Shown: positions 1 to 64,000 of the stretch, one piece after another
Position numbering within the stretch: the stretch's first letter is position 1
Layout: each line of letters starts with the position of its first letter
From: Geothrix sp.
GTDB lineage: Bacteria > Acidobacteriota > Holophagae > Holophagales > Holophagaceae
Length of the DNA stretch: 64,000 nucleotides
Assembly: GCF_030219325.1 (NCBI RefSeq)
Contig: NZ_CP126625.1
Span: 1,910,857-1,974,856, forward strand
Direction: 5' to 3'
Translations under genes and position numbers: made by a program
Notes under the pieces: model-generated
Database searches by the model: none
What the model was told of the DNA's origin: nothing
The model's input: the letters and a program-made list of their open reading frames with translations, nothing else

Positions 1-147
1 ATGCCCGCGATCCGGACCCTCGCCTGGTTCTGGATCCCGGCGCACACCCTCACCTTCAGCCTGCCTCCCGAGTTCCAGGTCGGCCTCGCCGCCCTCTGGT
101 CCCTGGTTCTCGGGGTCATTCTGGGCCTGGCCGCATCCCGCAGGTAG
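1..147 (+). CDS. C-terminal end (or whole) of a small membrane protein
   Basis: A 48-codon frame begins with ATG at the first base of the window and stops at TAG 145-147. Because the window starts here, I cannot tell whether that ATG is the true start or an internal Met of a longer gene. The visible part is hydrophobic, with a clear transmembrane segment in its second half (about residues 26-45) ending in Ser-Arg-Arg, which suggests a membrane protein with a cytoplasmic tail. Family not recognised. It converges on the tRNA genes downstream. Confidence 0.4.
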   Translation: MPAIRTLAWFWIPAHTLTFSLPPEFQVGLAALWSLVLGVILGLAASRR

Positions 148-168
148 CCAGCCGATCCCGGACACAGG

Positions 169-190
169 AAAGCCCCCTTGCGGGGGCTGT
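169..190 (-). terminator. Intrinsic terminator after tRNA-Cys
   Basis: AGCCCCC and GGGGGCT form a 7-bp G/C stem around a TTGC loop, followed on the minus strand by a short T run. It lies directly 3' of the minus-strand tRNA-Cys gene and also sits between converging transcripts, so it may act in both directions. Confidence 0.7.
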
Positions 191-192
191 GC

Positions 193-267
193 TGGAGGCG
201 CCGATCGGATTCGAACCGATGTATACGGGATTTGCAGTCCCGGGCCTTACCACTTGGCGACGGCGCC
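193..267 (-). tRNA. tRNA-Cys (GCA)
   Basis: Read on the minus strand, this folds into a full cloverleaf. The acceptor stem pairs GGCGCCG with CGGCGCC, the anticodon loop CTGCAAA gives anticodon GCA, and the T loop is GGTTCGAATCC. The 3' CCA is encoded (193-195). It is followed by tRNA-Gly about 57 bases away on the same strand, so the two are probably co-transcribed. Confidence 0.95.
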
Positions 268-323
268 TTGCGTTGCTGCAGTCTGACATTGAATGACACG
301 GGCCGCTTGCGCGGCCCGGGCAG

Positions 324-398
<75 letters not shown>

Positions 399-434
399 GT
401 GAGACATCAAGCCTAGCAATGGCGCGCGGTCCGG

Positions 435-866
435 TCAACGGTCTTTTTCGGATCGGCAGGTCCCGCAGAGTCCGAACAACTGGAGCTGATGACGGGTGAT
501 CCGGAATCCTGAGAGCGTTTCCAGGTGCCTCAGGGATTCGTCGAGACCGCAGGCGTCCACCTCCACCGTCCGGCCGCAGCGCTCGCACTGGAGGTGGTGG
601 TGGTGGTCGCGCGACTCGCAGCGGACGAACCGCATCACCTGGTCGGTGCCGAGGATGCTCTCGGCCCAGCCTTCGCGGACGAAGCGTTCGAGGTTCCGGT
701 AGACCGTGGGAAGGCCGGAGCGGCGCTCGGGCATGCGCTCCCAGATCTCCTCCACCGTGAGCGGCCGGTCGGAATCCCGCAGCACCTGGAGGATGCCTTC
801 CCGCTGCGGCGTCTGCCGCATGCCTGCGGCACGGAGGGAGGGGGTTGGTGAGGCGGAGTCGGCCAT
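435..866 (-). CDS. Fur-family metal-responsive transcriptional regulator
   Basis: 143 residues, the usual size for Fur/Zur/PerR proteins. The N-terminal winged helix contains the PTVYRNL recognition-helix signature. It is followed by the His-rich metal and dimerisation region HHHHLQCERCGRTVEV with its CxxC, and by a second CxxC (CGTC) near the C-terminus that would complete a structural zinc site. Members bind Fe, Zn or Mn/Fe and repress uptake or peroxide-defence genes; which metal applies here cannot be told. The ATG at 866 was chosen because upstream sequence in this frame is just the reverse strand of the kinase gene. It diverges from that kinase with only 9 bases between start codons. 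Confidence 0.9.
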   Translation of the reverse strand: MADSASPTPSLRAAGMRQTPQREGILQVLRDSDRPLTVEEIWERMPERRSGLPTVYRNLERFVREGWAESILGTDQVMRFVRCESRDHHHHLQCERCGRTVEVDACGLDESLRHLETLSGFRITRHQLQLFGLCGTCRSEKDR

Positions 867-875
867 GGCCCTAGG

Positions 876-2588
876 ATGGCAGATTCGGGCACCATGGTTG
901 ACATGCTCCAGCGCACCTGGGGCAGGTTGGGCGTGTCCGATGCCAGCGCCCCCTTCCTGCCCCTTTCCTTCCGTCTCTTCGCCAGCTTCGGTCTGCTGGT
1001 GGTGCACGCCGCCCTTCCTGCGGATGGCAGGGCTTCGGGCCCCGGCGAACAGACCTACCTGGCCGCGCTCCTGCTGATGTTCATCGAGGCACTCTGGGAA
1101 TCCGGGCGCGGGCTCACCGCCATGGACCACCTCTTCCCGACTCCCCGTGCCCCCTGGATCCGCTGGAATCTGGCCCTCGACCTGGCCCTGGTGACACTCG
1201 TCATCGCCTTCCAGGGCGTGGTGCAGGAACGCTTCGCCACCCTCTACATCTTCCCCGTGCTGGCCTCGGCCTTCTACCTGAGGACCGTGGAGATCGTCTG
1301 GGTGGGGGTCGTTTCCTCGCTCACCCACGTCGTCCTGGTGCTCGGCTTCACCTTCGGCGTGATCCCGCCCTTCGGTTTGTCCGGCGAACTCGTCGATCCC
1401 GACCCCAGTCGGCTCTCGTTCCTGCTTGGCACGGCCTCGTTGCAGGTCTTCGCGGCCACGCTCCTGGTGGTCCTGATCCGACGGAATCTCGACCGGCTCA
1501 GGACCGATCTCAGCGTCAGCGAGGCGGCCGTCGACGAGCTCTCGGCCCTCCATCAGCGGGTCGTCGAGTCCATGAACTCGGGGTTGATCACGCTGGATCT
1601 GAAGGGCAGGGTCACCTCCGCGAATCCAGCTGCCAGAGCCATCCTGGGCGTTCCCGTGGATCCCGGGATCGCGATCCAGGATCTGCTTCAGCTCGGAGAT
1701 CCGCTGCCCTGGCGCCAGGGCCGGGAACATCGCTTCGAGGTGGTGCTGAGCGTCCCGGGCCGGGGCCGGCGCATCCTCGGCGGGCACCTGGCCTCGCTGC
1801 GCGGGGCCTCCGGCCGGGAATCCGGCCAGCTCCTGCTCTTCCAGGACCTCACGGACCTCAAGGCCCTGGAAGAACGCACGCGGATCAGTGAGCGGCTGGC
1901 TGCCATCGGTCAGCTCGCCGCTGGTCTCGCCCACGAGCTGCGGAACCCCCTGGCCTCCATCAGCGGCTGCGTGCAGCTGCTTCAGAAGGAGGGGGCGCCC
2001 GAAGACGTCCGTTCCCGGGTGCTGGGCATCCTGGAGCGGGAGACCCAGCGCGTGGGCGACATCGTGTCCGACTTCCTGGATTTCGCCCGACCGGAGCCGC
2101 CAAGCGGAGTGGCGTTGCTCCTTCCGAAAGTCATCGAGGAAGTCCGCTCGAGCTGGGAGATGGATCCACGGACCGCGGGCCTGGTCCTGATCACCGATCC
2201 CGTCCCGATGGTGAGCCTGCGGTCGGATCCCACCGACCTCCACCGGGCCCTGGTGAATCTCCTCAGCAATGCCCGCAAGGCCGTGAAGGACCGGCCCGAT
2301 CCCTCTGTCCGGCTGTCCTGCCGCGTGTCGGAGGCCACGATCTGCCTGGCGATCTCGGACAACGGCTGCGGCATGGCCGCCGAGCAGTTGGAGCGACTTT
2401 TTGTCCCTTTCGCCGGGAGCTTTGAAGAGGGCTCCGGCCTCGGGATGAGCCTGGTGTACAAATTCATCGAGGCGATGGACTGGCGGATTGAAGTCGAGAG
2501 CGCTCCTGGAGCGGGTACCACCATCCGGATCCTCCTGCCCCTCCAACGAGGGGAAGAGTCCGTGGCGTCGCCCTCCGATCAGGCGTAA
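876..2588 (+). CDS. Membrane-bound sensor histidine kinase (NtrB/PilS-like)
   Basis: 570 residues. About five to six hydrophobic segments occupy residues 28-200, followed by a PAS-like region (about 220-330). Next comes a HisKA domain with H-box AHELRNPLASISG (His353), then an HATPase domain with N box (LVNLLSNARKAV), G1 box SDNGCGM and G2 box GSGLGMSL. This architecture resembles PilS/NtrB kinases that pair with sigma-54 response regulators, but no partner regulator is adjacent. An alternative ATG 18 bases downstream (894) is possible. The signal sensed is unknown. Confidence 0.9.
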   Translation: MADSGTMVDMLQRTWGRLGVSDASAPFLPLSFRLFASFGLLVVHAALPADGRASGPGEQTYLAALLLMFIEALWESGRGLTAMDHLFPTPRAPWIRWNLALDLALVTLVIAFQGVVQERFATLYIFPVLASAFYLRTVEIVWVGVVSSLTHVVLVLGFTFGVIPPFGLSGELVDPDPSRLSFLLGTASLQVFAATLLVVLIRRNLDRLRTDLSVSEAAVDELSALHQRVVESMNSGLITLDLKGRVTSANPAARAILGVPVDPGIAIQDLLQLGDPLPWRQGREHRFEVVLSVPGRGRRILGGHLASLRGASGRESGQLLLFQDLTDLKALEERTRISERLAAIGQLAAGLAHELRNPLASISGCVQLLQKEGAPEDVRSRVLGILERETQRVGDIVSDFLDFARPEPPSGVALLLPKVIEEVRSSWEMDPRTAGLVLITDPVPMVSLRSDPTDLHRALVNLLSNARKAVKDRPDPSVRLSCRVSEATICLAISDNGCGMAAEQLERLFVPFAGSFEEGSGLGMSLVYKFIEAMDWRIEVESAPGAGTTIRILLPLQRGEESVASPSDQA

Positions 2589-2783
2589 ACTTTTCCCAGC
2601 TTTCAAGCATCCAACTCGGCATACACCCTTGCATGGTCCACTTGGCACCTGCCACAGTGGTTCATCCCCTTTCAACGCGTTCAGTCCGCCCCACTTGGGT
2701 CTGGCTCCACGGGTCTGAGCGGGGTTCGACTCATGGTCGATGCCTTTGACATCTTTGTACCGCCCGCTGGCCCAGGATTCTCC

Positions 2784-3266
2784 ATGAACCGGAAGCTCAT
2801 CCGACCGAACCTAAGTGAACTGAAGGACAAGCTAGGCATCCCTGCAAAAGGCGGCGGGGCGGAGGCCATGACTCCGGTGCCCCCGGCCATGACCGCCGGT
2901 GGTGAGCCCAACCCCGCGGTGAATCCCGCGGCGGCCACGGCCCCCCAGGGGCTGGGGAGCCCCCGGCGCAAGATCGCTCCGCCCGAGCAGACGAACGCCG
3001 AAAGCTTCTACTACCTCAAGCAGATGCAGTCCAAGACCCCGATGGTGATCGTGCTCCAGGACGACGAGAAGGTGCGTGGCGTCATCGAGTGGTATGACAA
3101 GCACTGCCTGAAGATCAACCGGGTGAAGGAGCCCAACGTCCTCGTCCCGAAGCACAACATCAAGTACATCTACAAGCAGGAAGAGGAACCCAGGATCCGC
3201 CGCAGCCGTGCCGCCAAGAAGGAAGAGACTCTGGCGGCCGAAGTCGAGATCCCGGTCTACGATTGA
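2784..3266 (+). CDS. hfq: Hfq-like RNA-binding Sm protein with N-terminal extension
   Basis: 160 residues from the ATG at 2784; a start at 2733 would add 17 residues. The Sm core lies around residues 78-140. Sm1 is seen in [20 protein letters not shown], matching Hfq's strand pattern with the inner acidic-glycine turn, and Sm2 in [12 protein letters not shown], which parallels the YKHAIST motif of Hfq. Hfq forms hexamers that pair small RNAs with mRNAs. Unusually, the core is preceded by about 75 residues, first a charged helix and then an Ala/Pro-rich linker, and followed by a basic-acidic tail. The role is inferred from the Sm core only. Confidence 0.8.
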
Positions 3267-3294
3267 GCCCCGGCCAGCCAGCGCAGGGAGCCCC

Positions 3295-4533
3295 ATGAGC
3301 CGCCGTCCCCACATCATCGTCAGTCTGGGGGACCCCTGCGGCATCGGGCCAGAGCTCCTGCTCGGAAGCCTTCCGGCCCTTCAGCCCTGGGCGGATGTCA
3401 CCGTCGTGGGAAGCAAGGCGGGGGTGGACCTGCTTGAGGGGCGGCCAGGTGCCCCGGTCGCCTGGCGGTGGCTGGCGTCGACATCCGGCCCACCCACCCC
3501 CCCCCTTCCCTGCAAGGTCCACACGCTGCAGGTGCTGGCTCTGGGGGATGCTGCGCCGGAGGTGCTGGGCCAGGCCCTGTGGCTGGACCCCACCCCGGAG
3601 ATCGGGGCCGATCAACTGCAGTTGGGCCGGGGCTCTGCAGCCTCCGGCCGGGCCACCGTGGAGGCCGTGAGGGCTGCCGCCCTGATGACCATGGGTGGTG
3701 CCGCGGATGCCCTGGTGACCTTGCCCATGGCCAAAGCTGCGGCCCACCTGGCCGGGTACGACATCCCTGGGCACACGGAGTTCCTCCGGGACCTCGCAGG
3801 AATCGCCATCACCCGCATGGCCTTCCTGAGCCCCCAGCTGAACGTGGTCCTGCACACGGTCCACCAGAGCCTGCGTTCCGTCGTGGAATCCCTTACGGCG
3901 GACGGGGTGGCCGATACGCTCATCTTCGCCGCTGACCGGTTCATCCAGCTCACGGGGAAGACCGACCTGCGCGTGGCGCTCTGCGCCCTGAACCCCCATG
4001 CCGGGGAGCAGGGGGCCTTCGGCGTGGAGGAGGAACTGCTGGAAGAGGCCATCATGCAGGCCGAGGCCGCCTTCCTGAGCTTCAGCAGCGATCCCACCCC
4101 TCCCCGGTCTGCCACGCCGCTCGAGCTTGACCCCTCCCGGCCGGCCGGGTCCCGGCAGCACCGTCCGGTGGGGCAGCGCGGGTTGGAGGTGCTCTCCACC
4201 AGCGGCCCCTCGGACGCGCACCCCGCACCGCTGTTCTTCGGGCCGCTCCCCTCCGACAGCGTCTTCCAGCGGGCCTCCAAGGGGGAATTCGATCTCGTGG
4301 TGGCCCTCTACCACGATCAGGGGCTGATTCCCGTCAAGCTCCTCGAGCCGACCAGGGCCGTGAACCTGACGCTGGGGCTCCCCTTCATCCGCACCAGCCC
4401 CGACCACGGAACGGCCTTCGACAAGGCGGGAAAGTGGATCGCGGATTCCCGCAATTTCCTGGAAGCCGCGGCACTGGCCGTGCGGCTGGCCGGTCGGTCG
4501 GGCCTGGGCCTGCCACCTCCCCCCGGCGCATGA
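3295..4533 (+). CDS. pdxA: 4-hydroxythreonine-4-phosphate dehydrogenase
   Basis: 413 residues. PdxA oxidises 4-phosphohydroxy-L-threonine in pyridoxal phosphate synthesis. Family motifs are clear: SLGDPCGIGPE at the N-terminus, YDIPGHTEFLRD, NPHAGEQGAFG, YHDQGLIPVK and PFIRTSPDHGTAFD, which carry the His residues that bind the divalent metal. The start at 3295 is preceded by GGGAG. The protein is some 80 residues longer than the usual size of about 330. Part of this is a Pro/Ser-rich insertion (roughly residues 262-312) between NPHAGE and GPLPSDSVF. The last bases overlap the next gene's ATG, so the two are probably translationally coupled. Confidence 0.93.
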   Translation: MSRRPHIIVSLGDPCGIGPELLLGSLPALQPWADVTVVGSKAGVDLLEGRPGAPVAWRWLASTSGPPTPPLPCKVHTLQVLALGDAAPEVLGQALWLDPTPEIGADQLQLGRGSAASGRATVEAVRAAALMTMGGAADALVTLPMAKAAAHLAGYDIPGHTEFLRDLAGIAITRMAFLSPQLNVVLHTVHQSLRSVVESLTADGVADTLIFAADRFIQLTGKTDLRVALCALNPHAGEQGAFGVEEELLEEAIMQAEAAFLSFSSDPTPPRSATPLELDPSRPAGSRQHRPVGQRGLEVLSTSGPSDAHPAPLFFGPLPSDSVFQRASKGEFDLVVALYHDQGLIPVKLLEPTRAVNLTLGLPFIRTSPDHGTAFDKAGKWIADSRNFLEAAALAVRLAGRSGLGLPPPPGA

Positions 4534-5234
4534 AGACCGATCGGTGGTTCGGACCCGACCTGGGCCGCCCTTTCGATCCGCCCAGTCCGACCCAGGTGGC
4601 CCTGCCTAGGACGGCCCTACCCGTCCACCGCGGCCTGCCGTGCCACTTGGAAGCCCATCTGCTCCGACTTCAAGCCGGGGCCGCCGCCCTGGGCGCAGAG
4701 GTCCCGTGGCTGCCCGGGATCCAAGCAGAGCTTGAGGCCTGGCTGGGGGCAGATGGCCCTGCGGATGTGGCGCTGCGCCTCGTCCTCCACCCGGAGGCCG
4801 CCCGGCTCGCGGCCCGCCTGGAACCCCTTCCCACCGTCCTCCACCCCTACCGGCTGAGGGTCCTCCCCCATCCTCTGCAGGCCAGGCGGGGAGATGCCGC
4901 CATCGTGCACAAGGGGCTGGCGGGCCCCTGGAACCAGGCCGTGCTGTCCGCAGCCCGGGAGGCGGGTGCCGAGGATGCCCTGCTCCTCTGGAGCGACGGA
5001 ACCCTGGCCGAAACGGCCATCGCCTCGGTGGCCCTCGAACGGGGGGAGTTCCTGATCGTCCCACCACCCCTGGGCCGGGTGGCAAGTCTGGCGGAGCGCC
5101 TGGACCTGCCGGACTGGGCGCGGGCGCGGGAACTCCGAATCGAAGTCGGCAGCCTGCCCCTCGCCTCGGCCCGGGAGGGACGCTTGTGGTGCATGAATGC
5201 CCTGCGCGGCATCTGGCCGGCAGTCCTGGCATGA
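4530..5234 (+). CDS. Class IV aminotransferase-like protein (possible aminodeoxychorismate lyase)
   Basis: 234 residues starting in the ATGA overlap with pdxA. The layout follows fold-type IV PLP enzymes. A Lys occurs in the middle (HKGLAGPWNQAVL, where family members carry the Schiff-base Lys), followed by EDALLLWSDGTLAETAIASVAL, which matches the conserved EA-LL--G-V-E--I-N-F motif. Such enzymes include branched-chain aminotransferases and 4-amino-4-deoxychorismate lyase (PabC). The short length fits PabC better, but the N-terminal half is divergent. It lies between a PLP-synthesis gene and glmU. Confidence 0.75.
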   Translation: MKTDRWFGPDLGRPFDPPSPTQVALPRTALPVHRGLPCHLEAHLLRLQAGAAALGAEVPWLPGIQAELEAWLGADGPADVALRLVLHPEAARLAARLEPLPTVLHPYRLRVLPHPLQARRGDAAIVHKGLAGPWNQAVLSAAREAGAEDALLLWSDGTLAETAIASVALERGEFLIVPPPLGRVASLAERLDLPDWARARELRIEVGSLPLASAREGRLWCMNALRGIWPAVLA

Positions 5235-5292
5235 GCGCCTCGTCCCCATGGACCGGACTCGGGGCTGTTGTAGGCTGGATGCGGGAGGTGGC

Positions 5293-6690
5293 ATGTCCAC
5301 GGTGGCGGTGATCCTGGCGGCGGGCCTCGGAACCCGCATGAAGTCGCGGCTCCCCAAAGTCCTCCATCCCATCCTCGGCGATCCCTCGCTGCTGTGGGTC
5401 CTCAGGACCCTTCCCGGGGACCTTGGCGGGGCCATCGTGGTGGTCCACCACGGGAAGGAGCTGGTTGAAGCGGCCCTGGAGGCATGGCAGAAGGCAGGGC
5501 TCCTGCCCTGCGCCATCACGACCGTGGACCAGGGAGAGCCTCTTGGCACCGGCCACGCCCTCCAGACCTGCATCCCCGAGCTCGACCGCCTCAAGGCCAG
5601 TCAGGTGGTCATCCTCTGCGGCGATGTCCCCCTCACCACCTCCGGCACGGTCTTCCAGCTCTGCGCTGCGGAGGCCCTGCTGCTGGCCATGGACCTGCCG
5701 GCGCCGGGGGCCTATGGCCGCGTCCTCCAACATCCAGATGGGCGGCTCGCCGGGCTGGTCGAGGCCAAGGACGCCACGCCCGAACAGCTGGCGGTGCAGC
5801 GGGTCAACGGCGGCGCCTACTCCCTGCCCTGGCCCGCCCTCCGCCGGGCGCTCCTGGGACTGACCAACGACAATGCCCAGCGGGAGTACTACTTGACGGA
5901 TGCCGTGGTGGCGGTGGCCCGGGAAATGAGCGTGGCCGTGGAAGTCTGCGACCCCGAAGAGCTGGCGGGCATGAACTCGCGACACGACCAGGCGGCGCTC
6001 CAGGCCGCGGCCCAGCGCCACATCGAGCGGCACTGGATGGCGGAAGGCGTGACCTTCCTCCACGCGGGCAGCACCCTCGTGGGCCCCCGGGTCCAGCTGC
6101 AGCAGGACGTGCTCCTGGAACCCGGCGTCCGGCTGGAGGGAGCCGTCGTCGTGGGTGAAGGCACCCGCATCGGCCAGGGCACGGTGATCACGGATTCGAC
6201 CCTGGGCCCGGGCGTGGAGGTCCGTCCCTACTGCGTCATCGAGCGGGCCCTCGTGGGCGAGGGTTCCAAGATCGGCCCCTTCGCGAGGCTGAGGGAAGGC
6301 ACTGATCTGGCAGAGAAGGTCCACATCGGGAACTTCGTGGAGACCAAGAAGGCGAAGCTCCACCGTGGCGCCAAGGCCAACCATCTGGCCTACCTCGGGG
6401 ACACGGAAGTGGGCGAGGGCACGAACATCGGCGCCGGTGTGATCACCTGCAACTACGATGGCGTGAACAAGCACCGCACCCTCATCGGGCGGAACGTCTT
6501 CGTCGGGTCGGACACGCAGCTGGTGGCGCCCCTGGTCATCGGAGACGGTGCCCTCATCGGCGCCGGCAGCACCATCACCAAGGACGTTCCCGCCGACGCC
6601 CTGGCCCTCAGCCGCACACCCCAGGCCTCCCGCGAGGGTGGCGCCTCGAAGCTCCGGGCCCGGCAGAAGAAGGGGACTGGGTTAAGCTAG
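5293..6690 (+). CDS. glmU: Bifunctional GlmU: N-acetylglucosamine-1-phosphate uridyltransferase / glucosamine-1-phosphate acetyltransferase
   Basis: 465 residues, typical GlmU length. The N-terminal uridyltransferase has LAAGLGTRMKSRLPKVLH, with the nucleotide-binding glycines and catalytic Lys/Arg. The C-terminal half is a left-handed beta helix of hexapeptide repeats from about residue 250, with the acetyltransferase signature NFVETKKAKLHRGAKANHL followed by GAGVITCNYDG. It makes UDP-GlcNAc for peptidoglycan and lipid A in the cytoplasm. Start at 5293 is preceded by GGGAGGTGG. Confidence 0.97.
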   Translation: MSTVAVILAAGLGTRMKSRLPKVLHPILGDPSLLWVLRTLPGDLGGAIVVVHHGKELVEAALEAWQKAGLLPCAITTVDQGEPLGTGHALQTCIPELDRLKASQVVILCGDVPLTTSGTVFQLCAAEALLLAMDLPAPGAYGRVLQHPDGRLAGLVEAKDATPEQLAVQRVNGGAYSLPWPALRRALLGLTNDNAQREYYLTDAVVAVAREMSVAVEVCDPEELAGMNSRHDQAALQAAAQRHIERHWMAEGVTFLHAGSTLVGPRVQLQQDVLLEPGVRLEGAVVVGEGTRIGQGTVITDSTLGPGVEVRPYCVIERALVGEGSKIGPFARLREGTDLAEKVHIGNFVETKKAKLHRGAKANHLAYLGDTEVGEGTNIGAGVITCNYDGVNKHRTLIGRNVFVGSDTQLVAPLVIGDGALIGAGSTITKDVPADALALSRTPQASREGGASKLRARQKKGTGLS

Positions 6691-6710
6691 TCCTTTAGGT
6701 TCGGAGTCCC

Positions 6711-7487
6711 ATGGTCCTGACTTTATTCGACAAGGCCGGCGCAGGCGTGCTCAAGGCCACGGATACCTTCGGTGATTTCGCGGTCCTGGCCGGCCGGACC
6801 TTCGCCGCCATCTTCAAGCGCCCCTTCGATGGCAAGAACCTGCTGAACCAGTTCCAGTCCGTGGGGGTCAACTCGATCCCCGTGGTGGCCCTCACCAGCC
6901 TGGCCGTGAGCATGGTGTTCGCCGTACAGCTGGCCTACGGCTTCAAGCAGTTCCAGGCGGAGGGGCTGGCCTCCCAGGTGGAGGGACTGGCCATCATGCG
7001 GGAGCTCGCCCCCGTCATCACGGGCCTCATGCTGTCTGGCCGCATCGGCTCCGCCATGGCGGCGGAGCTGGGCACCATGCAGGTCACCGAGCAGATCGAT
7101 GCCCTCGAGTGTCTGGCCACGGACCCGATCCACTACCTGTTCGTGCCACGGCTGCTGGCTTCCATGGTCATGGTGCCCATCCTCACGGTCGTGTCGATCT
7201 ACATTGGATTCTGGGGCGGCTACCTGATCCTGGTGGGCGTCGAGGGACAGAGCGCCTTCGTCTACGGCAACGAGTTCTACAAGCTCCTGGCCTTCCGGGA
7301 TCTCCGAATCGCCCTCTACAAGGCCTTCGTCTTCGGCATGATCATCGCGCTGGTGGGCTGCTGGAAGGGCTACCGCACGCAGGGAGGTGCCGAGGGCGTG
7401 GGCAACGCCCCCACCAGCAGCGTGGTGACCAGTTCGCTGTGGATCCTCATCTCCGACTTCTTTCTGACCAAACTGCTGCTGGTCTGA
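6711..7487 (+). CDS. mlaE: MlaE/YrbE-type ABC transporter permease
   Basis: 258 residues with five to six hydrophobic segments. The family signature MRELAPVITGLMLSGRIGSAMAAELGTMQVTEQIDAL is present at residues about 97-135 (shown here in part: ELAPVITGLMLSGRIGSA). MlaE permeases work with an ATPase and an MCE-domain protein to move phospholipids between the inner and outer membranes. The ATPase and MCE genes follow directly with a 4-base gap and then an overlap, forming a three-gene transporter operon. Confidence 0.93.
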   Translation: MVLTLFDKAGAGVLKATDTFGDFAVLAGRTFAAIFKRPFDGKNLLNQFQSVGVNSIPVVALTSLAVSMVFAVQLAYGFKQFQAEGLASQVEGLAIMRELAPVITGLMLSGRIGSAMAAELGTMQVTEQIDALECLATDPIHYLFVPRLLASMVMVPILTVVSIYIGFWGGYLILVGVEGQSAFVYGNEFYKLLAFRDLRIALYKAFVFGMIIALVGCWKGYRTQGGAEGVGNAPTSSVVTSSLWILISDFFLTKLLLV

Positions 7488-7491
7488 CGAC

Positions 7492-8283
7492 ATGGCCGTG
7501 ATTGACGTCGTCAACCTCTCCAAGGCCTTCGGGCCCAAGGTCGTGCTGTCCAACGTGAACCTCCAGGTGCAGGAGGGCGAGAGCCTCGTGGTGCTGGGCG
7601 GTTCCGGGACGGGCAAGACCGTCCTGCTCCGCAACATCATGGGCCTGCTCACGCCGGACTCGGGTCATGTGGCCGTCGAGGGCAAGATCATCGCGCAGCT
7701 CTCGCGCAGCGAGCTCTTCGAGGTCCGCCAGAGCATCGGCATGTGCTTCCAGATGGCGGCCCTCTTCGACTCCATGACCGTCTTCGAGAACGTGGCCTTC
7801 GGCCTCCGCCGCCACCACAAGATGTCGGAGGCCGACATCCGCGCCCGGGTGGAGGAGTGCCTGTCCATGGTCGGCATGAAGGAGACCGAAAAGCTGAAGC
7901 CGGCGGAACTCTCCGGCGGCATGAAACGACGCGTGGGCTTTGCCCGGGCCATCGCCCTCAAGCCCAAGATCCTGCTCTTCGACGAGCCCACCACGGGCCT
8001 CGACCCGGTGATGACCGACGTCATCGGGCGCATCATCCTCGACCTCAAGCACGAATTGGGCATCACCAGCATCACCATCACCCACGACCTCAAGTCCGCC
8101 TTCGAGATCGCCGATCGCATCGCCCTGATCTTCCGCGGGGAGTGCATCGCCTGCGAGGCTCCCGCAGACTTCAAGGTCAATCCGCACCCCGTCATCCAGC
8201 AGTTCCTCCGGGGCGACGCGGATGGTCCGTTCCTGCAGGACCCTCCCCCCCCCAAGCGAAAAATTCAGGAGGCCCGTTCATGA
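7492..8283 (+). CDS. mlaF: MlaF-type ABC transporter ATPase
   Basis: 263 residues. Walker A GGSGTGKTVLLRNIMG, signature motif LSGGMKRRVGFARAIA, Walker B ILLFDEPTTGLDPVM and the switch His (ITHDL) are all present and intact. The ELSGGM form of the signature and strong co-location with MlaE and MCE genes identify it as the energising subunit of a phospholipid transporter. Its stop overlaps the start of the MCE gene (ATGA). Confidence 0.95.
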   Translation: MAVIDVVNLSKAFGPKVVLSNVNLQVQEGESLVVLGGSGTGKTVLLRNIMGLLTPDSGHVAVEGKIIAQLSRSELFEVRQSIGMCFQMAALFDSMTVFENVAFGLRRHHKMSEADIRARVEECLSMVGMKETEKLKPAELSGGMKRRVGFARAIALKPKILLFDEPTTGLDPVMTDVIGRIILDLKHELGITSITITHDLKSAFEIADRIALIFRGECIACEAPADFKVNPHPVIQQFLRGDADGPFLQDPPPPKRKIQEARS

Positions 8284-9746
8284 AGCTCGAAACCAAGGTC
8301 GGCCTCTTCTTCACCGGTGGCATCGTCCTCATGGCCGTGCTCATCTTCCGCACGGAAAAGCTGGAATTCGGCGGGAAGCGCAACCAGAACGAGCGCTTCA
8401 CCTACTTCCAGCAGGTGGCGGGCCTCAACCTGCAGAGCGCCGTGCGCATTGCCGGCGTCAAGGTCGGGGACGTCCGCACCATCGCGCTGGAGGACGGCAA
8501 GGCCCGGGTGGTGCTGGGCCTCTCCAACGAAGTCCCAGTCTACGCCGATGCGGTCGTCTCCCTCGGTTCCATCGGCATCCTGGGCGAGAAGTTCATCGAC
8601 CTCGATCCGGGCCACAGCGCCAAGGGTCCCTTCCCCGAAGGCAAGCCGCTTCCCAGCAAGGCCGGCGTCAGCCTCGACAACCTCATGGAGACCCTCTCCG
8701 AGATCGGCACCAACGTGAAGGGCGTCACCCAGGCCCTGAACCAGTCCATCGGTGGTGAGCAGGGCCGGCAGAAGCTCGATGAGATCGTGGACAACATCCG
8801 CGTGCTGACCGCCGAGTTCCGGTCCATGGCCCAGGAGAACCACGGGGCCATCAACCACACCATGGCGAACGTGGAGGCCCTCTCCTCCGACCTGCGGGAC
8901 AAGCTGCCCAAGCTGGCCCAGCAGTTCGAGGCCGTGGGCAAGAACCTCAACGCCATCATCGAGGAGAACCGGCCCGAGCTGAAGGGCGTCGTGGGCGACG
9001 TGCGCAAGCTGGCCCAGAGCTTCCAGGGCACCGCCGAGAACCTCAAGATCCTCACGGACCGGGTCAACAAGGGCGAAGGCACCATCGGCAAGCTGCTGAA
9101 CGATGAGACCACCATCAAGAAGATCAATGAGGCCGTGGACAACGTGAACGGCCTGCTGGGTGGCTTCAACAAGATGGACTTCCGCCTCGACATGAATGCG
9201 GCCCAGTGGGAGAAGCGCAAGGACAGCCGGGTGGGACTGGGGCTCGAGATCGTCCCCCGCCCCGACTACTGGTACTCCCTGGGCTTCGCCTCCACGCCCG
9301 ATGGGAAGCTCAGCGAGAGCTCGCGCACCGTCACCCAGCTCGATCCGGTCACGGGCAAGCCCGTCACGGTGGTGGAACGGACCAAGACCGTGACCACGGA
9401 CCAGACCTTCACGGCCTCGGCCCAGTTCGCCAAGCGTCTTGGACCCGCGATCTTCTCGGCCGGCATCGTCGAGAACAAGGGCGGCGGCGGCGTGGAGTTC
9501 CGAACCATGGATGATGACCGGCTCCGGTTCGGCTTCCTGGCCTATGACTTCACCAAGCGCGACGACAAGCCGAACCCCCGCTACCGCTTCACCAGCAGCT
9601 ACCAGTTCTGGAAGGGCGCCTACATCCAGGCCGGCGTCCAGGACATCGGCAACAAGGATCTGCGCACGATCTTCTTCGGGGGCGGCCTGCGCTGGAAGGA
9701 TGACGACCTGAAGAAGATGGTGGGCCTTGCCGGAGCCGCCAAGTGA
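8280..9746 (+). CDS. MCE (MlaD)-family lipid-binding protein
   Basis: 488 residues starting in the ATGA overlap with mlaF. A single N-terminal transmembrane helix (about residues 6-25) is followed by one MCE domain (about 38-118; VAGLNLQSAVRIAGVKVGDV and IGILGEKFIDLDPG). A long helical region with repeated LAQ/LN heptads (about 135-300) comes next, and then a C-terminal part of about 165 residues with alternating hydrophobic strands that looks beta-rich. It is much longer than E. coli MlaD (about 180 residues), resembling periplasm-spanning MCE proteins. It would form the substrate-conducting ring of the transporter encoded by the two upstream genes. Confidence 0.9.
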   Translation: MKLETKVGLFFTGGIVLMAVLIFRTEKLEFGGKRNQNERFTYFQQVAGLNLQSAVRIAGVKVGDVRTIALEDGKARVVLGLSNEVPVYADAVVSLGSIGILGEKFIDLDPGHSAKGPFPEGKPLPSKAGVSLDNLMETLSEIGTNVKGVTQALNQSIGGEQGRQKLDEIVDNIRVLTAEFRSMAQENHGAINHTMANVEALSSDLRDKLPKLAQQFEAVGKNLNAIIEENRPELKGVVGDVRKLAQSFQGTAENLKILTDRVNKGEGTIGKLLNDETTIKKINEAVDNVNGLLGGFNKMDFRLDMNAAQWEKRKDSRVGLGLEIVPRPDYWYSLGFASTPDGKLSESSRTVTQLDPVTGKPVTVVERTKTVTTDQTFTASAQFAKRLGPAIFSAGIVENKGGGGVEFRTMDDDRLRFGFLAYDFTKRDDKPNPRYRFTSSYQFWKGAYIQAGVQDIGNKDLRTIFFGGGLRWKDDDLKKMVGLAGAAK

Positions 9747-10531
9747 AGGAACTCCGCGTCCCCGCTCTCTCCGGCCCCCTGCCGGACGAGCGGGGCCTGG
9801 CCTTCCTCCTGGTCCGCCGGGGAGTCCCCCTCGCATTGGCCGGGATCTCCTTCCTGGCCGCGGCGCTGCATGCCGCAGGCCGGGGGTGGTGGATGCTGGC
9901 GGGCGTCGGCGCCCTGGCGGCGGCCTGGCCCAGTTTCCTCCGCGGCCAGGCCTTCCTTCGGAATCGGGCGGCGATCATGCGCCAGGACAGCCTGTGGGCC
10001 AATGCGCTCGTGCCCCTGGCCCGGCGGCTGGGCCTGGAAGACGCCTGGATCCTGGCCTTCTGCGGGTACAACAATGAGCGGGTGCGGCAGGCCTTCGCCG
10101 GTCGCCGGGCCAAGCGCGCTCTGATCCTCCTGCCGCACTGCATCCAGATGTCCCGTTGCAAGGCGGGCATCCTCGACGACCTCCAGGCCTGCTACGACTG
10201 TGGCCTGTGCCCGGTGGGCGACTACATGAACGCGGCCCTGCTGAACCGCTGGGAGGGACGCATCACCAACCGCAGCCACAAGGCCTACCGCGAGGCCCGG
10301 GAATACCGGCCCGACCTGGTCGTGGCCGTGAGCTGCACCGATCGGCTGCTCAAGGGGCTCACCAAGATGCCCGAGATCCCCTGCTACGTCATCCCGCTCA
10401 TCCTGCCCCACGGCATGTGCGTCGACACGGATTTCAGCGTGCCCCACCTCTTCGCGGCCATGGAGACCCTGGTGGAGGCCAGACGGCCCCCCGGGGATGT
10501 CCAGCCGCTCCGGCGGGAAGGCATCGCATGA
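9743..10531 (+). CDS. DUF116-family protein
   Basis: 262 residues, GTG start overlapping the MCE gene's stop. There are two hydrophobic segments near the N-terminus (about residues 27-70). A cysteine-rich region follows, LPHCIQMSRCKAGILDD then CYDCGLCPVGDY, as in DUF116 proteins, and later VVAVSCTDRLLKG. The cysteines could bind metal or an Fe-S cluster. The biochemical function of DUF116 is not known to me. Position between a lipid transporter and a UbiA prenyltransferase, all overlapping, suggests a membrane-lipid link (inference). Confidence 0.8.
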   Translation: MKELRVPALSGPLPDERGLAFLLVRRGVPLALAGISFLAAALHAAGRGWWMLAGVGALAAAWPSFLRGQAFLRNRAAIMRQDSLWANALVPLARRLGLEDAWILAFCGYNNERVRQAFAGRRAKRALILLPHCIQMSRCKAGILDDLQACYDCGLCPVGDYMNAALLNRWEGRITNRSHKAYREAREYRPDLVVAVSCTDRLLKGLTKMPEIPCYVIPLILPHGMCVDTDFSVPHLFAAMETLVEARRPPGDVQPLRREGIA

Positions 10532-11424
10532 CGGGGAGTCGCTTCCCCATCCGGCGTTTTTTTGAAACGTGGATCGGCTCCGGGGCGATGCCCTACCTGC
10601 TGCACCTCCGCCCCCTGGAGTGGCCGATCATGTCCGCCCACTTTCTGCTGGGCACCCTCCTGGCCACGGGCTGGGCTCTGAGTGCTCGGCCCACCCTCCT
10701 GGGCTGGTTCATCTTCGTGGCGCTCATGAACGGCGGGACGCTGGCCATCAACAGCGCCTTCGACCAGGACGAGGGGGACATCGGCTACCTGAAGGCGCCT
10801 CCAAAGCCTCCTAAGCACCTGGCCGTCTTCTCTGCGCTGTTGCTGGGGATCTCGGCCCTCCTGGGATTCCTCCTCCCCCTGCCCTTCGCCCTCATCAACC
10901 TGGGCTGCGTGGTAATGAGCGTTCTCTACTCCGTGCCCCCGCCCCGCCTGAAGGCCAGGGCCGGCTGGGACCTCCTCATCAACTGCGTCGGATTCGGCCT
11001 GCTGACCCCCCTGGCCGGCTGGGCCCTGACCGGCCGACCCTTCAGCCGCCCCATCCTGCGGGCATCCGTCGGCTTCGCCTTCCTGTTCGCCACCCTTTAC
11101 CCCATGACCCAGATCTACCAGGTCGCTGAGGACAGCCGTCGGGGCGACCGGACCCTGGTGATCCAGGTGGGAGTGGGGCGCAGCCTGGGCCTGGCTCTTG
11201 TCGCGGCCCTGATCGCCCACGGGTTCTTCCTGGCCGGGGTCCTGGCCAGGCACCGCCATCCGCTGTTCCTCCTCCCCTCGCTGTTGGCCTGGCTGGCCGT
11301 CCTCCTGCCCTGGCTGCACGGCTGGCGCACCTGGACCGACCAGCAGCATGAAGCAGGCATGTACTGGGGCCTGGCCGCCTGGGCCATCACCGATCTGAGC
11401 CTGCTGGCCCTGTTGTGGCCATGA
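10528..11424 (+). CDS. UbiA-family prenyltransferase
   Basis: 298 residues with about eight to nine hydrophobic helices. The two Asp-rich motifs of UbiA enzymes are present: NSAFDQDEGD (NxxxDxxxD type, about residue 80) and YQVAEDSRRGDRTL (DxxxD type, about 200). These bind Mg-diphosphate of the prenyl donor. The acceptor (quinone ring, tetrapyrrole, glycerol lipid) cannot be read from sequence. It starts by ATGA overlap with the DUF116 gene and is last of the run. Confidence 0.88.
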   Translation: MTGSRFPIRRFFETWIGSGAMPYLLHLRPLEWPIMSAHFLLGTLLATGWALSARPTLLGWFIFVALMNGGTLAINSAFDQDEGDIGYLKAPPKPPKHLAVFSALLLGISALLGFLLPLPFALINLGCVVMSVLYSVPPPRLKARAGWDLLINCVGFGLLTPLAGWALTGRPFSRPILRASVGFAFLFATLYPMTQIYQVAEDSRRGDRTLVIQVGVGRSLGLALVAALIAHGFFLAGVLARHRHPLFLLPSLLAWLAVLLPWLHGWRTWTDQQHEAGMYWGLAAWAITDLSLLALLWP

Positions 11425-11428
11425 TCCC

Positions 11429-11459
11429 TTGAGTATTGGACCTCCAGATCCGATAGACT
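11429..11459 (+). promoter_or_regulatory. Candidate sigma-70 promoter for the PBP7-like gene
   Basis: TTGAGT (11429-11434) is followed 17 bases later by GATAGA, or 19 bases later by TAGACT. It lies just after the ubiA stop and about 40 bases before the peptidase ATG. Sequence match only; no other support. Confidence 0.4.
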
Positions 11460-11498
11460 GGGAAGAAGTGATGACAATCGAAATCTTCTGGAGTCGGC

Positions 11499-12338
11499 AT
11501 GGCGCTCGACGGAATCAAGGGATGGATGGCAGGCACGCTGGCCGTGATCGGGGTGGCGCTGGGCGCAGCCTCGCCTCAGGCCTCCACGCGTCTTTCCCTT
11601 AAATCCGCCTCGGCCCTCGTTCTCGACCAGAGCACGGGCCAGGCCCTAGTGGAGAAGCAGGCCGCAGCCGTGGTGCCCATCGCCTCCCTGACCAAGCTGA
11701 TGACGGCCATGGTGCTGCTCGACGCCCACCTGGATCCCGCCGAGCTGCTCACCATCACCAGCGATGACAAGGACTCCCTCCGCCACAGCCGCTCACGGCT
11801 GCCCGTGGGCACCCGCCTCCCACGAGAGCAGGCGCTCCTGCTGGCCCTGCTGGCCTCGGAAAACCGGGCGGCCCATGCCCTGGGGCGCACCTACCCCGGC
11901 GGTCTGGCCAGCTTCGTCCAGGCCATGAATGCCAAGGCCCGGGAGCTCGGCCTCAGCGGCGCCCACTTCGAGGACCCTTCCGGGCTTTCCAGCGGCAACG
12001 TGGCCACGGCCTGGGATTTGGCGCGAATCATTCAGGCGGCCTACCGCTACCCGGAGATCCGGGACTTCAGCACCCGGCCTGAGACGACCCTCCAGGCGGG
12101 ACGGCGCAACATCCAGTTCCCGAACACCAACGCCCTCGTGCGCAACCCCAGGTGGAACATCGGGTTGTCCAAGACCGGCTACATCGAGGAGGCCGGCCGC
12201 TGCCTCGTCATGCAGGCGATGCTGGCCAACCGGCCCGTGCTGGTCATCCTCCTGGATTCCTGGGGCAAGTACACCCGCCTGGGGGACGCCAACCGCATCA
12301 AGCAGTGGCTGGAAACCCGTTCGGGATCGAAGGGCTGA
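11499..12338 (+). CDS. D-alanyl-D-alanine endopeptidase/carboxypeptidase (peptidase S11, PBP7-like)
   Basis: 279 residues. N-terminal signal peptide (hydrophobic to about residue 28, ending near SPQAST). All three penicillin-binding motifs are present: SLTK (catalytic Ser and Lys, ASLTKLMTA), SEN (SENRAAHALGRTY) and KTG (KTGYIEEAG). The size and lack of a large C-terminal domain fit PbpG (PBP7) rather than DacA. It would trim or cleave peptidoglycan cross-links in the periplasm. GGAG lies just before the ATG. Confidence 0.92.
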   Translation: MALDGIKGWMAGTLAVIGVALGAASPQASTRLSLKSASALVLDQSTGQALVEKQAAAVVPIASLTKLMTAMVLLDAHLDPAELLTITSDDKDSLRHSRSRLPVGTRLPREQALLLALLASENRAAHALGRTYPGGLASFVQAMNAKARELGLSGAHFEDPSGLSSGNVATAWDLARIIQAAYRYPEIRDFSTRPETTLQAGRRNIQFPNTNALVRNPRWNIGLSKTGYIEEAGRCLVMQAMLANRPVLVILLDSWGKYTRLGDANRIKQWLETRSGSKG

Positions 12339-12345
12339 CCTACCG

Positions 12346-13011
12346 GTGCTGACTCCGGGTGTCCCGACCCCCTTCCCGCTCCACTGGGGTTTTTCGACCC
12401 GCCAGGATCCGCCGGATTCTCTGCCGGAGCCGCGCCTGCACCAGGTGCATCGCTGTGGCGTGGTGGAGGCCCCCGATGCCGTGGTCGAGGCGGATGGCCT
12501 CTGGACTTCCCGGCCAGGCGTTCGCATCGGCGTGCGGGTGGCGGATTGCGTGCCGGTGCTGCTGGCCGGGCCGGTGGCCGGTGGCACGCCCTGGGTCGCC
12601 GCCCTTCACGCGGGTTGGCGTGGTGCCACCGGCCACGGAGATCCTGAGCCCGGGGGCGGCATCCTGCGCCGGGGCGTGGCCAGGTATCGCGCCCTGGGTG
12701 GAAATCCCCAAGACTTGGCCTGGGCCTGTGGACCCGCCATCCAGCGCTGCCACTTCGAGGTGGGAACCGAGGTCATCGAAGCCGCCCGCCAGGACCCGGC
12801 CTGGCGGGACGACCTGCAGTCCGCGGGACCCAGCGGCAAGGCCCATCTGGACCTGCATGGTTTGCTGAAAGCGCAGGCCCTGGATCTGGGCCTGAATCCA
12901 GCCAAGGACGGCAGCATGGGGCTCTGCACCGTCTGTCGGCCCGACCTGTTCCATTCCTACCGCCGGGGTGATGCCACCGGCCGCCAGTGGGGCTGGATCG
13001 AGATCGGCTAA
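12346..13011 (+). CDS. Laccase-domain (YfiH/PgeF) purine nucleoside/polyphenol oxidase-family protein
   Basis: 221 residues from a GTG at 12346, 7 bases after the previous stop. Family motifs: LHQVHR, TSRPGVRIGVRVADCVPVLL (ADC-PVLL), ALHAGWRGATG, ACGPAIQRCHFEVG and CTVCRPDLFHSYRR. The His, Cys and His of HQVH, DC and HAGW form the zinc/active site in this family. Members have been reported as purine nucleoside phosphorylase/adenosine deaminase-like enzymes; some act on muramyl peptides. The start codon choice is moderate since no ATG is available near. Confidence 0.85.
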   Translation: MLTPGVPTPFPLHWGFSTRQDPPDSLPEPRLHQVHRCGVVEAPDAVVEADGLWTSRPGVRIGVRVADCVPVLLAGPVAGGTPWVAALHAGWRGATGHGDPEPGGGILRRGVARYRALGGNPQDLAWACGPAIQRCHFEVGTEVIEAARQDPAWRDDLQSAGPSGKAHLDLHGLLKAQALDLGLNPAKDGSMGLCTVCRPDLFHSYRRGDATGRQWGWIEIG

Positions 13012-13018
13012 CCTGGAG

Positions 13019-13061
13019 CCTGAAGCCCTGAGGCCTGAAGCCCTAGGCCTGAAGCCTGAGG
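13019..13061 (+). repeat. Three tandem 14-15 bp repeats before spoVG
   Basis: CCTGAAGCCCTGAGG, CCTGAAGCCCTAGG and CCTGAAGCCTGAGG follow one another without gaps. The last GAGG (13058-13061) lies 6 bases before the spoVG ATG and serves as its ribosome-binding site, so the other copies place further Shine-Dalgarno-like words upstream. Confidence 0.85.
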
Positions 13062-13067
13062 ATTGAC

Positions 13068-13427
13068 ATGCTCAACATCACCGACATCCGGATCACCAAG
13101 GTGGAAGGCGACGACAAGCTGAAGGCCTTTGCCGCCCTGGTGATCGAGGACTGCTTCCTGGTGGGCGACCTCCGCGTGGTGGAGGGTGAGGACGGCTACT
13201 TCGTGGCCATGCCCAGCCGCCGCAAGCGCGACGGCAGCTTCAAGGACATCGCGTACCCTTTGAACAACACGCTGCGCGAAGTGATCGAGGAGAAGGTCCT
13301 GCTCGCCTACGAGGCGGCCACCGGCCACCGCGCCCTGAGCCGCATCGAGCGGGGTGAGGCCGTCCAAGTGCGTCCCGACCTGCTGGGCGTCGAGGAGTTC
13401 GGGTTCACACCGAAGACCAATGCCTGA
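13068..13427 (+). CDS. spoVG: SpoVG family regulator
   Basis: 119 residues. It aligns over its length with SpoVG: N-terminal ITDIRITKV, then AFAALVIEDCFLVGDLRVVEG, the diagnostic VAMPSRRKRDGSFKDIAYPL, and NNTLREVIEEKVL. SpoVG proteins bind DNA or RNA and influence division and development in Firmicutes and spirochaetes; they are also common in non-sporulating bacteria. The C-terminal 25 residues extend beyond the minimal fold. Confidence 0.92.
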   Translation: MLNITDIRITKVEGDDKLKAFAALVIEDCFLVGDLRVVEGEDGYFVAMPSRRKRDGSFKDIAYPLNNTLREVIEEKVLLAYEAATGHRALSRIERGEAVQVRPDLLGVEEFGFTPKTNA

Positions 13428-13484
13428 GGCCTGATCCCGGGGCTTGGGCAGGACGCGAACCCGCGCTATGCTTGCCTTTCCGCC

Positions 13485-13556
13485 TGGGGAGTAGCCAAGT
13501 GGTAAGGCAGCAGGTTTTGATCCTGCGTACCGAGGGTTCGAATCCTTCCTCCCCAA
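13485..13556 (+). tRNA. tRNA-Gln (TTG)
   Basis: Cloverleaf with acceptor TGGGGAG/CTCCCCA, D arm AGCCAAGTGGTAAGGC, anticodon stem-loop CAGGTTTTGATCCTG (anticodon TTG), T arm GAGGGTTCGAATCCTTC. Discriminator A at 13556. The following bases are CGC, so the CCA end is not encoded here, unlike the two tRNAs at the left edge of the window. Confidence 0.95.
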
Positions 13557-13557
13557 C

Positions 13558-13587
13558 GCAAAGGGCCGCCATCAGGCGGCCGTTTGC
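13558..13587 (+). terminator. Hairpin terminator after tRNA-Gln
   Basis: GCAAAGGGCCGCC pairs with GGCGGCCGTTTGC (one mismatch) around an ATCA loop immediately 3' of the tRNA. The short T run lies in the 3' arm. It separates the tRNA from the converging kinase gene. Confidence 0.65.
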
Positions 13588-13654
13588 GTTGGGGAGCGCT
13601 TGAAGGATTCGAAGTCACAGAATCGCTGGCACGGTGCGCAGGTAGGGCTAGTCC

Positions 13655-15559
13655 TCAGAGCTGGAAACTCAGCAGCTTGTCACCCGTCATGTCCACGGTC
13701 TCCGTCTTGGTGCCCTTGGGGCCTCGGACGGTGATGGTGTGGCGGCCCAGGGCGACCTGGATGGGGCTGCTGCCATCGCTTTCGGTGCCGGTGTCCTGAC
13801 CATCCACGAAGACCTTCCCGGATCCCGGGAAGGTGTTGACGGTGAGGTTGGCCAGTCCCGGTACGGTGAGGGTCACCGTCTGGCCTGCGGTCACCGTGAC
13901 AGCCCGGACGTCCTTGTAGAAGTGACGGGCGCTGATCAACTCCAGCTGATGGGTGCCGGGAGGCAATGGCAGCTTGGCGCCCGGGCTCAGCTCGCCCAGA
14001 TCCTTGCCGGCGGCCTTCACGCGGACGCTGAAGCCTCCGGACAGTTTGAGGGCCCCAGGTTCATGGGGATTCAGGGCGGGTTCCTGCCGGGTCTCGGCCG
14101 TGGTGGCCTCCTTGAGCTCGAAGACCCGGCCCCCGGGCACCTCGCCCGGCCCAAAATCCGACGCATGGCCCAGCTTGTCCTTGGTGAGGGTCAGGCGATG
14201 GGGCTGTCCCTGGTTCCACCGGACGGTGAGCGGCGTCACGCCTTCAAGCGGCTTCTCGTCCAGCACCACCGTCGCTCCCTTGGGGGTCGAGTCGATCAGT
14301 TCATCGGTGAGGACGGGTTGGAGGGGGAAGGCCCTTGGGGCTTCCCCGGCCTTGATCTCGTAGGTGACGGGTCGGTGCCCCTTCAGCTCGAGCCGCAGCT
14401 TGTCGCCGGTGACCAGGGCCTGGTTCATGGGCGTGGTGCCCACGGCCAGGTCGTTCACGAAGACCTTCGCTCCCGCGGGCTGGGAGTCGATCTGGAGCCG
14501 CGTGCCCTTGGGCCCCCGGAAGAAGAACCAGCTCAGCCCCACGGCGGCCACCAGCGTCAAAGCCGCGATCCACGGCCATCCGAGGGACTTTGATTCGGGC
14601 CGGGCCACGACCATGGTCTCGTCGAAGGAGGTGGAGACGATCTCAGGTAGCGGTGCCTCGCCGCTCATCCGCATGAGGCCGAGGATCTCCCGTCGATCCT
14701 CCTTGCCCAGTTCCACCACCGCATCCAGGAGTTCCCGGGTGAAGGCCGTGCAGGTGGGGTGCCGCTGCTCGGGTCGCTTGGCCAGCACCCGCTCGAACAC
14801 CCGCCGCCAGCCGTCCGGCAGCATGCCCACCACCGGGGGATGGACTTCGACGGGCGGTTCATTGACGATGCGGTAGAGGATGGTGTTGATGGATGATCCC
14901 GGGAACGGCGACTGTCCGCTCATCAGCTCGAAGACCAGCACCCCGAAGCTGAAGATGTCGGATCGGTTGTCGACCGTGCCTTCCTTGATCTGCTCGGGGC
15001 TCGCGTAGCTCGGCGTGCCCAGGAAGGTGCCGGTCTGGGTGAGGCTGGCATCCTCCCGCTTGGCGATCCCGAAATCCATGAGCTTGGGCCGCCCGTCCTC
15101 ACTGACCATCACGTTCCCGGGCTTCACGTCCCGGTGGACGATGGCCTTGGCGTGAGCGTGATCCAGGGCCTCGGCGAGCCCGACGATGATCTTGAACTTC
15201 TCCTTCATGGTCAGGGCGGGCCCGGCCTTCATGATCCCGTCCAGGGGGCGGCCCGCCACGTACTCCATGGCCAGGAAGGGGCCGTGGCCCTCCACCTCGC
15301 CCACGTCGTAGATGGCCACGATGCCGGGATGGTTGAGGAGGCCCGACACCTCCGCCTCGCGCTGGAACCGGGCCAGGTATTCATGCTGATCGGCCTCGGT
15401 CCGGACGGCGTCCAGCTTCATGAGCTTGATGGCCACCTTCCGCTTGATCCGGGGGTCCTCGGCCAGGACGACGCTCCCCATGGCCCCCGAACCGAGCAGG
15501 CGCAGGACCTGGTAGCGGCCGATCATTCTGGGGAAGTTGAGGTTGTCGAGGTCGCCCAT
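13655..15559 (-). CDS. Transmembrane Ser/Thr protein kinase with PEGA-type extracytoplasmic repeats
   Basis: 634 residues. The N-terminal Hanks kinase domain (about 12-290) has the glycine loop LGSGAMGSVVLAED, Lys in KVAIKLMK, HRDVKPGN catalytic loop, DFG in LMDFGIAKRE, and APE-like YASPEQ. All catalytic residues are present. A single transmembrane helix lies near residues 330-350. The outer part has PEGA-like modules (TRLQIDSQPAGAKVFVND, IDSTPKGATVVLDEKPLEG, and NLTVNTFPGSGKVFVDGQD near the C-terminus). It probably senses an envelope signal. It converges on tRNA-Gln and diverges from the glycosyltransferase gene. Confidence 0.93.
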   Translation of the reverse strand: MGDLDNLNFPRMIGRYQVLRLLGSGAMGSVVLAEDPRIKRKVAIKLMKLDAVRTEADQHEYLARFQREAEVSGLLNHPGIVAIYDVGEVEGHGPFLAMEYVAGRPLDGIMKAGPALTMKEKFKIIVGLAEALDHAHAKAIVHRDVKPGNVMVSEDGRPKLMDFGIAKREDASLTQTGTFLGTPSYASPEQIKEGTVDNRSDIFSFGVLVFELMSGQSPFPGSSINTILYRIVNEPPVEVHPPVVGMLPDGWRRVFERVLAKRPEQRHPTCTAFTRELLDAVVELGKEDRREILGLMRMSGEAPLPEIVSTSFDETMVVARPESKSLGWPWIAALTLVAAVGLSWFFFRGPKGTRLQIDSQPAGAKVFVNDLAVGTTPMNQALVTGDKLRLELKGHRPVTYEIKAGEAPRAFPLQPVLTDELIDSTPKGATVVLDEKPLEGVTPLTVRWNQGQPHRLTLTKDKLGHASDFGPGEVPGGRVFELKEATTAETRQEPALNPHEPGALKLSGGFSVRVKAAGKDLGELSPGAKLPLPPGTHQLELISARHFYKDVRAVTVTAGQTVTLTVPGLANLTVNTFPGSGKVFVDGQDTGTESDGSSPIQVALGRHTITVRGPKGTKTETVDMTGDKLLSFQL

Positions 15560-15685
15560 GTCAGCATCCTACCGAACCCATCGGAGATGAGGCGGTAGAT
15601 TGTTAGGTTTTTCATGGATTTTCCAAGATCCTGTGACACAATAAAGCAGGCCCACTGACCTGGGCTGTGGAGGGTCTGTTCCGTG

Positions 15686-17209
15686 ATGGAAGTCGTCAAA
15701 TCCGTCGTACTCGTCACCTACTTCACGTTGCTCACCATCCTGAGCATCTACGGGGCGCACCGCCTCTGGATGCTGCTGCTCTACTACCGCCACAAGAAGG
15801 ACGTGCCCCAGCCCCAGGGCGATGAGAGCTACCTTCCCGTGGTCACGGTGCAGCTGGCCGTGTTCAACGAGATGAACGTCATCGAGCGGCTCATGGACTA
15901 CGTCGTCAAGATGGACTGGCCCAAGGAGAAGCTCGAAATCCAGGTCCTGGACGACTCCACGGATGACACCGTCAAGGTGGCCAGCGCCGTGGTGGATCGA
16001 TACAAAGCCCTGGGCTTTGACATCCACTACCTGCATCGGACGGACCGCACGGGCTTCAAGGCCGGCGCCCTGTCCGAAGGCCTCAAGGTCGCCAAGGGCG
16101 AGCTGGTGGCCATGTTCGACGCCGACTTCCTCCCCACGGTCGACTTCCTCCGCAAGGCCGTGCCCCACTTCGCGGATGGCAAGGTGGCGTTCGTGCAGGG
16201 CTGCTGGGCCCACCTCAACCGCGAGTTCTCCCTGCTGACCCAGGTGCAGGCCATCCTGCTCGACGGCCACTTCGTGTTCGAGCACACCGCCCGCAACCGC
16301 TCCAAGGCCTTCTTCAACTTCAGCGGCACCGCCGGCATGTGGCGCGTCTCGGCCATCGCAGACGCCGGTGGCTGGGAGCACGACACCATCACCGAGGATG
16401 CCGACCTGTCCTACCGCGCCCAGCTCAAGGGCTGGAAGGGCGTCTACCTCAAGGATCTGGTGGTCCCCGCCGAGCTGCCCGTCGAGGTCAACGCCTTCAA
16501 GAGCCAGCAGCACCGCTGGGCCAAGGGCAATGCCCAGGTCATCCGCAAGCTCATGAAGACCATCTGGAAGTCCAACGAGAGCCTGCACACCAAGCTGGAG
16601 TGCTGGTTCCACCTGACGGCCAACTGCAACTACATGCTGATGGTGGTGCTCTCCATCATCATGGTGCCCGCCATGATCTTCCGGGCCGGCACCCCCATCC
16701 ACATCCTGCTGCTGACCGACGGCCCCTTCTTCCTCCTGAACGCCGTCAGCGTGGGTCTCTACTTCGGGCTCTCCCAGAAGGAGCTCACCGACAACACCGG
16801 CTGGACCCGCCGCCTGAAGTACATCCCCGGCCTCATGGGCCTGGGCATCGGCCTCGCCCTGAACCAGGCCAAGGCCGTGCTGGAAGGCTTCTTCACCGAC
16901 GACAAGGAGTTCAAGCGCACCCCCAAGTACGGCGTGGACGCCAATGGCAACTCGGTCACCAAGCGGGCCTACAAGGTGCCCAAGAGCCTCATGACCTTCC
17001 TGGAGCTGGGCTTCGCCATCTACTACTTCGGCGCGGTGCTGGTGGCCATCTACATCCGCAAGTGGGCCTCCGTGCCCTTCCTCTGGCTGTTCTTCAGCGG
17101 CTTCTCGTACATGAGCATCCTGTCCCTGGCCGACGTGAAGCTGTTCCGCCGCCTGGCCATGGATGAACCCGCCGACGACGCGCAGAGCGCCTCGAACTTC
17201 GTCCAGTAG
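15686..17209 (+). CDS. Membrane glycosyltransferase family 2 (cellulose synthase/mannan synthase-like)
   Basis: 507 residues from ATG 15686; a GTG directly in front (15683) could also start. An N-terminal transmembrane helix is followed by a GT2 domain with VTVQLAVFNE, the metal-binding DDSTDDT, FDADFLP (DxD), TEDADLSYR (catalytic Asp) and QQHRW (Q-x-x-R-W). Four to five C-terminal transmembrane helices follow. These are the motifs of processive beta-glycan synthases such as CslA mannan synthases. Product is unknown. No cellulose-type accessory genes (bcsB, bcsC) lie nearby. Confidence 0.9.
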   Translation: MEVVKSVVLVTYFTLLTILSIYGAHRLWMLLLYYRHKKDVPQPQGDESYLPVVTVQLAVFNEMNVIERLMDYVVKMDWPKEKLEIQVLDDSTDDTVKVASAVVDRYKALGFDIHYLHRTDRTGFKAGALSEGLKVAKGELVAMFDADFLPTVDFLRKAVPHFADGKVAFVQGCWAHLNREFSLLTQVQAILLDGHFVFEHTARNRSKAFFNFSGTAGMWRVSAIADAGGWEHDTITEDADLSYRAQLKGWKGVYLKDLVVPAELPVEVNAFKSQQHRWAKGNAQVIRKLMKTIWKSNESLHTKLECWFHLTANCNYMLMVVLSIIMVPAMIFRAGTPIHILLLTDGPFFLLNAVSVGLYFGLSQKELTDNTGWTRRLKYIPGLMGLGIGLALNQAKAVLEGFFTDDKEFKRTPKYGVDANGNSVTKRAYKVPKSLMTFLELGFAIYYFGAVLVAIYIRKWASVPFLWLFFSGFSYMSILSLADVKLFRRLAMDEPADDAQSASNFVQ

Positions 17210-17231
17210 CCGAAGCGTCCGATAAGGGACC

Positions 17232-17534
17232 ATGGCTCGTCCAGCGGCCCGCCCCGGATCCTCCCGCCCCCGTGCCGCCGCCCTGCGGTACCGGCCGGAG
17301 GTGCCGTTCCAGGATGCCGCGCCCCGGCTCGTCGCGAAGGGCCAGGGGCTCTTGGCCGAGCGCATCCTGGAGCTGGCAAAGCAGCACGGGGTGTCGATCA
17401 CCAAGGATCCGGACCTGCTGGCGGCCCTCGAGCCCCTGGACCTGGACCGCCTCATCCCGCCTGACCTCTTCCAGGCCGTGGCCGTGCTGCTGGCTGCGCT
17501 GTACCGGGCCAATAAGGAGCTTTCCCCCAAGTGA
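17232..17534 (+). CDS. FlhB C-terminal domain-like protein (cytoplasmic FlhB homologue)
   Basis: 100 residues. Residues about 17-97 match the cytoplasmic domain of the flagellar/type III export switch protein FlhB (AALRYRPEVPFQDAAPRLVAKGQG, LAKQHGVSI, LDRLIPPDLFQAVAVLLAALY). The NPTH autocleavage site and all membrane helices are missing. Small stand-alone versions (FhlB/YlqH type) occur beside unrelated genes in many bacteria and their role is poorly known. No flagellar genes lie in the window. It overlaps the next gene by 4 bases. Confidence 0.85.
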   Translation: MARPAARPGSSRPRAAALRYRPEVPFQDAAPRLVAKGQGLLAERILELAKQHGVSITKDPDLLAALEPLDLDRLIPPDLFQAVAVLLAALYRANKELSPK

Positions 17535-18382
17535 TTGATCTCCACTGCCACACCCTCCATTCCGATGGCACGGACACCCCGGAGGGCTTGGCTCTGCTCG
17601 GCGAGGCCGCACGCCTGTCGGCCCTCTGCCTCACCGACCACGACACCCTGGGGGGGATCCCCCGGTTCCTCGCCATGCAGCCCCAGGTGAAGGTGCGGCT
17701 CCTGGTGGGCACCGAGCTCAGCTGCCGCTTCCTGGGGCAGTCGCTGCACGTCCTGGGACTGCTGGTGGATCCGGAGGATGGAACGTTTCAATCCCGGCTG
17801 GTGGAGCTCCGCGGACGCCGCGAGGACCGGAACCGGCGCATGATCCTGCGCCTGGCGGAGCTGGGTTGCCCCATCACCCTCGAGGATGTCCAGGCCCAAG
17901 CGGACACCCCCCTGCTCTCCCGAGTCCATTTCGCCAAGGCCCTGGCCACCCGGGGCTTCGTCCGGCGGGCTCCGGAGGCCTTCGAGCGGCTCATCGGGGA
18001 TGACTGCCCGGGCTTCGTGCCCCGGGAGGAGCTGAGCCCCAGCGAGGCGGCCCGGTGGATCCGCGAGGCCGGCGGCGTGCCCGTGGTGGCCCACCCCGGC
18101 CGCTTCATCGGAGGCGGTTTTCGTTGGGACGACGCCATGGCGGACCTGCAACGGCAGGGGCTCGAAGGCCTGGAAGGGTATTACGGCGAGTACCGCGGCT
18201 CCGAGCAGAAGTATTTCGTGACCCTGGCCGCCCGGCTGGGCATGGTCGTCACCGGTGGCAGCGACTACCACGGAGCCAACAAGCCGGGGCTGCGCCTAGG
18301 CCGCGGCCGCGGCGGCCTCCAGGTCCCCGATGACCTTCTCGATCGATTGGAAACCCAGCAAAGAATTGGCAGTTACCACTGA
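17531..18382 (+). CDS. PHP-domain phosphoesterase (nucleoside bisphosphate phosphatase/RNase AM-like)
   Basis: 283 residues, GTG start in a GTGA overlap. PHP motifs: DLHCHTLHSDGTDTPE (motif 1), LTDHDTLGG (motif 2), GTELSC, VVAHPGRF (motif 3) and GGSDYHG (motif 4), supplying the metal-binding His/Asp set. The arrangement and length resemble YciV/RNase AM, which hydrolyses 3',5'-nucleoside bisphosphates and trims RNA 5' ends. Specific activity is inferred from resemblance. Confidence 0.88.
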   Translation: MIDLHCHTLHSDGTDTPEGLALLGEAARLSALCLTDHDTLGGIPRFLAMQPQVKVRLLVGTELSCRFLGQSLHVLGLLVDPEDGTFQSRLVELRGRREDRNRRMILRLAELGCPITLEDVQAQADTPLLSRVHFAKALATRGFVRRAPEAFERLIGDDCPGFVPREELSPSEAARWIREAGGVPVVAHPGRFIGGGFRWDDAMADLQRQGLEGLEGYYGEYRGSEQKYFVTLAARLGMVVTGGSDYHGANKPGLRLGRGRGGLQVPDDLLDRLETQQRIGSYH

Positions 18383-18413
18383 CTGCCGATAGGCTGGGAA
18401 GGCCGAGGCGTTC

Positions 18414-18812
18414 ATGTCCAAACGGATCCTCCTGGTGGAGGACGACCCCATCAATGTGAAGTTCATCCAGACGGTGCTCACCAAGAAGGGTGGGTACGAA
18501 GTCCTGGTATCGGAGGAAGTGGACGAGATCCTCCGCCTGGCCCGCGAAGCCGATCTCGCGGCCATCATCATGGACGTGAGCCTCTCCCGCTCCAGCTACG
18601 AAGGCCGCAAGGTGGACGGGATCTTCATCACGCAGCTGCTGAAGAAGGACGAGATCACGCGCCACATTCCGGTCCTGCTGGCCACGGCCCACGCCATGTT
18701 CGGCGACCGGGAGAAGTACCTCGAGCTGACCGGAGCCGAAGGCTACATCGCCAAGCCCATCCATGACCCTGCCACCCTGATCACGGCCGTCAAAGCCGTC
18801 ATCGAGCCCTGA
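18414..18812 (+). CDS. Single-domain response regulator
   Basis: 132 residues forming only a receiver domain: acidic pair EDD near the N-terminus (LLVEDDPINVKF), phosphoacceptor Asp54 in IIMDVSLS, Thr/Ala in LLATAHAM and Lys in GYIAKPIHD. There is an insertion after the phospho-Asp (residues about 58-72). The PINVKF sequence is typical of DivK-like regulators. There is no output domain and no adjacent kinase. It is followed one base later by truA, so both are likely on one transcript. Confidence 0.9.
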   Translation: MSKRILLVEDDPINVKFIQTVLTKKGGYEVLVSEEVDEILRLAREADLAAIIMDVSLSRSSYEGRKVDGIFITQLLKKDEITRHIPVLLATAHAMFGDREKYLELTGAEGYIAKPIHDPATLITAVKAVIEP

Positions 18813-18813
18813 C

Positions 18814-19644
18814 ATGGCCCTGAAAGTCCCGCCCATCGCCGCCTTCCGGCTGCTGCTCGAATACGACGGAAGCCGCTTCCAGGGCTGGCAGAAGCAGGGC
18901 GCCAAACAATCGCGGGAGGGCGTCCGCACCGTGGCGGGAAGCCTCGAACACGCCATCCACGAGGTGGGCCTGCGCCTGGTGCATCTGGGCGGTGCCGGCC
19001 GCACGGACGCCGGCGTCCATGCCCTCGGCCAGGTCGCGCACCTCCACCTGGAGGCCAAAGGGGCGCCCCGCCCCGGTGAGCTGCGGCGCGCCCTGGACGC
19101 CGCGCTACCCCAGGACATCGCCCTCCGCGACGTGCGCACCTGTCCACCCCGGTTCCACGCCCGCCACGATGCCGTCGACCGCACCTATCTGTACCAGATC
19201 AGCCGCCGGCGCAGCGCCTTCGGCAAACCCTGGATCTGGTGGGTGAAACGCAACCTGGATCTCGATCGTCTCAGCCGGGCCTGGGCTGCCTTCGAAGGGG
19301 ACCAGGACGTGTCCGCCTTCGCCGACCTGGACACGGAAGAGGACGGCCGGGCCCGCATCCTCCGCTGCGAGGTGGTCGAAGCGGGTTCTCTGGTCCTGCT
19401 CCGGGTCCGGGCCACGCACTTCTTCCGCCGGCAGGTGCGCCGCATGGTCGGTGCCTCCGTCGCCTGCGCCCTGGGCGAGGAGGAACCACGCCGGGTGCTG
19501 GAGGATCTGCGGAATCCCACTGAAGCCGCCAACCTCTACTGGGGCGCCAAGGCCGCGCCGTCCTCGGGCCTGTTCCTGGAGGCTGTCCGCTATTCCGGGG
19601 ACCCCGAGCCCGGACCGCCGAGGCCCACCCTGTTCATCCCCTGA
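18814..19644 (+). CDS. truA: tRNA pseudouridine(38-40) synthase
   Basis: 276 residues. TruA signatures: LLLEYDGSRFQGWQKQ, GAGRTDAGVHALGQVAHL (catalytic Asp in GRTDAGVHA), DRTYLYQI and HFFRRQVRRMVGA. It converts uridines 38-40 in the tRNA anticodon arm to pseudouridine. Start ATG is one base after the response-regulator stop. Confidence 0.96.
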   Translation: MALKVPPIAAFRLLLEYDGSRFQGWQKQGAKQSREGVRTVAGSLEHAIHEVGLRLVHLGGAGRTDAGVHALGQVAHLHLEAKGAPRPGELRRALDAALPQDIALRDVRTCPPRFHARHDAVDRTYLYQISRRRSAFGKPWIWWVKRNLDLDRLSRAWAAFEGDQDVSAFADLDTEEDGRARILRCEVVEAGSLVLLRVRATHFFRRQVRRMVGASVACALGEEEPRRVLEDLRNPTEAANLYWGAKAAPSSGLFLEAVRYSGDPEPGPPRPTLFIP

Positions 19645-19654
19645 GGTCCCTCCA

Positions 19655-20212
19655 ATGCTCACCCGCGACGAAGCCTGGCAGCTGCTCTGCGACTGGACGC
19701 CTTCCGAGAAACTGCGCACGCATGCCCGGGCCGTGGAGCTGGTGATGCGCGATCTTGCGGCGGGCCTGGGCCAGGACGTGGAGCGTTTCGGCCTGGCGGG
19801 TCTTCTGCATGATGCGGACTACGACTCGTGGCCGAGCGAGCATCCGAAGCGCATCGTCGCCTGGCTGCAGGAAAGGGGCGACGAGGACCTGGCCCACGCC
19901 ATCAGCGCCCACTACACCCGCTGGAACGTCCCCTACGACAGCCTGCTGGACCAGGCCCTGCTGGCCTCGGATGAGATCACCGGCTTCGTCATGGCCTGCG
20001 CCCTGGTGCGCCCCACCCGCACCGAGGGGCTGGAGCCGAAGAGCGTGAAGAAGAAGCTCAAGGACAAGGCCTTCGCCGCAGGCGTGGACCGCCATGAAGT
20101 GGCCGAAGGGCTGCGCATGCTGATCGAGGCCGTAGGCGGCACCGAGGATGAGCACTTGGCCCGGATCATCGCCGTGCTGCACGGGCACCGGGTGGAGCTG
20201 GGCCTGGCCTAG
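19655..20212 (+). CDS. HD-domain hydrolase
   Basis: 185 residues. The HD signature is visible: H in RTHARAVE, HD in LAGLLHDADYDSWP, H in HAISAHYT and a later Asp in LASDEITG. Such proteins are metal-dependent phosphohydrolases, often acting on nucleotides; the substrate is unknown. The ATG at 19655 follows the truA stop by 10 bases. Its last four bases overlap the end of the converging CapA-like gene. Confidence 0.88.
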   Translation: MLTRDEAWQLLCDWTPSEKLRTHARAVELVMRDLAAGLGQDVERFGLAGLLHDADYDSWPSEHPKRIVAWLQERGDEDLAHAISAHYTRWNVPYDSLLDQALLASDEITGFVMACALVRPTRTEGLEPKSVKKKLKDKAFAAGVDRHEVAEGLRMLIEAVGGTEDEHLARIIAVLHGHRVELGLA

Positions 20213-21441
20213 GGCACGAAGGCCTCGCCCACGACCTCGGCCACCCGCCTCCGGCGCAGGATGAGCGTGCGGAGGTACTCCTGCTTTTCGAGGATGGCCT
20301 TTCGGCGCTGGGCCTCCTCCTGCGCCGACTTCGGAGCCTCCCCCACAGCGGAGAGCTGGCCCAGCTCGGCCCGGACCCTGGCCTCGGCAGCGGCCACCCG
20401 GATGACGCGGATCTCTCTGCGGCCGGAGGATGCACCCCAGTTGTTCTCGGTCCAGAGGGGCTCGACCGCAGCCTCGGCGAGCAGCACCCGCTCCCTGCCA
20501 TCGGGGCCGGGCCTGCGTTCGAAGCGGACCCTCAGCGCGGCCCCGTCACGGCTGTCCCCCCCGGCCACGGGGAAGAGATCCGCCCGGTACATGCGGTCCT
20601 GGTTGCTGATGAAGTTGCCCAGCGAGTAGACCACCAGGGCCTTCCGGCCGCTGGATTCCAGCAGCTCCACGGGCTGGAGCACGTGCGGATGATGCCCCAG
20701 GATCAGGTCGCAACCAGCATCGACGAGGGCCCGGGCGATGTCCCTCTGCCGCTTCGTGGGGGTGTGCTGGTACTCGTTGCCCCAGTGCAGGCTGACCAGC
20801 ACGAGGTCGGCCCGGCTCCGGGCCTCGCGGACCGCCTGGAGGGCCGGTTCGAGGTCCAGGGGGCGCACCCAGGGCTCGGTGGCCTTGCGGTTGAGGTCGA
20901 GGTTGAAGAGGTCGGTGAATCCGAGGCAGGCCACCCGGAGTCCCCGGCATTCGAGGATCGGCACGATCTCCGCCTGGACCCGGTCCTCACCGCTGCCGAG
21001 GGCCACCAGCCGCTCGGCCCGCAGGCGCTCCAGGGTCTCCCGGACGCCTTTGGGGCCCTGATCGAAAGCGTGGTTGTTCGCCGTGGCGAGCACGGTGAAA
21101 CCACTGGCCCGGAGCGCGGCGGGCAGAGACTCCGGAGCGTTGAACTGGAAGGGCACGCCCGGCCTTCCGGTCCGCGGGGCGATGGGCGATTCCAGGTTGC
21201 CGAAGGAAAGGTCGGCCCCCTTGAACAGCGGGATCAGGTCGCCCCAGAGGGAGGGGAAGCCGTTGGGATCCACTTCGGCGGCCCGTTTTACATCCTGGTG
21301 CATGAGGATGTCGCCCACGGCCACCACCGTGAGGCTCGCCGGGGGCGCCGGTGGTGCGTCCACCTTACGCGAGCGGCAACCCACCAGGCCGAGCCCGAGC
21401 GCGAGCAGGGCCCGGAAGTGGCGCAGGCGCATCAGGCCCAT
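20209..21441 (-). CDS. CapA/PgsA-family metallophosphatase-like lipoprotein
   Basis: 410 residues. Lipoprotein signal with lipobox LGLVGC (Cys about residue 22). The CapA domain follows: VAVGDILMHQDV, FGNLESPI, TANNHAFDQG, SLHWGNEYQHTPTKRQ, LILGHHPHVLQPVE and YSLGNFISNQ. CapA/PgsA proteins take part in poly-gamma-glutamate or capsule production; related ones have calcineurin-like phosphatase folds. No pgsBC genes are nearby, so the exact role is open. Its start overlaps the radical SAM gene by 10 bases. Confidence 0.87.
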   Translation of the reverse strand: MGLMRLRHFRALLALGLGLVGCRSRKVDAPPAPPASLTVVAVGDILMHQDVKRAAEVDPNGFPSLWGDLIPLFKGADLSFGNLESPIAPRTGRPGVPFQFNAPESLPAALRASGFTVLATANNHAFDQGPKGVRETLERLRAERLVALGSGEDRVQAEIVPILECRGLRVACLGFTDLFNLDLNRKATEPWVRPLDLEPALQAVREARSRADLVLVSLHWGNEYQHTPTKRQRDIARALVDAGCDLILGHHPHVLQPVELLESSGRKALVVYSLGNFISNQDRMYRADLFPVAGGDSRDGAALRVRFERRPGPDGRERVLLAEAAVEPLWTENNWGASSGRREIRVIRVAAAEARVRAELGQLSAVGEAPKSAQEEAQRRKAILEKQEYLRTLILRRRRVAEVVGEAFVP

Positions 21442-22310
21442 TCCTCCGGGCCGTAGTACACCTCGACCGGCAGACCCGGGAGGCGACCGCGCAGGCTGGC
21501 CGCGATGGCATCCATCTCGAGGTGCCAGAGGGGCCTCGCATCCGGCTCCGGGGTGGGGCGGGCCACCGTATAGAGCTGGACGGCCTGCAGCTGTCCCCCG
21601 TGGTCGAGGATGTGCTCCAGCCTTCCGCAGTAGGCCTCGAGCTCGGCCTCGCTGGGGCCCTGTCCCTTCCAGTCGAGGAACAGGGTCTGGATCAGGATCG
21701 GCCAGCGGCGGGCCGTGGCCAGCAGGTTGTCGAGGATGCGCTGGAAGGGGATCTGGCTCCGGCAGATCTCCCGATAATAGGCCTCGGTCCCCGCATCCAG
21801 CTTGGCCCAGACTTCGCCCTCGTGGGCCATGAGGGTCTCCAGGCCCGTCACCACCTCGGGAGCCTGGAGCCGGCTGGAGTCCGTGATGAGCACCAGCTTC
21901 ACCAGATCCAGACCCCGCTGGACCTTGAGACGGGCCACCCGGTCCACCACCGCGGCGAATTCCCGCGCCGTCGTGGGTTCGCCATCCCCGCTGAAGGCGA
22001 TGTCGTTGAGGCGGCGCTGCTCCGGCCGCGCAGAGTCGAAGGGTGGGATCTGGTAGATCTCACCGCTGGTGGCCAGGTCGAGCAGCAGGCCCAGTTCCTC
22101 CACCAGCAGGTCCAGGTCCAGATCCTTCCGCTTGGGGGGCGTAAGGCGATCCACCTCGCAGTAGACGCAATCGAAATTGCAGACCTTGTCCGGGTTGAGG
22201 TTCACGCCCAGGCTGACCCCTCGGCTCCGGCGCGAGATCACGGGGTAGCAGTAGTCGAAATCCCGCCACACGCGCCGATGATCCAGGTGGGCCTTGATGA
22301 GATCCGTCAT
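21432..22310 (-). CDS. Radical SAM protein
   Basis: 292 residues. The cluster motif CNFDCVYC (CxxxCxxC, residues about 43-50) binds the [4Fe-4S] cluster and SAM. SGDGEPTT follows, like the GGE motif of radical SAM enzymes. This subset (VSLGVNLNPDKVCNFDCVYC) resembles uncharacterised YtkT/wyosine-like radical SAM proteins. Substrate unknown. It overlaps the downstream CapA-like gene. Confidence 0.88.
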   Translation of the reverse strand: MTDLIKAHLDHRRVWRDFDYCYPVISRRSRGVSLGVNLNPDKVCNFDCVYCEVDRLTPPKRKDLDLDLLVEELGLLLDLATSGEIYQIPPFDSARPEQRRLNDIAFSGDGEPTTAREFAAVVDRVARLKVQRGLDLVKLVLITDSSRLQAPEVVTGLETLMAHEGEVWAKLDAGTEAYYREICRSQIPFQRILDNLLATARRWPILIQTLFLDWKGQGPSEAELEAYCGRLEHILDHGGQLQAVQLYTVARPTPEPDARPLWHLEMDAIAASLRGRLPGLPVEVYYGPEEWA

Positions 22311-22328
22311 GCCACCAGCATACGCGAA

Positions 22329-22757
22329 TCAGGACCTGTCCGCCCGCAACCCGGGGGGCCCATCGTGAGTCCCAGCCGCCGCCTGGACCATGTCCGGTTT
22401 CCAGAGAATGGGTTCCGGTCGAAGGGCCTCATCCACCGCCACCATGACGAATTCGCCACTGGTCACGTCGCGACGCAAGTCAGACACGGGCTCATAGACC
22501 TGCACGTTGATCTGCAGCGTCATGCTCGTGTTCCCCTGTCGGGCGATGGTCGCGAAGAACTCGATGATCTCCCCGGCCCGCACGGGGCTGTGGAAGCAGA
22601 GCTCGGATACCTTCAGCGTGAGGAAGCGCCGGTTGCGGGACATCAGCGACGCCGTGATGCCGGCCACCTTGTCCATGCGGGCCATCATGTCCCCGCCGAA
22701 CATCGCCTCGTTCAGGGCGATGTCCATGTTCAGGACCATTTCGCGGGAGATCAGCAT
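22329..22757 (-). CDS. Hotdog-fold acyl-CoA thioesterase
   Basis: 142 residues from ATG 22757; an upstream ATG at 22784 would add nine unconserved residues. NEAMFGGDMMARMDKVAGITA matches the G-M-FGG-LM-WMD-A motif of YciA/BACH-type thioesterases, including the catalytic Asp, with LKVSELCFHSPVRAGEI following as in the family. It would cleave acyl-CoA thioesters. It lies upstream of the radical SAM and CapA-like genes on the same strand and may share a transcript with them. Confidence 0.85.
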   Translation of the reverse strand: MLISREMVLNMDIALNEAMFGGDMMARMDKVAGITASLMSRNRRFLTLKVSELCFHSPVRAGEIIEFFATIARQGNTSMTLQINVQVYEPVSDLRRDVTSGEFVMVAVDEALRPEPILWKPDMVQAAAGTHDGPPGLRADRS

Positions 22758-22793
22758 GGGGCGAGTACAACACGAACACCGCATCAGGACAGC

Positions 22794-22828
22794 AAAAAGG
22801 GCACCGGAAATGCACCGGTGCCCTTTTT
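22794..22828 (-). terminator. Bidirectional intrinsic terminator after sucD
   Basis: AAAAAGGGCACCGG and CCGGTGCCCTTTTT form a perfect 14-bp stem with a 7-base loop and T runs in both directions. It lies 18 bases after the sucD stop (minus strand) and ends that operon before the thioesterase gene. Confidence 0.92.
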
Positions 22829-22845
22829 GATCGGAAAGGACTTCG

Positions 22846-23718
<873 letters not shown>

Positions 23719-23759
23719 GTCATACCTCTCTAGATTCGAATTCCGGTTCCGTGGATGGG

Positions 23760-24917
23760 CTACTTGATCGACGCCACGACTTTTTCGGCGGCATCCTTCA
23801 GGTCGGCGGCGACGATGAGGTTCAGGCCGCTCTCGGCCAGGATCTTCTTGCCCTCCTCGACGTTGGTGCCCTCGAGGCGCACCACCACCGGCACCTGGAT
23901 GCCGATCTCCTTGGCGGCGTTGACGATGCCCGCGGCGACCACGTCACAGCGCATGATGCCGCCGAAGATGTTCACCAGCACGGCCTTCACGGCAGGATCC
24001 TGCAGGATGATCCGGAAGGCGTTCTTCACGGCATCCTCGGTGGCTCCACCGCCCACGTCCAGGAAGTTCGCAGGCGAGCCACCGTGGTACTTGATGATGT
24101 CCATGGTGCCCATGGCCAGGCCGGCGCCGTTCACCATGCAGCCGATCTGCCCGTCCAGCTTGATGAAGTTCAGGTTGAACTTGCTGGCCGCGATCTCCTC
24201 CTCGGCCTCTTCGTTGAGGTCCCGGAAGGCGAGCACGTCGGGGTGGCGGAACAGCGCGTTGTCGTCGAAGCCGATCTTGGCATCCAGCGCGGTGACCTCG
24301 CCGGTCTTGGTGATCACCAGGGGGTTGATCTCCACCATGGAGCAGTCCTTCTCCATGAAGAGCTTGTAGAGGTTCTGCAGGAACACCACGCCCTGCTTGA
24401 ACGTGTCGCCTTCGAGGCCCAGGGCGAAGGCCACCTGGCGGGCCTGGAAGCCACTGAGGCCCAGGGCCGGGTCCACGGCCACCTTGACGATCTTCTCGGG
24501 GGTCTTCTCGGCGACCTCCTCGATCTCCACGCCACCCTCGGTGGAGGCCAGGATGGTTACGCGACTGGAGCCGCGGTCCACCAGGAAGCTCAGGTAGAGC
24601 TCCCGGGCGATGTCCACGGGTTTGGAGATGAACACCGTGTGGACCTTGCGCCCCTCGGCGCCGGTCTGCTTGGTGATGAGCTGCATGCCGAAGATGGCCT
24701 TGAACAGCTCGGCGGCCTTGTCGGGATCGTTCGCGAACTTCACACCCCCACCCTTGCCACGGCCCCCGGCATGGATCTGGGCCTTCACCACGCTGGCACC
24801 ACCGTATTCCTTGGTGATCATGCGGGCCTCTTCCGCGTCCTGGGCGACCTTGCCGTCCGGCGTGGCCACTCTGTAGAGCCGAAGCAGTTCCTTGGCTTGG
24901 TATTCGTGGATGTTCAT
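23760..24917 (-). CDS. sucC: Succinate-CoA ligase, ADP-forming, beta subunit
   Basis: 385 residues starting [12 protein letters not shown], as is typical of SucC. ATP-grasp domain with [17 protein letters not shown] and [12 protein letters not shown]-terminal part with [28 protein letters not shown] and [21 protein letters not shown] ribosome-binding site precedes the ATG. First gene of the sucCD operon; it diverges from the pilT-like gene. Confidence 0.97.
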
Positions 24918-25022
24918 GCTCTCTCCAGGAAGGGTCGATCAACAGTTTACAGGCTGGATGCCCTAGCCCGAACCCCGAAGGCTGTGACCCGTGGCATCCT
25001 TTGAAGCTGGGGAAATACCGCC

Positions 25023-26585
25023 ATGGCCCAATTGGATCGTCTGCTCACCCAGGTCATCACGAAAGCCGGCAGTCGCCTGGAACTGAAAGCCGACAAGAAG
25101 CCCCGCCTGGAACTGAAATCCGGCGAGGCCATCGATCTGCTGCCCAACCCCTTGCCCGCCGTGATGGTCGACGTGCTGGCTGGAGACGTGGTCCCTTCCG
25201 AACTCAAGGCCGCCTGGCAGAAGGACGGGCAGGCTGAGTTCGACCATGACCTGTCCGGGCAGTCCTTCCGGATCCGCCTCAGCCGGTACATGGACACGCC
25301 TCAGATCCAGGCGGAGTACCAGGGTCCCTCGCGCACTCCGGCCGCCCCGGCCCCCAAGCCCGCCGCAGCCATGGAGGTGGCGCCTGCCCCGAAGGCGCCT
25401 CCCGCGGTTGCTCCGGCCCCCACCGCAGCGCCCCGGCCCCAGGCCCCGAGAGTTGAGCCCATGTCCCGGAAAGCGCAGATTCACCCCCTGGCCGAGAAGC
25501 TCTTCGCGACCCTCCTGGAGAAGCAGGGCTCCGATCTGCACTGCACCACCCATGAGCCTCCCCTGGCCCGCATCCATGGCGACATGAAGGAGCTGGAGGG
25601 CTTCGGCAGGCTGGATTCCGCCACGCTCTTGGAGATGATGGAGGCCCTGGCCACGCCGGCCGTCTGGCAGCGTTTCGAGGAACACCACGATGCCGACTTC
25701 GCGTATGGCTACGAGGCAGGCGGCTGCCGGCTCCGGGTCAACTACTTCCACGACCGGGTTGGCCCCGGCCTGGTCTGCCGGGTCATCCCCAACCAGCTGC
25801 CGGACCCCGACAAGCTGGGCCTGTCAGACCCGGTGCGGCGCCTGGCCACCCTGTCCAAGGGACTCGTGCTGGTCACCGGCCCCACGGGCAGCGGCAAGTC
25901 GACCACCCTGGCGGCCATCGTGGATCTGGCCAACCAGAAGCGGAAGGACCACATCCTCACCATCGAGGATCCCATCGAGTTCGTCCATCCCCGCAAGGGC
26001 TGCCTGGTGAACCAGCGGGAAGTGGGCACCCACACGGACAGCTTCAAGAGCGGGCTGCGCGCGGCCCTCCGCGAAGATCCCGACGTGGTGCTGGTGGGCG
26101 AGATGCGCGACCTCGAGACCATCGCCATCGCCCTGGAGACGGCCGCCACCGGACATCTGGTCTTCGGCACCCTGCACACGAGCAGCGCCATCGGCACCAT
26201 CGACCGCATCGTGGACCAGTTCCCCTCCGACCGGCAGCAGCAGATCCGCGTGATGCTTGCCGACGCGCTGAAGTGCGTGGTCAGCCAGGTCCTGCTGAAG
26301 AAGATCGGGGGCGGGCGGGTGGCGGCCCTGGAGACCCTCTTCGTCACCCCCGCCATCGCGAACCTCATGCGCGAGGGGAAGAATTTCCAGATCCCCAGTG
26401 CGATGCAGACGGGCCGCAGCTATGGCCAACGCCTCATGAACGACGCCCTGGTCGACCTGATCCAGGGGCGGAAGGTGGAGCCCATGGAGGCCTACCTCAA
26501 GTGCCCCGACAAGGAGACCTTCATCGCTGCCTGCAAGCGGGCCGGCATCCCCTTCGATTTGAGGCTCGGAGAGGTCGAGAGCTGA
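25023..26585 (+). CDS. PilT-like type IV pilus retraction ATPase with duplicated N-terminal domain
   Basis: 520 residues, against about 345 in ordinary PilT. The C-terminal part (about 155-520) is a complete PilT: GSDLHCTTHEPP, Walker A TGPTGSGKSTTLAAIVD, Asp box IEDPIEFVH, Walker B LVGEMRD, His box TGHLVFGTLHTSSA and KCVVSQVLL. In front lies an extra 100-residue domain resembling a second, degenerate PilT N-terminal domain (LLTQVITKAGSRLELKADKK parallels LLEKQGSDLHCTTH). The two are joined by an Ala/Pro-rich linker (about 103-147). It would power pilus retraction or twitching at the inner membrane; no other pil genes are in the window. Confidence 0.9.
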   Translation: MAQLDRLLTQVITKAGSRLELKADKKPRLELKSGEAIDLLPNPLPAVMVDVLAGDVVPSELKAAWQKDGQAEFDHDLSGQSFRIRLSRYMDTPQIQAEYQGPSRTPAAPAPKPAAAMEVAPAPKAPPAVAPAPTAAPRPQAPRVEPMSRKAQIHPLAEKLFATLLEKQGSDLHCTTHEPPLARIHGDMKELEGFGRLDSATLLEMMEALATPAVWQRFEEHHDADFAYGYEAGGCRLRVNYFHDRVGPGLVCRVIPNQLPDPDKLGLSDPVRRLATLSKGLVLVTGPTGSGKSTTLAAIVDLANQKRKDHILTIEDPIEFVHPRKGCLVNQREVGTHTDSFKSGLRAALREDPDVVLVGEMRDLETIAIALETAATGHLVFGTLHTSSAIGTIDRIVDQFPSDRQQQIRVMLADALKCVVSQVLLKKIGGGRVAALETLFVTPAIANLMREGKNFQIPSAMQTGRSYGQRLMNDALVDLIQGRKVEPMEAYLKCPDKETFIAACKRAGIPFDLRLGEVES

Positions 26586-26589
26586 ATCG

Positions 26590-27585
26590 CTACATGCTGC
26601 GCGAGAGCAGGGCCTCGGGGATCTCCCTCAACAATTCACCGGTGGCAGGTTCGCCCTGGACCCCCGTCACGTGGGCCACCGCATTGCCCGAGGCGCGCGT
26701 GGCCAGCTCCCGGGTCTCGGCCAGGGCGTCGTGCTTCTCGATGAGGGCGCGGAGCTTGATCTCCTCCACCTCGGGGATGGGCACCTCCTCGCCACGGTCC
26801 CAGATGGTGCGGATCAGGGGGCGCACCTCGTCCGGCGCCTTCTCCAGCAGGGTGAGCATGGGCAGGGTGAGCTTGCCTTCGCGCAGGTCGCTGAAGGCCG
26901 GCTTGCCCAGCTGGGCGCTGGTGGCCGTGTAGTCCAGCAGGTCGTCGATGAGCTGGAAGGCTCGCCCCACCTCCAATCCGTAGCCACGCATGGCCAGGCA
27001 GTCGGCCTCGCTGCGGCCCGTGAGGACCGCTCCGGTTTCGGTGCAGCCGCTGAAGAGCAGCGCGGTCTTCCGCTCCTGGATGTCGAAGTAGTCCTTGCGG
27101 CTGGTATCGAGCTTGAAGAGCACGTCGTTCTGGATGAGCTCGCCCTCGGTCATGCGCGTGGTGACCTGGGCCAGGATCTCCATCATCCGCCAGCTGCGGC
27201 AGGCGATGGCCTCGTCCATGGCCACCAGGTAGAGCAGGTCGCCGAAGAGCACGGTCAGCGTGTTGCCCCAGAGGCGGTTGAGGGTGGGCATGCCGCGGCG
27301 GAGCTGCGCGTGGTCGATGACGTCGTCGTGCACCAGGGTGGCCGTGTGGATCAGCTCGAAGACGGCTCCGAAGCGGACGTCATCGTCGCCCTGCGCGCCG
27401 CAGAACCGCGAGGAGAGCATCACCAGGGCCGGCCGCAGGCGCTTGCCCTGCCCGCCCCGCACGTGGTCCGCCAGCTTCTGGACCACCTCCACGTCGCTCT
27501 GCAGGATGCGCTGCAGCTCCGCCTCCACGCCCGCCAGCTTGGGGGCGATGGGCAGGAAGTAGCGGGAGAGGTCGAGCCGTGACAT
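26590..27585 (-). CDS. Trans-isoprenyl diphosphate synthase (octaprenyl/heptaprenyl type)
   Basis: 331 residues. First Asp-rich motif LVHDDVIDHAQLRRG, second motif LIDDLLDY, plus GGQGKRLRP near the N-terminus, the isopentenyl diphosphate-binding signature. It makes the long polyprenyl chain of the respiratory quinone. Chain length cannot be set with confidence. It converges with the pilT-like gene and its start lies 4 bases from the yajQ stop. Confidence 0.93.
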   Translation of the reverse strand: MSRLDLSRYFLPIAPKLAGVEAELQRILQSDVEVVQKLADHVRGGQGKRLRPALVMLSSRFCGAQGDDDVRFGAVFELIHTATLVHDDVIDHAQLRRGMPTLNRLWGNTLTVLFGDLLYLVAMDEAIACRSWRMMEILAQVTTRMTEGELIQNDVLFKLDTSRKDYFDIQERKTALLFSGCTETGAVLTGRSEADCLAMRGYGLEVGRAFQLIDDLLDYTATSAQLGKPAFSDLREGKLTLPMLTLLEKAPDEVRPLIRTIWDRGEEVPIPEVEEIKLRALIEKHDALAETRELATRASGNAVAHVTGVQGEPATGELLREIPEALLSRSM

Positions 27586-27589
27586 CAGG

Positions 27590-28087
27590 TCAGCCGCGGT
27601 AGTTGGTGAACTGCAGGTCCAGGCCCTGGTCGTCCTTCTTGAACAGGGCGATGACCTCCTGCAGGTCGTCGCGGCTCTTGCCGCTCACCCGCAGCTGGTC
27701 GCCCTGGATGCTGGCCTGCACCTTGATCTTCGAATCCTTGATGGCCTTGATGAGCCCCTTGGCCTTCTCCACCGGGATGCCCTGCTGGATGGTGACCTCC
27801 TGGCGGACGCTGCCCTTGGCCGCGGGCTCGAGCTTGCCGTAGGTCATGCTCCGGATGCTGACGCCACGCTTGTGCAGCTTGGTCTGCAGCACGTCGATCA
27901 CGGCCTTCAGCTTCACCTCGTCGTCGCTGTTGAGGACGAGCACCTTGTCGTCCTTCAGCTCGATCTTCGAGACCGACCCCTTGAAGTCGTAGCGCTGGCC
28001 AATCTCCTTCATGGCCTGGGAGACGGCGTTCTTCACCTCGTCCAGGTCCACCTTGCACACGACATCGAAGGAACATTCACTGGCCAT
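27590..28087 (-). CDS. YajQ-family nucleotide-binding protein
   Basis: 165 residues; length and sequence fit the YajQ family throughout: [46 protein letters not shown] and the final [10 protein letters not shown]. YajQ proteins have two RNP-like folds; some bind cyclic di-GMP and act with transcription factors. ATG 28087 was chosen because the family begins at [10 protein letters not shown]; the upstream codons are not conserved. Confidence 0.94.
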
Positions 28088-28161
28088 GGGGCGCTCCTCA
28101 ACTGGATCCAGCACTCAGACTAGCGCCTCGGCTGTGTTTAGGAAAAGGCGGGGACGGGAAC

Positions 28162-29229
28162 TCACGGCTTCGCCCCACCGCCGAGGCTCCGGAAGAAGGC
28201 CACGGTGCTGAGGCGGAAGCCCACCAGCATCACGGCCTCGTCCTTGCCGTGGGCGCCCTTGTTGACGGATCCCTCCATGTAGAAGTCGCCGCTGGCCCCC
28301 TGGGAGCCGAACTGCGTGAGCACCACCCGGCCCCTCATGTAGATCCGGTCCTGGTAACGGAACAGGGGATCGCGGAGGTAGGACCACTCCGCGAAGGAGC
28401 CCTTGAAGGCCCCCTCCTCCTGGCGCGTGGTGACGCCCACCTTGAAGCGGTTCCGGAACTCGTCCCGCGAGGTGGCATTGAGATCCGACTGGTTCACGGG
28501 CTGGCTGAAGCCCACCACGCCGGCGGAGCCCACCACGCCCCAGCTCACCCGCTCCGTCAGGGTCTTCATCCACCAGAGCCCGACCTCCCCATGGAAATGC
28601 CCGCTCGACGTGATGACGTTGAGGGTTTCCGACGTCTCGAAGCTGGAGGACTGGAAGGCCAGGGTGCTGAACACCTCCCACCAGGTGTCCTGGGCCGGCC
28701 GGCGGAAGGTCTGGCGGATGTCCAGGGCCACGAAGGGGCGGGACTTGGAGAAGAAGGAACCCTTCTGGTCCTGCTCGCTGAAGAGGCTGGAGAACTGGAA
28801 GCCGCCGTACAGATCCACCTTGAGCTCGTCGGCGTCGAGCTTCAGGGGGTCATCCTCCCAGCGCCTCCGGGCGATGACCTTGTCCATCTCGCGGAAGTCG
28901 GCCAGCATCCGGGCCTGGCCGTCCACCAGGGACTGGGCCTGGAGCAGGTTCGCGGAGCCTTCCCGTTCCAGCGTGTTCCGCAGGGACTGGGCCTGCTGGA
29001 GACCCCGCTCCACCTCGAAGATGCGCTGCTGCAGCTCCCGCTGCTTGGCGCGCAGGGACTTGAAGAAGGCCTTGCGATCCGGTCCGGCCAGCGCCCGGAC
29101 CGCGGCATCCAGCTCGGCTTCGAACCGGGTGTTGGGAGCCCCCGCGATCTGGCATGGGGGAATGGCGGGCATGGGTGCCTGCGCCATCAGCAGCGTGGCC
29201 CCGAGGCCAAAGAGGGCGCGCCGGATCAC
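28162..29229 (-). CDS. Predicted outer-membrane protein with periplasmic coiled coil
   Basis: 355 residues. A signal peptide (about 1-18, ending MAQAP) is followed by a helical, probably coiled-coil region (about 35-125, many Leu/Gln/Arg heptads). A longer part (about 130-355) consists of alternating aromatic and polar strands such as GGFQFSSLFSEQ and RVVLTQFGSQ, ending in a strand near VMLVGFRLSTVAFF. This suggests a beta barrel. Family not recognised. Its stop lies 75 bases from the yajQ start, and its start touches the NUDIX gene. Confidence 0.6.
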   Translation of the reverse strand: MIRRALFGLGATLLMAQAPMPAIPPCQIAGAPNTRFEAELDAAVRALAGPDRKAFFKSLRAKQRELQQRIFEVERGLQQAQSLRNTLEREGSANLLQAQSLVDGQARMLADFREMDKVIARRRWEDDPLKLDADELKVDLYGGFQFSSLFSEQDQKGSFFSKSRPFVALDIRQTFRRPAQDTWWEVFSTLAFQSSSFETSETLNVITSSGHFHGEVGLWWMKTLTERVSWGVVGSAGVVGFSQPVNQSDLNATSRDEFRNRFKVGVTTRQEEGAFKGSFAEWSYLRDPLFRYQDRIYMRGRVVLTQFGSQGASGDFYMEGSVNKGAHGKDEAVMLVGFRLSTVAFFRSLGGGAKP

Positions 29230-29230
29230 G

Positions 29231-29836
29231 TCAGGCCTCCAGTCTTCGCAGCAGGTCGGGCCAGCCTTCCCAGAGGCTGAGGAACTGGAAGGCGCTCAAA
29301 ACCAGGGCATGGTGGATCTCGCCGCGCCGCATGAGGGCCTGCCATTCCGGCCAGGAACAGGCCCAGACCTGGAGTTCCTCCGCCGGATCCAGCTCGAGAT
29401 CCCCGGCCGGGTCGCAGTCCAGCGCCAGGAAGGTGTGGCAGCGGTTGTTCTGGGTGGCGGGATTGGGGGTGCAGGCGCCCAGGGCCACCCAGTGCTCCGA
29501 GGCGAAGCCCGTCTCCTCCCGGAGCTCGCGCCGCGCGGCCTCTCCCGGAGCCTCACCGGCATCGCAGCCACCGCCGGGGATCTCCAGGGTGGCCGCGTCG
29601 ATGCCGTGCCGGAACTGCTCGACCACCAGGAGCTCACCCGCCCGCGTGAAGGCCACGACGTTGACCCAGTCAGGGCCCTGGAGCCGGTAGAAGGCATGCT
29701 CGCGGCCGGTGTGGGGGCTCCGCCGCTGGGCGACGATCTGGCGGAAGAGCCGGGAATCCTGGCGCACGCTCTCCGATTCCTGGACCCAGGGCACGGCCGG
29801 ATCGAACCCCTCGGGATGGCGGTGCAGCAATTTCAT
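29231..29836 (-). CDS. NUDIX hydrolase (ADP-ribose pyrophosphatase-like)
   Basis: 201 residues. An intact Nudix box is present, GGCDAGEAPGEAARRELREE followed by TG, with the metal-binding Glu residues. Upstream, LLVVEQFRHGIDAATLEIPGG is typical of ADP-ribose/nucleoside diphosphate sugar pyrophosphatases. It probably hydrolyses a nucleoside diphosphate derivative; substrate not defined. It starts by overlap with the end of the rhodanese gene and so belongs to the uridine kinase-rhodanese-NUDIX run. Confidence 0.9.
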   Translation of the reverse strand: MKLLHRHPEGFDPAVPWVQESESVRQDSRLFRQIVAQRRSPHTGREHAFYRLQGPDWVNVVAFTRAGELLVVEQFRHGIDAATLEIPGGGCDAGEAPGEAARRELREETGFASEHWVALGACTPNPATQNNRCHTFLALDCDPAGDLELDPAEELQVWACSWPEWQALMRRGEIHHALVLSAFQFLSLWEGWPDLLRRLEA

Positions 29837-30156
29837 CAGTACCTCGGCACCGTGGGATCCATCCGGCTGTAGGCATCGATGCCACCGGCGAGGTGCGCCA
29901 GATCCGCAAAGCCCACGCCCTTGAGGAAGCGCAGGGCCTGCAGGCTGCGCATGCCGTGGTGGCAGTAGGCGGCCAGGGGCCGGCCCGGATCCAGCTCCGC
30001 GACGCGATCCGCCAGCTCGCCCAGGGGGATGAGCAGCGCCCCGGGCAGGTGGGCCCGGTCGTACTCCCAGGGTTCCCGCACGTCGAGGATCTGCACGAGG
30101 GCGGGATCCAGGGCCTTGAAGGCGGCCGGGTCGAGGTGGGGGCCGGCCTCAAACAC
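29836..30156 (-). CDS. Single-domain rhodanese
   Basis: 106 residues: one rhodanese fold with ILDVREPWEYDRAHLPGALLIPL and the active-site loop YCHHGMRS, where Cys about residue 68 would carry persulfide. It overlaps the udk gene by 8 bases upstream and the NUDIX gene by 1 base downstream. Sulfur donor or acceptor is unknown. Confidence 0.9.
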   Translation of the reverse strand: MFEAGPHLDPAAFKALDPALVQILDVREPWEYDRAHLPGALLIPLGELADRVAELDPGRPLAAYCHHGMRSLQALRFLKGVGFADLAHLAGGIDAYSRMDPTVPRY

Positions 30157-30802
30157 GGGAGAGCCCCTCCCGGTTCAGGACCCGGCTGCAGATGTGGTGG
30201 GTGATGATGTCCAGGGCCGTGCGGTTCTCCACGCCCGTGGGGACGATCAAGTCGGCCCACCGCTTGCTGGGCTCGACGAACTCGAGGTGCATGGGCCGCA
30301 CGCTGTTCTCGTACTGGTCCATGACGCTCTCCAGGCTCCGTCCCCGCTCGCGGGTGTCCCGCCGGATGCGCCGCAGGATCCGGATGTCGGCGTCGGTGTC
30401 CACGAAGACCTTCACGTCCAGCAACTCCCGGAGTTCCTGCAGCGCGAAGAGTAGCAGGCCCTCCAGGATGACGACCTGGCCCGGCGGGATCGGTTCCTCC
30501 CAGCCGGTGCGGTCCGACAGGGTGAAGTCGTACCGGGGTTTGCGGATGGGTTCCCCCCGGTGTAGCGCGGACAGGTGGGCGGCCATCAGCTCCAGGTCGA
30601 AGGCGTGGGGGTGGTCCCAGTTCACGGGCCTGCCGTCGAAGCGGCCCTTCACCACCTCCAGCGGCGCGTAGTAGGCGTCCATGTCCTGCAGCATCGCGGC
30701 GACCCCCTGCTCCCGCAGCCGCTTCACCAGTTCCGCTGCCACGGAGGTCTTGCCGCTGCCGGACCCCCCAACGATGCCCACCAGCATCGGCCTGTCCGTC
30801 AT
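30149..30802 (-). CDS. udk: Uridine kinase
   Basis: 217 residues. P-loop GIVGGSGSGKTSVA, then DAYYAPLEV, NWDHPHAFD (DxDHP motif of uridine kinases), Arg-rich lid RRIRRDTRERGRS, and IVPTGVENRTALDII. It phosphorylates uridine/cytidine in pyrimidine salvage. First gene of the overlapping three-gene run with rhodanese and NUDIX genes. Confidence 0.93.
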   Translation of the reverse strand: MTDRPMLVGIVGGSGSGKTSVAAELVKRLREQGVAAMLQDMDAYYAPLEVVKGRFDGRPVNWDHPHAFDLELMAAHLSALHRGEPIRKPRYDFTLSDRTGWEEPIPPGQVVILEGLLLFALQELRELLDVKVFVDTDADIRILRRIRRDTRERGRSLESVMDQYENSVRPMHLEFVEPSKRWADLIVPTGVENRTALDIITHHICSRVLNREGLSRV

Positions 30803-30863
30803 GACGCCCCCCTTGTTCCCATCCTACTTCAAGCCGGGCCCGAGCTCTGCTATGGTTCGGACC

Positions 30864-31487
30864 ATGCGCCATCGCCGCTTCGCCCCTGCCCTGGCCCTCC
30901 TGCTGCTGGCCACCGGGTGCAGCTCCGAGGATCCCAGGCTGCCGGCCAACCTCTACGAAGAGGCCCGGAAGCTCAACCTCGAAGGCCGGAGCCTCGAAGC
31001 CCGGGCCATGATGAAGCAGCTGGTCGAGCGCTACCCCGAATCCGAAGCCGCCCAGCAGGCCAAGCGGGACCTCTACCTCATCGAGGCCTTCGTGAACCGG
31101 GACATGGCCGACCGCCAGAAGCAGGTCCGCGCCGCCATGAAGCGCATCACCGATGCCCTGATCCGCTACCGTACCAAGCGCAGCGAGTACCCCCTGGCCC
31201 TGGGGGAGCTGGTGCCCGAATACCTCGACCAGCTGCCGGAGACCCCCTGGGGGCATCCGTTCCTCTACCGGCCCTACGTCACCCGCCCCATCGAGGAACT
31301 CCAGGTCAAGCGGGGGCCGGCGAAGCAGAAGTTCAACACCAAGCTCGACGGCTACTACCTGCTCTGTCTCGGCACCGACCTCCAGCCCGGCGGCGAGGGC
31401 ATGGCCGCCGACATCCTCATCAAGGATGGGGCCCTCCTGAGCGAGAGCGCCTTCCCCCCCATCCCGCAGCCGCAGCCTATTCGCTGA
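30864..31487 (+). CDS. Lipoprotein with pilin/GspG-like C-terminal segment
   Basis: 207 residues from ATG 30864; ATG 30852 is an alternative. Lipoprotein signal with lipobox LLATGC (Cys about 19). A TPR-like helix pair follows (LYEEARKLNLEGRSLEARAMMKQLVERYPESEAA). The C-terminal half, ALIRYRTKRSEYPLALGELV and LPETPWGHPFLYRP, resembles the end of type II secretion major pseudopilin GspG. No pseudopilin methylation motif is present, so it is not itself a pilin. Function unknown. Confidence 0.75.
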   Translation: MRHRRFAPALALLLLATGCSSEDPRLPANLYEEARKLNLEGRSLEARAMMKQLVERYPESEAAQQAKRDLYLIEAFVNRDMADRQKQVRAAMKRITDALIRYRTKRSEYPLALGELVPEYLDQLPETPWGHPFLYRPYVTRPIEELQVKRGPAKQKFNTKLDGYYLLCLGTDLQPGGEGMAADILIKDGALLSESAFPPIPQPQPIR

Positions 31488-31511
31488 GGTTCCAGTCAGC
31501 CATGAGACATG

Positions 31512-31532
31512 ACTGCGCACTTTGTGCGCAGT
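31512..31532 (+). terminator. First of two tandem hairpins between converging genes
   Basis: ACTGCGCAC and GTGCGCAGT pair perfectly around a TTT loop, 25 bases after the lipoprotein stop. There is no T run behind it. Confidence 0.5.
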
Positions 31533-31536
31533 TATC

Positions 31537-31562
31537 AAAATGCGGCCGATCGGCCGCATTTT
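31537..31562. terminator. Bidirectional terminator (26-bp perfect palindrome)
   Basis: AAAATGCGGCCGA mirrors TCGGCCGCATTTT exactly, giving a G/C stem with A/T runs on both sides. It sits between the lipoprotein gene and the converging tdh gene and can serve both. Confidence 0.85.
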
Positions 31563-31586
31563 GCAGGTGTTGCCCCGGCGTTGGGT

Positions 31587-32618
<1,032 letters not shown>

Positions 32619-32683
32619 GCGGACCTCCAACCGGACCATTTCATCATCAAGATCAAGCCGGACCAACTTTTGCCATTCCAACC

Positions 32684-32712
32684 TTGACGATCCGTGAAAG
32701 TCGCCGATAAGG
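32684..32712 (+). promoter_or_regulatory. Candidate sigma-70 promoter for the asnB leader
   Basis: TTGACG (32684-32689) followed after 16 bases by GATAAG (32706-32711). Transcription would start near 32718, just upstream of the leader ORF's AGG and ATG. Spacing fits; the -10 match is imperfect. Confidence 0.5.
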
Positions 32713-32729
32713 TTCTATCAGGCCATCCC

Positions 32730-32816
32730 ATGACCCTTTCCCACCAGCGGTTCAACCGCAATACCAATCGGCTCCCTCGCGCGGATCGCGCGTGGGCCGG
32801 CAAGGGTCTCTCCTAA
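32730..32816 (+). CDS. Asn-rich leader peptide of the asnB attenuator
   Basis: A 28-codon ORF (ATG 32730, TAA 32814-32816) lies between a candidate promoter and asnB. Codons 9, 11 and 13 are AAC, AAT, AAT, giving N-R-N-T-N. An AGG (32720-32722) seven bases before the ATG is a weak ribosome-binding site. It is followed by an intrinsic-terminator stem and then by asparagine synthetase. This order of leader peptide rich in the end-product amino acid, competing stems and terminator is that of classical ribosome-mediated attenuators (trp, his, leu). Translation of the leader is inferred, not shown. Confidence 0.65.
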   Translation: MTLSHQRFNRNTNRLPRADRAWAGKGLS

Positions 32817-32873
32817 GATTCCTGACACCCCGGACCACCCCGATTCGCGAAGGCGGATCGGGGTTCTTTCTTT
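32778..32873 (+). promoter_or_regulatory. asnB transcription attenuator (competing hairpins)
   Basis: Three mutually exclusive pairings are visible. (a) CGCGC/GCGCG at 32778-32792 forms a small hairpin. (b) CGCGGATCG (32780-32788) can pair over 9 bp with CGATTCGCG (32841-32849), an antiterminator. (c) CCCCGATTCGC (32838-32848) pairs with GCGGATCGGGG (32853-32863), about 11 bp, followed by TTCTTTCTTTTT, an intrinsic terminator. GCGGATCG occurs identically at 32781-32788 and 32853-32860, so the 5' arm of the terminator has two competing partners. A ribosome held at Asn codons (32754-32768) would sit against hairpin (a) and favour (b). Confidence 0.7.
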
Positions 32874-32884
32874 TTGGAGCCAAG

Positions 32885-34597
32885 ATGTGCGGCATCGTCA
32901 GCATCCTCAACCTGGACCCCGTCAAGTCCCCCCTGGCCGACCTGCGCCGGCAGGCGCTGGCCATGGCCCGCAAGATCCGCCACCGGGGCCCGGACTGGAG
33001 CGGCATCTTCAGCGATGACCACGCGATCCTCGTCCACGAGCGCCTCTCCATCGTGGATGTGGAGCACGGGGCCCAGCCTCTCGTCGACACCCTCCAGGGC
33101 ACGGTGCTGGCGGTCAACGGCGAGATCTACAACCACCAGGAGCTGCGGCACGGCCTGCGGGAGACCCACGACTTCCAGACCCTCTCGGACTGCGAGGTGA
33201 TCCTCTACCTCTACGACGAGCTCAAGCCCCGCGACTTCCTCAACCGCATGAACGGGATCTTCGCCTTCGTGCTCTACGATCCCAAGCGCGAGACCTACCT
33301 CATCGCCCGGGATCCCATCGGCGTCATTCCCCTCTACGTGGGCTGGGACCGCCACGACCACCTCTACGTCGCCTCGGAGATGAAGGCCCTCGTGGGTCAC
33401 TGCGAGCGCATCCGCGAGGTGCCGCCAGGCCACTACTTCCTGGGTCACGAGGCCGACAAGGGGTTCCAGCGCTACTACGAGCCCGACTGGGCGGCGCCGG
33501 GCCATGTCCCCTCGGAGCCCTACGACCCCGCTAAACTCCGCGCCGCCCTGGAGGCCGCCGTGCGGCGCCAGCTCATGTGCGACGTGCCCTACGGCGTGCT
33601 CATCTCCGGCGGCGTGGATTCGTCGCTCGTCTCGGCCATCGCCGCCCAGTACCGGGAAGGACGCGTGGAGGAGGGCGGCTCGGCCCCGGCCTGGTGGCCC
33701 CGGATCCACTCCTTCGCCATCGGCCTGAAGGGCGCGCCGGACCTGGCTCCCGCCCGGCTGGTGGCCGAGCACATCGGCGCCATCCACCACGAGATCCACT
33801 TCACCGTGCAGGAGGGCCTGGACGCCCTCTCTGACGTGATCCACCACGTCGAGACCTTCGACGTCACCACCATCCGGGCCTCGACGCCCATGTACCTCCT
33901 CATGCGGAAGATCCGCGCCATGGGCATCAAGATGGTGCTGTCCGGTGAAGGCGCGGACGAGATCTTCGGCGGCTACCTCTACTTCCACAAGGCGCCGGAC
34001 GGACCGGAGCTCCATTTCGAGACGGTGCGCAAGCTCCAGAAGCTGCACCTCTACGACTGCGCCCGCGCCAACAAGTCCAGCGCCGCCTGGGGCGTGGAGG
34101 CACGCGTCCCCTTCCTGGACCGGGAGTTCCTGGACGTGGCCATGCGCATGGATCCCTCCGTGAAGCTGCCCCGGAACGCCGCCCGCCCCCGCCCCATCGA
34201 GAAGTTCCCCCTGCGCCAGGCCTTCGACGGCTTCATCCCCGACGAGGTGCTCTGGCGCCAGAAGGAACAGTTCTCCGATGGCGTGGGCTACGCCTGGATC
34301 AACGCCCTCAAGGCCACGGCCGAGCGGGAGATCAGCGACGGCATGATGGCCGGGGCCGCGGAGCGCTTCCCCGTGAAGACCCCCGAGACCAAGGAAGCCT
34401 ACTTCTACCGCCAACTTTTCGAACATCACTTCCCCAGCGCCACCGCCGTGAACTGCGTGCCCTACGAGCGCAGCGTGGCCTGCAGCACGGAGACGGCCCT
34501 CCGCTGGGACGCCTCCTTCGCCAAGATGACCGATCCCTCCGGCCGGGCCGTCATGGACGTCCACGATCAGGGCTACCAGGAGTCCGGGAAGGCGTGA
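32885..34597 (+). CDS. asnB: Asparagine synthetase B, glutamine-hydrolysing
   Basis: 570 residues. Met-Cys-Gly start, where Cys2 is the glutaminase nucleophile after Met removal, then RHRGPDWSG, HERLSIVD and NGEIYNHQ of the class II amidotransferase. The synthetase domain has the PP-loop LISGGVDSSLVSAIAAQY and SGEGADEIFGGY, and resembles E. coli AsnB (554 residues). It makes asparagine from aspartate, glutamine and ATP. GGAG (32876-32879) directly follows the T run of the upstream terminator stem, so the gene's expression should depend on readthrough of that stem. Confidence 0.96.
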   Translation: MCGIVSILNLDPVKSPLADLRRQALAMARKIRHRGPDWSGIFSDDHAILVHERLSIVDVEHGAQPLVDTLQGTVLAVNGEIYNHQELRHGLRETHDFQTLSDCEVILYLYDELKPRDFLNRMNGIFAFVLYDPKRETYLIARDPIGVIPLYVGWDRHDHLYVASEMKALVGHCERIREVPPGHYFLGHEADKGFQRYYEPDWAAPGHVPSEPYDPAKLRAALEAAVRRQLMCDVPYGVLISGGVDSSLVSAIAAQYREGRVEEGGSAPAWWPRIHSFAIGLKGAPDLAPARLVAEHIGAIHHEIHFTVQEGLDALSDVIHHVETFDVTTIRASTPMYLLMRKIRAMGIKMVLSGEGADEIFGGYLYFHKAPDGPELHFETVRKLQKLHLYDCARANKSSAAWGVEARVPFLDREFLDVAMRMDPSVKLPRNAARPRPIEKFPLRQAFDGFIPDEVLWRQKEQFSDGVGYAWINALKATAEREISDGMMAGAAERFPVKTPETKEAYFYRQLFEHHFPSATAVNCVPYERSVACSTETALRWDASFAKMTDPSGRAVMDVHDQGYQESGKA

Positions 34598-34643
34598 GGC
34601 AAGCGCGGAGCCGCGCTATCATGCCCCACACCGGATCGCACCC

Positions 34644-35039
34644 ATGACCCATCCCCCCGAACAACGCCGCTACCGCCGCGTCCCCATCGCCTACGAAGTG
34701 AAGCTGATCGTCGAAGAACGCATGATCAGCTTCCCTTCTGCCATCGACCTCAGCCTGGGGGGCATCCTGGTGGACGGGCGCAGCCCGCTGCCCGTCGGCA
34801 CCAACTGCGGCGTGGCCATCCTGCTCGGGGCCGGGAGCCCAGGGAAGCGGATCGTGACCCGGGGTATGGTGGTGAGGGCCGATGACCGGGGCATTGCCAT
34901 CGCGTTCTCCAAGACCCTCGATCCCGGCAGCGTGGAATCGCTCAAGGCCCTGATCCATTCCCTGGACCCGGGTGCGGAGGAACCCTGCGGACCACCGGAA
35001 CACCCCGCCCCACCCCGTCCCGGCCTGCGAAACCCGTAG
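34644..35039 (+). CDS. PilZ-domain protein
   Basis: 131 residues. RRYRRVPIAYEVKL matches the RxxxR c-di-GMP-binding motif of PilZ, and DLSLGGILVDG matches D/NxSxxG. One PilZ domain (about 5-110) and a Pro-rich tail. It would bind cyclic di-GMP and pass the signal to an unknown partner. Confidence 0.9.
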   Translation: MTHPPEQRRYRRVPIAYEVKLIVEERMISFPSAIDLSLGGILVDGRSPLPVGTNCGVAILLGAGSPGKRIVTRGMVVRADDRGIAIAFSKTLDPGSVESLKALIHSLDPGAEEPCGPPEHPAPPRPGLRNP

Positions 35040-35050
35040 GCGCACCGGCC

Positions 35051-35308
35051 ATGGAGAAGAACATGCTGGCCCCTGAGATTTCGCTGGCCCACCTGCTGGA
35101 CCGGATCAAGCCCGGCTCGTCCCGGCACGCCGACATCGTCGAAGGCTGGGAGCCCCCGGCCTTCGAGGACTACGAGGCCATCCGGCTCTGGCTGAGGGAA
35201 TCCGTGATGAGCGCCACCCTGTTCGAGCGGTTCCCGGACGGGCGCTGGACCATCCAGCTGCTGCTGAAGGAGCAGAATCCCGGCACCTACCGGTACATCG
35301 TGCTCTGA
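35051..35308 (+). CDS. Small conserved-looking hypothetical protein
   Basis: 85 residues, not recognised. Soluble, with acidic and aromatic residues (FEDYEAIRLWLRESVMSATL; FPDGRWTIQLLL). It starts 11 bases after the PilZ stop and ends 5 bases before the rhodanese gene, so it is likely in one operon with both. AGAAGAACATG context gives no strong ribosome-binding site for an alternative Met5 start. Confidence 0.7.
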   Translation: MEKNMLAPEISLAHLLDRIKPGSSRHADIVEGWEPPAFEDYEAIRLWLRESVMSATLFERFPDGRWTIQLLLKEQNPGTYRYIVL

Positions 35309-35313
35309 TCCGG

Positions 35314-35967
35314 ATGATGCGACCCGTGCCCTCCAAGCTCAGCGCCACCTCGGCCCGCATGCTGGCCCTGGCCGGGTTTGCGGGCCTGGCGGCCCTGCTG
35401 TCCAATGCCCTGCAGCCGCCCTCCCGGCACCTGGCCTGGTCGGGGTTCCGTCCCCCCAGCCCGATTTCACCACCAGGAAACGTGGCCCCCCCCGAGCCGC
35501 CGGTGCCCGCCAAGGCGCCGACCCTGCCCCTGAGCCCGACCCCTCCCATCCGCCCTGCGGCGCTCCCCATTCCCAGACCAGGCGTCGAAGCAGCCCCACC
35601 ACCCGCGGCCCCCTCGAGCCCCATCCAGGAGATCACCAGCCAGGAGGCCTGGAAAGCCTTCCAGGCCGGCCTGCCCTTCCTCGATGCCCGGCGGAGCGTG
35701 GACTACGCCGCCGGCCATGTCGCCGGAGCCTGGTGTTCCCCAGTCTGGGAATCGGATCTGGAGGACCGGCTCCTCGCCTTCAAGGCCGCCCGGCGGCCGG
35801 GTCCCGAGGATCCCATCGTCATCTACTGCAGCGGCGGGGACTGCCGGGATTCCCACCTCCTCGCAGAGCGACTCCTGGGCGAGGGCTACTTCCACCTGCT
35901 CATCTACCGGGATGGTTTCCCCGACTGGGTGGCCCAGAAGCACCCGGTGGAGAAGGGCCAGCCATGA
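35314..35967 (+). CDS. Membrane-anchored rhodanese
   Basis: 217 residues (two adjacent ATGs, 35314 and 35317). An N-terminal hydrophobic helix (about 14-32) acts as signal anchor. A Pro/Ala-rich linker (about 35-105) follows, then a rhodanese domain with LPFLDARRSVDYAAGHVAGA and active-site loop YCSGGDCRDS (Cys about 170). Probably tethered in the periplasm. It overlaps the next gene, which encodes a MauE-like protein, by 4 bases, suggesting a shared redox or sulfur role. Confidence 0.87.
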   Translation: MMRPVPSKLSATSARMLALAGFAGLAALLSNALQPPSRHLAWSGFRPPSPISPPGNVAPPEPPVPAKAPTLPLSPTPPIRPAALPIPRPGVEAAPPPAAPSSPIQEITSQEAWKAFQAGLPFLDARRSVDYAAGHVAGAWCSPVWESDLEDRLLAFKAARRPGPEDPIVIYCSGGDCRDSHLLAERLLGEGYFHLLIYRDGFPDWVAQKHPVEKGQP

Positions 35968-36422
35968 GGGCCTGGCTGCGCCATCCCAGCGTGACCCTGG
36001 CCGCCCGCCTCATCCTCGGCCTGGTCTTCATCGCCGCCGCCCTGCCCAAGCTCGCGGATCCGCCGGCCTTCGCCAAGGCCATCTGGGGTTATGCCCTGTT
36101 CCCGGGCTGGAGCCTGAGTCCGCTGGCCCTCGTCCTGCCCTGGCTGGAGATGTTCTGCGGGCTGGCCCTCTGCCTGGGCATCTGGACCCGGGCAGCCGCC
36201 CTGTGGCTCGGGGCGCTGCTCCTGTCCTTCTGCCTGGCCCTCGGTTTCAACCTGGCACGCCGCCATCCGGTGGACTGCGGCTGCTTCGGCGGGGCCGCCC
36301 CCAAGACCGAGACCGAGCGCCTCGCCGACATGCGCTGGCTGATCCTGCGCGACGCGGCCCTGCTCCTGCTGGTCGCACACCTGCTCACGGCGACCCGGAA
36401 TAGAAAAGGAATGGGGAATTAA
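35964..36422 (+). CDS. MauE/DoxX-like membrane protein
   Basis: 152 residues with four hydrophobic segments. LILGLVFIAAALPKLADPPAFAKAI and the final pattern with VDCGCFGG correspond to MauE/DoxX-like proteins, where the Cys pair (CGCFG) is redox-active or vitamin-K-reductase-like. It overlaps the membrane rhodanese gene (ATGA). The stop codon lies at the base of a terminator hairpin. Confidence 0.85.
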   Translation: MRAWLRHPSVTLAARLILGLVFIAAALPKLADPPAFAKAIWGYALFPGWSLSPLALVLPWLEMFCGLALCLGIWTRAAALWLGALLLSFCLALGFNLARRHPVDCGCFGGAAPKTETERLADMRWLILRDAALLLLVAHLLTATRNRKGMGN

Positions 36423-36440
36423 GCGGAGAAACCTCCGCTT
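36421..36440. terminator. Hairpin between MauE-like gene and converging kbl
   Basis: AAGCGGAG and CTCCGCTT form a perfect 8-bp stem with loop AAAC, starting inside the stop codon of the MauE-like gene. No long T run. Confidence 0.55.
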
Positions 36441-36462
36441 ATCACATTCCTTTCCCCTCCAA

Positions 36463-37656
36463 CTACGAGATGACGCCCAGTTCGCGGCCCACCTTGGTGA
36501 AGGCGGCAATGGCATGGTCCAGGTCGGCGCGGGTGTGGGCGGCGCTCATCTGGGCGCGGATGCGGGCCAGGCCCTTGGGCACCACGGGGAAGAAGAAGCC
36601 GATGACGTAGACGCCCTCGTCGAGCAGGCGCTTGGCGAACTCCTGGGCCAGGGGGGCCTCGTAGAGCATGACGGGCACGATGGGGTGCTCGCCGGGCAGC
36701 AGCTTGAAGCCGGCCTGCTCCATGCCAGCCCGGAAGTAGCGGGCGTTCTCGTGCACCTGCTTGATGAGGCCCTGGCTGTTCTTGAGCAGGTCCAGCACCT
36801 TCAGCGTGGCGGCCACGATGGTGGGGGCCACGGAGTTCGAGAACAGGTACGGACGGGCCTTCTGCCGCAGCCAGTCGATGGCCACCTGCCTGCCGGCGAT
36901 GTAGCCGCCCGAGGCGCCGCCGAGGGCCTTGCCGAAGGTGCCCGTCATGAAGTCCACCCGGCCCATGACCCCGCAGTGTTCGTGCGTGCCGCGGCCATTG
37001 GCGCCCATGAAGCCCACGGCATGGCTGTCGTCCACCATCACCATGGCGCCGAATCGCTCGGCCAGGTCGCAGATCTCGCCCAGCTTGGCGATGTAGCCGT
37101 CCATGCTGAACACCCCATCGGTCACCACCAGCTTGAAGCGCGCGCCCGCCTCGTCGGCGGCCTTGAGCTGGGCTTCCAGGTCGGCCATGTCGGAGTTGGC
37201 GTAGCGGAAGCGCTTGGCCTTGCAGAGGCGGATGCCATCGATGATGGAGGCGTGGTTGAGGGCGTCGCTGATGATGGCGTCCTCCTCCCCCAGCAGGCCC
37301 TCGAAGATGGCGCCGTTGGCATCGAAGCAGCTGGAGTACAGCTGGGTGTCCTCGAAACCCAGGAAGGCGGCCAGCTTCTGCTCCAGCTCCCGGTGGATGT
37401 CCTGGGTGCCGCAGATGAAGCGCACCGAGGCCATGCCGAAGCCGTGGGCGTCCATGACCCCCCTGGCCGCCCGGATGACCTCGGGGTGGTTGGCCAGGCC
37501 CAGGTAGTTGTTGGCGCAGAGGCAGATGACGTCCCGCCCGTTGGCCTGCATCTGGGGCTGCTGGGGCGAGGTGATGACCCGCTCGGTCTTGTAGAGCCCG
37601 GCCTCCTTCAGCAGCTCGATCTCGCGGTTGAGGTGGGTCAGGTAGGCGGAATTCAC
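36463..37656 (-). CDS. kbl: Glycine C-acetyltransferase (2-amino-3-ketobutyrate CoA ligase)
   Basis: 397 residues with a GTG start. Alpha-oxoamine synthase family: [45 protein letters not shown], and the PLP lysine in [15 protein letters not shown]. Length and motifs match Kbl rather than BioF. It splits 2-amino-3-ketobutyrate into glycine and acetyl-CoA, completing threonine degradation started by Tdh (31587-32618). The two genes share a strand but are separated by a block of opposite-strand genes, so they are not one operon. Confidence 0.94.
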
Positions 37657-37663
37657 GGGGATC

Positions 37664-37688
37664 TCCTATCATCAGAGGCTTGATAGGA
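37664..37688 (-). promoter_or_regulatory. Hairpin overlapping the kbl ribosome-binding site
   Basis: TCCTATCA and TGATAGGA form a perfect 8-bp inverted repeat with a 9-base loop. In the kbl transcript the 3' arm includes AGGA of the Shine-Dalgarno sequence, 8 bases before the GTG, so folding would hide it. Alternatively it is a protein operator. Confidence 0.4.
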
Positions 37689-37753
37689 TACTGCGGGGTT
37701 GTGTGACGGCGAGGCCGTCGTCCCAACCTCTTTGCGAACTGGAAAGGAATCCC

Positions 37754-38302
37754 ATGCGCCGCCTCGTGCTCCTCCCCGTCCTCCTGCTCACCCTCGCCTG
37801 CAGCTCCAAGCTGGAACGCAGCAAGGCCGAGGACCTGATCCGCAAGGACTATCCGGTGGTCGTTCCGGTGACGGTGCCGGAAAAGGCCACGGCTGAAAAG
37901 GGCTCCCCCGCCCACCTGCGGCTCACGACCCTGAAGGAGAACCTCGAGGCGAGCGGCTGGTTCACCTGCGAGCTCAGGACCGAGGGAGGCCAGGAGGTTT
38001 TCACCTTCCGGCTGAAGCCCGATGCCCCCAAGGCCATCAAGGCCGCGCCGAAGGGCGGGTTCATCATGCCGGCGGCCGAAGCCACCTTCGTCCGCGTCAC
38101 CAAGATGGACCCCACCCGGGAAGGGGTCCGGGTCATGTACGAGATCCGCCTGGAGAAGCCCACGGCCCAGTTCTCCCTCTTCCAGGCCCTGCACCAGGAC
38201 GTGAAGGTGGGCCAGACCAAGATCCGCTACGCCACCTTCGAGAAGAAGAAGGGCGCCTGGGAGCTCACGGGCACCGACGAGGTCTTCCGCAAGGCGGAGT
38301 GA
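37754..38302 (+). CDS. Predicted lipoprotein
   Basis: 182 residues. GGAAAGGA precedes the ATG. Lipoprotein signal with lipobox LLTLAC (Cys about 16) followed by Ser-Ser. The mature part has no family I recognise; it has alternating strands (FTFRLKPDAP, GVRVMYEIRLEKP, TKIRYATFEKKKGAWELTG) suggesting a beta-rich envelope protein. It diverges from kbl. Confidence 0.75.
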   Translation: MRRLVLLPVLLLTLACSSKLERSKAEDLIRKDYPVVVPVTVPEKATAEKGSPAHLRLTTLKENLEASGWFTCELRTEGGQEVFTFRLKPDAPKAIKAAPKGGFIMPAAEATFVRVTKMDPTREGVRVMYEIRLEKPTAQFSLFQALHQDVKVGQTKIRYATFEKKKGAWELTGTDEVFRKAE

Positions 38303-38323
38303 CCGGCGTTACAGCCTCGTGAC

Positions 38324-39733
38324 TTGGGAGATCCCCTGGCCTCCAGTAGCCTTGAGACCATCGAGGTTCCTTTGGATCACAGTCCCGCCTTTCGTCTGCG
38401 CCGGTTTCTGAACTGGTTTCCCCTGGGGCTGACTTATGCGGCCATGTACATGGGCCGCTACAACTTCAACATCGTCAAGAACGACATCGGCGCCTGGTAC
38501 CACCTGGACAAGGCGCAGATGGGCCTCATCGCCTCCGCGGGGTTCTGGACCTACGGCCTGGCCGTGGCCCTCAACGGCCCCATCGCCGACCGCATCGGCG
38601 GCCGCAAGGCCATCCTGGTGGGCTCCCTCGGCGCGGCCCTGCTGAACCTGCTCATCGGGTTCATGTTCCTGAACGGGGACGCGTCCAAGGTGCTGGTCAG
38701 CATGAGCCTGCTCTGGAGCCTGAACATGTACTTCCAGAGCTTCGGGGCCCTCTCCGTGGTCAAGGTGAACAGCACCTGGTTCCACGTGCAGGAGCGCGGG
38801 GTCTTCGGCGGCATCTTCGGCATCATGATCAGCTCGGGCTACTTCCTGGCCACCACCATCGGCGCCTGGCTCCTGGCCAGCTTCCGCAGCTGGACGGTCA
38901 TCTGGTTTGTGCCCGCCGCCGCCATGACCACGATGTTCGTCATCGACTGGTTCCTGGTGCGCAACCGTCCCAGCCATGCCGGCCAGGCGGACTTCGACAC
39001 CGGCGACGGCTCCAACGCCGCCTCCGCCGAGGACGCCCCCCTGCCCCTGGGCGACCTCTTCCGGAAGGTCTTCCACAACCCGGTGATCGTGGCCCTGATC
39101 TTCGCGGAGTTCTGCACGGGCTTCGTGCGGCAGGGGGTGATGCTCTACTTCACCGAGTACCTCCAGGAGGTCTACCACCTCGGCAAGAAGGACCACCTCT
39201 TCTGGTGGACCGGCATCGCCTTCATGGGCGGTGGCATCCTGGGCGGCCTGCTCTGCGGCTGGATGAGCGACAAGCTGTTCCAGTCCCGGCGCCCCCCCGT
39301 GGCCTTCCTCTTCTATCTGGTGCAGGTGGCCATGCTGGGTCTGCTGGGCATGACGCTGGGCCAGGGCAGCACGGGTGGCCAGGTCTGGGCCGTGATCCTG
39401 CTGGGCCTCACGGCCATGTTCATCTTCGGTGTCCACGGTATGCTCAGCGGCACCGCCAGCATGGACTTCGGCGGCCGCAAGGCGGCGGCCTCCGTGGCCG
39501 GCGCCCTGGACGGCATCCAGTACATCGGCTCGGGCCTCACGGGCTTCGGCCTGGGCTGGGTCCTCAAGACCTACGGCTGGGACGGGACACCTCTCCTCGC
39601 AGGGGCGGGCACCCACGGCCACCAGCCTGCGAATGCCTGGATCTGGGTGGGCTGCATCATCCCCTTCAGCCTCATCGGCGCCTTCATCATGACCCGCATC
39701 TGGAACGCCAAGGCCGGCGCCGGGGCGCACTGA
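38324..39733 (+). CDS. MFS transporter, organophosphate:phosphate antiporter (GlpT/UhpC)-like
   Basis: 469 residues with about twelve membrane helices. AAMYMGRYNFN near the first helix matches the Y-x-x-R-x-N pattern of GlpT/UhpT transporters, and LNGPIADRIGGRKAILVGS is the MFS signature between helices 2 and 3. The substrate may be a sugar phosphate or glycerol 3-phosphate. The start is uncertain: the frame opens with TTG at 38324, and there is no ATG before the first conserved helix. Confidence 0.85.
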   Translation: MGDPLASSSLETIEVPLDHSPAFRLRRFLNWFPLGLTYAAMYMGRYNFNIVKNDIGAWYHLDKAQMGLIASAGFWTYGLAVALNGPIADRIGGRKAILVGSLGAALLNLLIGFMFLNGDASKVLVSMSLLWSLNMYFQSFGALSVVKVNSTWFHVQERGVFGGIFGIMISSGYFLATTIGAWLLASFRSWTVIWFVPAAAMTTMFVIDWFLVRNRPSHAGQADFDTGDGSNAASAEDAPLPLGDLFRKVFHNPVIVALIFAEFCTGFVRQGVMLYFTEYLQEVYHLGKKDHLFWWTGIAFMGGGILGGLLCGWMSDKLFQSRRPPVAFLFYLVQVAMLGLLGMTLGQGSTGGQVWAVILLGLTAMFIFGVHGMLSGTASMDFGGRKAAASVAGALDGIQYIGSGLTGFGLGWVLKTYGWDGTPLLAGAGTHGHQPANAWIWVGCIIPFSLIGAFIMTRIWNAKAGAGAH

Positions 39734-39744
39734 AGCCAAATAAT

Positions 39745-39878
39745 TAACCGCGAATGACGCGAATCTCCCTTCGGTCGCGCGAATGGCGAACCATCCTGCT
39801 TTCAACTCCGTTTAAGGGGCCACAGGCCCAGGCGGCCCATCCCCGCCGTTTTCGCGCCCATTCGCGCCATTCGCGGTT
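39745..39878. repeat. Intergenic inverted repeat of CGCGAATG words
   Basis: AACCGCGAATGACGCGAAT (39746-39764) is mirrored by ATTCGCGCCATTCGCGGTT (39860-39878) with one mismatch. More copies of GCGCGAA/TTCGCG lie between, including TCGCGCGAATGGCGAA at 39775-39790. The 216-base gap between the MFS gene and the converging P-loop gene holds this element and nothing that looks coding. Confidence 0.8.
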
Positions 39879-39949
39879 CCAATGCTTTCAGCCCGTGTGG
39901 TGCCCCGCTCCAGGGGCATGGATCCTGCGACTAATGGAAAAGGTTCAAA

Positions 39950-40939
39950 TTACCTCGTCGCCAGCTGATCGAAGGCCGCCTTCAGCCCGCCATGGATGGC
40001 CTGCACGTCGGCGGGCTTCCACTGCTTCTGGTCTTCGCGGACGAAGGTGGTGAGGTCGCCGCGGTTGTCGAAGCGGGCCACGGGCAGGTGGTAGACCTTC
40101 GTCTCGTAGCGATCACCGGCCGGCACGATGCGCTCCACGCGGATGGTACCGGGGCGGTCGCTCTGCTCCATGAGCCAGGCCATGTCGTCGGTGCCGTACT
40201 GGCCCAGCATCACCTCCATGGGCACGCTGTGGTGCAGGATGCTGCCCTGGCCGTCGGGACGCCCCCGCTCGATGTTCTTGCGGCGGCTTTCCGTGGGATC
40301 CACCCAGACGTAGAGCACCGCCGCCTTCTCCAGGATGGCGGGCGAGAGCGTCTGGAAGGCCGTGTCGTAGCCGTGGGGCGGGCAGAGGGGGAAGGCGGAG
40401 CCATGGGCGCCGCCCCGGGCGGCCTCGATGACCAGGGTGCGCCCGGTCTTGTCCTGGGCGTTCTGGCGGTTCAGCACGTCCAGCTCGGCCCGGCACTCGG
40501 CCTCCAGGGCCTCGGCCATGCGCACCCGGATGCGATGCGGGATGTCCCCCAGGGGCTGGGACAGGCCCACCTTGGCATGCGCCGCATCCAGGCGGTCGAA
40601 GAGGTGCTGGGCGGCGCTGGACACTTCGACCTGGCGGCTGGCCATGAGGTTGGCGTAGTCCTCGTTCAGCAGCTCGATGAGCACGGCCCAGGTCCAGTTG
40701 TCGCGGAAGGGGCGGTTCGGCCCGTGGTAGTAGGCATAGCCCAGACCGTTCGCCTTCAGCTCGTCGTCGATGCGGTGCATGAGGTGCACATACGGGTAGT
40801 CATCCAGCTGCAGCGTGGGTCCCATGTGGAAGTCGTCCCGGCACTGGTCCGGCGTAAGGCTGGCCAGGTAGCGGCGCACCTCCGACTTGCCCGAGGCGGG
40901 CAGGCTGAAGAGCAGGATCGTATCGAGCAGCTGGGTCAT
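39950..40939 (-). CDS. P-loop protein of unknown function
   Basis: 329 residues. Starts MTQLLDTILLFSLPASGKSEVRRYL, where LPASGKSE is a Walker A-like loop, as in small kinases. VLYVWVDPTESRRKNIERGRPDG resembles the lid of nucleotide kinases. ATP binding is likely; the substrate is unknown. No family name can be given with confidence. It converges on the MFS gene and diverges from dnaG across an inverted-repeat region. Confidence 0.65.
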   Translation of the reverse strand: MTQLLDTILLFSLPASGKSEVRRYLASLTPDQCRDDFHMGPTLQLDDYPYVHLMHRIDDELKANGLGYAYYHGPNRPFRDNWTWAVLIELLNEDYANLMASRQVEVSSAAQHLFDRLDAAHAKVGLSQPLGDIPHRIRVRMAEALEAECRAELDVLNRQNAQDKTGRTLVIEAARGGAHGSAFPLCPPHGYDTAFQTLSPAILEKAAVLYVWVDPTESRRKNIERGRPDGQGSILHHSVPMEVMLGQYGTDDMAWLMEQSDRPGTIRVERIVPAGDRYETKVYHLPVARFDNRGDLTTFVREDQKQWKPADVQAIHGGLKAAFDQLATR

Positions 40940-41054
40940 GGGGCTCCACCGTGCGAATCCTCAAGCATGCCATGGCTCGAACGAACAGAAATCACGGAAG
41001 CAAGGAACCCGCGGAGAAGGTTGAGAGCGCAGAGAAAACCCCATGCTCTTTTAG

Positions 41055-41128
41055 CCTCCGCGATCTCCGCGTCTCCGCGTGAATTCCAGTGAGTTTTCTT
41101 TCACGCGGAGACGCGGAGGCCGCGGAGG
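41055..41128. repeat. Near-perfect 29-bp inverted repeat upstream of dnaG
   Basis: CCTCCGCGATCTCCGCGTCT plus CCGCGTGAA (41055-41083) is mirrored at 41100-41128 with two mismatches, around a 16-base loop. The arms are themselves made of CTCCGCG repeats. The gap 40940-41224 between two divergent genes holds this element; the rest shows no coding potential. Confidence 0.85.
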
Positions 41129-41224
41129 AATGTTTCATGGGAAGGTATGCTGTTCGAAGGTATATGCCCTGCACCCAAGCCACCTCCGCGAGCGTGGTTT
41201 CTTTTTTTCAGGAATTCCCCACCC

Positions 41225-42952
41225 ATGCGTGACCGCGAAATCGTCGAGCGCGTCCGGGACGCGACGGACCTGCTGGCCCTGGTGGGCTCGGCGGTGAAGC
41301 TGCGCAAGCAGGGCTCGGCCCACGTGGGCCTCTGCCCCTTCCACGCGGAGCGCAGCCCCAGCTTCCAGGTGGTGGCCAACCGGGGCTTCTACCACTGCTT
41401 CGGCTGCGGCAAGCACGGCGATGCCTTCGCCTGGCTCATGGAGCGCGAAGGCATGACCTTCCCCGAGGCCCTGGAGCAGCTGGCCCGGGCCGCGGGCATC
41501 GACCTGCCCCAGCGCCGCGAGCGGCCCTCGGCCGAAGTGGATCTGGAGACCCGCATGCGGTCCGCCCTGGACGCGGCCCAGACCTTCTTCGAGACCCAGC
41601 TCACCCGCCACGAGGGCGCCCGGACCTACCTCCGGGACCGCGGCTACGAGGGCCCCTTCCTGGCCGAGGCCGGTTTCGGCATGGCCCCGGACGCCTGGGA
41701 CGCCCTGGTGAACCACCTGCGGGGGCTGAATTTTTCGGGGGAGCTGCTGGAGCAGGCGGGCCTGGCCAGCCGCAGCGAGCGGGGCACCCAGATCGACTTC
41801 CTGCGGAACCGCCTCACCATCCCCATCCACGACGCCCGGGGCCGCGTGGTGGCCTTCGGCGGCCGCATCATGGGCGAAGGGCAGCCGAAATACCTGAACA
41901 CTCGGGACACGCCCCTCTTCCACAAGGGCGGCACCCTCTTCGGCTTCCACCGCGCCAAGGGCGCCATGAAGGACGGGGCCCTGGTGGTGGAAGGCTATTT
42001 CGACGTGCTGCAGCTGCATCAGCACGGCATCCACCAGGCAATCGCGCCCCTGGGCACGGCCCTTACTGACGAGCACCTCAAGGCCCTGGGCCGCTTCACG
42101 CGCCGGGTCATCCTCTGCTTCGACGGCGACTCGGCCGGGCGCCGGGCCATGGAGAAGAGCCTGCGCATGGCCCTGCCCCTGGGCTTCGAGGTGCGCCTGC
42201 TGGAGCTGCCCCAGGGCGAGGACCCCGACACCTGGTGCCTCAAGCTGGGCGGCGAGGCCTTCCGGGAGCTCCTGCGCGCCGCGCCGGACTGGACCGCCTT
42301 CATGGTGGACCGGGCCATGGAGGGCAAGGACCTGCGCCGCATCACGGACCGCATGGGGGCCTTCAAGGACCTGCTGGACTTCCTGCCCTACCTGCCCCGC
42401 ACCACGGAAAGCCGCGATCTCTTCGCCAGCCTGGCCCACCAGCTGCAGGTGCCCCTGCAGGAGCTGGACCGCGCCGTGAAGGGCCGGGCCGTCCCCGCCC
42501 ATCCCCAGGAGGCGGACGCCCCCCTCTCCCCGGGACTGCCGGAGCTGGACGACCTGATCCGCTCCCTGCTGCTGCTGAGCACCGCCGGTGAGTGGCGCCG
42601 GGTCCAGGAGGCCCCCCCCGCCTGGTGGGAGAGCCTGCAGGGCGCCCCCCTCCTCCAGGCCCTGCTGGATGCGGAAGGCGAGGTCAGCCTGCTTCCCGAG
42701 GGTGCCGTGGCGGCCCTGCGCCACCTGGAGGCCCAGGCCAGCCGGCAGGATGAGGCGGGCCGGGATGCCGATTCCCTCTTCGCCAGGCTCGAAGGGCGCT
42801 ACGTGGACCGGGAGATCCAGGCCAACAACCGCCTGCTGCAGGATCCTGCCACCATGGTGGACGCGGCCCTGATGAACCGGGTCATGACCCGGCAGAACGA
42901 TCTCCTGGCCCGCCAGAAGGAGCTTTCCCGCCGGCGCAGGGCCTCCCGCTGA
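41225..42952 (+). CDS. dnaG: DNA primase
   Basis: 575 residues. N-terminal CHC2 zinc finger ([26 protein letters not shown]). The RNA polymerase domain has [22 protein letters not shown]-like sequence (here [23 protein letters not shown]) and a Toprim fold with [16 protein letters not shown] and [11 protein letters not shown]. The C-terminal region is helical as in DnaB-interacting domains. Start at 41225 chosen at [12 protein letters not shown], the usual DnaG beginning. rpoD follows, the old macromolecular-synthesis order, but with its own promoter. Confidence 0.96.
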
Positions 42953-42961
42953 ACCCGGCCC

Positions 42962-42989
42962 TTGCCTGAATCCCTGGATTCCGTATACT
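42962..42989 (+). promoter_or_regulatory. Sigma-70 promoter for rpoD
   Basis: TTGCCT (42962-42967) and TATACT (42984-42989) with 16-base spacing, starting just after the dnaG stop and about 100 bases before rpoD. The best -10/-35 pair seen in the window. Confidence 0.65.
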
Positions 42990-43088
42990 GAAAAGTTCCG
43001 GATTCGGCCGGTACATTGGCCGAACTCTGCACAACCCTCGGCCACCGGGTCCCCCGGTCCGACGTTCGCAGCGCTCTTTGAGGTACGA

Positions 43089-44813
43089 ATGGTTCCGACG
43101 CCGCACCTAGATACCTACTACACCCTGACCAAAGCCCTGATCTCCATCGGAAGGAAAAACGGATTCCTGCTGGTCGACCAGCTGAATGACTTCCTCCCCA
43201 ACACCGCCTCCAGTCCCGTGGACCTGGAGACGGTCATGGCTCTGTTCGCTCGGTTGGGTGTGGGCATCGGTGCCACCGAGGAGGAGGCCCAGGCGGCCCG
43301 CGAGGCCATCGAGCCCGAATTCGTTCTCATCGAGGGCGGCGGCAAGGGCGACAAGGATCTCGAAGTCGAGATCGACAGCCCCGACAGCGACAAGTTCAAC
43401 GACCCGGTCCGCATGTATCTCAAGGAGATGGGCACCGTGCCCCTCCTGAAGCGCGAGGACGAGGTCGAGATCGCCAAGCGCATCGAGGTGGGTGTCCGCA
43501 GCGTCATGCGCGCCCTTTCCCGGTCCCGCCTGGCCGCCAGCCTGCTCATCGACATCGGCCGCATGCTGAAGGAGAACCCCGGCAAGATCCGCGAGGTCGT
43601 GGGCCTCTCCGACGAGGTGGATGACGATGAGGATGCCGAGAGCACCTCGGCCACCCAGCACGTCCACCACCAGTTCGAGAAGCTGCTGGTCTTCGACCAG
43701 GCCCTGCAGGACCTGCTGGAGCTCAAGGTGCAGGTGGACGCCGGCACCAAGACCCTGCCCAAGCGCCGCAAGCTGGGCCGCGAGATCCTCCAGGCCCGCG
43801 GCCGCCTGTCGCGGCAGATCCGCAAGCTGGGCCTCAACAGCCTGGCCGTCACCCGCCTCATCGACCGCATCACCCACCAGCACAGCCAGGTGATGGCCGG
43901 CGAGCGCAAGTGCCGCGAGCTGCGGGACCGGCTCAAGAATCCCGCCTTCGCCAAGCTCAAGGACAAGTACAAGGACGAGCTGGCCCACATCGAGAAGACC
44001 CTGGCCGACTTCTTCATCAAGTACGAGACCACCAGCGAGCAGTTCCACAAGGACTTCAACGGGCTCAAGGGCGCTGAGAGCATCAGCCGCGCCGCCAAGG
44101 CGGAGCTGATCGAAGCCAACCTGCGCCTCGTGGTCAGCATCGCCAAGCGGTACACCAACCGCGGCCTGCAGTTCCTGGACCTCATCCAGGAGGGCAACAT
44201 CGGGCTCATGAAGGCCGTGGACAAGTTCGAATACAGCCGCGGCTTCAAGTTCTCCACCTACGCCACCTGGTGGATCCGGCAGGCCATCACCCGCGCCATC
44301 GCGGACCAGGCCCGCACCATCCGCATCCCCGTGCACATGATCGAGACCATCAACAAGCTCATCCGCACTCAGCGCGAGCTGGTGCAGAAGCTGGGCCGGG
44401 AACCCTCCAGTGAGGAGATCGCCCACGCCATGGACATGCCCGTGGGCAAGGTCCGCAAGGTGATGAAGATCGCCCAGGAGCCCATCTCCCTCGAAACGCC
44501 CATCGGCGAGGAGGAGGATTCCCACCTTGGCGATTTCATCGAGGACAAGACCGTGGTCTCCCCCGTGGAGCAGGTCGTGCAGCAGCGCCTCAAGGAGACC
44601 GTCCGCAACGTCCTCAACACCCTCAGCGAGCGCGAAGAGCGCGTCCTCCGCATGCGCTTCGGCGTGGGCGACGACGGCTCGGAACACACGCTGGAGGAAG
44701 TGGGCAGTGAGTTCGCCGTCACCCGCGAGCGCATCCGGCAGATCGAGTCCAAGGCGCTGAGGAAGATTCGCCACCCCCGCTACTCGAAGACGCTGAAAGC
44801 GTTCCTGGGATAG
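43089..44813 (+). CDS. rpoD: RNA polymerase primary sigma factor (sigma-70/RpoD)
   Basis: 574 residues. Region 1.2 ([21 protein letters not shown]), a non-conserved region between 1.2 and 2.1, region 2 ([60 protein letters not shown]), region 3 and region 4.2 ([20 protein letters not shown]). The arrangement and length make it the housekeeping sigma factor rather than an alternative one. Confidence 0.97.
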
Positions 44814-44827
44814 TGACCAGCCACACC

Positions 44828-44857
44828 GAGGCCCGCACGGCATGCCGTTGCGGGCCT
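44828..44857 (+). terminator. Terminator hairpin after rpoD
   Basis: GAGGCCCGCA..CGGCA pairs with TGCCGTTGCGGGCCTC (one bulged base), 15 bases after the rpoD stop. Strong G/C stem but no clear T run, so it may need Rho or act as an RNA 3'-end stabiliser. Confidence 0.65.
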
Positions 44858-44913
44858 CGTCGCGTACGGTTCTGACGGTGTCCCTCTACCCCAAGTGCGG
44901 CTAGCCTGAGTCT

Positions 44914-46533
44914 GTGACCGATGCCAAAAGCCCCTTCGCCCCGCTCCGCAGCCACCTCTTCCTGGCGATCTGGATCGCGGCCATGGCTTCCAACGTGGGC
45001 ACCTGGGTGCAGAGCGTGGGCGAGAAGTGGCTCATGGCTGAGATCACGCGCTCGCCGCTGCTCATGAGCCTCATCGAGACGGGCTCCACCTTGCCCATGC
45101 TGATCCTGTCCATGCCGGGCGGGGCCATCGCCGACATCGTCGACCGCCGGCGGCTGCTCCTGACGACGCAGGCCTGGATGCTCCTGGCGGCCTCCGCCAT
45201 GGCCATCTTCTCGGCGCTGCACCTCGTGACGCCCGGGCTCCTCATCACCATGTCGCTCCTGCTGGGGGTCGGTGCGGCGCTCAACGCCCCGGCCTGGCAG
45301 GCCTCCGTGCCGGACCTGGTACCCAAGGACCAGATTGCCGCCGGCGTGGCCCTCAACAGCGCCGGCTTCAACGTCAGCCGCGCCGTGGGCCCGGCCCTGG
45401 GCGGCCTCGTGGTGGGCTGGCTGGGCCCCACCTGGGCCTTCGCGCTCAACGCCGTGTCCTTCGTCGGCGTCCTGGTGGTCCTCAAGGGCTGGAAGCGGCA
45501 GCCCGTCACCACGGATCTGCCGGCGGAGCGCTTCAGCGCGGCCATGAAGGTGGGTCTCCGCTACACCCGCCACCGGAAGGAGCTCCAGGTCATCCTGGTG
45601 CGCGGCGGAAGCTTCGTCTTCTTCGGGGGACCGATCTTCTCGCTCCTGCCCACCCTGGCCATCCATCACCTGAACCTGGGCTCTTCGGCGTTCGGATTGC
45701 TCCTGGGCTGCGTGGGCGTGGGCGCGGTCGCCTCCACCCTGGCGCTGCCCACCCTCCGGGCGAAGGTCACGCCCAACCAGCTCCTGGCCCTGGCCACGGC
45801 CATTTTCGCCACGGGCCTGCTGGTGCTTGCCTTCGTGGTCCGGGTCATCCCCGTGGCCCTGGTGCTGCTGGTCTGCGGTGGGGGCTGGCTCACGGTACTG
45901 AGCACCTGCAACACCGGCGTGCAGCTCTCGGTGCCCTCCTGGGTCCGGGCGCGCGCCCTGGGCGTCTACATCACCGTGTGGGGCGGTGCCATGGCCGGCG
46001 GCGCGGCCTTCTGGGGCTGGGTGGGCGAGCACTGGGGCATCCACACCGCCTTCGCCTGGGCCGGCGTCGGCATGTTCCTGATGCTCGCCCTCACCGCACG
46101 CCTGAAGATCCAGGCCCTGCACGAACCCATGGACCTGAGCCCCCACCGCCAGCAGGCCCATGCGCCCGAACCCATCCATCCGGACGAGGGGCCCATCCTC
46201 ACGGTGCTGGAATACCGCGTGCCCGAGGAGCGCAAGGCCGCGTTCCAGGAGGCCATGCGCGAGGTGCGGCGCATCCGCATCCGGGACGGCGCCGTGCGGT
46301 GGTCGCTCTTCCACGACCTGGCCCCGCCGGAGCCTGGCCAGCTCCGCTTCGTCGAGAGCTTCCTCAGCTCCAGCTGGGGCGAGCATCTGCGGCAGCACCA
46401 CCGCGCCACCGTGGAGGATCGCGCCGTCTTCCGGCGCGCCTACGCCCTCGGGATCGAAGCGAAGCCGAGGATCCGCCACCTGGTCGGCGCCTGGGAGGAC
46501 CGCGACTCCCTCCTCGATCGCATCTTCGAGTAG
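44914..46533 (+). CDS. MFS exporter (EntS/MFS_3 type) with C-terminal monooxygenase-like domain
   Basis: 539 residues, GTG start. Residues about 10-405 form twelve membrane helices with the MFS_3 pattern (NVGTWVQSVGEKWLMAEIT, LPGGAIADIVDRRR-like SMPGGAIADIVDRR, NSAGFNVSRAVGPALGG). The tail (about 425-520; ILTVLEYRVPEERKAAFQEA, RIRDGAVRWSLFHDL) resembles the soluble ABM-like domain found at the end of this transporter family. Substrate unknown; relatives export siderophores or drugs. Confidence 0.87.
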   Translation: MTDAKSPFAPLRSHLFLAIWIAAMASNVGTWVQSVGEKWLMAEITRSPLLMSLIETGSTLPMLILSMPGGAIADIVDRRRLLLTTQAWMLLAASAMAIFSALHLVTPGLLITMSLLLGVGAALNAPAWQASVPDLVPKDQIAAGVALNSAGFNVSRAVGPALGGLVVGWLGPTWAFALNAVSFVGVLVVLKGWKRQPVTTDLPAERFSAAMKVGLRYTRHRKELQVILVRGGSFVFFGGPIFSLLPTLAIHHLNLGSSAFGLLLGCVGVGAVASTLALPTLRAKVTPNQLLALATAIFATGLLVLAFVVRVIPVALVLLVCGGGWLTVLSTCNTGVQLSVPSWVRARALGVYITVWGGAMAGGAAFWGWVGEHWGIHTAFAWAGVGMFLMLALTARLKIQALHEPMDLSPHRQQAHAPEPIHPDEGPILTVLEYRVPEERKAAFQEAMREVRRIRIRDGAVRWSLFHDLAPPEPGQLRFVESFLSSSWGEHLRQHHRATVEDRAVFRRAYALGIEAKPRIRHLVGAWEDRDSLLDRIFE

Positions 46534-46604
46534 GTGGCGCACGGAGGCTAGGAGGCGCGGGCGGTTTCGGTCATGCTGGAGCCATCGCATCGGAGCGGAT
46601 TCGC

Positions 46605-47576
46605 GTGCTTTCCAAGGACCAGACGCTGGGCAAATACCAGATCCTGGACCGCCTGGGTTCGGGCGGCTTCGGAGCGGTCTACCTGGCCATGGACACCTGG
46701 GTGAACCGCAAGGTGGCCCTCAAGGTGCCGCACCAGCAGCAGGAGGAGATCGTCGACCTGCTGAAGGAGCCCCGCATCATGGCGGGCCTGAAGCACCCCA
46801 ACATCGTCGAGCTCATCACCGTCGAGCGGAAGAACGGCATCTTCTTCATGGTGCTGGAATACGTGGAGGGCGAGGGCCTGGATCGCCTCATCCGCCGCGA
46901 GCGCGCCCTGCCGCCCACCCGCGCCCTGGAGATCGGACTCGACGTCTGCTGCGCCATCGCCTTCGCCCACGGCCACCAGATCCTCCACCGCGACCTGCGC
47001 CCCGCCAACATCCTGGTCAACCGGGACGGCGTGGCCAAGGTCACGGATTTCGGCACCTCCCGCGTGCTGGAGATGCAGCACGTGCCCTACGCGCCCACGC
47101 GCATCGGCTCCCCGCCCTACATGGCGCCCGAGCACTTCCGGGGCCGGGCCGTGTTCCAGTCCGACCTCTGGTCGCTGGGCATCACGCTCTACGAGATGCT
47201 GACGGGCACCGTGCCCTTCTATGACGCCGATCCCCTGAAGATCGCCCAGGCCTTCACCACCCAGCAGATCGTGGCGCCGCACCTGCGGAATCCCATCGTG
47301 CCCAAGGCCTTCTCCGAGGTGGTGATGAAGGCCCTGGCCGTGAACCTCGGCGAGCGCTACCTCTCCGCCCAGGCCCTCCTGGAGGCCCTCCGCCGGCTCA
47401 AGGAGAACGTGGCCCGGGAGACCCGGCCGCTGGGCAACGCCGTGCTCTCCACCTCCACCTCCGGCCCCCACCCCACCTTGCGGGCCGCCACGCAATCCCG
47501 GCTCTGCCGCTTCTGCTACCGGCAGTTGCCCCGCATGGCCATGGTGTGCCCCAACTGCGGCGAAAAGACCACCTGA
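46605..47576 (+). CDS. Soluble Ser/Thr protein kinase with C-terminal zinc ribbon
   Basis: 323 residues from GTG 46605, with GGAG ten bases before. Hanks kinase: YQILDRLGSGGFGAVYLAMD, VALKVPHQ, HRDLRPANILV catalytic loop, DFGTSRVLE, APEHF. All catalytic residues present. After the kinase (about 10-280) comes a Thr/Ser-rich linker and a four-cysteine ribbon CRFCYRQLPRMAMVCPNCGE (residues about 302-321). There is no transmembrane helix. The stop overlaps the start of the TamB-like gene, so kinase and TamB-like protein are co-expressed. Confidence 0.9.
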   Translation: MLSKDQTLGKYQILDRLGSGGFGAVYLAMDTWVNRKVALKVPHQQQEEIVDLLKEPRIMAGLKHPNIVELITVERKNGIFFMVLEYVEGEGLDRLIRRERALPPTRALEIGLDVCCAIAFAHGHQILHRDLRPANILVNRDGVAKVTDFGTSRVLEMQHVPYAPTRIGSPPYMAPEHFRGRAVFQSDLWSLGITLYEMLTGTVPFYDADPLKIAQAFTTQQIVAPHLRNPIVPKAFSEVVMKALAVNLGERYLSAQALLEALRRLKENVARETRPLGNAVLSTSTSGPHPTLRAATQSRLCRFCYRQLPRMAMVCPNCGEKTT

Positions 47577-50500
47577 TGGACTGGCATCCCGCCAAGGACG
47601 CGGTGCGACGGCTCTGGCGCCGACGGTGGGTGCGCCGCGTCTCCTATGCCCTGGTGGGCGGCGCCACCCTCGCCACCGTGACGCCCTGGATCGCCTCCCG
47701 GCCGGCCGTCCTGCGCTGGGTGGTGGATCGCGCCGATGCGCTGGTCCGCGAGGAGACGGGACTCCCCCTGGCCATCGGCCGCATCGAACTCCATCCCATG
47801 CTGGGCTCCCTGGTGCTCCACGACGTCCAGCTGGGCGGCGACCTCCTGACCATCCGGCGGGTCGAATTGCGGGCTGACCTGTGGTCCCTCCTGGGACCGA
47901 CGCGCCGCATCTACCGCGTCCAGGTGGAGCATCCCCACCTGCGCCTGACCGAGGCTGGCCTCGCGGCGATCAAGCTCAAGGAGCACCCGCCCCGGAAAGG
48001 GCCCCTCCCCCAGTTCCGCCTCGACAGCTTCAGCCTGACCGGCGGGGAGGTCGACGTGCCGGAGCCGGTGAGGGGGATCCCCGCCCTGCACTGGCTGTTC
48101 GAGGCCAAGGCCACGGGCCTGGGACCGAACCACCTGCGCATCGAGCTGGCCGGGGCCCAGCTGTCCGTGAAGGGCCCCCAGGGCTGGGAGAAGGGTCGCC
48201 TGGATCTGAACGGCGAAGTCTCCGAGCCCGCCCTGGTGGTCCATGAAGCCTACCTCCGGCTGGGCGACAGCCAAGCCCGCCTGATCGGCCGCTTCGAGCC
48301 CAAGACCCCCACCACTGCCGACCGGGTCGAGGCCCGGCTGTCGGGACTGCTGGACCTGGCCCAGGCCGGTCGCTGGGGTGGCGCCACCAAGCCCCCCCTG
48401 TCCGGCAGCCTGGACCTCCTCGCCACGCTCCGGGGCTCCCTGGCCCACCCCACCTGGACCTTCACGGCCGAAGGACAGGACCTGCGCCCCGGCCTGGCCA
48501 CCTTCGTGCCCGGCAACCTGGACCTCAAAGGGAGCGGCAGCCTGGACCAGGCCCGGCTGGAGCACCTGCGCTGGGCCTCCCCCCAGGGCGACCTCGAGCT
48601 GCAGGGCAACTGGTCCCGCAGCGCCCCGGTCCAGCTTGACCTCCAAGGGAAGAACGTCGACCTGGACGCCCTCACCAGCATCCTGCGGCTCCAGGAGTTC
48701 CGCGGCACCCAGGCCAGCGTCCAGGCCAAGATCCAGGGCCCCCAGCCAGGCTCCCCGCTCGAACGCCCCGACCATTGGCAGGCCAGCCTCCAAGTGGGGA
48801 TCGCCCAGAACGGCCGGGAGGCCGGTGGGTTGTCGGCCAGCCTCGACCGGGGACGGGCCACGCTGGATCAGCTGAAGCTGGATCTGGACACGCTGAAGCT
48901 CGACGGCACGGGTTGGGCCACCCTGGATGCCCGGGGCCTGGTCCAACTCGAAGGTGAAGGCCACACCGAGGTGGGCGCGGAACAGGTGGCCCGGGCCCTC
49001 CAGGCCTGGAAGATCGTCACCCTGGACATGGAGGGCCGGACCAGCGCCCAGGCCAAGGTGCGGTGGAGCCGGGCGAATGGCCTGGAGCTGGATGGGTCCG
49101 GCCAGGTGGACCACCCCCGCTGGCACGGGGCAAGGGCTGACCAGGTGCTGGCCAAGGTGGTCGAGATCAGGGGCTCCGACCTCCGGATCAGGAACATCGA
49201 GCTCACCAAGGACCAGGGCACCGGGGGCGGGGAGCTGTGGCTGACCTGGGCCAGGACCGCCCCCGGGCAACCCCAGATGGACATGTGCTACACCGCCCAC
49301 CGGCTGCCAGTGGCCGAGGGCCTGCGGGCCGCCGACCTCAAGGACGAGGCCGGGAAGGACCTCCCCATCACCGGCATCGGCAGCGGCTGGGTGCGGCTCC
49401 ATGGCCCCTACGCCAACCTTGCCATGTACGGATCAGCCCAAGCCGAGCAAGGTGAAGTTTACGGAATAAGAATTCCAGCGGCCTCTGCCGACTTTTCCAT
49501 GGACATCGAGACCCTCCAGATGAAGCTGACGGGGGTCCGGGTGGCCGAGCGACCGGACCTGCTGGGTCACGGTGAGGTCCCCCCGGAGGGCGTCCTGGCC
49601 CTCCAGGGACAGGCCGACATGGACTTCCAGCGCTGGACCTGGTGGGTGGAGCTGGGCGGGCGCCTGGATTCCCAGCTGCTGACCCTGCCGGGGCCCCGGT
49701 TCCAGGCCCAGGTGGAGGCCCGGCTTCTCGGACCCATCACCCGCCCCTTTGGCGGCTACGACCTGCCCGAGGGACGGATCCAGCTGAGCCGGGGCCGGAT
49801 CTTCTTCGGCGACCGCAGCGTGGAGGGGCTCCAGGGCCGGGCCACCCTGGACAGGGGCGCCCTGGAGGGCCAGCTCGGCATCGAAGGCATGGCCAGTCCC
49901 CTGCTGGATCTGCGCGTCCACCAGGAGGGTCCCGACCTGGCCGGTGACCTGAGCCTCAAGATCTCCCCCGAGAGCGCCCGCACCGAGCTGCTGGCCCGGG
50001 GCCTGACGGATGACCTGCTGGAGGACCTGGCCCTGTCCGCCACGGCCAAGGGCCGTTGGACGAACGGCCGGGACCTGGCCTGGAGCGGCTCCCTGGATCG
50101 GCTGGCGGCCCAGTTCGGCGCCTTCGAGCTGCACCAGACCGGTTCCTCCATGCTGCGGGGCAACGCGCTCGGCGCCACCGTGGACCTGAGCCTCGAAGGC
50201 GGCGCCCGCGGCCCGGTCAGCGGGGTGAATCCCCAGGCGGCTCACGTCCACCTGTCGGGCACGGTCCCCTTCTCCGGCTCGGCGCCCCTGGCGCTCAAGG
50301 TCCAGGGCTCGGCGGACCTGGCGCACATGAAGGCCATCCTCGACCGGTTCATGGAAGTGGACGACTACAGCCTGCTCTCCGAGCTGACCGTGCAGGGCAC
50401 CAGCCGCTTCGACACCCTGGCCCATGGCACCTACCTGGAACCGCTCCTGGACGGGGTGGTCTCCCTGGACAAGGGGCGCATGAACCTCCGGGGCTACCAG

Positions 50501-51679
50501 GGCGCCGAGGACATCCAGGCCGAGGTGGTGCTGAAGGACCGGACCGTCACCATCGCCGAGGACCACCCCGTGCGCGGCACCCTGGCCCACGGCGAGCTCA
50601 GGGCCAGCGGCGCGATCACCTGGCGCCCGGGCGGGCTGGACACCTATGCCCTCAAGGCCCTGCTCACGAACTTCCAGCTGCGGGACGTGCCCGACGGCCT
50701 GGACCTCCAGGGCACCCTCGAGGCGAACCTCACGGGCACCGAGGAGGGCGGCCTCCTCAAGGGCCGGCTGCGGGCGGACCGCCTCAGCTACCAGAGCGAG
50801 GTGAAGCTGTCGGACCTGATCCTGCGCAGCGCCCTCAGCGACAGCGGCGGCCTCACGGGCCTGGACCTGGATGATCCCCTCGAGCGCATCCGCCTCGACC
50901 TGGAGCTGGACCTGCGGACGCCCTGGAGCTTCGACACCAACCTCCTGAAGCTCGAGGGCCGCACGGATGGACCCTTCCAGGTGCTCGGCACCCTGGGCCA
51001 CCCGGTGCCCAAGGGCACCATGGTCTTCCAGGCCGGTGGCCGGGTCACCAACATCTTCCCCGCCGGCGACATGGTCGTGGACCGGGGCTCCCTGAGCTTC
51101 TCCGAGCTGCGGGCCCTGGATCCGATCATCAACATGCAGGGTAGCGTGAGCTCCATCCCCGGCTACACCGTGAACCTCGACATCCACGGCACGCTCAGCA
51201 ACCTCACCATCCTGCCCAGCTCCACCCCCAGCCTGCGGCAGGACGAGATCGTGGCCATCCTGATCAACCCCGGCAACGTGGCCAACGTGGGCACGGCCGG
51301 AGGCTCCTCCGGGGCCACCCAGGGCGCGATCACCTCCGGGCTCGCGAGCGCCGGCTCCGGGCTCATCACCACCCTCGCTTTCGCGCCCTTCCAGGAACAG
51401 CTGCGCCGCACCCTGGGCCTGGACCGGGTGAACGTGGCCGTGCGCACTACGACCCTGGGCAGCACCGAGACCGAAGTCACCCTGGGCAAGAGCATCAGCC
51501 TGCTGGGCCAGCGCAGCGCCTTCGTCGTCTCCCACAAGAAGAGCGGCGAGCTGAGCATCACCTCCGGCCAGGTGGAGTGGCGCTTCGGCAACCTCATCCT
51601 CCAGCTCGGCGCCAGCAAGGGCGGAGGCACCGGGGTCAACCCCTCCGGCGAGATCCGACACACCTGGAGCCCCAAGTAG
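47576..51679 (+). CDS. TamB/AsmA-like envelope protein (DUF490 C-terminus)
   Basis: 1367 residues. N-terminal membrane anchor (about 24-42), then a very long series of short beta repeats typical of AsmA/TamB bridges (GLPLAIGRIELHPMLGSLVL near the start). The TamB C-terminal domain includes GHPVPKGTMVFQAGGRVTNI, GSLSFSELRALDPIINMQGS and SLRQDEIVAILINPG, ending RVNVAVRTTTLGSTETEVTLGK. TamB-like proteins span the periplasm and carry phospholipids or assist outer-membrane protein assembly. No tamA is adjacent. Starts in the TGATG overlap with the kinase gene. Confidence 0.9.
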   Translation: MDWHPAKDAVRRLWRRRWVRRVSYALVGGATLATVTPWIASRPAVLRWVVDRADALVREETGLPLAIGRIELHPMLGSLVLHDVQLGGDLLTIRRVELRADLWSLLGPTRRIYRVQVEHPHLRLTEAGLAAIKLKEHPPRKGPLPQFRLDSFSLTGGEVDVPEPVRGIPALHWLFEAKATGLGPNHLRIELAGAQLSVKGPQGWEKGRLDLNGEVSEPALVVHEAYLRLGDSQARLIGRFEPKTPTTADRVEARLSGLLDLAQAGRWGGATKPPLSGSLDLLATLRGSLAHPTWTFTAEGQDLRPGLATFVPGNLDLKGSGSLDQARLEHLRWASPQGDLELQGNWSRSAPVQLDLQGKNVDLDALTSILRLQEFRGTQASVQAKIQGPQPGSPLERPDHWQASLQVGIAQNGREAGGLSASLDRGRATLDQLKLDLDTLKLDGTGWATLDARGLVQLEGEGHTEVGAEQVARALQAWKIVTLDMEGRTSAQAKVRWSRANGLELDGSGQVDHPRWHGARADQVLAKVVEIRGSDLRIRNIELTKDQGTGGGELWLTWARTAPGQPQMDMCYTAHRLPVAEGLRAADLKDEAGKDLPITGIGSGWVRLHGPYANLAMYGSAQAEQGEVYGIRIPAASADFSMDIETLQMKLTGVRVAERPDLLGHGEVPPEGVLALQGQADMDFQRWTWWVELGGRLDSQLLTLPGPRFQAQVEARLLGPITRPFGGYDLPEGRIQLSRGRIFFGDRSVEGLQGRATLDRGALEGQLGIEGMASPLLDLRVHQEGPDLAGDLSLKISPESARTELLARGLTDDLLEDLALSATAKGRWTNGRDLAWSGSLDRLAAQFGAFELHQTGSSMLRGNALGATVDLSLEGGARGPVSGVNPQAAHVHLSGTVPFSGSAPLALKVQGSADLAHMKAILDRFMEVDDYSLLSELTVQGTSRFDTLAHGTYLEPLLDGVVSLDKGRMNLRGYQGAEDIQAEVVLKDRTVTIAEDHPVRGTLAHGELRASGAITWRPGGLDTYALKALLTNFQLRDVPDGLDLQGTLEANLTGTEEGGLLKGRLRADRLSYQSEVKLSDLILRSALSDSGGLTGLDLDDPLERIRLDLELDLRTPWSFDTNLLKLEGRTDGPFQVLGTLGHPVPKGTMVFQAGGRVTNIFPAGDMVVDRGSLSFSELRALDPIINMQGSVSSIPGYTVNLDIHGTLSNLTILPSSTPSLRQDEIVAILINPGNVANVGTAGGSSGATQGAITSGLASAGSGLITTLAFAPFQEQLRRTLGLDRVNVAVRTTTLGSTETEVTLGKSISLLGQRSAFVVSHKKSGELSITSGQVEWRFGNLILQLGASKGGGTGVNPSGEIRHTWSPK

Positions 51680-51693
51680 CAAAGGAGCTGCGC

Positions 51694-51915
51694 ATGATCA
51701 CGGTGAAGGCCTTCGCACGGTACCGGGCCCTGCTGGGCTTCAGCGAGCTGAGTCTCCCCGCGGCGCCCACCCTGGGCGACCTGCTGCTCGACCCGCGCCT
51801 GGCCCCCCTGCCCCAGGAGGCCCTGCTGGCCGTCAACCAGAGCTTCGCCGACCGCGCCACGCCGCTGCAGGATGGTGACGAAGTGGCCCTCATGCCGCCG
51901 GTGTCCGGGGGGTGA
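51694..51915 (+). CDS. MoaD/ThiS-family sulfur carrier protein
   Basis: 73 residues with an AAAGGAG ribosome-binding site. Ubiquitin-like fold typical of MoaD: VKAFARYRALLGFSELSLPA, VNQSFADRATPLQDGDEVAL and the C-terminal PPVSGG, whose final Gly-Gly is thiocarboxylated. It would be the small subunit of molybdopterin synthase, but no moaE or moeB is near, so ThiS-like use is also possible. Confidence 0.88.
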   Translation: MITVKAFARYRALLGFSELSLPAAPTLGDLLLDPRLAPLPQEALLAVNQSFADRATPLQDGDEVALMPPVSGG

Positions 51916-51950
51916 GCATCCGTGCTGGATTTGATGAAGGGAATTTCATA

Positions 51951-52390
51951 AGCGGAGGAGAGCTGAGGGGCGGAGGAGAGCGGAGAAAGACCACATGGCT
52001 ATCGGCGAGGCTCAGCCTGAACGCTTCAAGATCAACAGCGGAAACCGCAGATGGCACAGATGGCCGCCGACACCATGCGCATGGGCCCGCCGCAGGCGGC
52101 CTCCGGCATGGCCGGAGGTCAGTGGGGGCGCCGCGTCCGAGCCCCCAAAAAGGCGCGGCTGCGGCGCCCCCACTGAAGCCCATGCTGGCGAAGCGATACC
52201 CCCCAAACAAACCTGCGAGTGTTTTTTCAATCTGTGTGAATCCGTGAAATCTCTGGACCGATGGCCTTTCCTGCGGCCATCTGCGACATCTGCGGTTTCA
52301 GTCTTTCAGGCTGAATCTCGCCGATGTCCAGGAAAGACGAACGGGAGTTCTTCTCAGCTTTCCTCAGCTCTTCCGCTTTCCTCCGCTTCT
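51951..52390. repeat. Long imperfect inverted repeat with nested palindrome
   Basis: The 502-base gap between the MoaD and dnaX genes holds a structured element. The left arm (51951-52067) carries, in order, AGCGGAGGAGAGCTGAGG, ATCGGCGAGGCTCAGCCTGA and CCGCAGATGGCACAGATGGC. The right arm (52272-52390) carries the reverse complements of these words in mirrored order with a few mismatches (for example TCAGGCTGAATCTCGCCGAT). Between the arms lies a second, perfect palindrome (52121-52174). No plausible protein was seen; short frames across it follow the repeats. Confidence 0.8.
52121..52174. repeat. Perfect 14-bp palindrome arms in the middle of the element
   Basis: AGTGGGGGCGCCGC (52121-52134) and GCGGCGCCCCCACT (52161-52174) pair exactly with a 26-base loop that contains its own short complementary words (GCCCCC, AAAAAGG). 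Confidence 0.85.
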
Positions 52391-52417
52391 TTCCCCATTC
52401 CTTGACCCACAAGCCGC

Positions 52418-54034
52418 TCAGCCCTCGCGGCGGATCTCCAGGACTTCGCCGCCGCTGAGGCGCAGCAGCTCCTGGAAGGCGGGCTCGCGACGGAGGCGAT
52501 CCTCCGGGCGCTCGGTCTGCGGGGCGCCGTCCTCCTCGAAGCGGACGTCGAGTTCCTTCAGCCCCGGGAACACCGCGCCCAGAGCCGCCAGCAGGTGGGG
52601 GTTGGCACGCTCGCGCTCGAGATCCTGGAGGGTCTGCCGCACGTTGCCAGGGAAGGCGAGACGGAGCACGGGCGGCTCCCAGTGCAGGTCCGTGGCCAGC
52701 TGGGGGGCGGTGCCCAGGGCCCGGAAACCCGGGACGCGACCCATCGCCTCCGCGCAGGCCTGGCGCCACTGGGAAGACGGAGGCGGCCCGCCCGCCGGGG
52801 AGGGGCGGAACGCGGGAGCTGGCGCGGGGGCGGGAGCCGGCCGCCTCGGCCCCTCAGGCGCCGGCGCGACCTGGGGGGCCTTGGGAGGGACCGGCGGCGG
52901 ACCTGCGGGCGAAGCTGGGGGCGGACCCAGGGGCCGGGGCGACGCACCGGCCGTGGCCGTGCCGGAGACCAGGGCATCCAGCGGCGCCAGGTGGGGCAGC
53001 TGGGCGGCCGTCACCAGGGCCAGCTCCACCACCACGCGCGGGAGGCTGCTGTCGCGCAGGTCGCGCTCGCGGCTCAGCAGCAGGTTCAGCATCCGGGCCC
53101 AGCGCAGCAGGTCCTGGGGCCCACGGCCCGAACGGGCCTCCTGCTCCAGGCGGTCGCGGAAGGCCAGCACCAGCTCCCGCCAGAAGGTGGCCCAGTCGGC
53201 GCCCTGCTCCGCCAGCTCGCGGCAGGACTCCACCAGGGCCGCCGAATCGCCGATGGCCAGGGCCGACATCACGCCCTGCACCAGATGGGCGCTGACGATG
53301 CCCAGCTGCTCGCGGACGGCCTCCTCCTGGACCTTGCCGTCCCCCGCGGAGATGACGCGGTCGAGGATGGTGAGGGCGTCGCGCATGGAGCCCTGCCCCG
53401 CCTCGGCCACCAGGCGCAGGCTCTCGCCCTCGAAGGTCACGCCCTCCTGTTCGCAGACATGCTTCAGGCGGCCCTCGATGAGGCCCACGGGAATGAGGCG
53501 GAAGGGGAAGATCTGCACCCGGCTCTTGATGGTGTCGGGCACGTCCTGCAACTCAGTCGTGGCCAGCACGAAGATCGCGTGGGGCGGCGGCTCCTCGATG
53601 ACCTTCAGCAGGGCGTTGAAGGCCTCGGTGCTGAGCATGTGCACTTCGTCGATGATGTAGACCCGGTAGCGGCAGAAGGCGGGGCGGGTCTGCACCTGCT
53701 CGCGCAGGGCCCGCGCGTCGGCCACGCTGGCGCGGCTGGCCGCGTCGATCTCGACGATATCCAGGCTGCTGTCCGGCTGCTCGGCGGCCCGGCAGGGGTC
53801 GCAGACGCCGCAGGGCGTGGCGGTGGGCCCCTCCGCGCAGTTCAGGGCCCGGGCCAGGATGCGGGCGGTGCTGGTCTTGCCCGTGCCGCGCACCCCCGCG
53901 AAGAGGTAGGCCTGGTGGATCTTGCCGCTCTCCTTGGCCCGCTTGAGGGCGTTGGCCAGGGCCTTCACGCTGCCCTCCTGCCCCACGAGGTCGGACAGGA
54001 GTCGGGGGCGGTATTTGAGGGCGAGGGTGGTCAT
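52418..54034 (-). CDS. dnaX: DNA polymerase III subunit gamma/tau
   Basis: 538 residues. MTTLALKYRPRLLSDLVGQEG start, Walker A GVRGTGKTSTARILARALNC, zinc cysteines CGVCDPC, YIIDEVHMLSTEAFNALLKVIEEPP (Walker B and SRC-like region). Residues about 365-425 form a Pro/Ala-rich linker to a short C-terminal domain, the tau-specific part. It is the clamp-loader ATPase. No recR/ybaB follows. It diverges from gltB. Confidence 0.96.
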   Translation of the reverse strand: MTTLALKYRPRLLSDLVGQEGSVKALANALKRAKESGKIHQAYLFAGVRGTGKTSTARILARALNCAEGPTATPCGVCDPCRAAEQPDSSLDIVEIDAASRASVADARALREQVQTRPAFCRYRVYIIDEVHMLSTEAFNALLKVIEEPPPHAIFVLATTELQDVPDTIKSRVQIFPFRLIPVGLIEGRLKHVCEQEGVTFEGESLRLVAEAGQGSMRDALTILDRVISAGDGKVQEEAVREQLGIVSAHLVQGVMSALAIGDSAALVESCRELAEQGADWATFWRELVLAFRDRLEQEARSGRGPQDLLRWARMLNLLLSRERDLRDSSLPRVVVELALVTAAQLPHLAPLDALVSGTATAGASPRPLGPPPASPAGPPPVPPKAPQVAPAPEGPRRPAPAPAPAPAFRPSPAGGPPPSSQWRQACAEAMGRVPGFRALGTAPQLATDLHWEPPVLRLAFPGNVRQTLQDLERERANPHLLAALGAVFPGLKELDVRFEEDGAPQTERPEDRLRREPAFQELLRLSGGEVLEIRREG

Positions 54035-54141
54035 GACGGAACCAGTCTCCCACAGGGCGGCAGCACCCGTCATAAGCAAGTCTTGGGATCCCATAGGCCG
54101 GGCTTTCGGGGTACTCTGCTCCTCATCCCGAAGGACATCCG

Positions 54142-57100
54142 ATGCGCGGAGCAGCCCGGAACGAGCACGATGCGTGCGGGGTTGGCTTCATCGCCAGCCG
54201 CACCGGCGAGGCCTGCAACCAGATCCTCAAGGACGCCCTCCATGCGCTGAAGTGCGTCGAGCACCGGGGCGGCTGCGCCGCGGACCAGGTGTCCAGCGAT
54301 GGCGCGGGCGTCATGACCGACATCCCCTTCGAGCTGCTGGGCTACAAGCCCGGCGAGATCGCCGTGGCCAGCCTGCTGGCCCCGCCGGACCTGCTGCGCC
54401 TCCAGGAGTCCCTCTCCATCTTCCGGTCCACCTTCGACTTCTTCGACCTCAAGGTGCTGGCCTTCCGCGAAGTGCCCGTCGCCCCCGCGGTGCTGGGCGA
54501 GGACGCCCGCCGCACCCTGCCCGCCCTGCGCCACGCCATCATCCGCCGCCCCGCCCACTGCCGCACGGACGCCTCCTTCGAGAAGCTGCTCTACAACGCC
54601 AAGCAGGTGCTGCGCACCAAGCTGTCCGAGGCGGGCATCAAGAACGAGTTCTTCTTCGCCTCGCTGTCGGCGCGGACCATCGTCTACAAGGCCCTCACGC
54701 GGTCCGCCGACCTCGACCGCTTCTACCTGGACCTGCAGGATCCCCGCTACGCCACCCGCTTCGCGCTGATCCACCGCCGCTTCAGCACCAACACGCGGAC
54801 CTCCTGGGACAAGGCCCAGCCCTTCCGGCTCATCGCCCACAACGGCGAGATCAACACCATCGCCGGCAACCGCTCCCGCGCGATATCGCGCGAGATGTCC
54901 ATCGGGCTCAAGGCCGACCAGCTCGTCACCCACGGCTCCATCAGCGACTCCGGCAGCCTCAACGAGATCGCCGAGGCCCTGCTCTACCGCAGCAGCATCC
55001 CGAACATGGAGGACATCCTCGCCATCATGATGCCGCCTGCGGAGGGGCAGAACGACTTCTACACCTTCTGGAGCCGGGCCATGGAGCCCTGGGACGGCCC
55101 GGCCATCATCATGTTCTCCGACGGCATCACCGTGGGCGCGCGGCTCGATCGCAACGGCTTCCGCCCCGCGCGGTGGACCCTCACCGACGACCGCTTCATC
55201 CTCGCCTCCGAGGCCGGCGCCTTCCCCGTGGACGAGGCCCGCGTCGAGAAGAAGGGCATCGTCTACGCCGGCACGGGCGTGAAGCTCACCCTGGCCACGG
55301 GCAAGGTGAACTTCCGCGACGCCAGCCAGTCCCGGGAGAACCGCTACGCGGCCTTCGATCCCCGCGCCACGCCCATCGGCTCCCTGCCCGACGAGCAGGC
55401 CCCGGAAGGCCCCGTCAGCGTCTTCCGGAAGACCCTCTTCACCTGCTCCCGGGAGGAGCTGGAGAAGATGATCTATCCCATGGTGGCCACGGGGAAGGAG
55501 GCCATCGGCTCCATGGGCGACACGGCCCGGCCCAACGTCTTCTCCTCGCAGCCCCGGCCCTTCTTCGACTACTTCTACCAGCACTTCGCCCAGGTCACGA
55601 ACCCGCCCCTGGACTACCTCCGCGAGGGCAACATCACGGACCTGCGGGTGTTCCTGGGGCGGGCGCCGAACATCTTCTTCCCCAAGGACCTGGTGCCCCT
55701 GCGGGAGGCCCTGGAGCTGCCGCGCCCCATCCTCGACCTGGGGCAGATGCGCTTCCTGAACCGCATGCAGACGCTGCGGCCCTCGGAATCGCAGATCATC
55801 CCCCGCAGCTTCCCCATGCTGTTCCGGCGGGTGGACGGCATCCGGGGCTTCCACGCCGCCATCGAGCAGCTGGCCGCCGACGTGCGCCGGGCCGTGGAGA
55901 CCGGCACCACCGTGATCATCCTGAGCGACCAGGATGCCACCGTGGAGCAGCCGCCCATCCCGGGCCTCATCGCCCTGCGGGCCGTGGTGCACACGCTCAA
56001 CGAGTCGGGTCTGCGCCTCAACGCCTCCATCGTCATGCAGACCTCCGAGGCCCGCACCTCGCACCACGTGGCGGCCCTCATCAGCTTCGGCGCCTCGGCA
56101 GTCTGCCCCTCCCTGGCCCTGGAGATCGCCCGCCGGGACGAGCATCCCTCCTTCGCCCACCTCGCGCCGGACCAGCGCGAGCAGAACCTCATCGCCGCCC
56201 TGGAGTCGGGCCTGCTCAAGATCATGGCCAAGTGCGGCATCTCGGTGGTGCAGAGCTACATGAGCGCCAAGCTCTTCACGGCCGTGGGCCTGGGCCCCGA
56301 GCTGATGGAGATCTTCTTCCCCGGCCATGCCAGCCCCATCGGCGGCATCGGCTACGAGGAGCTGGCCGGCGACGTGCTGCTGAAGACCGGCTTCGCCGCC
56401 CAGTCCGGGTTCCAGGACAAGCTGCTCCACACCCACCAGTTCCGGGAATCCGGCAAGCCCGGCGAGGGCGAGAAGCACGGCATGACGTCGGCGCGGTCCC
56501 GCATCGTCCACCGGCTGGTGGGGCTGGACCCGGACCTGCCCGAAGCCGCCGAGATCTTCCGCGAGTACCTGGCCTCCCTCAAGGAGGATGAACCCATCAA
56601 CCCCCGGCACCTGCTGGCCTTCCGCGAGGCGGCCGAGCCCCTGCCCCTGCCGGAGGTCGAGCCCCGCTCGGAGATCCTGGCCCGCTTCGGCGCGGGCGCC
56701 ATGTCCTTCGGCGCCGTGAGCGCCGAGAGCCAGCGCGACCTCATCCTGGCCATGGAGGCCGCGGGCGGCCGCAGCAACAGCGGCGAGGGCGGCGAGAACC
56801 CCTACTACTGGACCGACGGCCTCACGGCCAGCACCAAGCAGGTGGCCTCGGCGCGCTTCGGCGTCACGGCCGAGTACCTGGTCTCGGGGCAGGAGATCCA
56901 GATCAAGGTGGCCCAGGGCGCCAAGCCCGGCGAGGGCGGCCAGCTCATGAAGGTGAAGGTGGACGCCACCATCGCCAAGGCCCGCTTCTCCCTGCCCGGC
57001 GTGGACCTCATCTCCCCGCCGCCCCTGCATGACATCTACAGCATCGAGGACCTGAAAGAGCTCATCTACGAGCTGAAGCAGGTGCACCCCGCCGCCAGGA

Positions 57101-58527
57101 TCAGCGTGAAGCTGGTCTCGGGCACGGGCATCGGCACCATCGCCATGGGCGTCGCCAAGGCCGGCGCCGACATCATCTACATCGCCGGCGGCGATGGCGG
57201 CACCGGCGCCGCCACGCTGGGTTCCATGAAGCACGCGGGCCTGCCCTGGGAGTTCGGGCTCATGGAGGCCCACCGGGCCCTGCGCGAGAACCGCCTGCGC
57301 GACCAGGTGGAGCTGCGGGTGGACGGCGGCCTGCTCACGGGCAAGGACATCGTCACCGCCGCCATCCTGGGCGCCCAGGGCTTCGAGTTCGGCAAGCTGC
57401 TGCTGGTGGCCGAGGGCTGCATGATGGCCCGCATCTGCGAGAAGAACACCTGCCCCGCGGGCATCGCCACCCACGACCCCAAGTTCAAGGCCCGCTACAC
57501 CGGCAGCCCCGAGGCCGTCCTGCGCATGCTGACCCACCTCGCCGAGGACGCGCGCCGGCACCTGGCCGTCCTGGGCCTCGGCAGCCTCGCCGAGCTGCAG
57601 GACCGCACGGACCTGCTGACCATCGCCCCCGCCCATGCCACCTTCGTGCATGACCGGAAGCTGGACCTCTCCGCCTTCCTGGAGGCGCCCGCCGCGGAGG
57701 CCGGCGACGCCATCGTGGTCGTCCCCGAGGGCGTGGGCCTGCTCAACCGGCAACTGGTGGAGGCCGCCCGGCCCTTCCTGGACCAGGGCGGCGAGCATGA
57801 GCTGGCCTTCCCCATCGGCACCGAGGACCGCGGCGTCCTGGCCACGCTCTCCGGCGAGATCGCCCAGGGCATCCGCGAGCGACGGCGCACCGGCGCCGAT
57901 CCCGCCGTACCGGGCGGACTCCGGATCACCTTCCGCGGCAGCGCGGGCCAGGGCTTCGGGGCCTTCCTCACCGAGGGCCTGCACGTGAAGCTGCTGGGCG
58001 AGGCCAACGACTCCGTGGGCAAGTCCATGTCCGGCGGCACCCTCGTCCTGCGGCCCGGCCCGCTGTCCAAGTACCTCCCCGAGGAGAACGCCATCCTCGG
58101 CAACGGCGCCCTCTACGGGGCCACCGCGGGCCGCTTCTTCGCCCGGGGCCTCGCGGGCGACCGCTTCTGCGTGCGCAACAGCGGCGCCACCGCCGTGGTG
58201 GAGGGCGCGGGCCACCACGCCTGCGAGTACATGACCCGCGGCGCCGTGGCCATCCTGGGCCAGGTGCTGGCCAACGCCGGCGCCGGCATGACCGGCGGCG
58301 TCCTCTTCCTGCGCCGCGAGCACGAGGCCCGCGTGAACCGCGACTACCTGGCCGGCATCCCCTGGCGCGCCGAGGAGGAGGCCCAGTTCCGCAGCCTCCT
58401 CGAAGCCCACGCCCTCGAGACCGGCAGCACCACCGCCGCCACCCTCCTGGCCGACTGGAAGGGCACGCTGCAGACCTTCAGCCCCTTCGTGCCCGTGGCC
58501 GTGGCCGCCGACTTGACGACCCGCTAG
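54142..58527 (+). CDS. gltB: Glutamate synthase, large subunit
   Basis: 1461 residues. N-terminal glutaminase with nucleophile Cys12 (HDACGVGFIAS; the first 11 residues would be removed), then HRGGCAADQVSSDGAG. The central and FMN domains include RFGAGAMSFGAVSAES, GEGGENPYYW and GGDGGTGAATLGSMKHAG. The 3Fe-4S cysteines are 1093, 1099 and 1104 (CMMARICEKNTCPAGI), and a GXGXG domain ends the protein. It makes glutamate from glutamine and 2-oxoglutarate. The small subunit gene gltD is not next to it in this window; downstream comes a gene-free stretch and a cassette array. Confidence 0.96.
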   Translation: MRGAARNEHDACGVGFIASRTGEACNQILKDALHALKCVEHRGGCAADQVSSDGAGVMTDIPFELLGYKPGEIAVASLLAPPDLLRLQESLSIFRSTFDFFDLKVLAFREVPVAPAVLGEDARRTLPALRHAIIRRPAHCRTDASFEKLLYNAKQVLRTKLSEAGIKNEFFFASLSARTIVYKALTRSADLDRFYLDLQDPRYATRFALIHRRFSTNTRTSWDKAQPFRLIAHNGEINTIAGNRSRAISREMSIGLKADQLVTHGSISDSGSLNEIAEALLYRSSIPNMEDILAIMMPPAEGQNDFYTFWSRAMEPWDGPAIIMFSDGITVGARLDRNGFRPARWTLTDDRFILASEAGAFPVDEARVEKKGIVYAGTGVKLTLATGKVNFRDASQSRENRYAAFDPRATPIGSLPDEQAPEGPVSVFRKTLFTCSREELEKMIYPMVATGKEAIGSMGDTARPNVFSSQPRPFFDYFYQHFAQVTNPPLDYLREGNITDLRVFLGRAPNIFFPKDLVPLREALELPRPILDLGQMRFLNRMQTLRPSESQIIPRSFPMLFRRVDGIRGFHAAIEQLAADVRRAVETGTTVIILSDQDATVEQPPIPGLIALRAVVHTLNESGLRLNASIVMQTSEARTSHHVAALISFGASAVCPSLALEIARRDEHPSFAHLAPDQREQNLIAALESGLLKIMAKCGISVVQSYMSAKLFTAVGLGPELMEIFFPGHASPIGGIGYEELAGDVLLKTGFAAQSGFQDKLLHTHQFRESGKPGEGEKHGMTSARSRIVHRLVGLDPDLPEAAEIFREYLASLKEDEPINPRHLLAFREAAEPLPLPEVEPRSEILARFGAGAMSFGAVSAESQRDLILAMEAAGGRSNSGEGGENPYYWTDGLTASTKQVASARFGVTAEYLVSGQEIQIKVAQGAKPGEGGQLMKVKVDATIAKARFSLPGVDLISPPPLHDIYSIEDLKELIYELKQVHPAARISVKLVSGTGIGTIAMGVAKAGADIIYIAGGDGGTGAATLGSMKHAGLPWEFGLMEAHRALRENRLRDQVELRVDGGLLTGKDIVTAAILGAQGFEFGKLLLVAEGCMMARICEKNTCPAGIATHDPKFKARYTGSPEAVLRMLTHLAEDARRHLAVLGLGSLAELQDRTDLLTIAPAHATFVHDRKLDLSAFLEAPAAEAGDAIVVVPEGVGLLNRQLVEAARPFLDQGGEHELAFPIGTEDRGVLATLSGEIAQGIRERRRTGADPAVPGGLRITFRGSAGQGFGAFLTEGLHVKLLGEANDSVGKSMSGGTLVLRPGPLSKYLPEENAILGNGALYGATAGRFFARGLAGDRFCVRNSGATAVVEGAGHHACEYMTRGAVAILGQVLANAGAGMTGGVLFLRREHEARVNRDYLAGIPWRAEEEAQFRSLLEAHALETGSTTAATLLADWKGTLQTFSPFVPVAVAADLTTR

Positions 58528-59230
58528 GGCCTGTTCTCAACGTGGAGTACCGCCGGGCCAAGCGCAGGCCCCCTGCGGGACCTGCGATCCCCGGAGCCAC
58601 ACGCCCGCCATCGGCCACGCCGATGCGGCCCCATCCGCTTCGCAGCTGGGGAACGATGTCCTGCCTGGCCCCGTGGCCGGCGCCGCGGCTCACCCCCACC
58701 CTGGACCAGACCCCAGATCACCCACCTGCCCCCCGGCGGGCGGCCCCCAGGCACCGGCTCCCGTCCGTGCCGTACCGGTCTGCCTATCCTTTCGATACCC
58801 CCACGGCATTTTCAACACTTAGCTCCTGCGAGACCCTGATTAGGCGAACCACGAACCCTCTCGTACTGAACGCCTAATCCGGGCCGTCCCCCTCCCGGCC
58901 CTCCCTCCGGCACCCATCGGGCGACCTGCGCCAGGGCGCATGGCCCCGAAAGAACCGGCTGGAAGCCTGACACAGCGCGCCCTGGCCCCCCTCCACGCCC
59001 CACCCCGCATCCATTCGAACCACCCGCCAGGCCCCAGTTCACCCTAAAATTTAGTCCTGCATCGCCAGCCAAGGTATCGGTCCCCAAAAACCCCCGTCCG
59101 TCCGCCCATCACCGGTCTGCCTATTCAGGCCCAGTACTTCAATATCCCCGTGGTCGGTTCAACACTTACCTCATCCCCCTCCCCCGGATAGGCGTACCCA
59201 CCCCCCCAAGCGGACGTCGTCCAATTACTA
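58528..59230. other. C-rich gene-free stretch between gltB and the cassette array
   Basis: About 700 bases with no convincing gene on either strand; open frames are short (up to about 110 codons) and rich in Pro/Arg, as expected of C-rich non-coding DNA. The plus strand is strongly C-biased. It contains two diverged copies of a repeat (58774-58850 and 59111-59198) and the inverted repeat GATTAGGCG/CGCCTAATC (58838-58846, 58871-58879). No integron integrase is present here, where it would be expected if 59231 were a working attI. Confidence 0.7.
58774..59198 (+). repeat. Two diverged copies of a 77-88 bp unit
   Basis: Copy A (58774-58850) and copy B (59111-59198) share, in the same order, ACCGGTCTGCCTAT, TTCAACACTTA followed by CTC, and GATTAGGCGAACC / GATAGGCGTACC. 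Between these words they differ. The GCCTAT and TAGGC ends recall worn attC ends, but the inner stems are not recognisable. Confidence 0.6.
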
Positions 59231-59257
59231 GTTAGGCAACATTTTGGAAGGCACCTA

Positions 59258-59584
59258 ATGACTTCAGGATATTGGAAGAAGGTGGCAGCAACTGCCCTGA
59301 TAATTAGTCTGGTGATCTGCAAGTCCTCTTGGGTATTCATGTTTCTTTCTTGGGGGAGCTTTTCTGACTCCTTCTATAATGCTCACATCAATGTTGTTAA
59401 CTGGCCGAGTGTAAAACTTGGATTGCTTCCATATTTCACTGACGCCGTAGGCAATAAGGGCATTGATATGGGTGCTGCGTTAGTAGGGCCACGTTCAACC
59501 CTGGTTGATACATTGGCCTGGCTTCCGGTTGGATTTGCTGTGGCTCATTTATTTTTCAAATTCAAGTCAAGGAATGTTGCCTAA
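59258..59584 (+). CDS. Cassette gene 1: small membrane protein
   Basis: 108 residues with an N-terminal hydrophobic helix (about 8-30) and a second near the C-terminus (about 84-101), ending KFKSRNVA. Not recognised. It starts 21 bases after the GTTAGGC core and its stop codon TAA lies inside the attC start (GCCTAAC, 59579-59585). The first bases of the cassette (GTTAGGCAAC, 59231-59240) are the exact complement of GTTGCCTAAC at 59576-59585, tying gene and attC into one cassette. Confidence 0.65.
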   Translation: MTSGYWKKVAATALIISLVICKSSWVFMFLSWGSFSDSFYNAHINVVNWPSVKLGLLPYFTDAVGNKGIDMGAALVGPRSTLVDTLAWLPVGFAVAHLFFKFKSRNVA

Positions 59585-59658
59585 CCTCTCGCTCTACTCG
59601 GGCCCCGCCTCTATTGGCTGTTCCAGTTCGAGCGGGGCTCAATTCAAGGCCCGTCACT
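59579..59658 (+). repeat. Half attC of cassette 1
   Basis: GCCTAACCTCTCGCTCTACT and GGGCCCCGCC reproduce the left half (R'' and L'') of the array's attC, but instead of the right half a different sequence follows, then a complete attC begins at 59659. GGCCCCGC and GCGGGGCT within it can pair. It looks like the junction of a deletion that joined two cassettes. Confidence 0.6.
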
Positions 59659-59782
59659 GCCTAACCTCTCGCTCCACTCGGACCCCGCCTGCATTGCCCT
59701 TCGCTCTCTCTCAACTTCTCGCTTCCTCGGCTTCGTTCAGCGCCTCGGTGCAGGCGGTGCCGGTGAGCTTCTTTCGTTAGGC
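59659..59782 (+). repeat. attC site A
   Basis: 124 bp from GCCTAAC to GTTAGGC. Inner stem CTCGGACCCCGCCTGCA / TGCAGGCGGTGCCGGTGAG. The loop holds the CTCTCTC and CTTCGTTCAG words common to most copies. Confidence 0.88.
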
Positions 59783-60059
59783 ATCGCCTTCCCAAACCTC
59801 TTACTCGGTTCTTTTTCATCCGCTCCAGTACTCGGTTTCAGCCAGGTTTCGTCGGGGCTGTTTGGGCCAACCTTCTCAATTCGGCTCATACTGGGGCCTC
59901 TTGGCCAACCAGCATTTTGAACTTCACTTCCCAGGGGCTCGGCCTAACTTCCCGCTCAAGTCGGACCCCGCCTGCATTGCCTTCCGCTCTCTCTCAGCAT
60001 CTCGCTATCTCGGCTCCGCTCAGCTCCTCGGTGCAGGCGTGGCCGCTTAGCTTCTTTCG
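59777..60059 (+). other. Cassette without a credible gene
   Basis: Only about 160 bases lie between the core site at 59776 and the next attC (59942). A 62-codon frame starts at 59862 but its second half is just the attC read through, shared word for word with another such frame at 60193-60375, so it is not supported as a gene. Confidence 0.6.
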
Positions 60060-60065
60060 TTAGGC
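59942..60065 (+). repeat. attC site B
   Basis: 124 bp, GCCTAAC to GTTAGGC. GCTCAAGTCGGACCCCGCC and GGCGTGGCCGCTTAGC pair, leaving one C and one T on the left strand unpaired (extrahelical bases). Confidence 0.92.
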
Positions 60066-60384
60066 CGCTCTATAAGATTTCGGGTTTCTGCTTCATTGCA
60101 GGTTTCTTTGAATCCCAGCGTCTTTCTCGGGCAGCTCGAAGGGCAGCCTGGTTCTTCGTGGCCCACCAGTTCACGGTCTGGTTGAGTTAGGCATGCTGGT
60201 ACCCTGGGTTGGTCAACCAGCTGTTCTCATTGTCCAAGCCCGCAAGCTCAAACTTCCAAGTTCGCTGCCTAACCTCTCGCTCAAGTCGGACCCCGCCTGC
60301 ATTGCCTTCCGCTCTCTCTCAACATTTCGCTACCTCGGCTCCGCCCATCGTCTCGGTGCAGGCGTGGCCGCTTAGCTTCTTTCG
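60060..60384 (+). other. One or two gene-free cassettes with an internal core site
   Basis: An extra GTTAGGC lies at 60186-60192 without a matching attC in front. The attC at 60267 begins TGCCTAAC, the 8-bp complement of GTTAGGCA at 60186 and not of GTTAGGCC at 60059. So 60187-60384 is probably one small cassette of non-coding DNA and 60060-60186 the remnant of another with a worn or different attC. No gene is supported. Confidence 0.55.
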
Positions 60385-60390
60385 TTAGGC
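60267..60390 (+). repeat. attC site C
   Basis: 124 bp, GCCTAAC to GTTAGGC, with the same GCTCAAGTCGGACCCCGCC / GGCGTGGCCGCTTAGC stem as site B and only a few loop changes. Confidence 0.92.
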
Positions 60391-60397
60391 CTCTCGC

Positions 60398-60679
60398 ATG
60401 AACTCGCGCTGGCGATTCCTCACACCATTGGTCCTCGGAGTTCTTACCGGGGTGGCCATTCATGCCTTCATTGAGGGGCCTTCTGTCTGGCGCTACACCT
60501 CAGGCGCGGAGCTTGGGTTTCCAACAATTCCAATCATGAAGTACAACCTCGTCACCCGAAGTGTATACATTCAGCGAAATGGTGGTTGGGTTCGGCTTTC
60601 CCCAAACCCTCCATTGCCGGGCGACCATGATTTCCACCCTGGCCAGTCTCAATCACTAGGTCAACCTGTAACTAAATGA
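60398..60679 (+). CDS. Cassette gene: small signal-anchored protein
   Basis: 93 residues starting 8 bases after the core site. A Met-Asn-Ser-Arg-Trp-Arg start is followed by a hydrophobic helix (about 7-25) and a polar part with RSVYIQRNGGWVRLSPNPPL. Probably a membrane-anchored or secreted small protein. Family not recognised. Confidence 0.6.
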   Translation: MNSRWRFLTPLVLGVLTGVAIHAFIEGPSVWRYTSGAELGFPTIPIMKYNLVTRSVYIQRNGGWVRLSPNPPLPGDHDFHPGQSQSLGQPVTK

Positions 60680-60691
60680 TCCTATTCATCG

Positions 60692-60815
60692 GCCTAACCC
60701 TGCGCTGCACTCGGACCCCGCTTGCATTGTCTTTCGCTCTCTCTCAGCTTCTCGCTTCCTCGGCTTCGTTCAGCGCCTCGGTGCAGGCGGGGCCGGTGAG
60801 CTTCTTTCGTTAGGG
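60692..60815 (+). repeat. attC site D
   Basis: 124 bp from GCCTAAC to GTTAGGG. The changed last base belongs to the next cassette, whose own attC starts with the complementary GCCCTAAC (61086). Confidence 0.9.
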
Positions 60816-60825
60816 CGCCTACCCA

Positions 60826-61092
60826 ATGCCAGAAGTCACCATCAGAGTGTTCCGGTGTGTGGATGACCAACGCGAATTGGTCCGTTCTCTGAGGGTCCAG
60901 ACAGAGTCAGGGAAGAAAATGACCGCTTCCCGCGCTTTGAAGATCCTCCTTGCTCAGTTCCCTGAACTTGGTCATGTCCACCGTCTCCTCCCATCGCCGG
61001 AAGGGTGGTATTACTTTCGAGCCATCGAACCAAAGCCGAACTGCTCGTTTCACTACAAATGGGAACACTACTATGTCTCCCCGTCGCCCTAA
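60826..61092 (+). CDS. Cassette gene: 88-residue protein of unknown function
   Basis: Soluble small protein starting 10 bases after the core. MPEVTIRVFRCVDDQRELVR at the start, then a helix (SRALKILLAQFPEL) and an aromatic tail (GWYYFRAIEP, HYKWEHYY). The stop TAA is part of the attC's CCCTAAC. No family recognised. Confidence 0.6.
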   Translation: MPEVTIRVFRCVDDQRELVRSLRVQTESGKKMTASRALKILLAQFPELGHVHRLLPSPEGWYYFRAIEPKPNCSFHYKWEHYYVSPSP

Positions 61093-61213
61093 CCCTCCGC
61101 TCAACTCGGACCCAGCCGCAAGCGGCCAGGTCCTCCCGCCCTGGCAGTTCTTTCACCCGTTATCCGCCAATCGTTTCAGCCGCGGCTGGTCCGGTTAGCT
61201 TCATTCGTTAGGC
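61086..61213 (+). repeat. attC site E (divergent loop)
   Basis: 128 bp, GCCCTAAC to GTTAGGC. The inner stem differs in sequence from the other sites but is kept as structure: GCTCAACTCGGACCCAGCCGC pairs with GCGGCTGGTCCGGTTAGC, again with extrahelical bases. The loop has its own hairpin (GCCAGG..CCTGGC). Confidence 0.88.
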
Positions 61214-61239
61214 GCCATCCACTCCCATGGAGAAATGCT

Positions 61240-61539
61240 ATGAGTTCTGGTTCAGAAATTCCGCTTATTGCCGCAGCAGCAGCTGCCTCTTCGACCATGA
61301 ATGCAATCAAAGCTTTTGGTGTCATTGTCCGAGTTGACGCAAACGATTTCGCTTCAATTCTCCGAAAACAGGAAGCCCCCTTGGTTGTTGTCTCGGGTTC
61401 CTTCTTCGGTCGGTCCAAATTTCTTTGCAGCTACAAAGGGTTGACCTTCTTCTGCAAGGCTAAATCGAATCAGAGCGTTGAATTTCCGCCTAACACTGAA
61501 ATCATCAATAGTTCATCTATCTCCATGCCGTATCTCTAA
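61240..61539 (+). CDS. Cassette gene: 99-residue protein of unknown function
   Basis: Starts 26 bases after the core site. An Ala-rich first third with a short hydrophobic stretch (IPLIAAAAAASSTMNAIKAF) precedes a compact part, LRKQEAPLVVVSGSFFGRSK and YKGLTFFCKAKS, ending IINSSSISMPYL. Probably small and beta-rich. No family name is certain. Confidence 0.6.
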   Translation: MSSGSEIPLIAAAAAASSTMNAIKAFGVIVRVDANDFASILRKQEAPLVVVSGSFFGRSKFLCSYKGLTFFCKAKSNQSVEFPPNTEIINSSSISMPYL

Positions 61540-61578
61540 TCTATAGGTTAGTCCGAGCTACTACATGTAGGCCCTTCA

Positions 61579-61702
61579 GCCTAACCCTCGGCTCAACTCG
61601 GACCCCGCCTGCATTGCCTTCCGCTCTCTCTCAGCTTCCCGCTTACTCGGCTCCGTTCAGCGCCTCGGCGCAGGCGGGTCCGGTTAGCCTAATCCGTTAG
61701 GC
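61579..61702 (+). repeat. attC site F
   Basis: 124 bp, GCCTAAC to GTTAGGC. Stem GCTCAACTCGGACCCCGCCT / AGGCGGGTCCGGTTAGC; the right end reads CCTAATCC before GTTAGGC, slightly different from the other sites. Confidence 0.9.
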
Positions 61703-61710
61703 GCCACACC

Positions 61711-62142
61711 ATGAGAACTGCAATTCCCTTGATGCTCGCAGGTGCTGCCTTACTCGGGCAGGCTCCTAGTACTAAGCCAATTGAATGGGTTGGAACCTGG
61801 GAATTCCAAGAAACTTGGCCCGGTCCTCAGGAAACGACGAACTGCGTTGTCTACAAAATTCATATCATGCGCAGAGGTGTGGGACTCGGCGCTCAAATTG
61901 AATCAGATGGCTACATGACATTGGGCAGAGTCCTGGCGACAGCAAAACAAGAAGGCGGCACCATCCGTTTGTATTTCTTGAAAGCCCAAAGCGATGACCG
62001 TTCCCCACAATACAAGCCTGGTGAACTACTCCTTGAATTGTCTAAATCCAAAGGAAAGACCATCACGACTTGGCATGCCTTCCTGCCAACTCTCGACAAG
62101 TTCCAATCCCCAGGTGAATACTTCCAGCAAGCCCTCCCGTAG
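61711..62142 (+). CDS. Cassette gene: secreted protein (DUF5991-like)
   Basis: 143 residues starting 8 bases after the core. Signal peptide MRTAIPLMLAGAALLGQAPS. The mature part (IEWVGTWEFQETW, YKIHIMRRGVG, IESDGYMTLGR, IRLYFLKAQSDD, GELLLELSKSKGKTITTWHA) follows the strand pattern I associate with the DUF5991 family, which has no known function; this match is from memory and unverified. Cassette start (TTAGGCGC) and R'' (GCGCCTAAC) are complementary over 9 bp. Confidence 0.65.
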   Translation: MRTAIPLMLAGAALLGQAPSTKPIEWVGTWEFQETWPGPQETTNCVVYKIHIMRRGVGLGAQIESDGYMTLGRVLATAKQEGGTIRLYFLKAQSDDRSPQYKPGELLLELSKSKGKTITTWHAFLPTLDKFQSPGEYFQQALP

Positions 62143-62143
62143 C

Positions 62144-62267
62144 GCCTAACCCTCCGCTCAACTCGGACCCCGCCTGCATTGCCTTCCGCTCTTTCTCTTC
62201 GTTCCGCTTCCTCGGCTTCGTTCAGCACCTCGGTGCAGGCGTGGCCGGTTAGCTGCTTTCGTTAGGG
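62144..62267 (+). repeat. attC site G
   Basis: 124 bp from GCCTAAC to GTTAGGG. Stem GCTCAACTCGGACCCCGCCT / AGGCGTGGCCGGTTAGC. Begins two bases after the stop codon of the preceding gene. Confidence 0.9.
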
Positions 62268-62275
62268 CCATCCCC

Positions 62276-62965
62276 ATGCAAACGATAAAAGTCTTCATGG
62301 CCCTCCTGTTAGCCACTGGGACTTTGTCAGCGGAGAACGCTCCGAATCATCTAGAGCCACCGCCGCTGTTCTTTGCGAATGGCCTCTCTTCTGCAATCAA
62401 GGTGCTTCTTCCTGGGCGTTCCAGCGAACTATGGATGATTGGGGCTCCAGCATTCGGTCCTGACTACTCAATAAACATTGTTAATATTTCTATTGGTTAC
62501 GAAAGGCCAGTTTTTGAACTTAGGTACCACCAAGCAACCAAAAGTTATCTCCTTCCCGCACCTCCGCCACCTCCTCCTCCACCTGGTGCTGAGAGTGAAA
62601 CTGAACAATCAGAACCGGAATCACCCAAAGAAGTGGTAAGAACTGTTCCTCTGGAAACATCTTTCGTGAAGCCAATTTCAAAAATATGGCGCCGGGTTAT
62701 CAGACGCACAAGGTACGGCGCGGACCAACCAATGCATATGGGTCACGATGGTTGCCTGTTTATATTTGGCTCAGGCTGGTACACAGGGGCAACTTGGTCG
62801 CCATCCCGACAGATCCCTGGCAAATTGGTTGAGCTTTCTGATTTGTTGGTCGAATTGAGCAAATCCACCCACCATCCTGATACCACCCTCCAGTCAAAAA
62901 TCTTGGGTATCTGCAAAGAACTAGCCCACGCGTTAGATACGGAGCCTGCTCCCCGATGGCCCTAA
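62276..62965 (+). CDS. Cassette gene: secreted protein with polyproline linker
   Basis: 229 residues starting 8 bases after the core. Signal peptide MQTIKVFMALLLATGTLSAE. An N-terminal domain (about 25-95) is followed by a run of ten prolines broken once by Ala-Pro and an acidic stretch (about 97-120). The C-terminal domain (about 130-229) contains RRVIRRTRYGADQPMHMGHD and LFIFGSGWYTGATW. No family recognised. The cassette's first 12 bases are the complement of its attC start at 62955-62966. Confidence 0.65.
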   Translation: MQTIKVFMALLLATGTLSAENAPNHLEPPPLFFANGLSSAIKVLLPGRSSELWMIGAPAFGPDYSINIVNISIGYERPVFELRYHQATKSYLLPAPPPPPPPPGAESETEQSEPESPKEVVRTVPLETSFVKPISKIWRRVIRRTRYGADQPMHMGHDGCLFIFGSGWYTGATWSPSRQIPGKLVELSDLLVELSKSTHHPDTTLQSKILGICKELAHALDTEPAPRWP

Positions 62966-63083
62966 CCCCTCGCTCAAGTCGGACCCCGCCTGCATTGCCT
63001 TCCGCTCTCTCTCAGCATTTCGCTATCTCGGCTCCGCTCGCCGTCTCGGTGCAGGCGCGGCCGCTTAGCTTCATTCGTTGGGC
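62959..63083 (+). repeat. attC site H
   Basis: 125 bp from GCCCTAAC to GTTGGGC. The stem has GCTCAAGTCGGACCCCGCCT / AGGCGCGGCCGCTTAGC. The GTTGGGC core predicts that the next cassette, cut by the window end, has an attC beginning GCCCAAC. Confidence 0.9.
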
Positions 63084-63097
63084 GCCTGAAAGTAGAT

Positions 63098-64000
63098 ATG
63101 TTCACCCACCCAGATTTTGAAGTGATCCCTTTCGAAGAGGTCCCGCTGGATCGAGATGTGTTCTTGATGGGAGAACAATGGCTCAAGGATTACGAGTCCG
63201 CCATGATCTCCATGTTTGACGGAGGTGAATATCCGAATGTTGGATATATCGCATACGCGGCAGTGCGACGGGTCGGCGAGAGTGCCCTCGAGATTTCCTG
63301 GTACCCCAATATTCATGACAGATTTCATGAGGTCAGTGTTTTTCTCCCCCGTGATCAGGTTGTCGTTTCTGTCGAGTCATCACAATACGGAGAAAAGGTT
63401 CATATTTTTGTAAAAGATGAATGGCTTGATTCACTCTATTCAAGACCCTATTCACTATTTGCTTTGTTTGATGTGATCGGGGTAAAAAAAGCGATCAGGT
63501 CTGGTCAACTCTCAAATGAGCGTCTTGCCAACCTTCGTAACCGAATTGATGACTTAGCGAAGACTCACCCAGAAGTGGCATTCATAACTTATGCAGACAG
63601 TCTATTGATCAAAAGCCAGTGGAGAGCCGGCTTCTTCGAGAAAAAGGTAAAGTACCAATATGAGCCAGAGGCCTTGGTGCTCCTTTATCCAGAGATCGCA
63701 TCGATTTATGGTGAAGTATTAGGCATGCCCATCTACGGAGTATTCGTTCAAGGCCAGAATGAATACTTCGATTCATCCTTGCTTCACATTTCCTCATCAG
63801 GAAACCATGTTTGCCTGAATAGTCTCGGCCTTCCCTTTGCTCAGTTAATGGCTATCGATTCCGCCGTCCGGAATGCATTAAAATCAGGCTCTCATCCAAA
63901 ATGCGAACTCTACCTTGAAGAACACTTCTATCACTCAATTCGATTCCGCCATGAATTTGATAAAACAGGCCAGCCAACCGCCTTATACGAATCCCCGCTC
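63098..64000 (+). CDS. Cassette gene, 3' end outside window: large protein of unknown function
   Basis: At least 301 codons, open to the window end, starting 14 bases after the GTTGGGC core (ATG 63098). It is visibly AT-richer than the chromosome and uses codons rare upstream (AAA, TTA, ATA). No signal peptide or membrane helix. The middle has LFALFDVIGVKKAIRSGQL and about 60 residues later FITYADSLLIKSQW. A D-x-x-G near one strand and Y-A-D-S on a second recalls the metal-binding layout of class III nucleotide-cyclase-like domains, but this is only a weak resemblance. Function unassigned. Confidence 0.7.
   Translation, partial: MFTHPDFEVIPFEEVPLDRDVFLMGEQWLKDYESAMISMFDGGEYPNVGYIAYAAVRRVGESALEISWYPNIHDRFHEVSVFLPRDQVVVSVESSQYGEKVHIFVKDEWLDSLYSRPYSLFALFDVIGVKKAIRSGQLSNERLANLRNRIDDLAKTHPEVAFITYADSLLIKSQWRAGFFEKKVKYQYEPEALVLLYPEIASIYGEVLGMPIYGVFVQGQNEYFDSSLLHISSSGNHVCLNSLGLPFAQLMAIDSAVRNALKSGSHPKCELYLEEHFYHSIRFRHEFDKTGQPTALYESPL

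Follow-up and report, generated by a model that had tools for sequence, protein, structure and literature searches.

The window, that is the whole 64-kb stretch of DNA that was analysed, belongs to the 3.73-Mb genome of a Geothrix-type soil bacterium (Holophagaceae, Acidobacteriota). In this stretch, tdh lies upstream of asnB and is read in the opposite direction; therefore the 266-bp intergenic stretch is asnB's own control region. Its features are collected in Table 1, together with the related leaders considered below. An earlier reading of the window, made from the letters alone, had described a promoter-like pair, a 28-codon ORF with Asn codons at positions 9, 11 and 13 and a small hairpin at 32778-32792 (CGCGCG/CGCGCG), and all of these lie where it had put them. 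The T-rich tail ends 9 nt before the asnB ATG, as described, and the terminator stem, placed at 32838-32863, is seen there and reaches 12 bp when the closing A-T is counted.

Table 1. Features of the asnB control region (window positions) and of related leaders (locus and genome positions; G000 is the genome of the window)
Feature	Position	Strand	Basis or remark
tdh, L-threonine 3-dehydrogenase, divergent neighbour, outside the switch	31587-32618	-	NF003808, 608.8 bits (cut-off 380)
Promoter-like pair: TTGACG 32684-32689 (-35-like), 16-nt spacer, GATAAG 32706-32711 (-10-like)	32684-32711	+	sequence
Leader peptide gene, 28 codons, MTLSHQRFNRNTNRLPRADRAWAGKGLS (stop)	32730-32816	+	ORF translation; frame kept in 41 type-1 leaders
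Control codons AAC CGC AAT ACC AAT (Asn 9, 11, 13); last Asn codon 32766-32768	32754-32768	+	translation, alignment
Protector hairpin (1:2), 32770-32774/32794-32798 and 32778-32783/32787-32792	32770-32798	+	minimum-energy fold, no ribosome
Antiterminator 5′ strand (region 2)	32780-32800	+	folding with a ribosome at the Asn codons; in 35 leaders, 98% of pair cells retained
Antiterminator 3′ strand (region 3), overlapping the terminator 5′ arm	32830-32848	+	folding, pair conservation, shuffles, ribosome walk
Intrinsic terminator stem-loop (3:4), 12 bp including closing A-T, -22.9 kcal/mol	32837-32864	+	terminator scan, folding, alignment
Terminator T-rich tail TTCTTTCTTTTT	32864-32875	+	sequence, terminator scan
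asnB ribosome-binding site GGAG	32876-32879	+	sequence; kept in alignment of relatives
asnB, glutamine-hydrolysing asparagine synthetase, 570 aa	32885-34597	+	NF006949, 814.8 bits (cut-off 499)
DAHP synthase (aroFGH) leader MSHRFTYPYWSPRADRAWRGQGPS (stop) and terminator	L168 400-518, G000:C1:3080499-3080617		asnB scaffold, aromatic control codons
Phe-rich leader MLISRRFFAFSFRTSGARPGGV (stop) and terminator before pheA	L190, G000:C1:482576-482688		orthologues in many family genomes
Pro-rich leaders and terminators before proB, proC, proBA fusion	L169 (G000:C1:2631360-2631483), L182, L183, L185		
Asn leaders NNRNN... before AsnRS-like 'asparagine synthetase A' gene	L174, L175, L176		
Ile leader MTPSARLIPAAIAIISREGA (stop) and terminator before threonine dehydratase ilvA	L191, G000:C1:2011664-2011776		Ile stretch RLIPAAIAIIS
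Gln leader MRSSSRQQQQNPRPPANREGTREGRG (stop), QQQQ, and terminator before ammonium transporter amtB	L179 422-543, G070		single case
trpE leader MLLSFPIPCQGLSSEAWWWRTG..., three Trp codons (AWWWRT), and terminator	L262, upstream of G000:C1:1858464		by inspection

The promoter-like pair of the window scores under the threshold of a consensus scan. At the same position, relatives carry TTGACG with better -10 boxes, TATGAT or TATCAT. This conserved promoter supports transcription beginning upstream of the leader, with a start expected near 32718. The leader ORF was compared with all short ORFs of 12-60 codons on both strands of the window (n = 394). Only three of them have at least three Asn in five codons, and among these three a terminator follows within 90 nt only at the asnB leader. 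Within the window, an Asn-rich leader with a terminator is more than chance would give.

The leader RNA has more structure than dinucleotide shuffles do (z = -3.46), and without a ribosome the window RNA folds into the protector hairpin and the terminator. GCGGATCG occurs in two copies, at 32781-32788 and 32853-32860, each able to pair with the terminator 5′ arm, as the sequence-only reading had pointed out. The predicted antiterminator helix is longer than this 8-mer, joining 32780-32800 with 32830-32848. As to the energies of the two states, the antiterminator does form before arm 4 exists, at about -31 kcal/mol; once arm 4 is made, however, the terminator fold is the lower one, at -40.5 kcal/mol. 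Because the terminator fold is lower at equilibrium once region 4 exists, the switch decision must be kinetic, which is the general view of ribosome-mediated attenuators.

The influence of ribosome position on the fold was followed in a ribosome walk, in which the footprint was masked to A-site +12 and the folded RNA was that made before the terminator 3′ arm. With Asn 9, 11 or 13 of the window leader in the A-site, capture of region 3 by region 2 was 0.90. It fell downstream, to 0.80 at Arg14, 0.52 at Pro16, 0.02 at Asp19 and 0.00 at the stop codon. A ribosome waiting at the last Asn codon thus stands at the limit of the positions that lead to antitermination. Ribosome-free capture in the window RNA was 0.02. 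Walks on 25 leaders of several classes gave a similar picture for most of them, and in most classes walked the cognate-codon run ends about where capture collapses. Many of the walked relatives differ from the window in that capture of region 3 occurs even with no ribosome present and the protector is weak. The protector is therefore not universal: the role that had been given to the first hairpin appears to hold in the window's genome but not in every relative.

To see how far the arrangement is conserved, asnB upstream DNA was compared from 49 other Holophagaceae genomes with a readable asnB start. An Asn-rich leader followed by a terminator precedes asnB in 45 of these 49 relatives, 40 with a leader of the window's kind (type 1) and five with another (type 2). 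Frame, Asn codons, stop and terminator are all retained in the 41 type-1 leaders, that is the window and 40 relatives, and 41 of 41 have an Asn codon at a distance of exactly 48 nt from the stop. Gaps inside the type-1 ORF measure 3 or 6 nt, multiples of three, and gaps 3′ of it have other sizes. AAT makes up 62% of the Asn codons in the leaders as compared to 13% in asnB genes; this excess could in part be due to RNA constraints. No leader was found at asnB in four of the 49 genomes (L120, L125, L126, L127). In one of these (L120, in G035), leader and terminator are absent and a TTGACG...TATAGG promoter abuts the asnB ATG, so that the switch seems to have been lost here by a natural deletion. 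With leader plus terminator as the criterion, nothing was found in front of the close AsnB homologues from beyond the family (L017 in that set is Geothrix).

Type-2 leaders were found in five of the six genomes of genus g9, which is not the window's genus. They are Asn-rich with a different sequence, for example MTFASVNFANINPPPGWSW, and have their own 1:2, 2:3 and 3:4 helices: a protector CGCCAAU/AUUGGUG, an antiterminator of GGGGUGGAG with CUUCCGCCCC, and a terminator. Their antiterminators exceed shuffles modestly (mean z about -1.8), and the useful stall is at the Asn preceding the last one. These leaders bear on covariation of the stems, which the sequence-only reading had expected among relatives. 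Within type-1 leaders, no compensatory change was found for any pair of the arms, because the arms hardly vary among such close relatives. However, arms 2, 3 and 4 differ together in the second genus and in the leaders of other genes described below, and these two sets appear to give evidence equivalent to compensatory change.

Related leaders with other control codons were searched with two covariance models, R1, built from asnB leaders only, and R2, a second model that added pheA and ilvA in the window's genome. R1 by itself recovered loci in the family before DAHP synthase, pheA, proB, proBA, proC, the AsnA-like gene and amtB. Downstream genes were identified by NCBIfam and tblastn. Leaders before DAHP synthase I read RFTYPYWSPRADRAW and HHHYYRPSRADRAW, and those before DAHP synthase II FFYYFGF (Tyr/Trp/Phe). 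pheA is preceded by Phe codons (RRFFAFSFRTSG), proB and proBA by NPRPNHPTP and proC by TPRPSLPPPGAP; the four Pro-rich loci of Table 1 are candidate proline attenuators. In G053, G054 and G071, an AsnA-like gene whose NCBIfam match falls under the curated cut-off is preceded by the Asn leader NNRNNASPSANRAW. A search for asnB in G053 and G054 found none, and G071 has both asnB and the AsnA-like gene. The trpE leader of the window's genome is a separate candidate, for a Trp attenuator. No such leader was seen by eye at leuA. hisG was rejected as a leader-bearing gene since it is internal to an operon, and L170 was rejected as a member of the scaffold since it is a false match inside a coding region. 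Two further loci were recorded. At L173 (G071:C114), a leader MSLVHPQIKRNTNLPRVDRAWAG (stop) and terminator precede a 579-aa protein with no Pfam or NCBIfam match. At L172 (G069:C3), a good Asn leader has no synthetase gene behind it and the sequence diverges within the terminator 3′ arm; this may come from an assembly join or from decay of the copy.

With the trpE class counted, enrichment is highest for the cognate residue in 10 of the 11 leader classes, and second highest in the other. The control codons stand in a common register in the leaders of asnB, the AsnA-like gene and DAHP synthase I, at 45-48 nt from the stop. R1 scores for these three are mostly E 1e-9 to 1e-22, which supports their homology. 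For pheA and proC leaders the case for homology to the scaffold is moderate, and proB and ilvA leaders may have converged on a similar terminator. Antiterminator pairing is above shuffles in most classes, although not in the second proC group, and it is weak for many pheA leaders. Across 396 Acidobacteriota genomes, R2 matched in Holophagaceae only, except for five weak matches, at none of which a cognate leader precedes a biosynthetic gene that matches it. Overall, these comparisons make it likely that Holophagaceae have homologous attenuators forming a modular family, in which one scaffold was copied before different genes and its control codons were exchanged in register (Asn for asnB and AsnA-like, Tyr/Trp for DAHP synthase), with Phe at pheA, Pro at proB and proC, Ile at ilvA and, in one genome, Gln at amtB as further members.

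The match between codons and genes also helps to weigh other readings of the asnB leader. The terminator is strong by itself, at -22.9 kcal/mol, and could be constitutive or otherwise regulated, for instance by a protein- or Rho-dependent attenuator, with the leader ORF incidental; the fixed 48-nt Asn spacing, the three-base indels, the biased Asn codons, the codon-gene match among related leaders and the footprint-dependent folding make this very improbable. We give equally little credit to control of asnB translation, instead of transcription, by hiding of the ribosome-binding site. The tail does end 9 nt from the ATG, with GGAG directly after it, but the stem-loop with its U-rich tail is a textbook example of an intrinsic terminator, and relatives differ in how far the tail lies from the ATG. 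Least probable of all is arrest by the nascent peptide, with a RADRAW segment in the exit tunnel, in place of tRNA charging: RADRAWAGxG is strongly conserved across type-1 leaders, but its RADRAW segment is encoded by region 2 and is conserved because that RNA pairs, the segment is missing from type-2, proline and phenylalanine leaders, and it is at the control codons that residues vary from one target gene to the next.

Found together at asnB are a cognate leader ORF, a terminator between its stop and the gene, and an antiterminator that depends on ribosome position (in silico, 0.90 versus 0.02), in a genome with an asparaginyl-tRNA synthetase (AsnRS; TIGR00457, 440 bits versus a cut-off of 342.6). 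As AsnRS is present, free asparagine sets the charging of Asn-tRNA. From the computed anatomy, conservation, folding and codon-gene match, we are confident that the asnB leader is a ribosome-mediated transcription attenuator, turning asnB on when Asn-tRNA is short. The sequence-only reading had proposed an attenuator answering to asparagine shortage; this is supported by the footprint-dependent folding and by conservation, an open frame with Asn codons being kept in 45 of the 49 relatives. Separately, AsnRS scores 616-631 bits in G050, G051, G069 and G071 as compared to about 425-448 elsewhere in the family; AsnRS is thus of two kinds here, which may have been exchanged by transfer.

In the proposed switch, RNA polymerase would start near 32718 and a ribosome would follow it on the leader ORF. 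With ample charged Asn-tRNA, the ribosome would reach the stop and cover region 2; region 3 would then pair with region 4, the terminator would form and asnB would stay untranscribed. When Asn-tRNA is scarce, the ribosome would wait on the Asn codons with region 2 just outside its footprint, and the free region 2 would pair with region 3 before region 4 is made, so that no terminator would form and asnB would be transcribed. Without translation, the protector would close region 2 in the window's genome, and termination would be expected. A response of asnB to asparagine in the cell is what this model predicts.

Asn-specific T-boxes of Firmicutes, found upstream of asparagine genes, sense the charging of Asn-tRNA through a terminator/antiterminator switch and bind the tRNA directly, without translation. 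The asnB leader is likewise such a switch for Asn-tRNA charging, but it has a conserved leader ORF. An Rfam scan of the window at the gathering threshold gave only three tRNAs, and no T-box, riboswitch or other cis-regulator at the asnB leader. Candidate uORF attenuators with tandem cognate codons have been proposed computationally before cysS and other genes (PMC8632094, RNA Biol. 2021). The asnB leader resembles them in its tandem cognate codons, whereas genes, amino acids and lineages differ, and the text of that paper holds no asparagine leader. A survey of premature terminators predicted many attenuators, Acidobacteria included, though almost no acidobacterial prediction had an associated function, and its text holds no asparagine leader either (PMC2965389, Genome Biol. 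2010). The earlier remark that no described leader-peptide attenuator is known for asnB in this kind of organism agrees with the open full-text literature searched, in which no Asn leader-peptide attenuator was found. The Asn specificity, the phylum and the codon-swapped scaffold therefore appear undescribed in the open literature, a novelty that is provisional. With the present leaders, the range of amino acids that leader-peptide attenuators sense would widen to asparagine, and to proline biosynthesis, within a phylum that had hardly any attenuator of assigned function.

The mechanism itself is known, the anatomy being that of a classical ribosome-mediated attenuator. In the trp, his, leu, thr, ilv and pheA attenuators of E. 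coli, a leader peptide rich in the product is followed by mutually exclusive 1:2, 2:3 and 3:4 helices, with the terminator before the gene. The asnB leader has the same anatomy; it differs in sensing asparagine, in its target asnB and in belonging to Acidobacteriota. The Holophagaceae leaders as a group differ further from those of E. coli in that different amino acids are served on one RNA scaffold. For specialists, the surprise would lie in this reuse of one scaffold through exchange of its control codons: it offers a natural series in which few codon changes retarget one scaffold, so that the origin of attenuators and changes in their specificity become directly testable.
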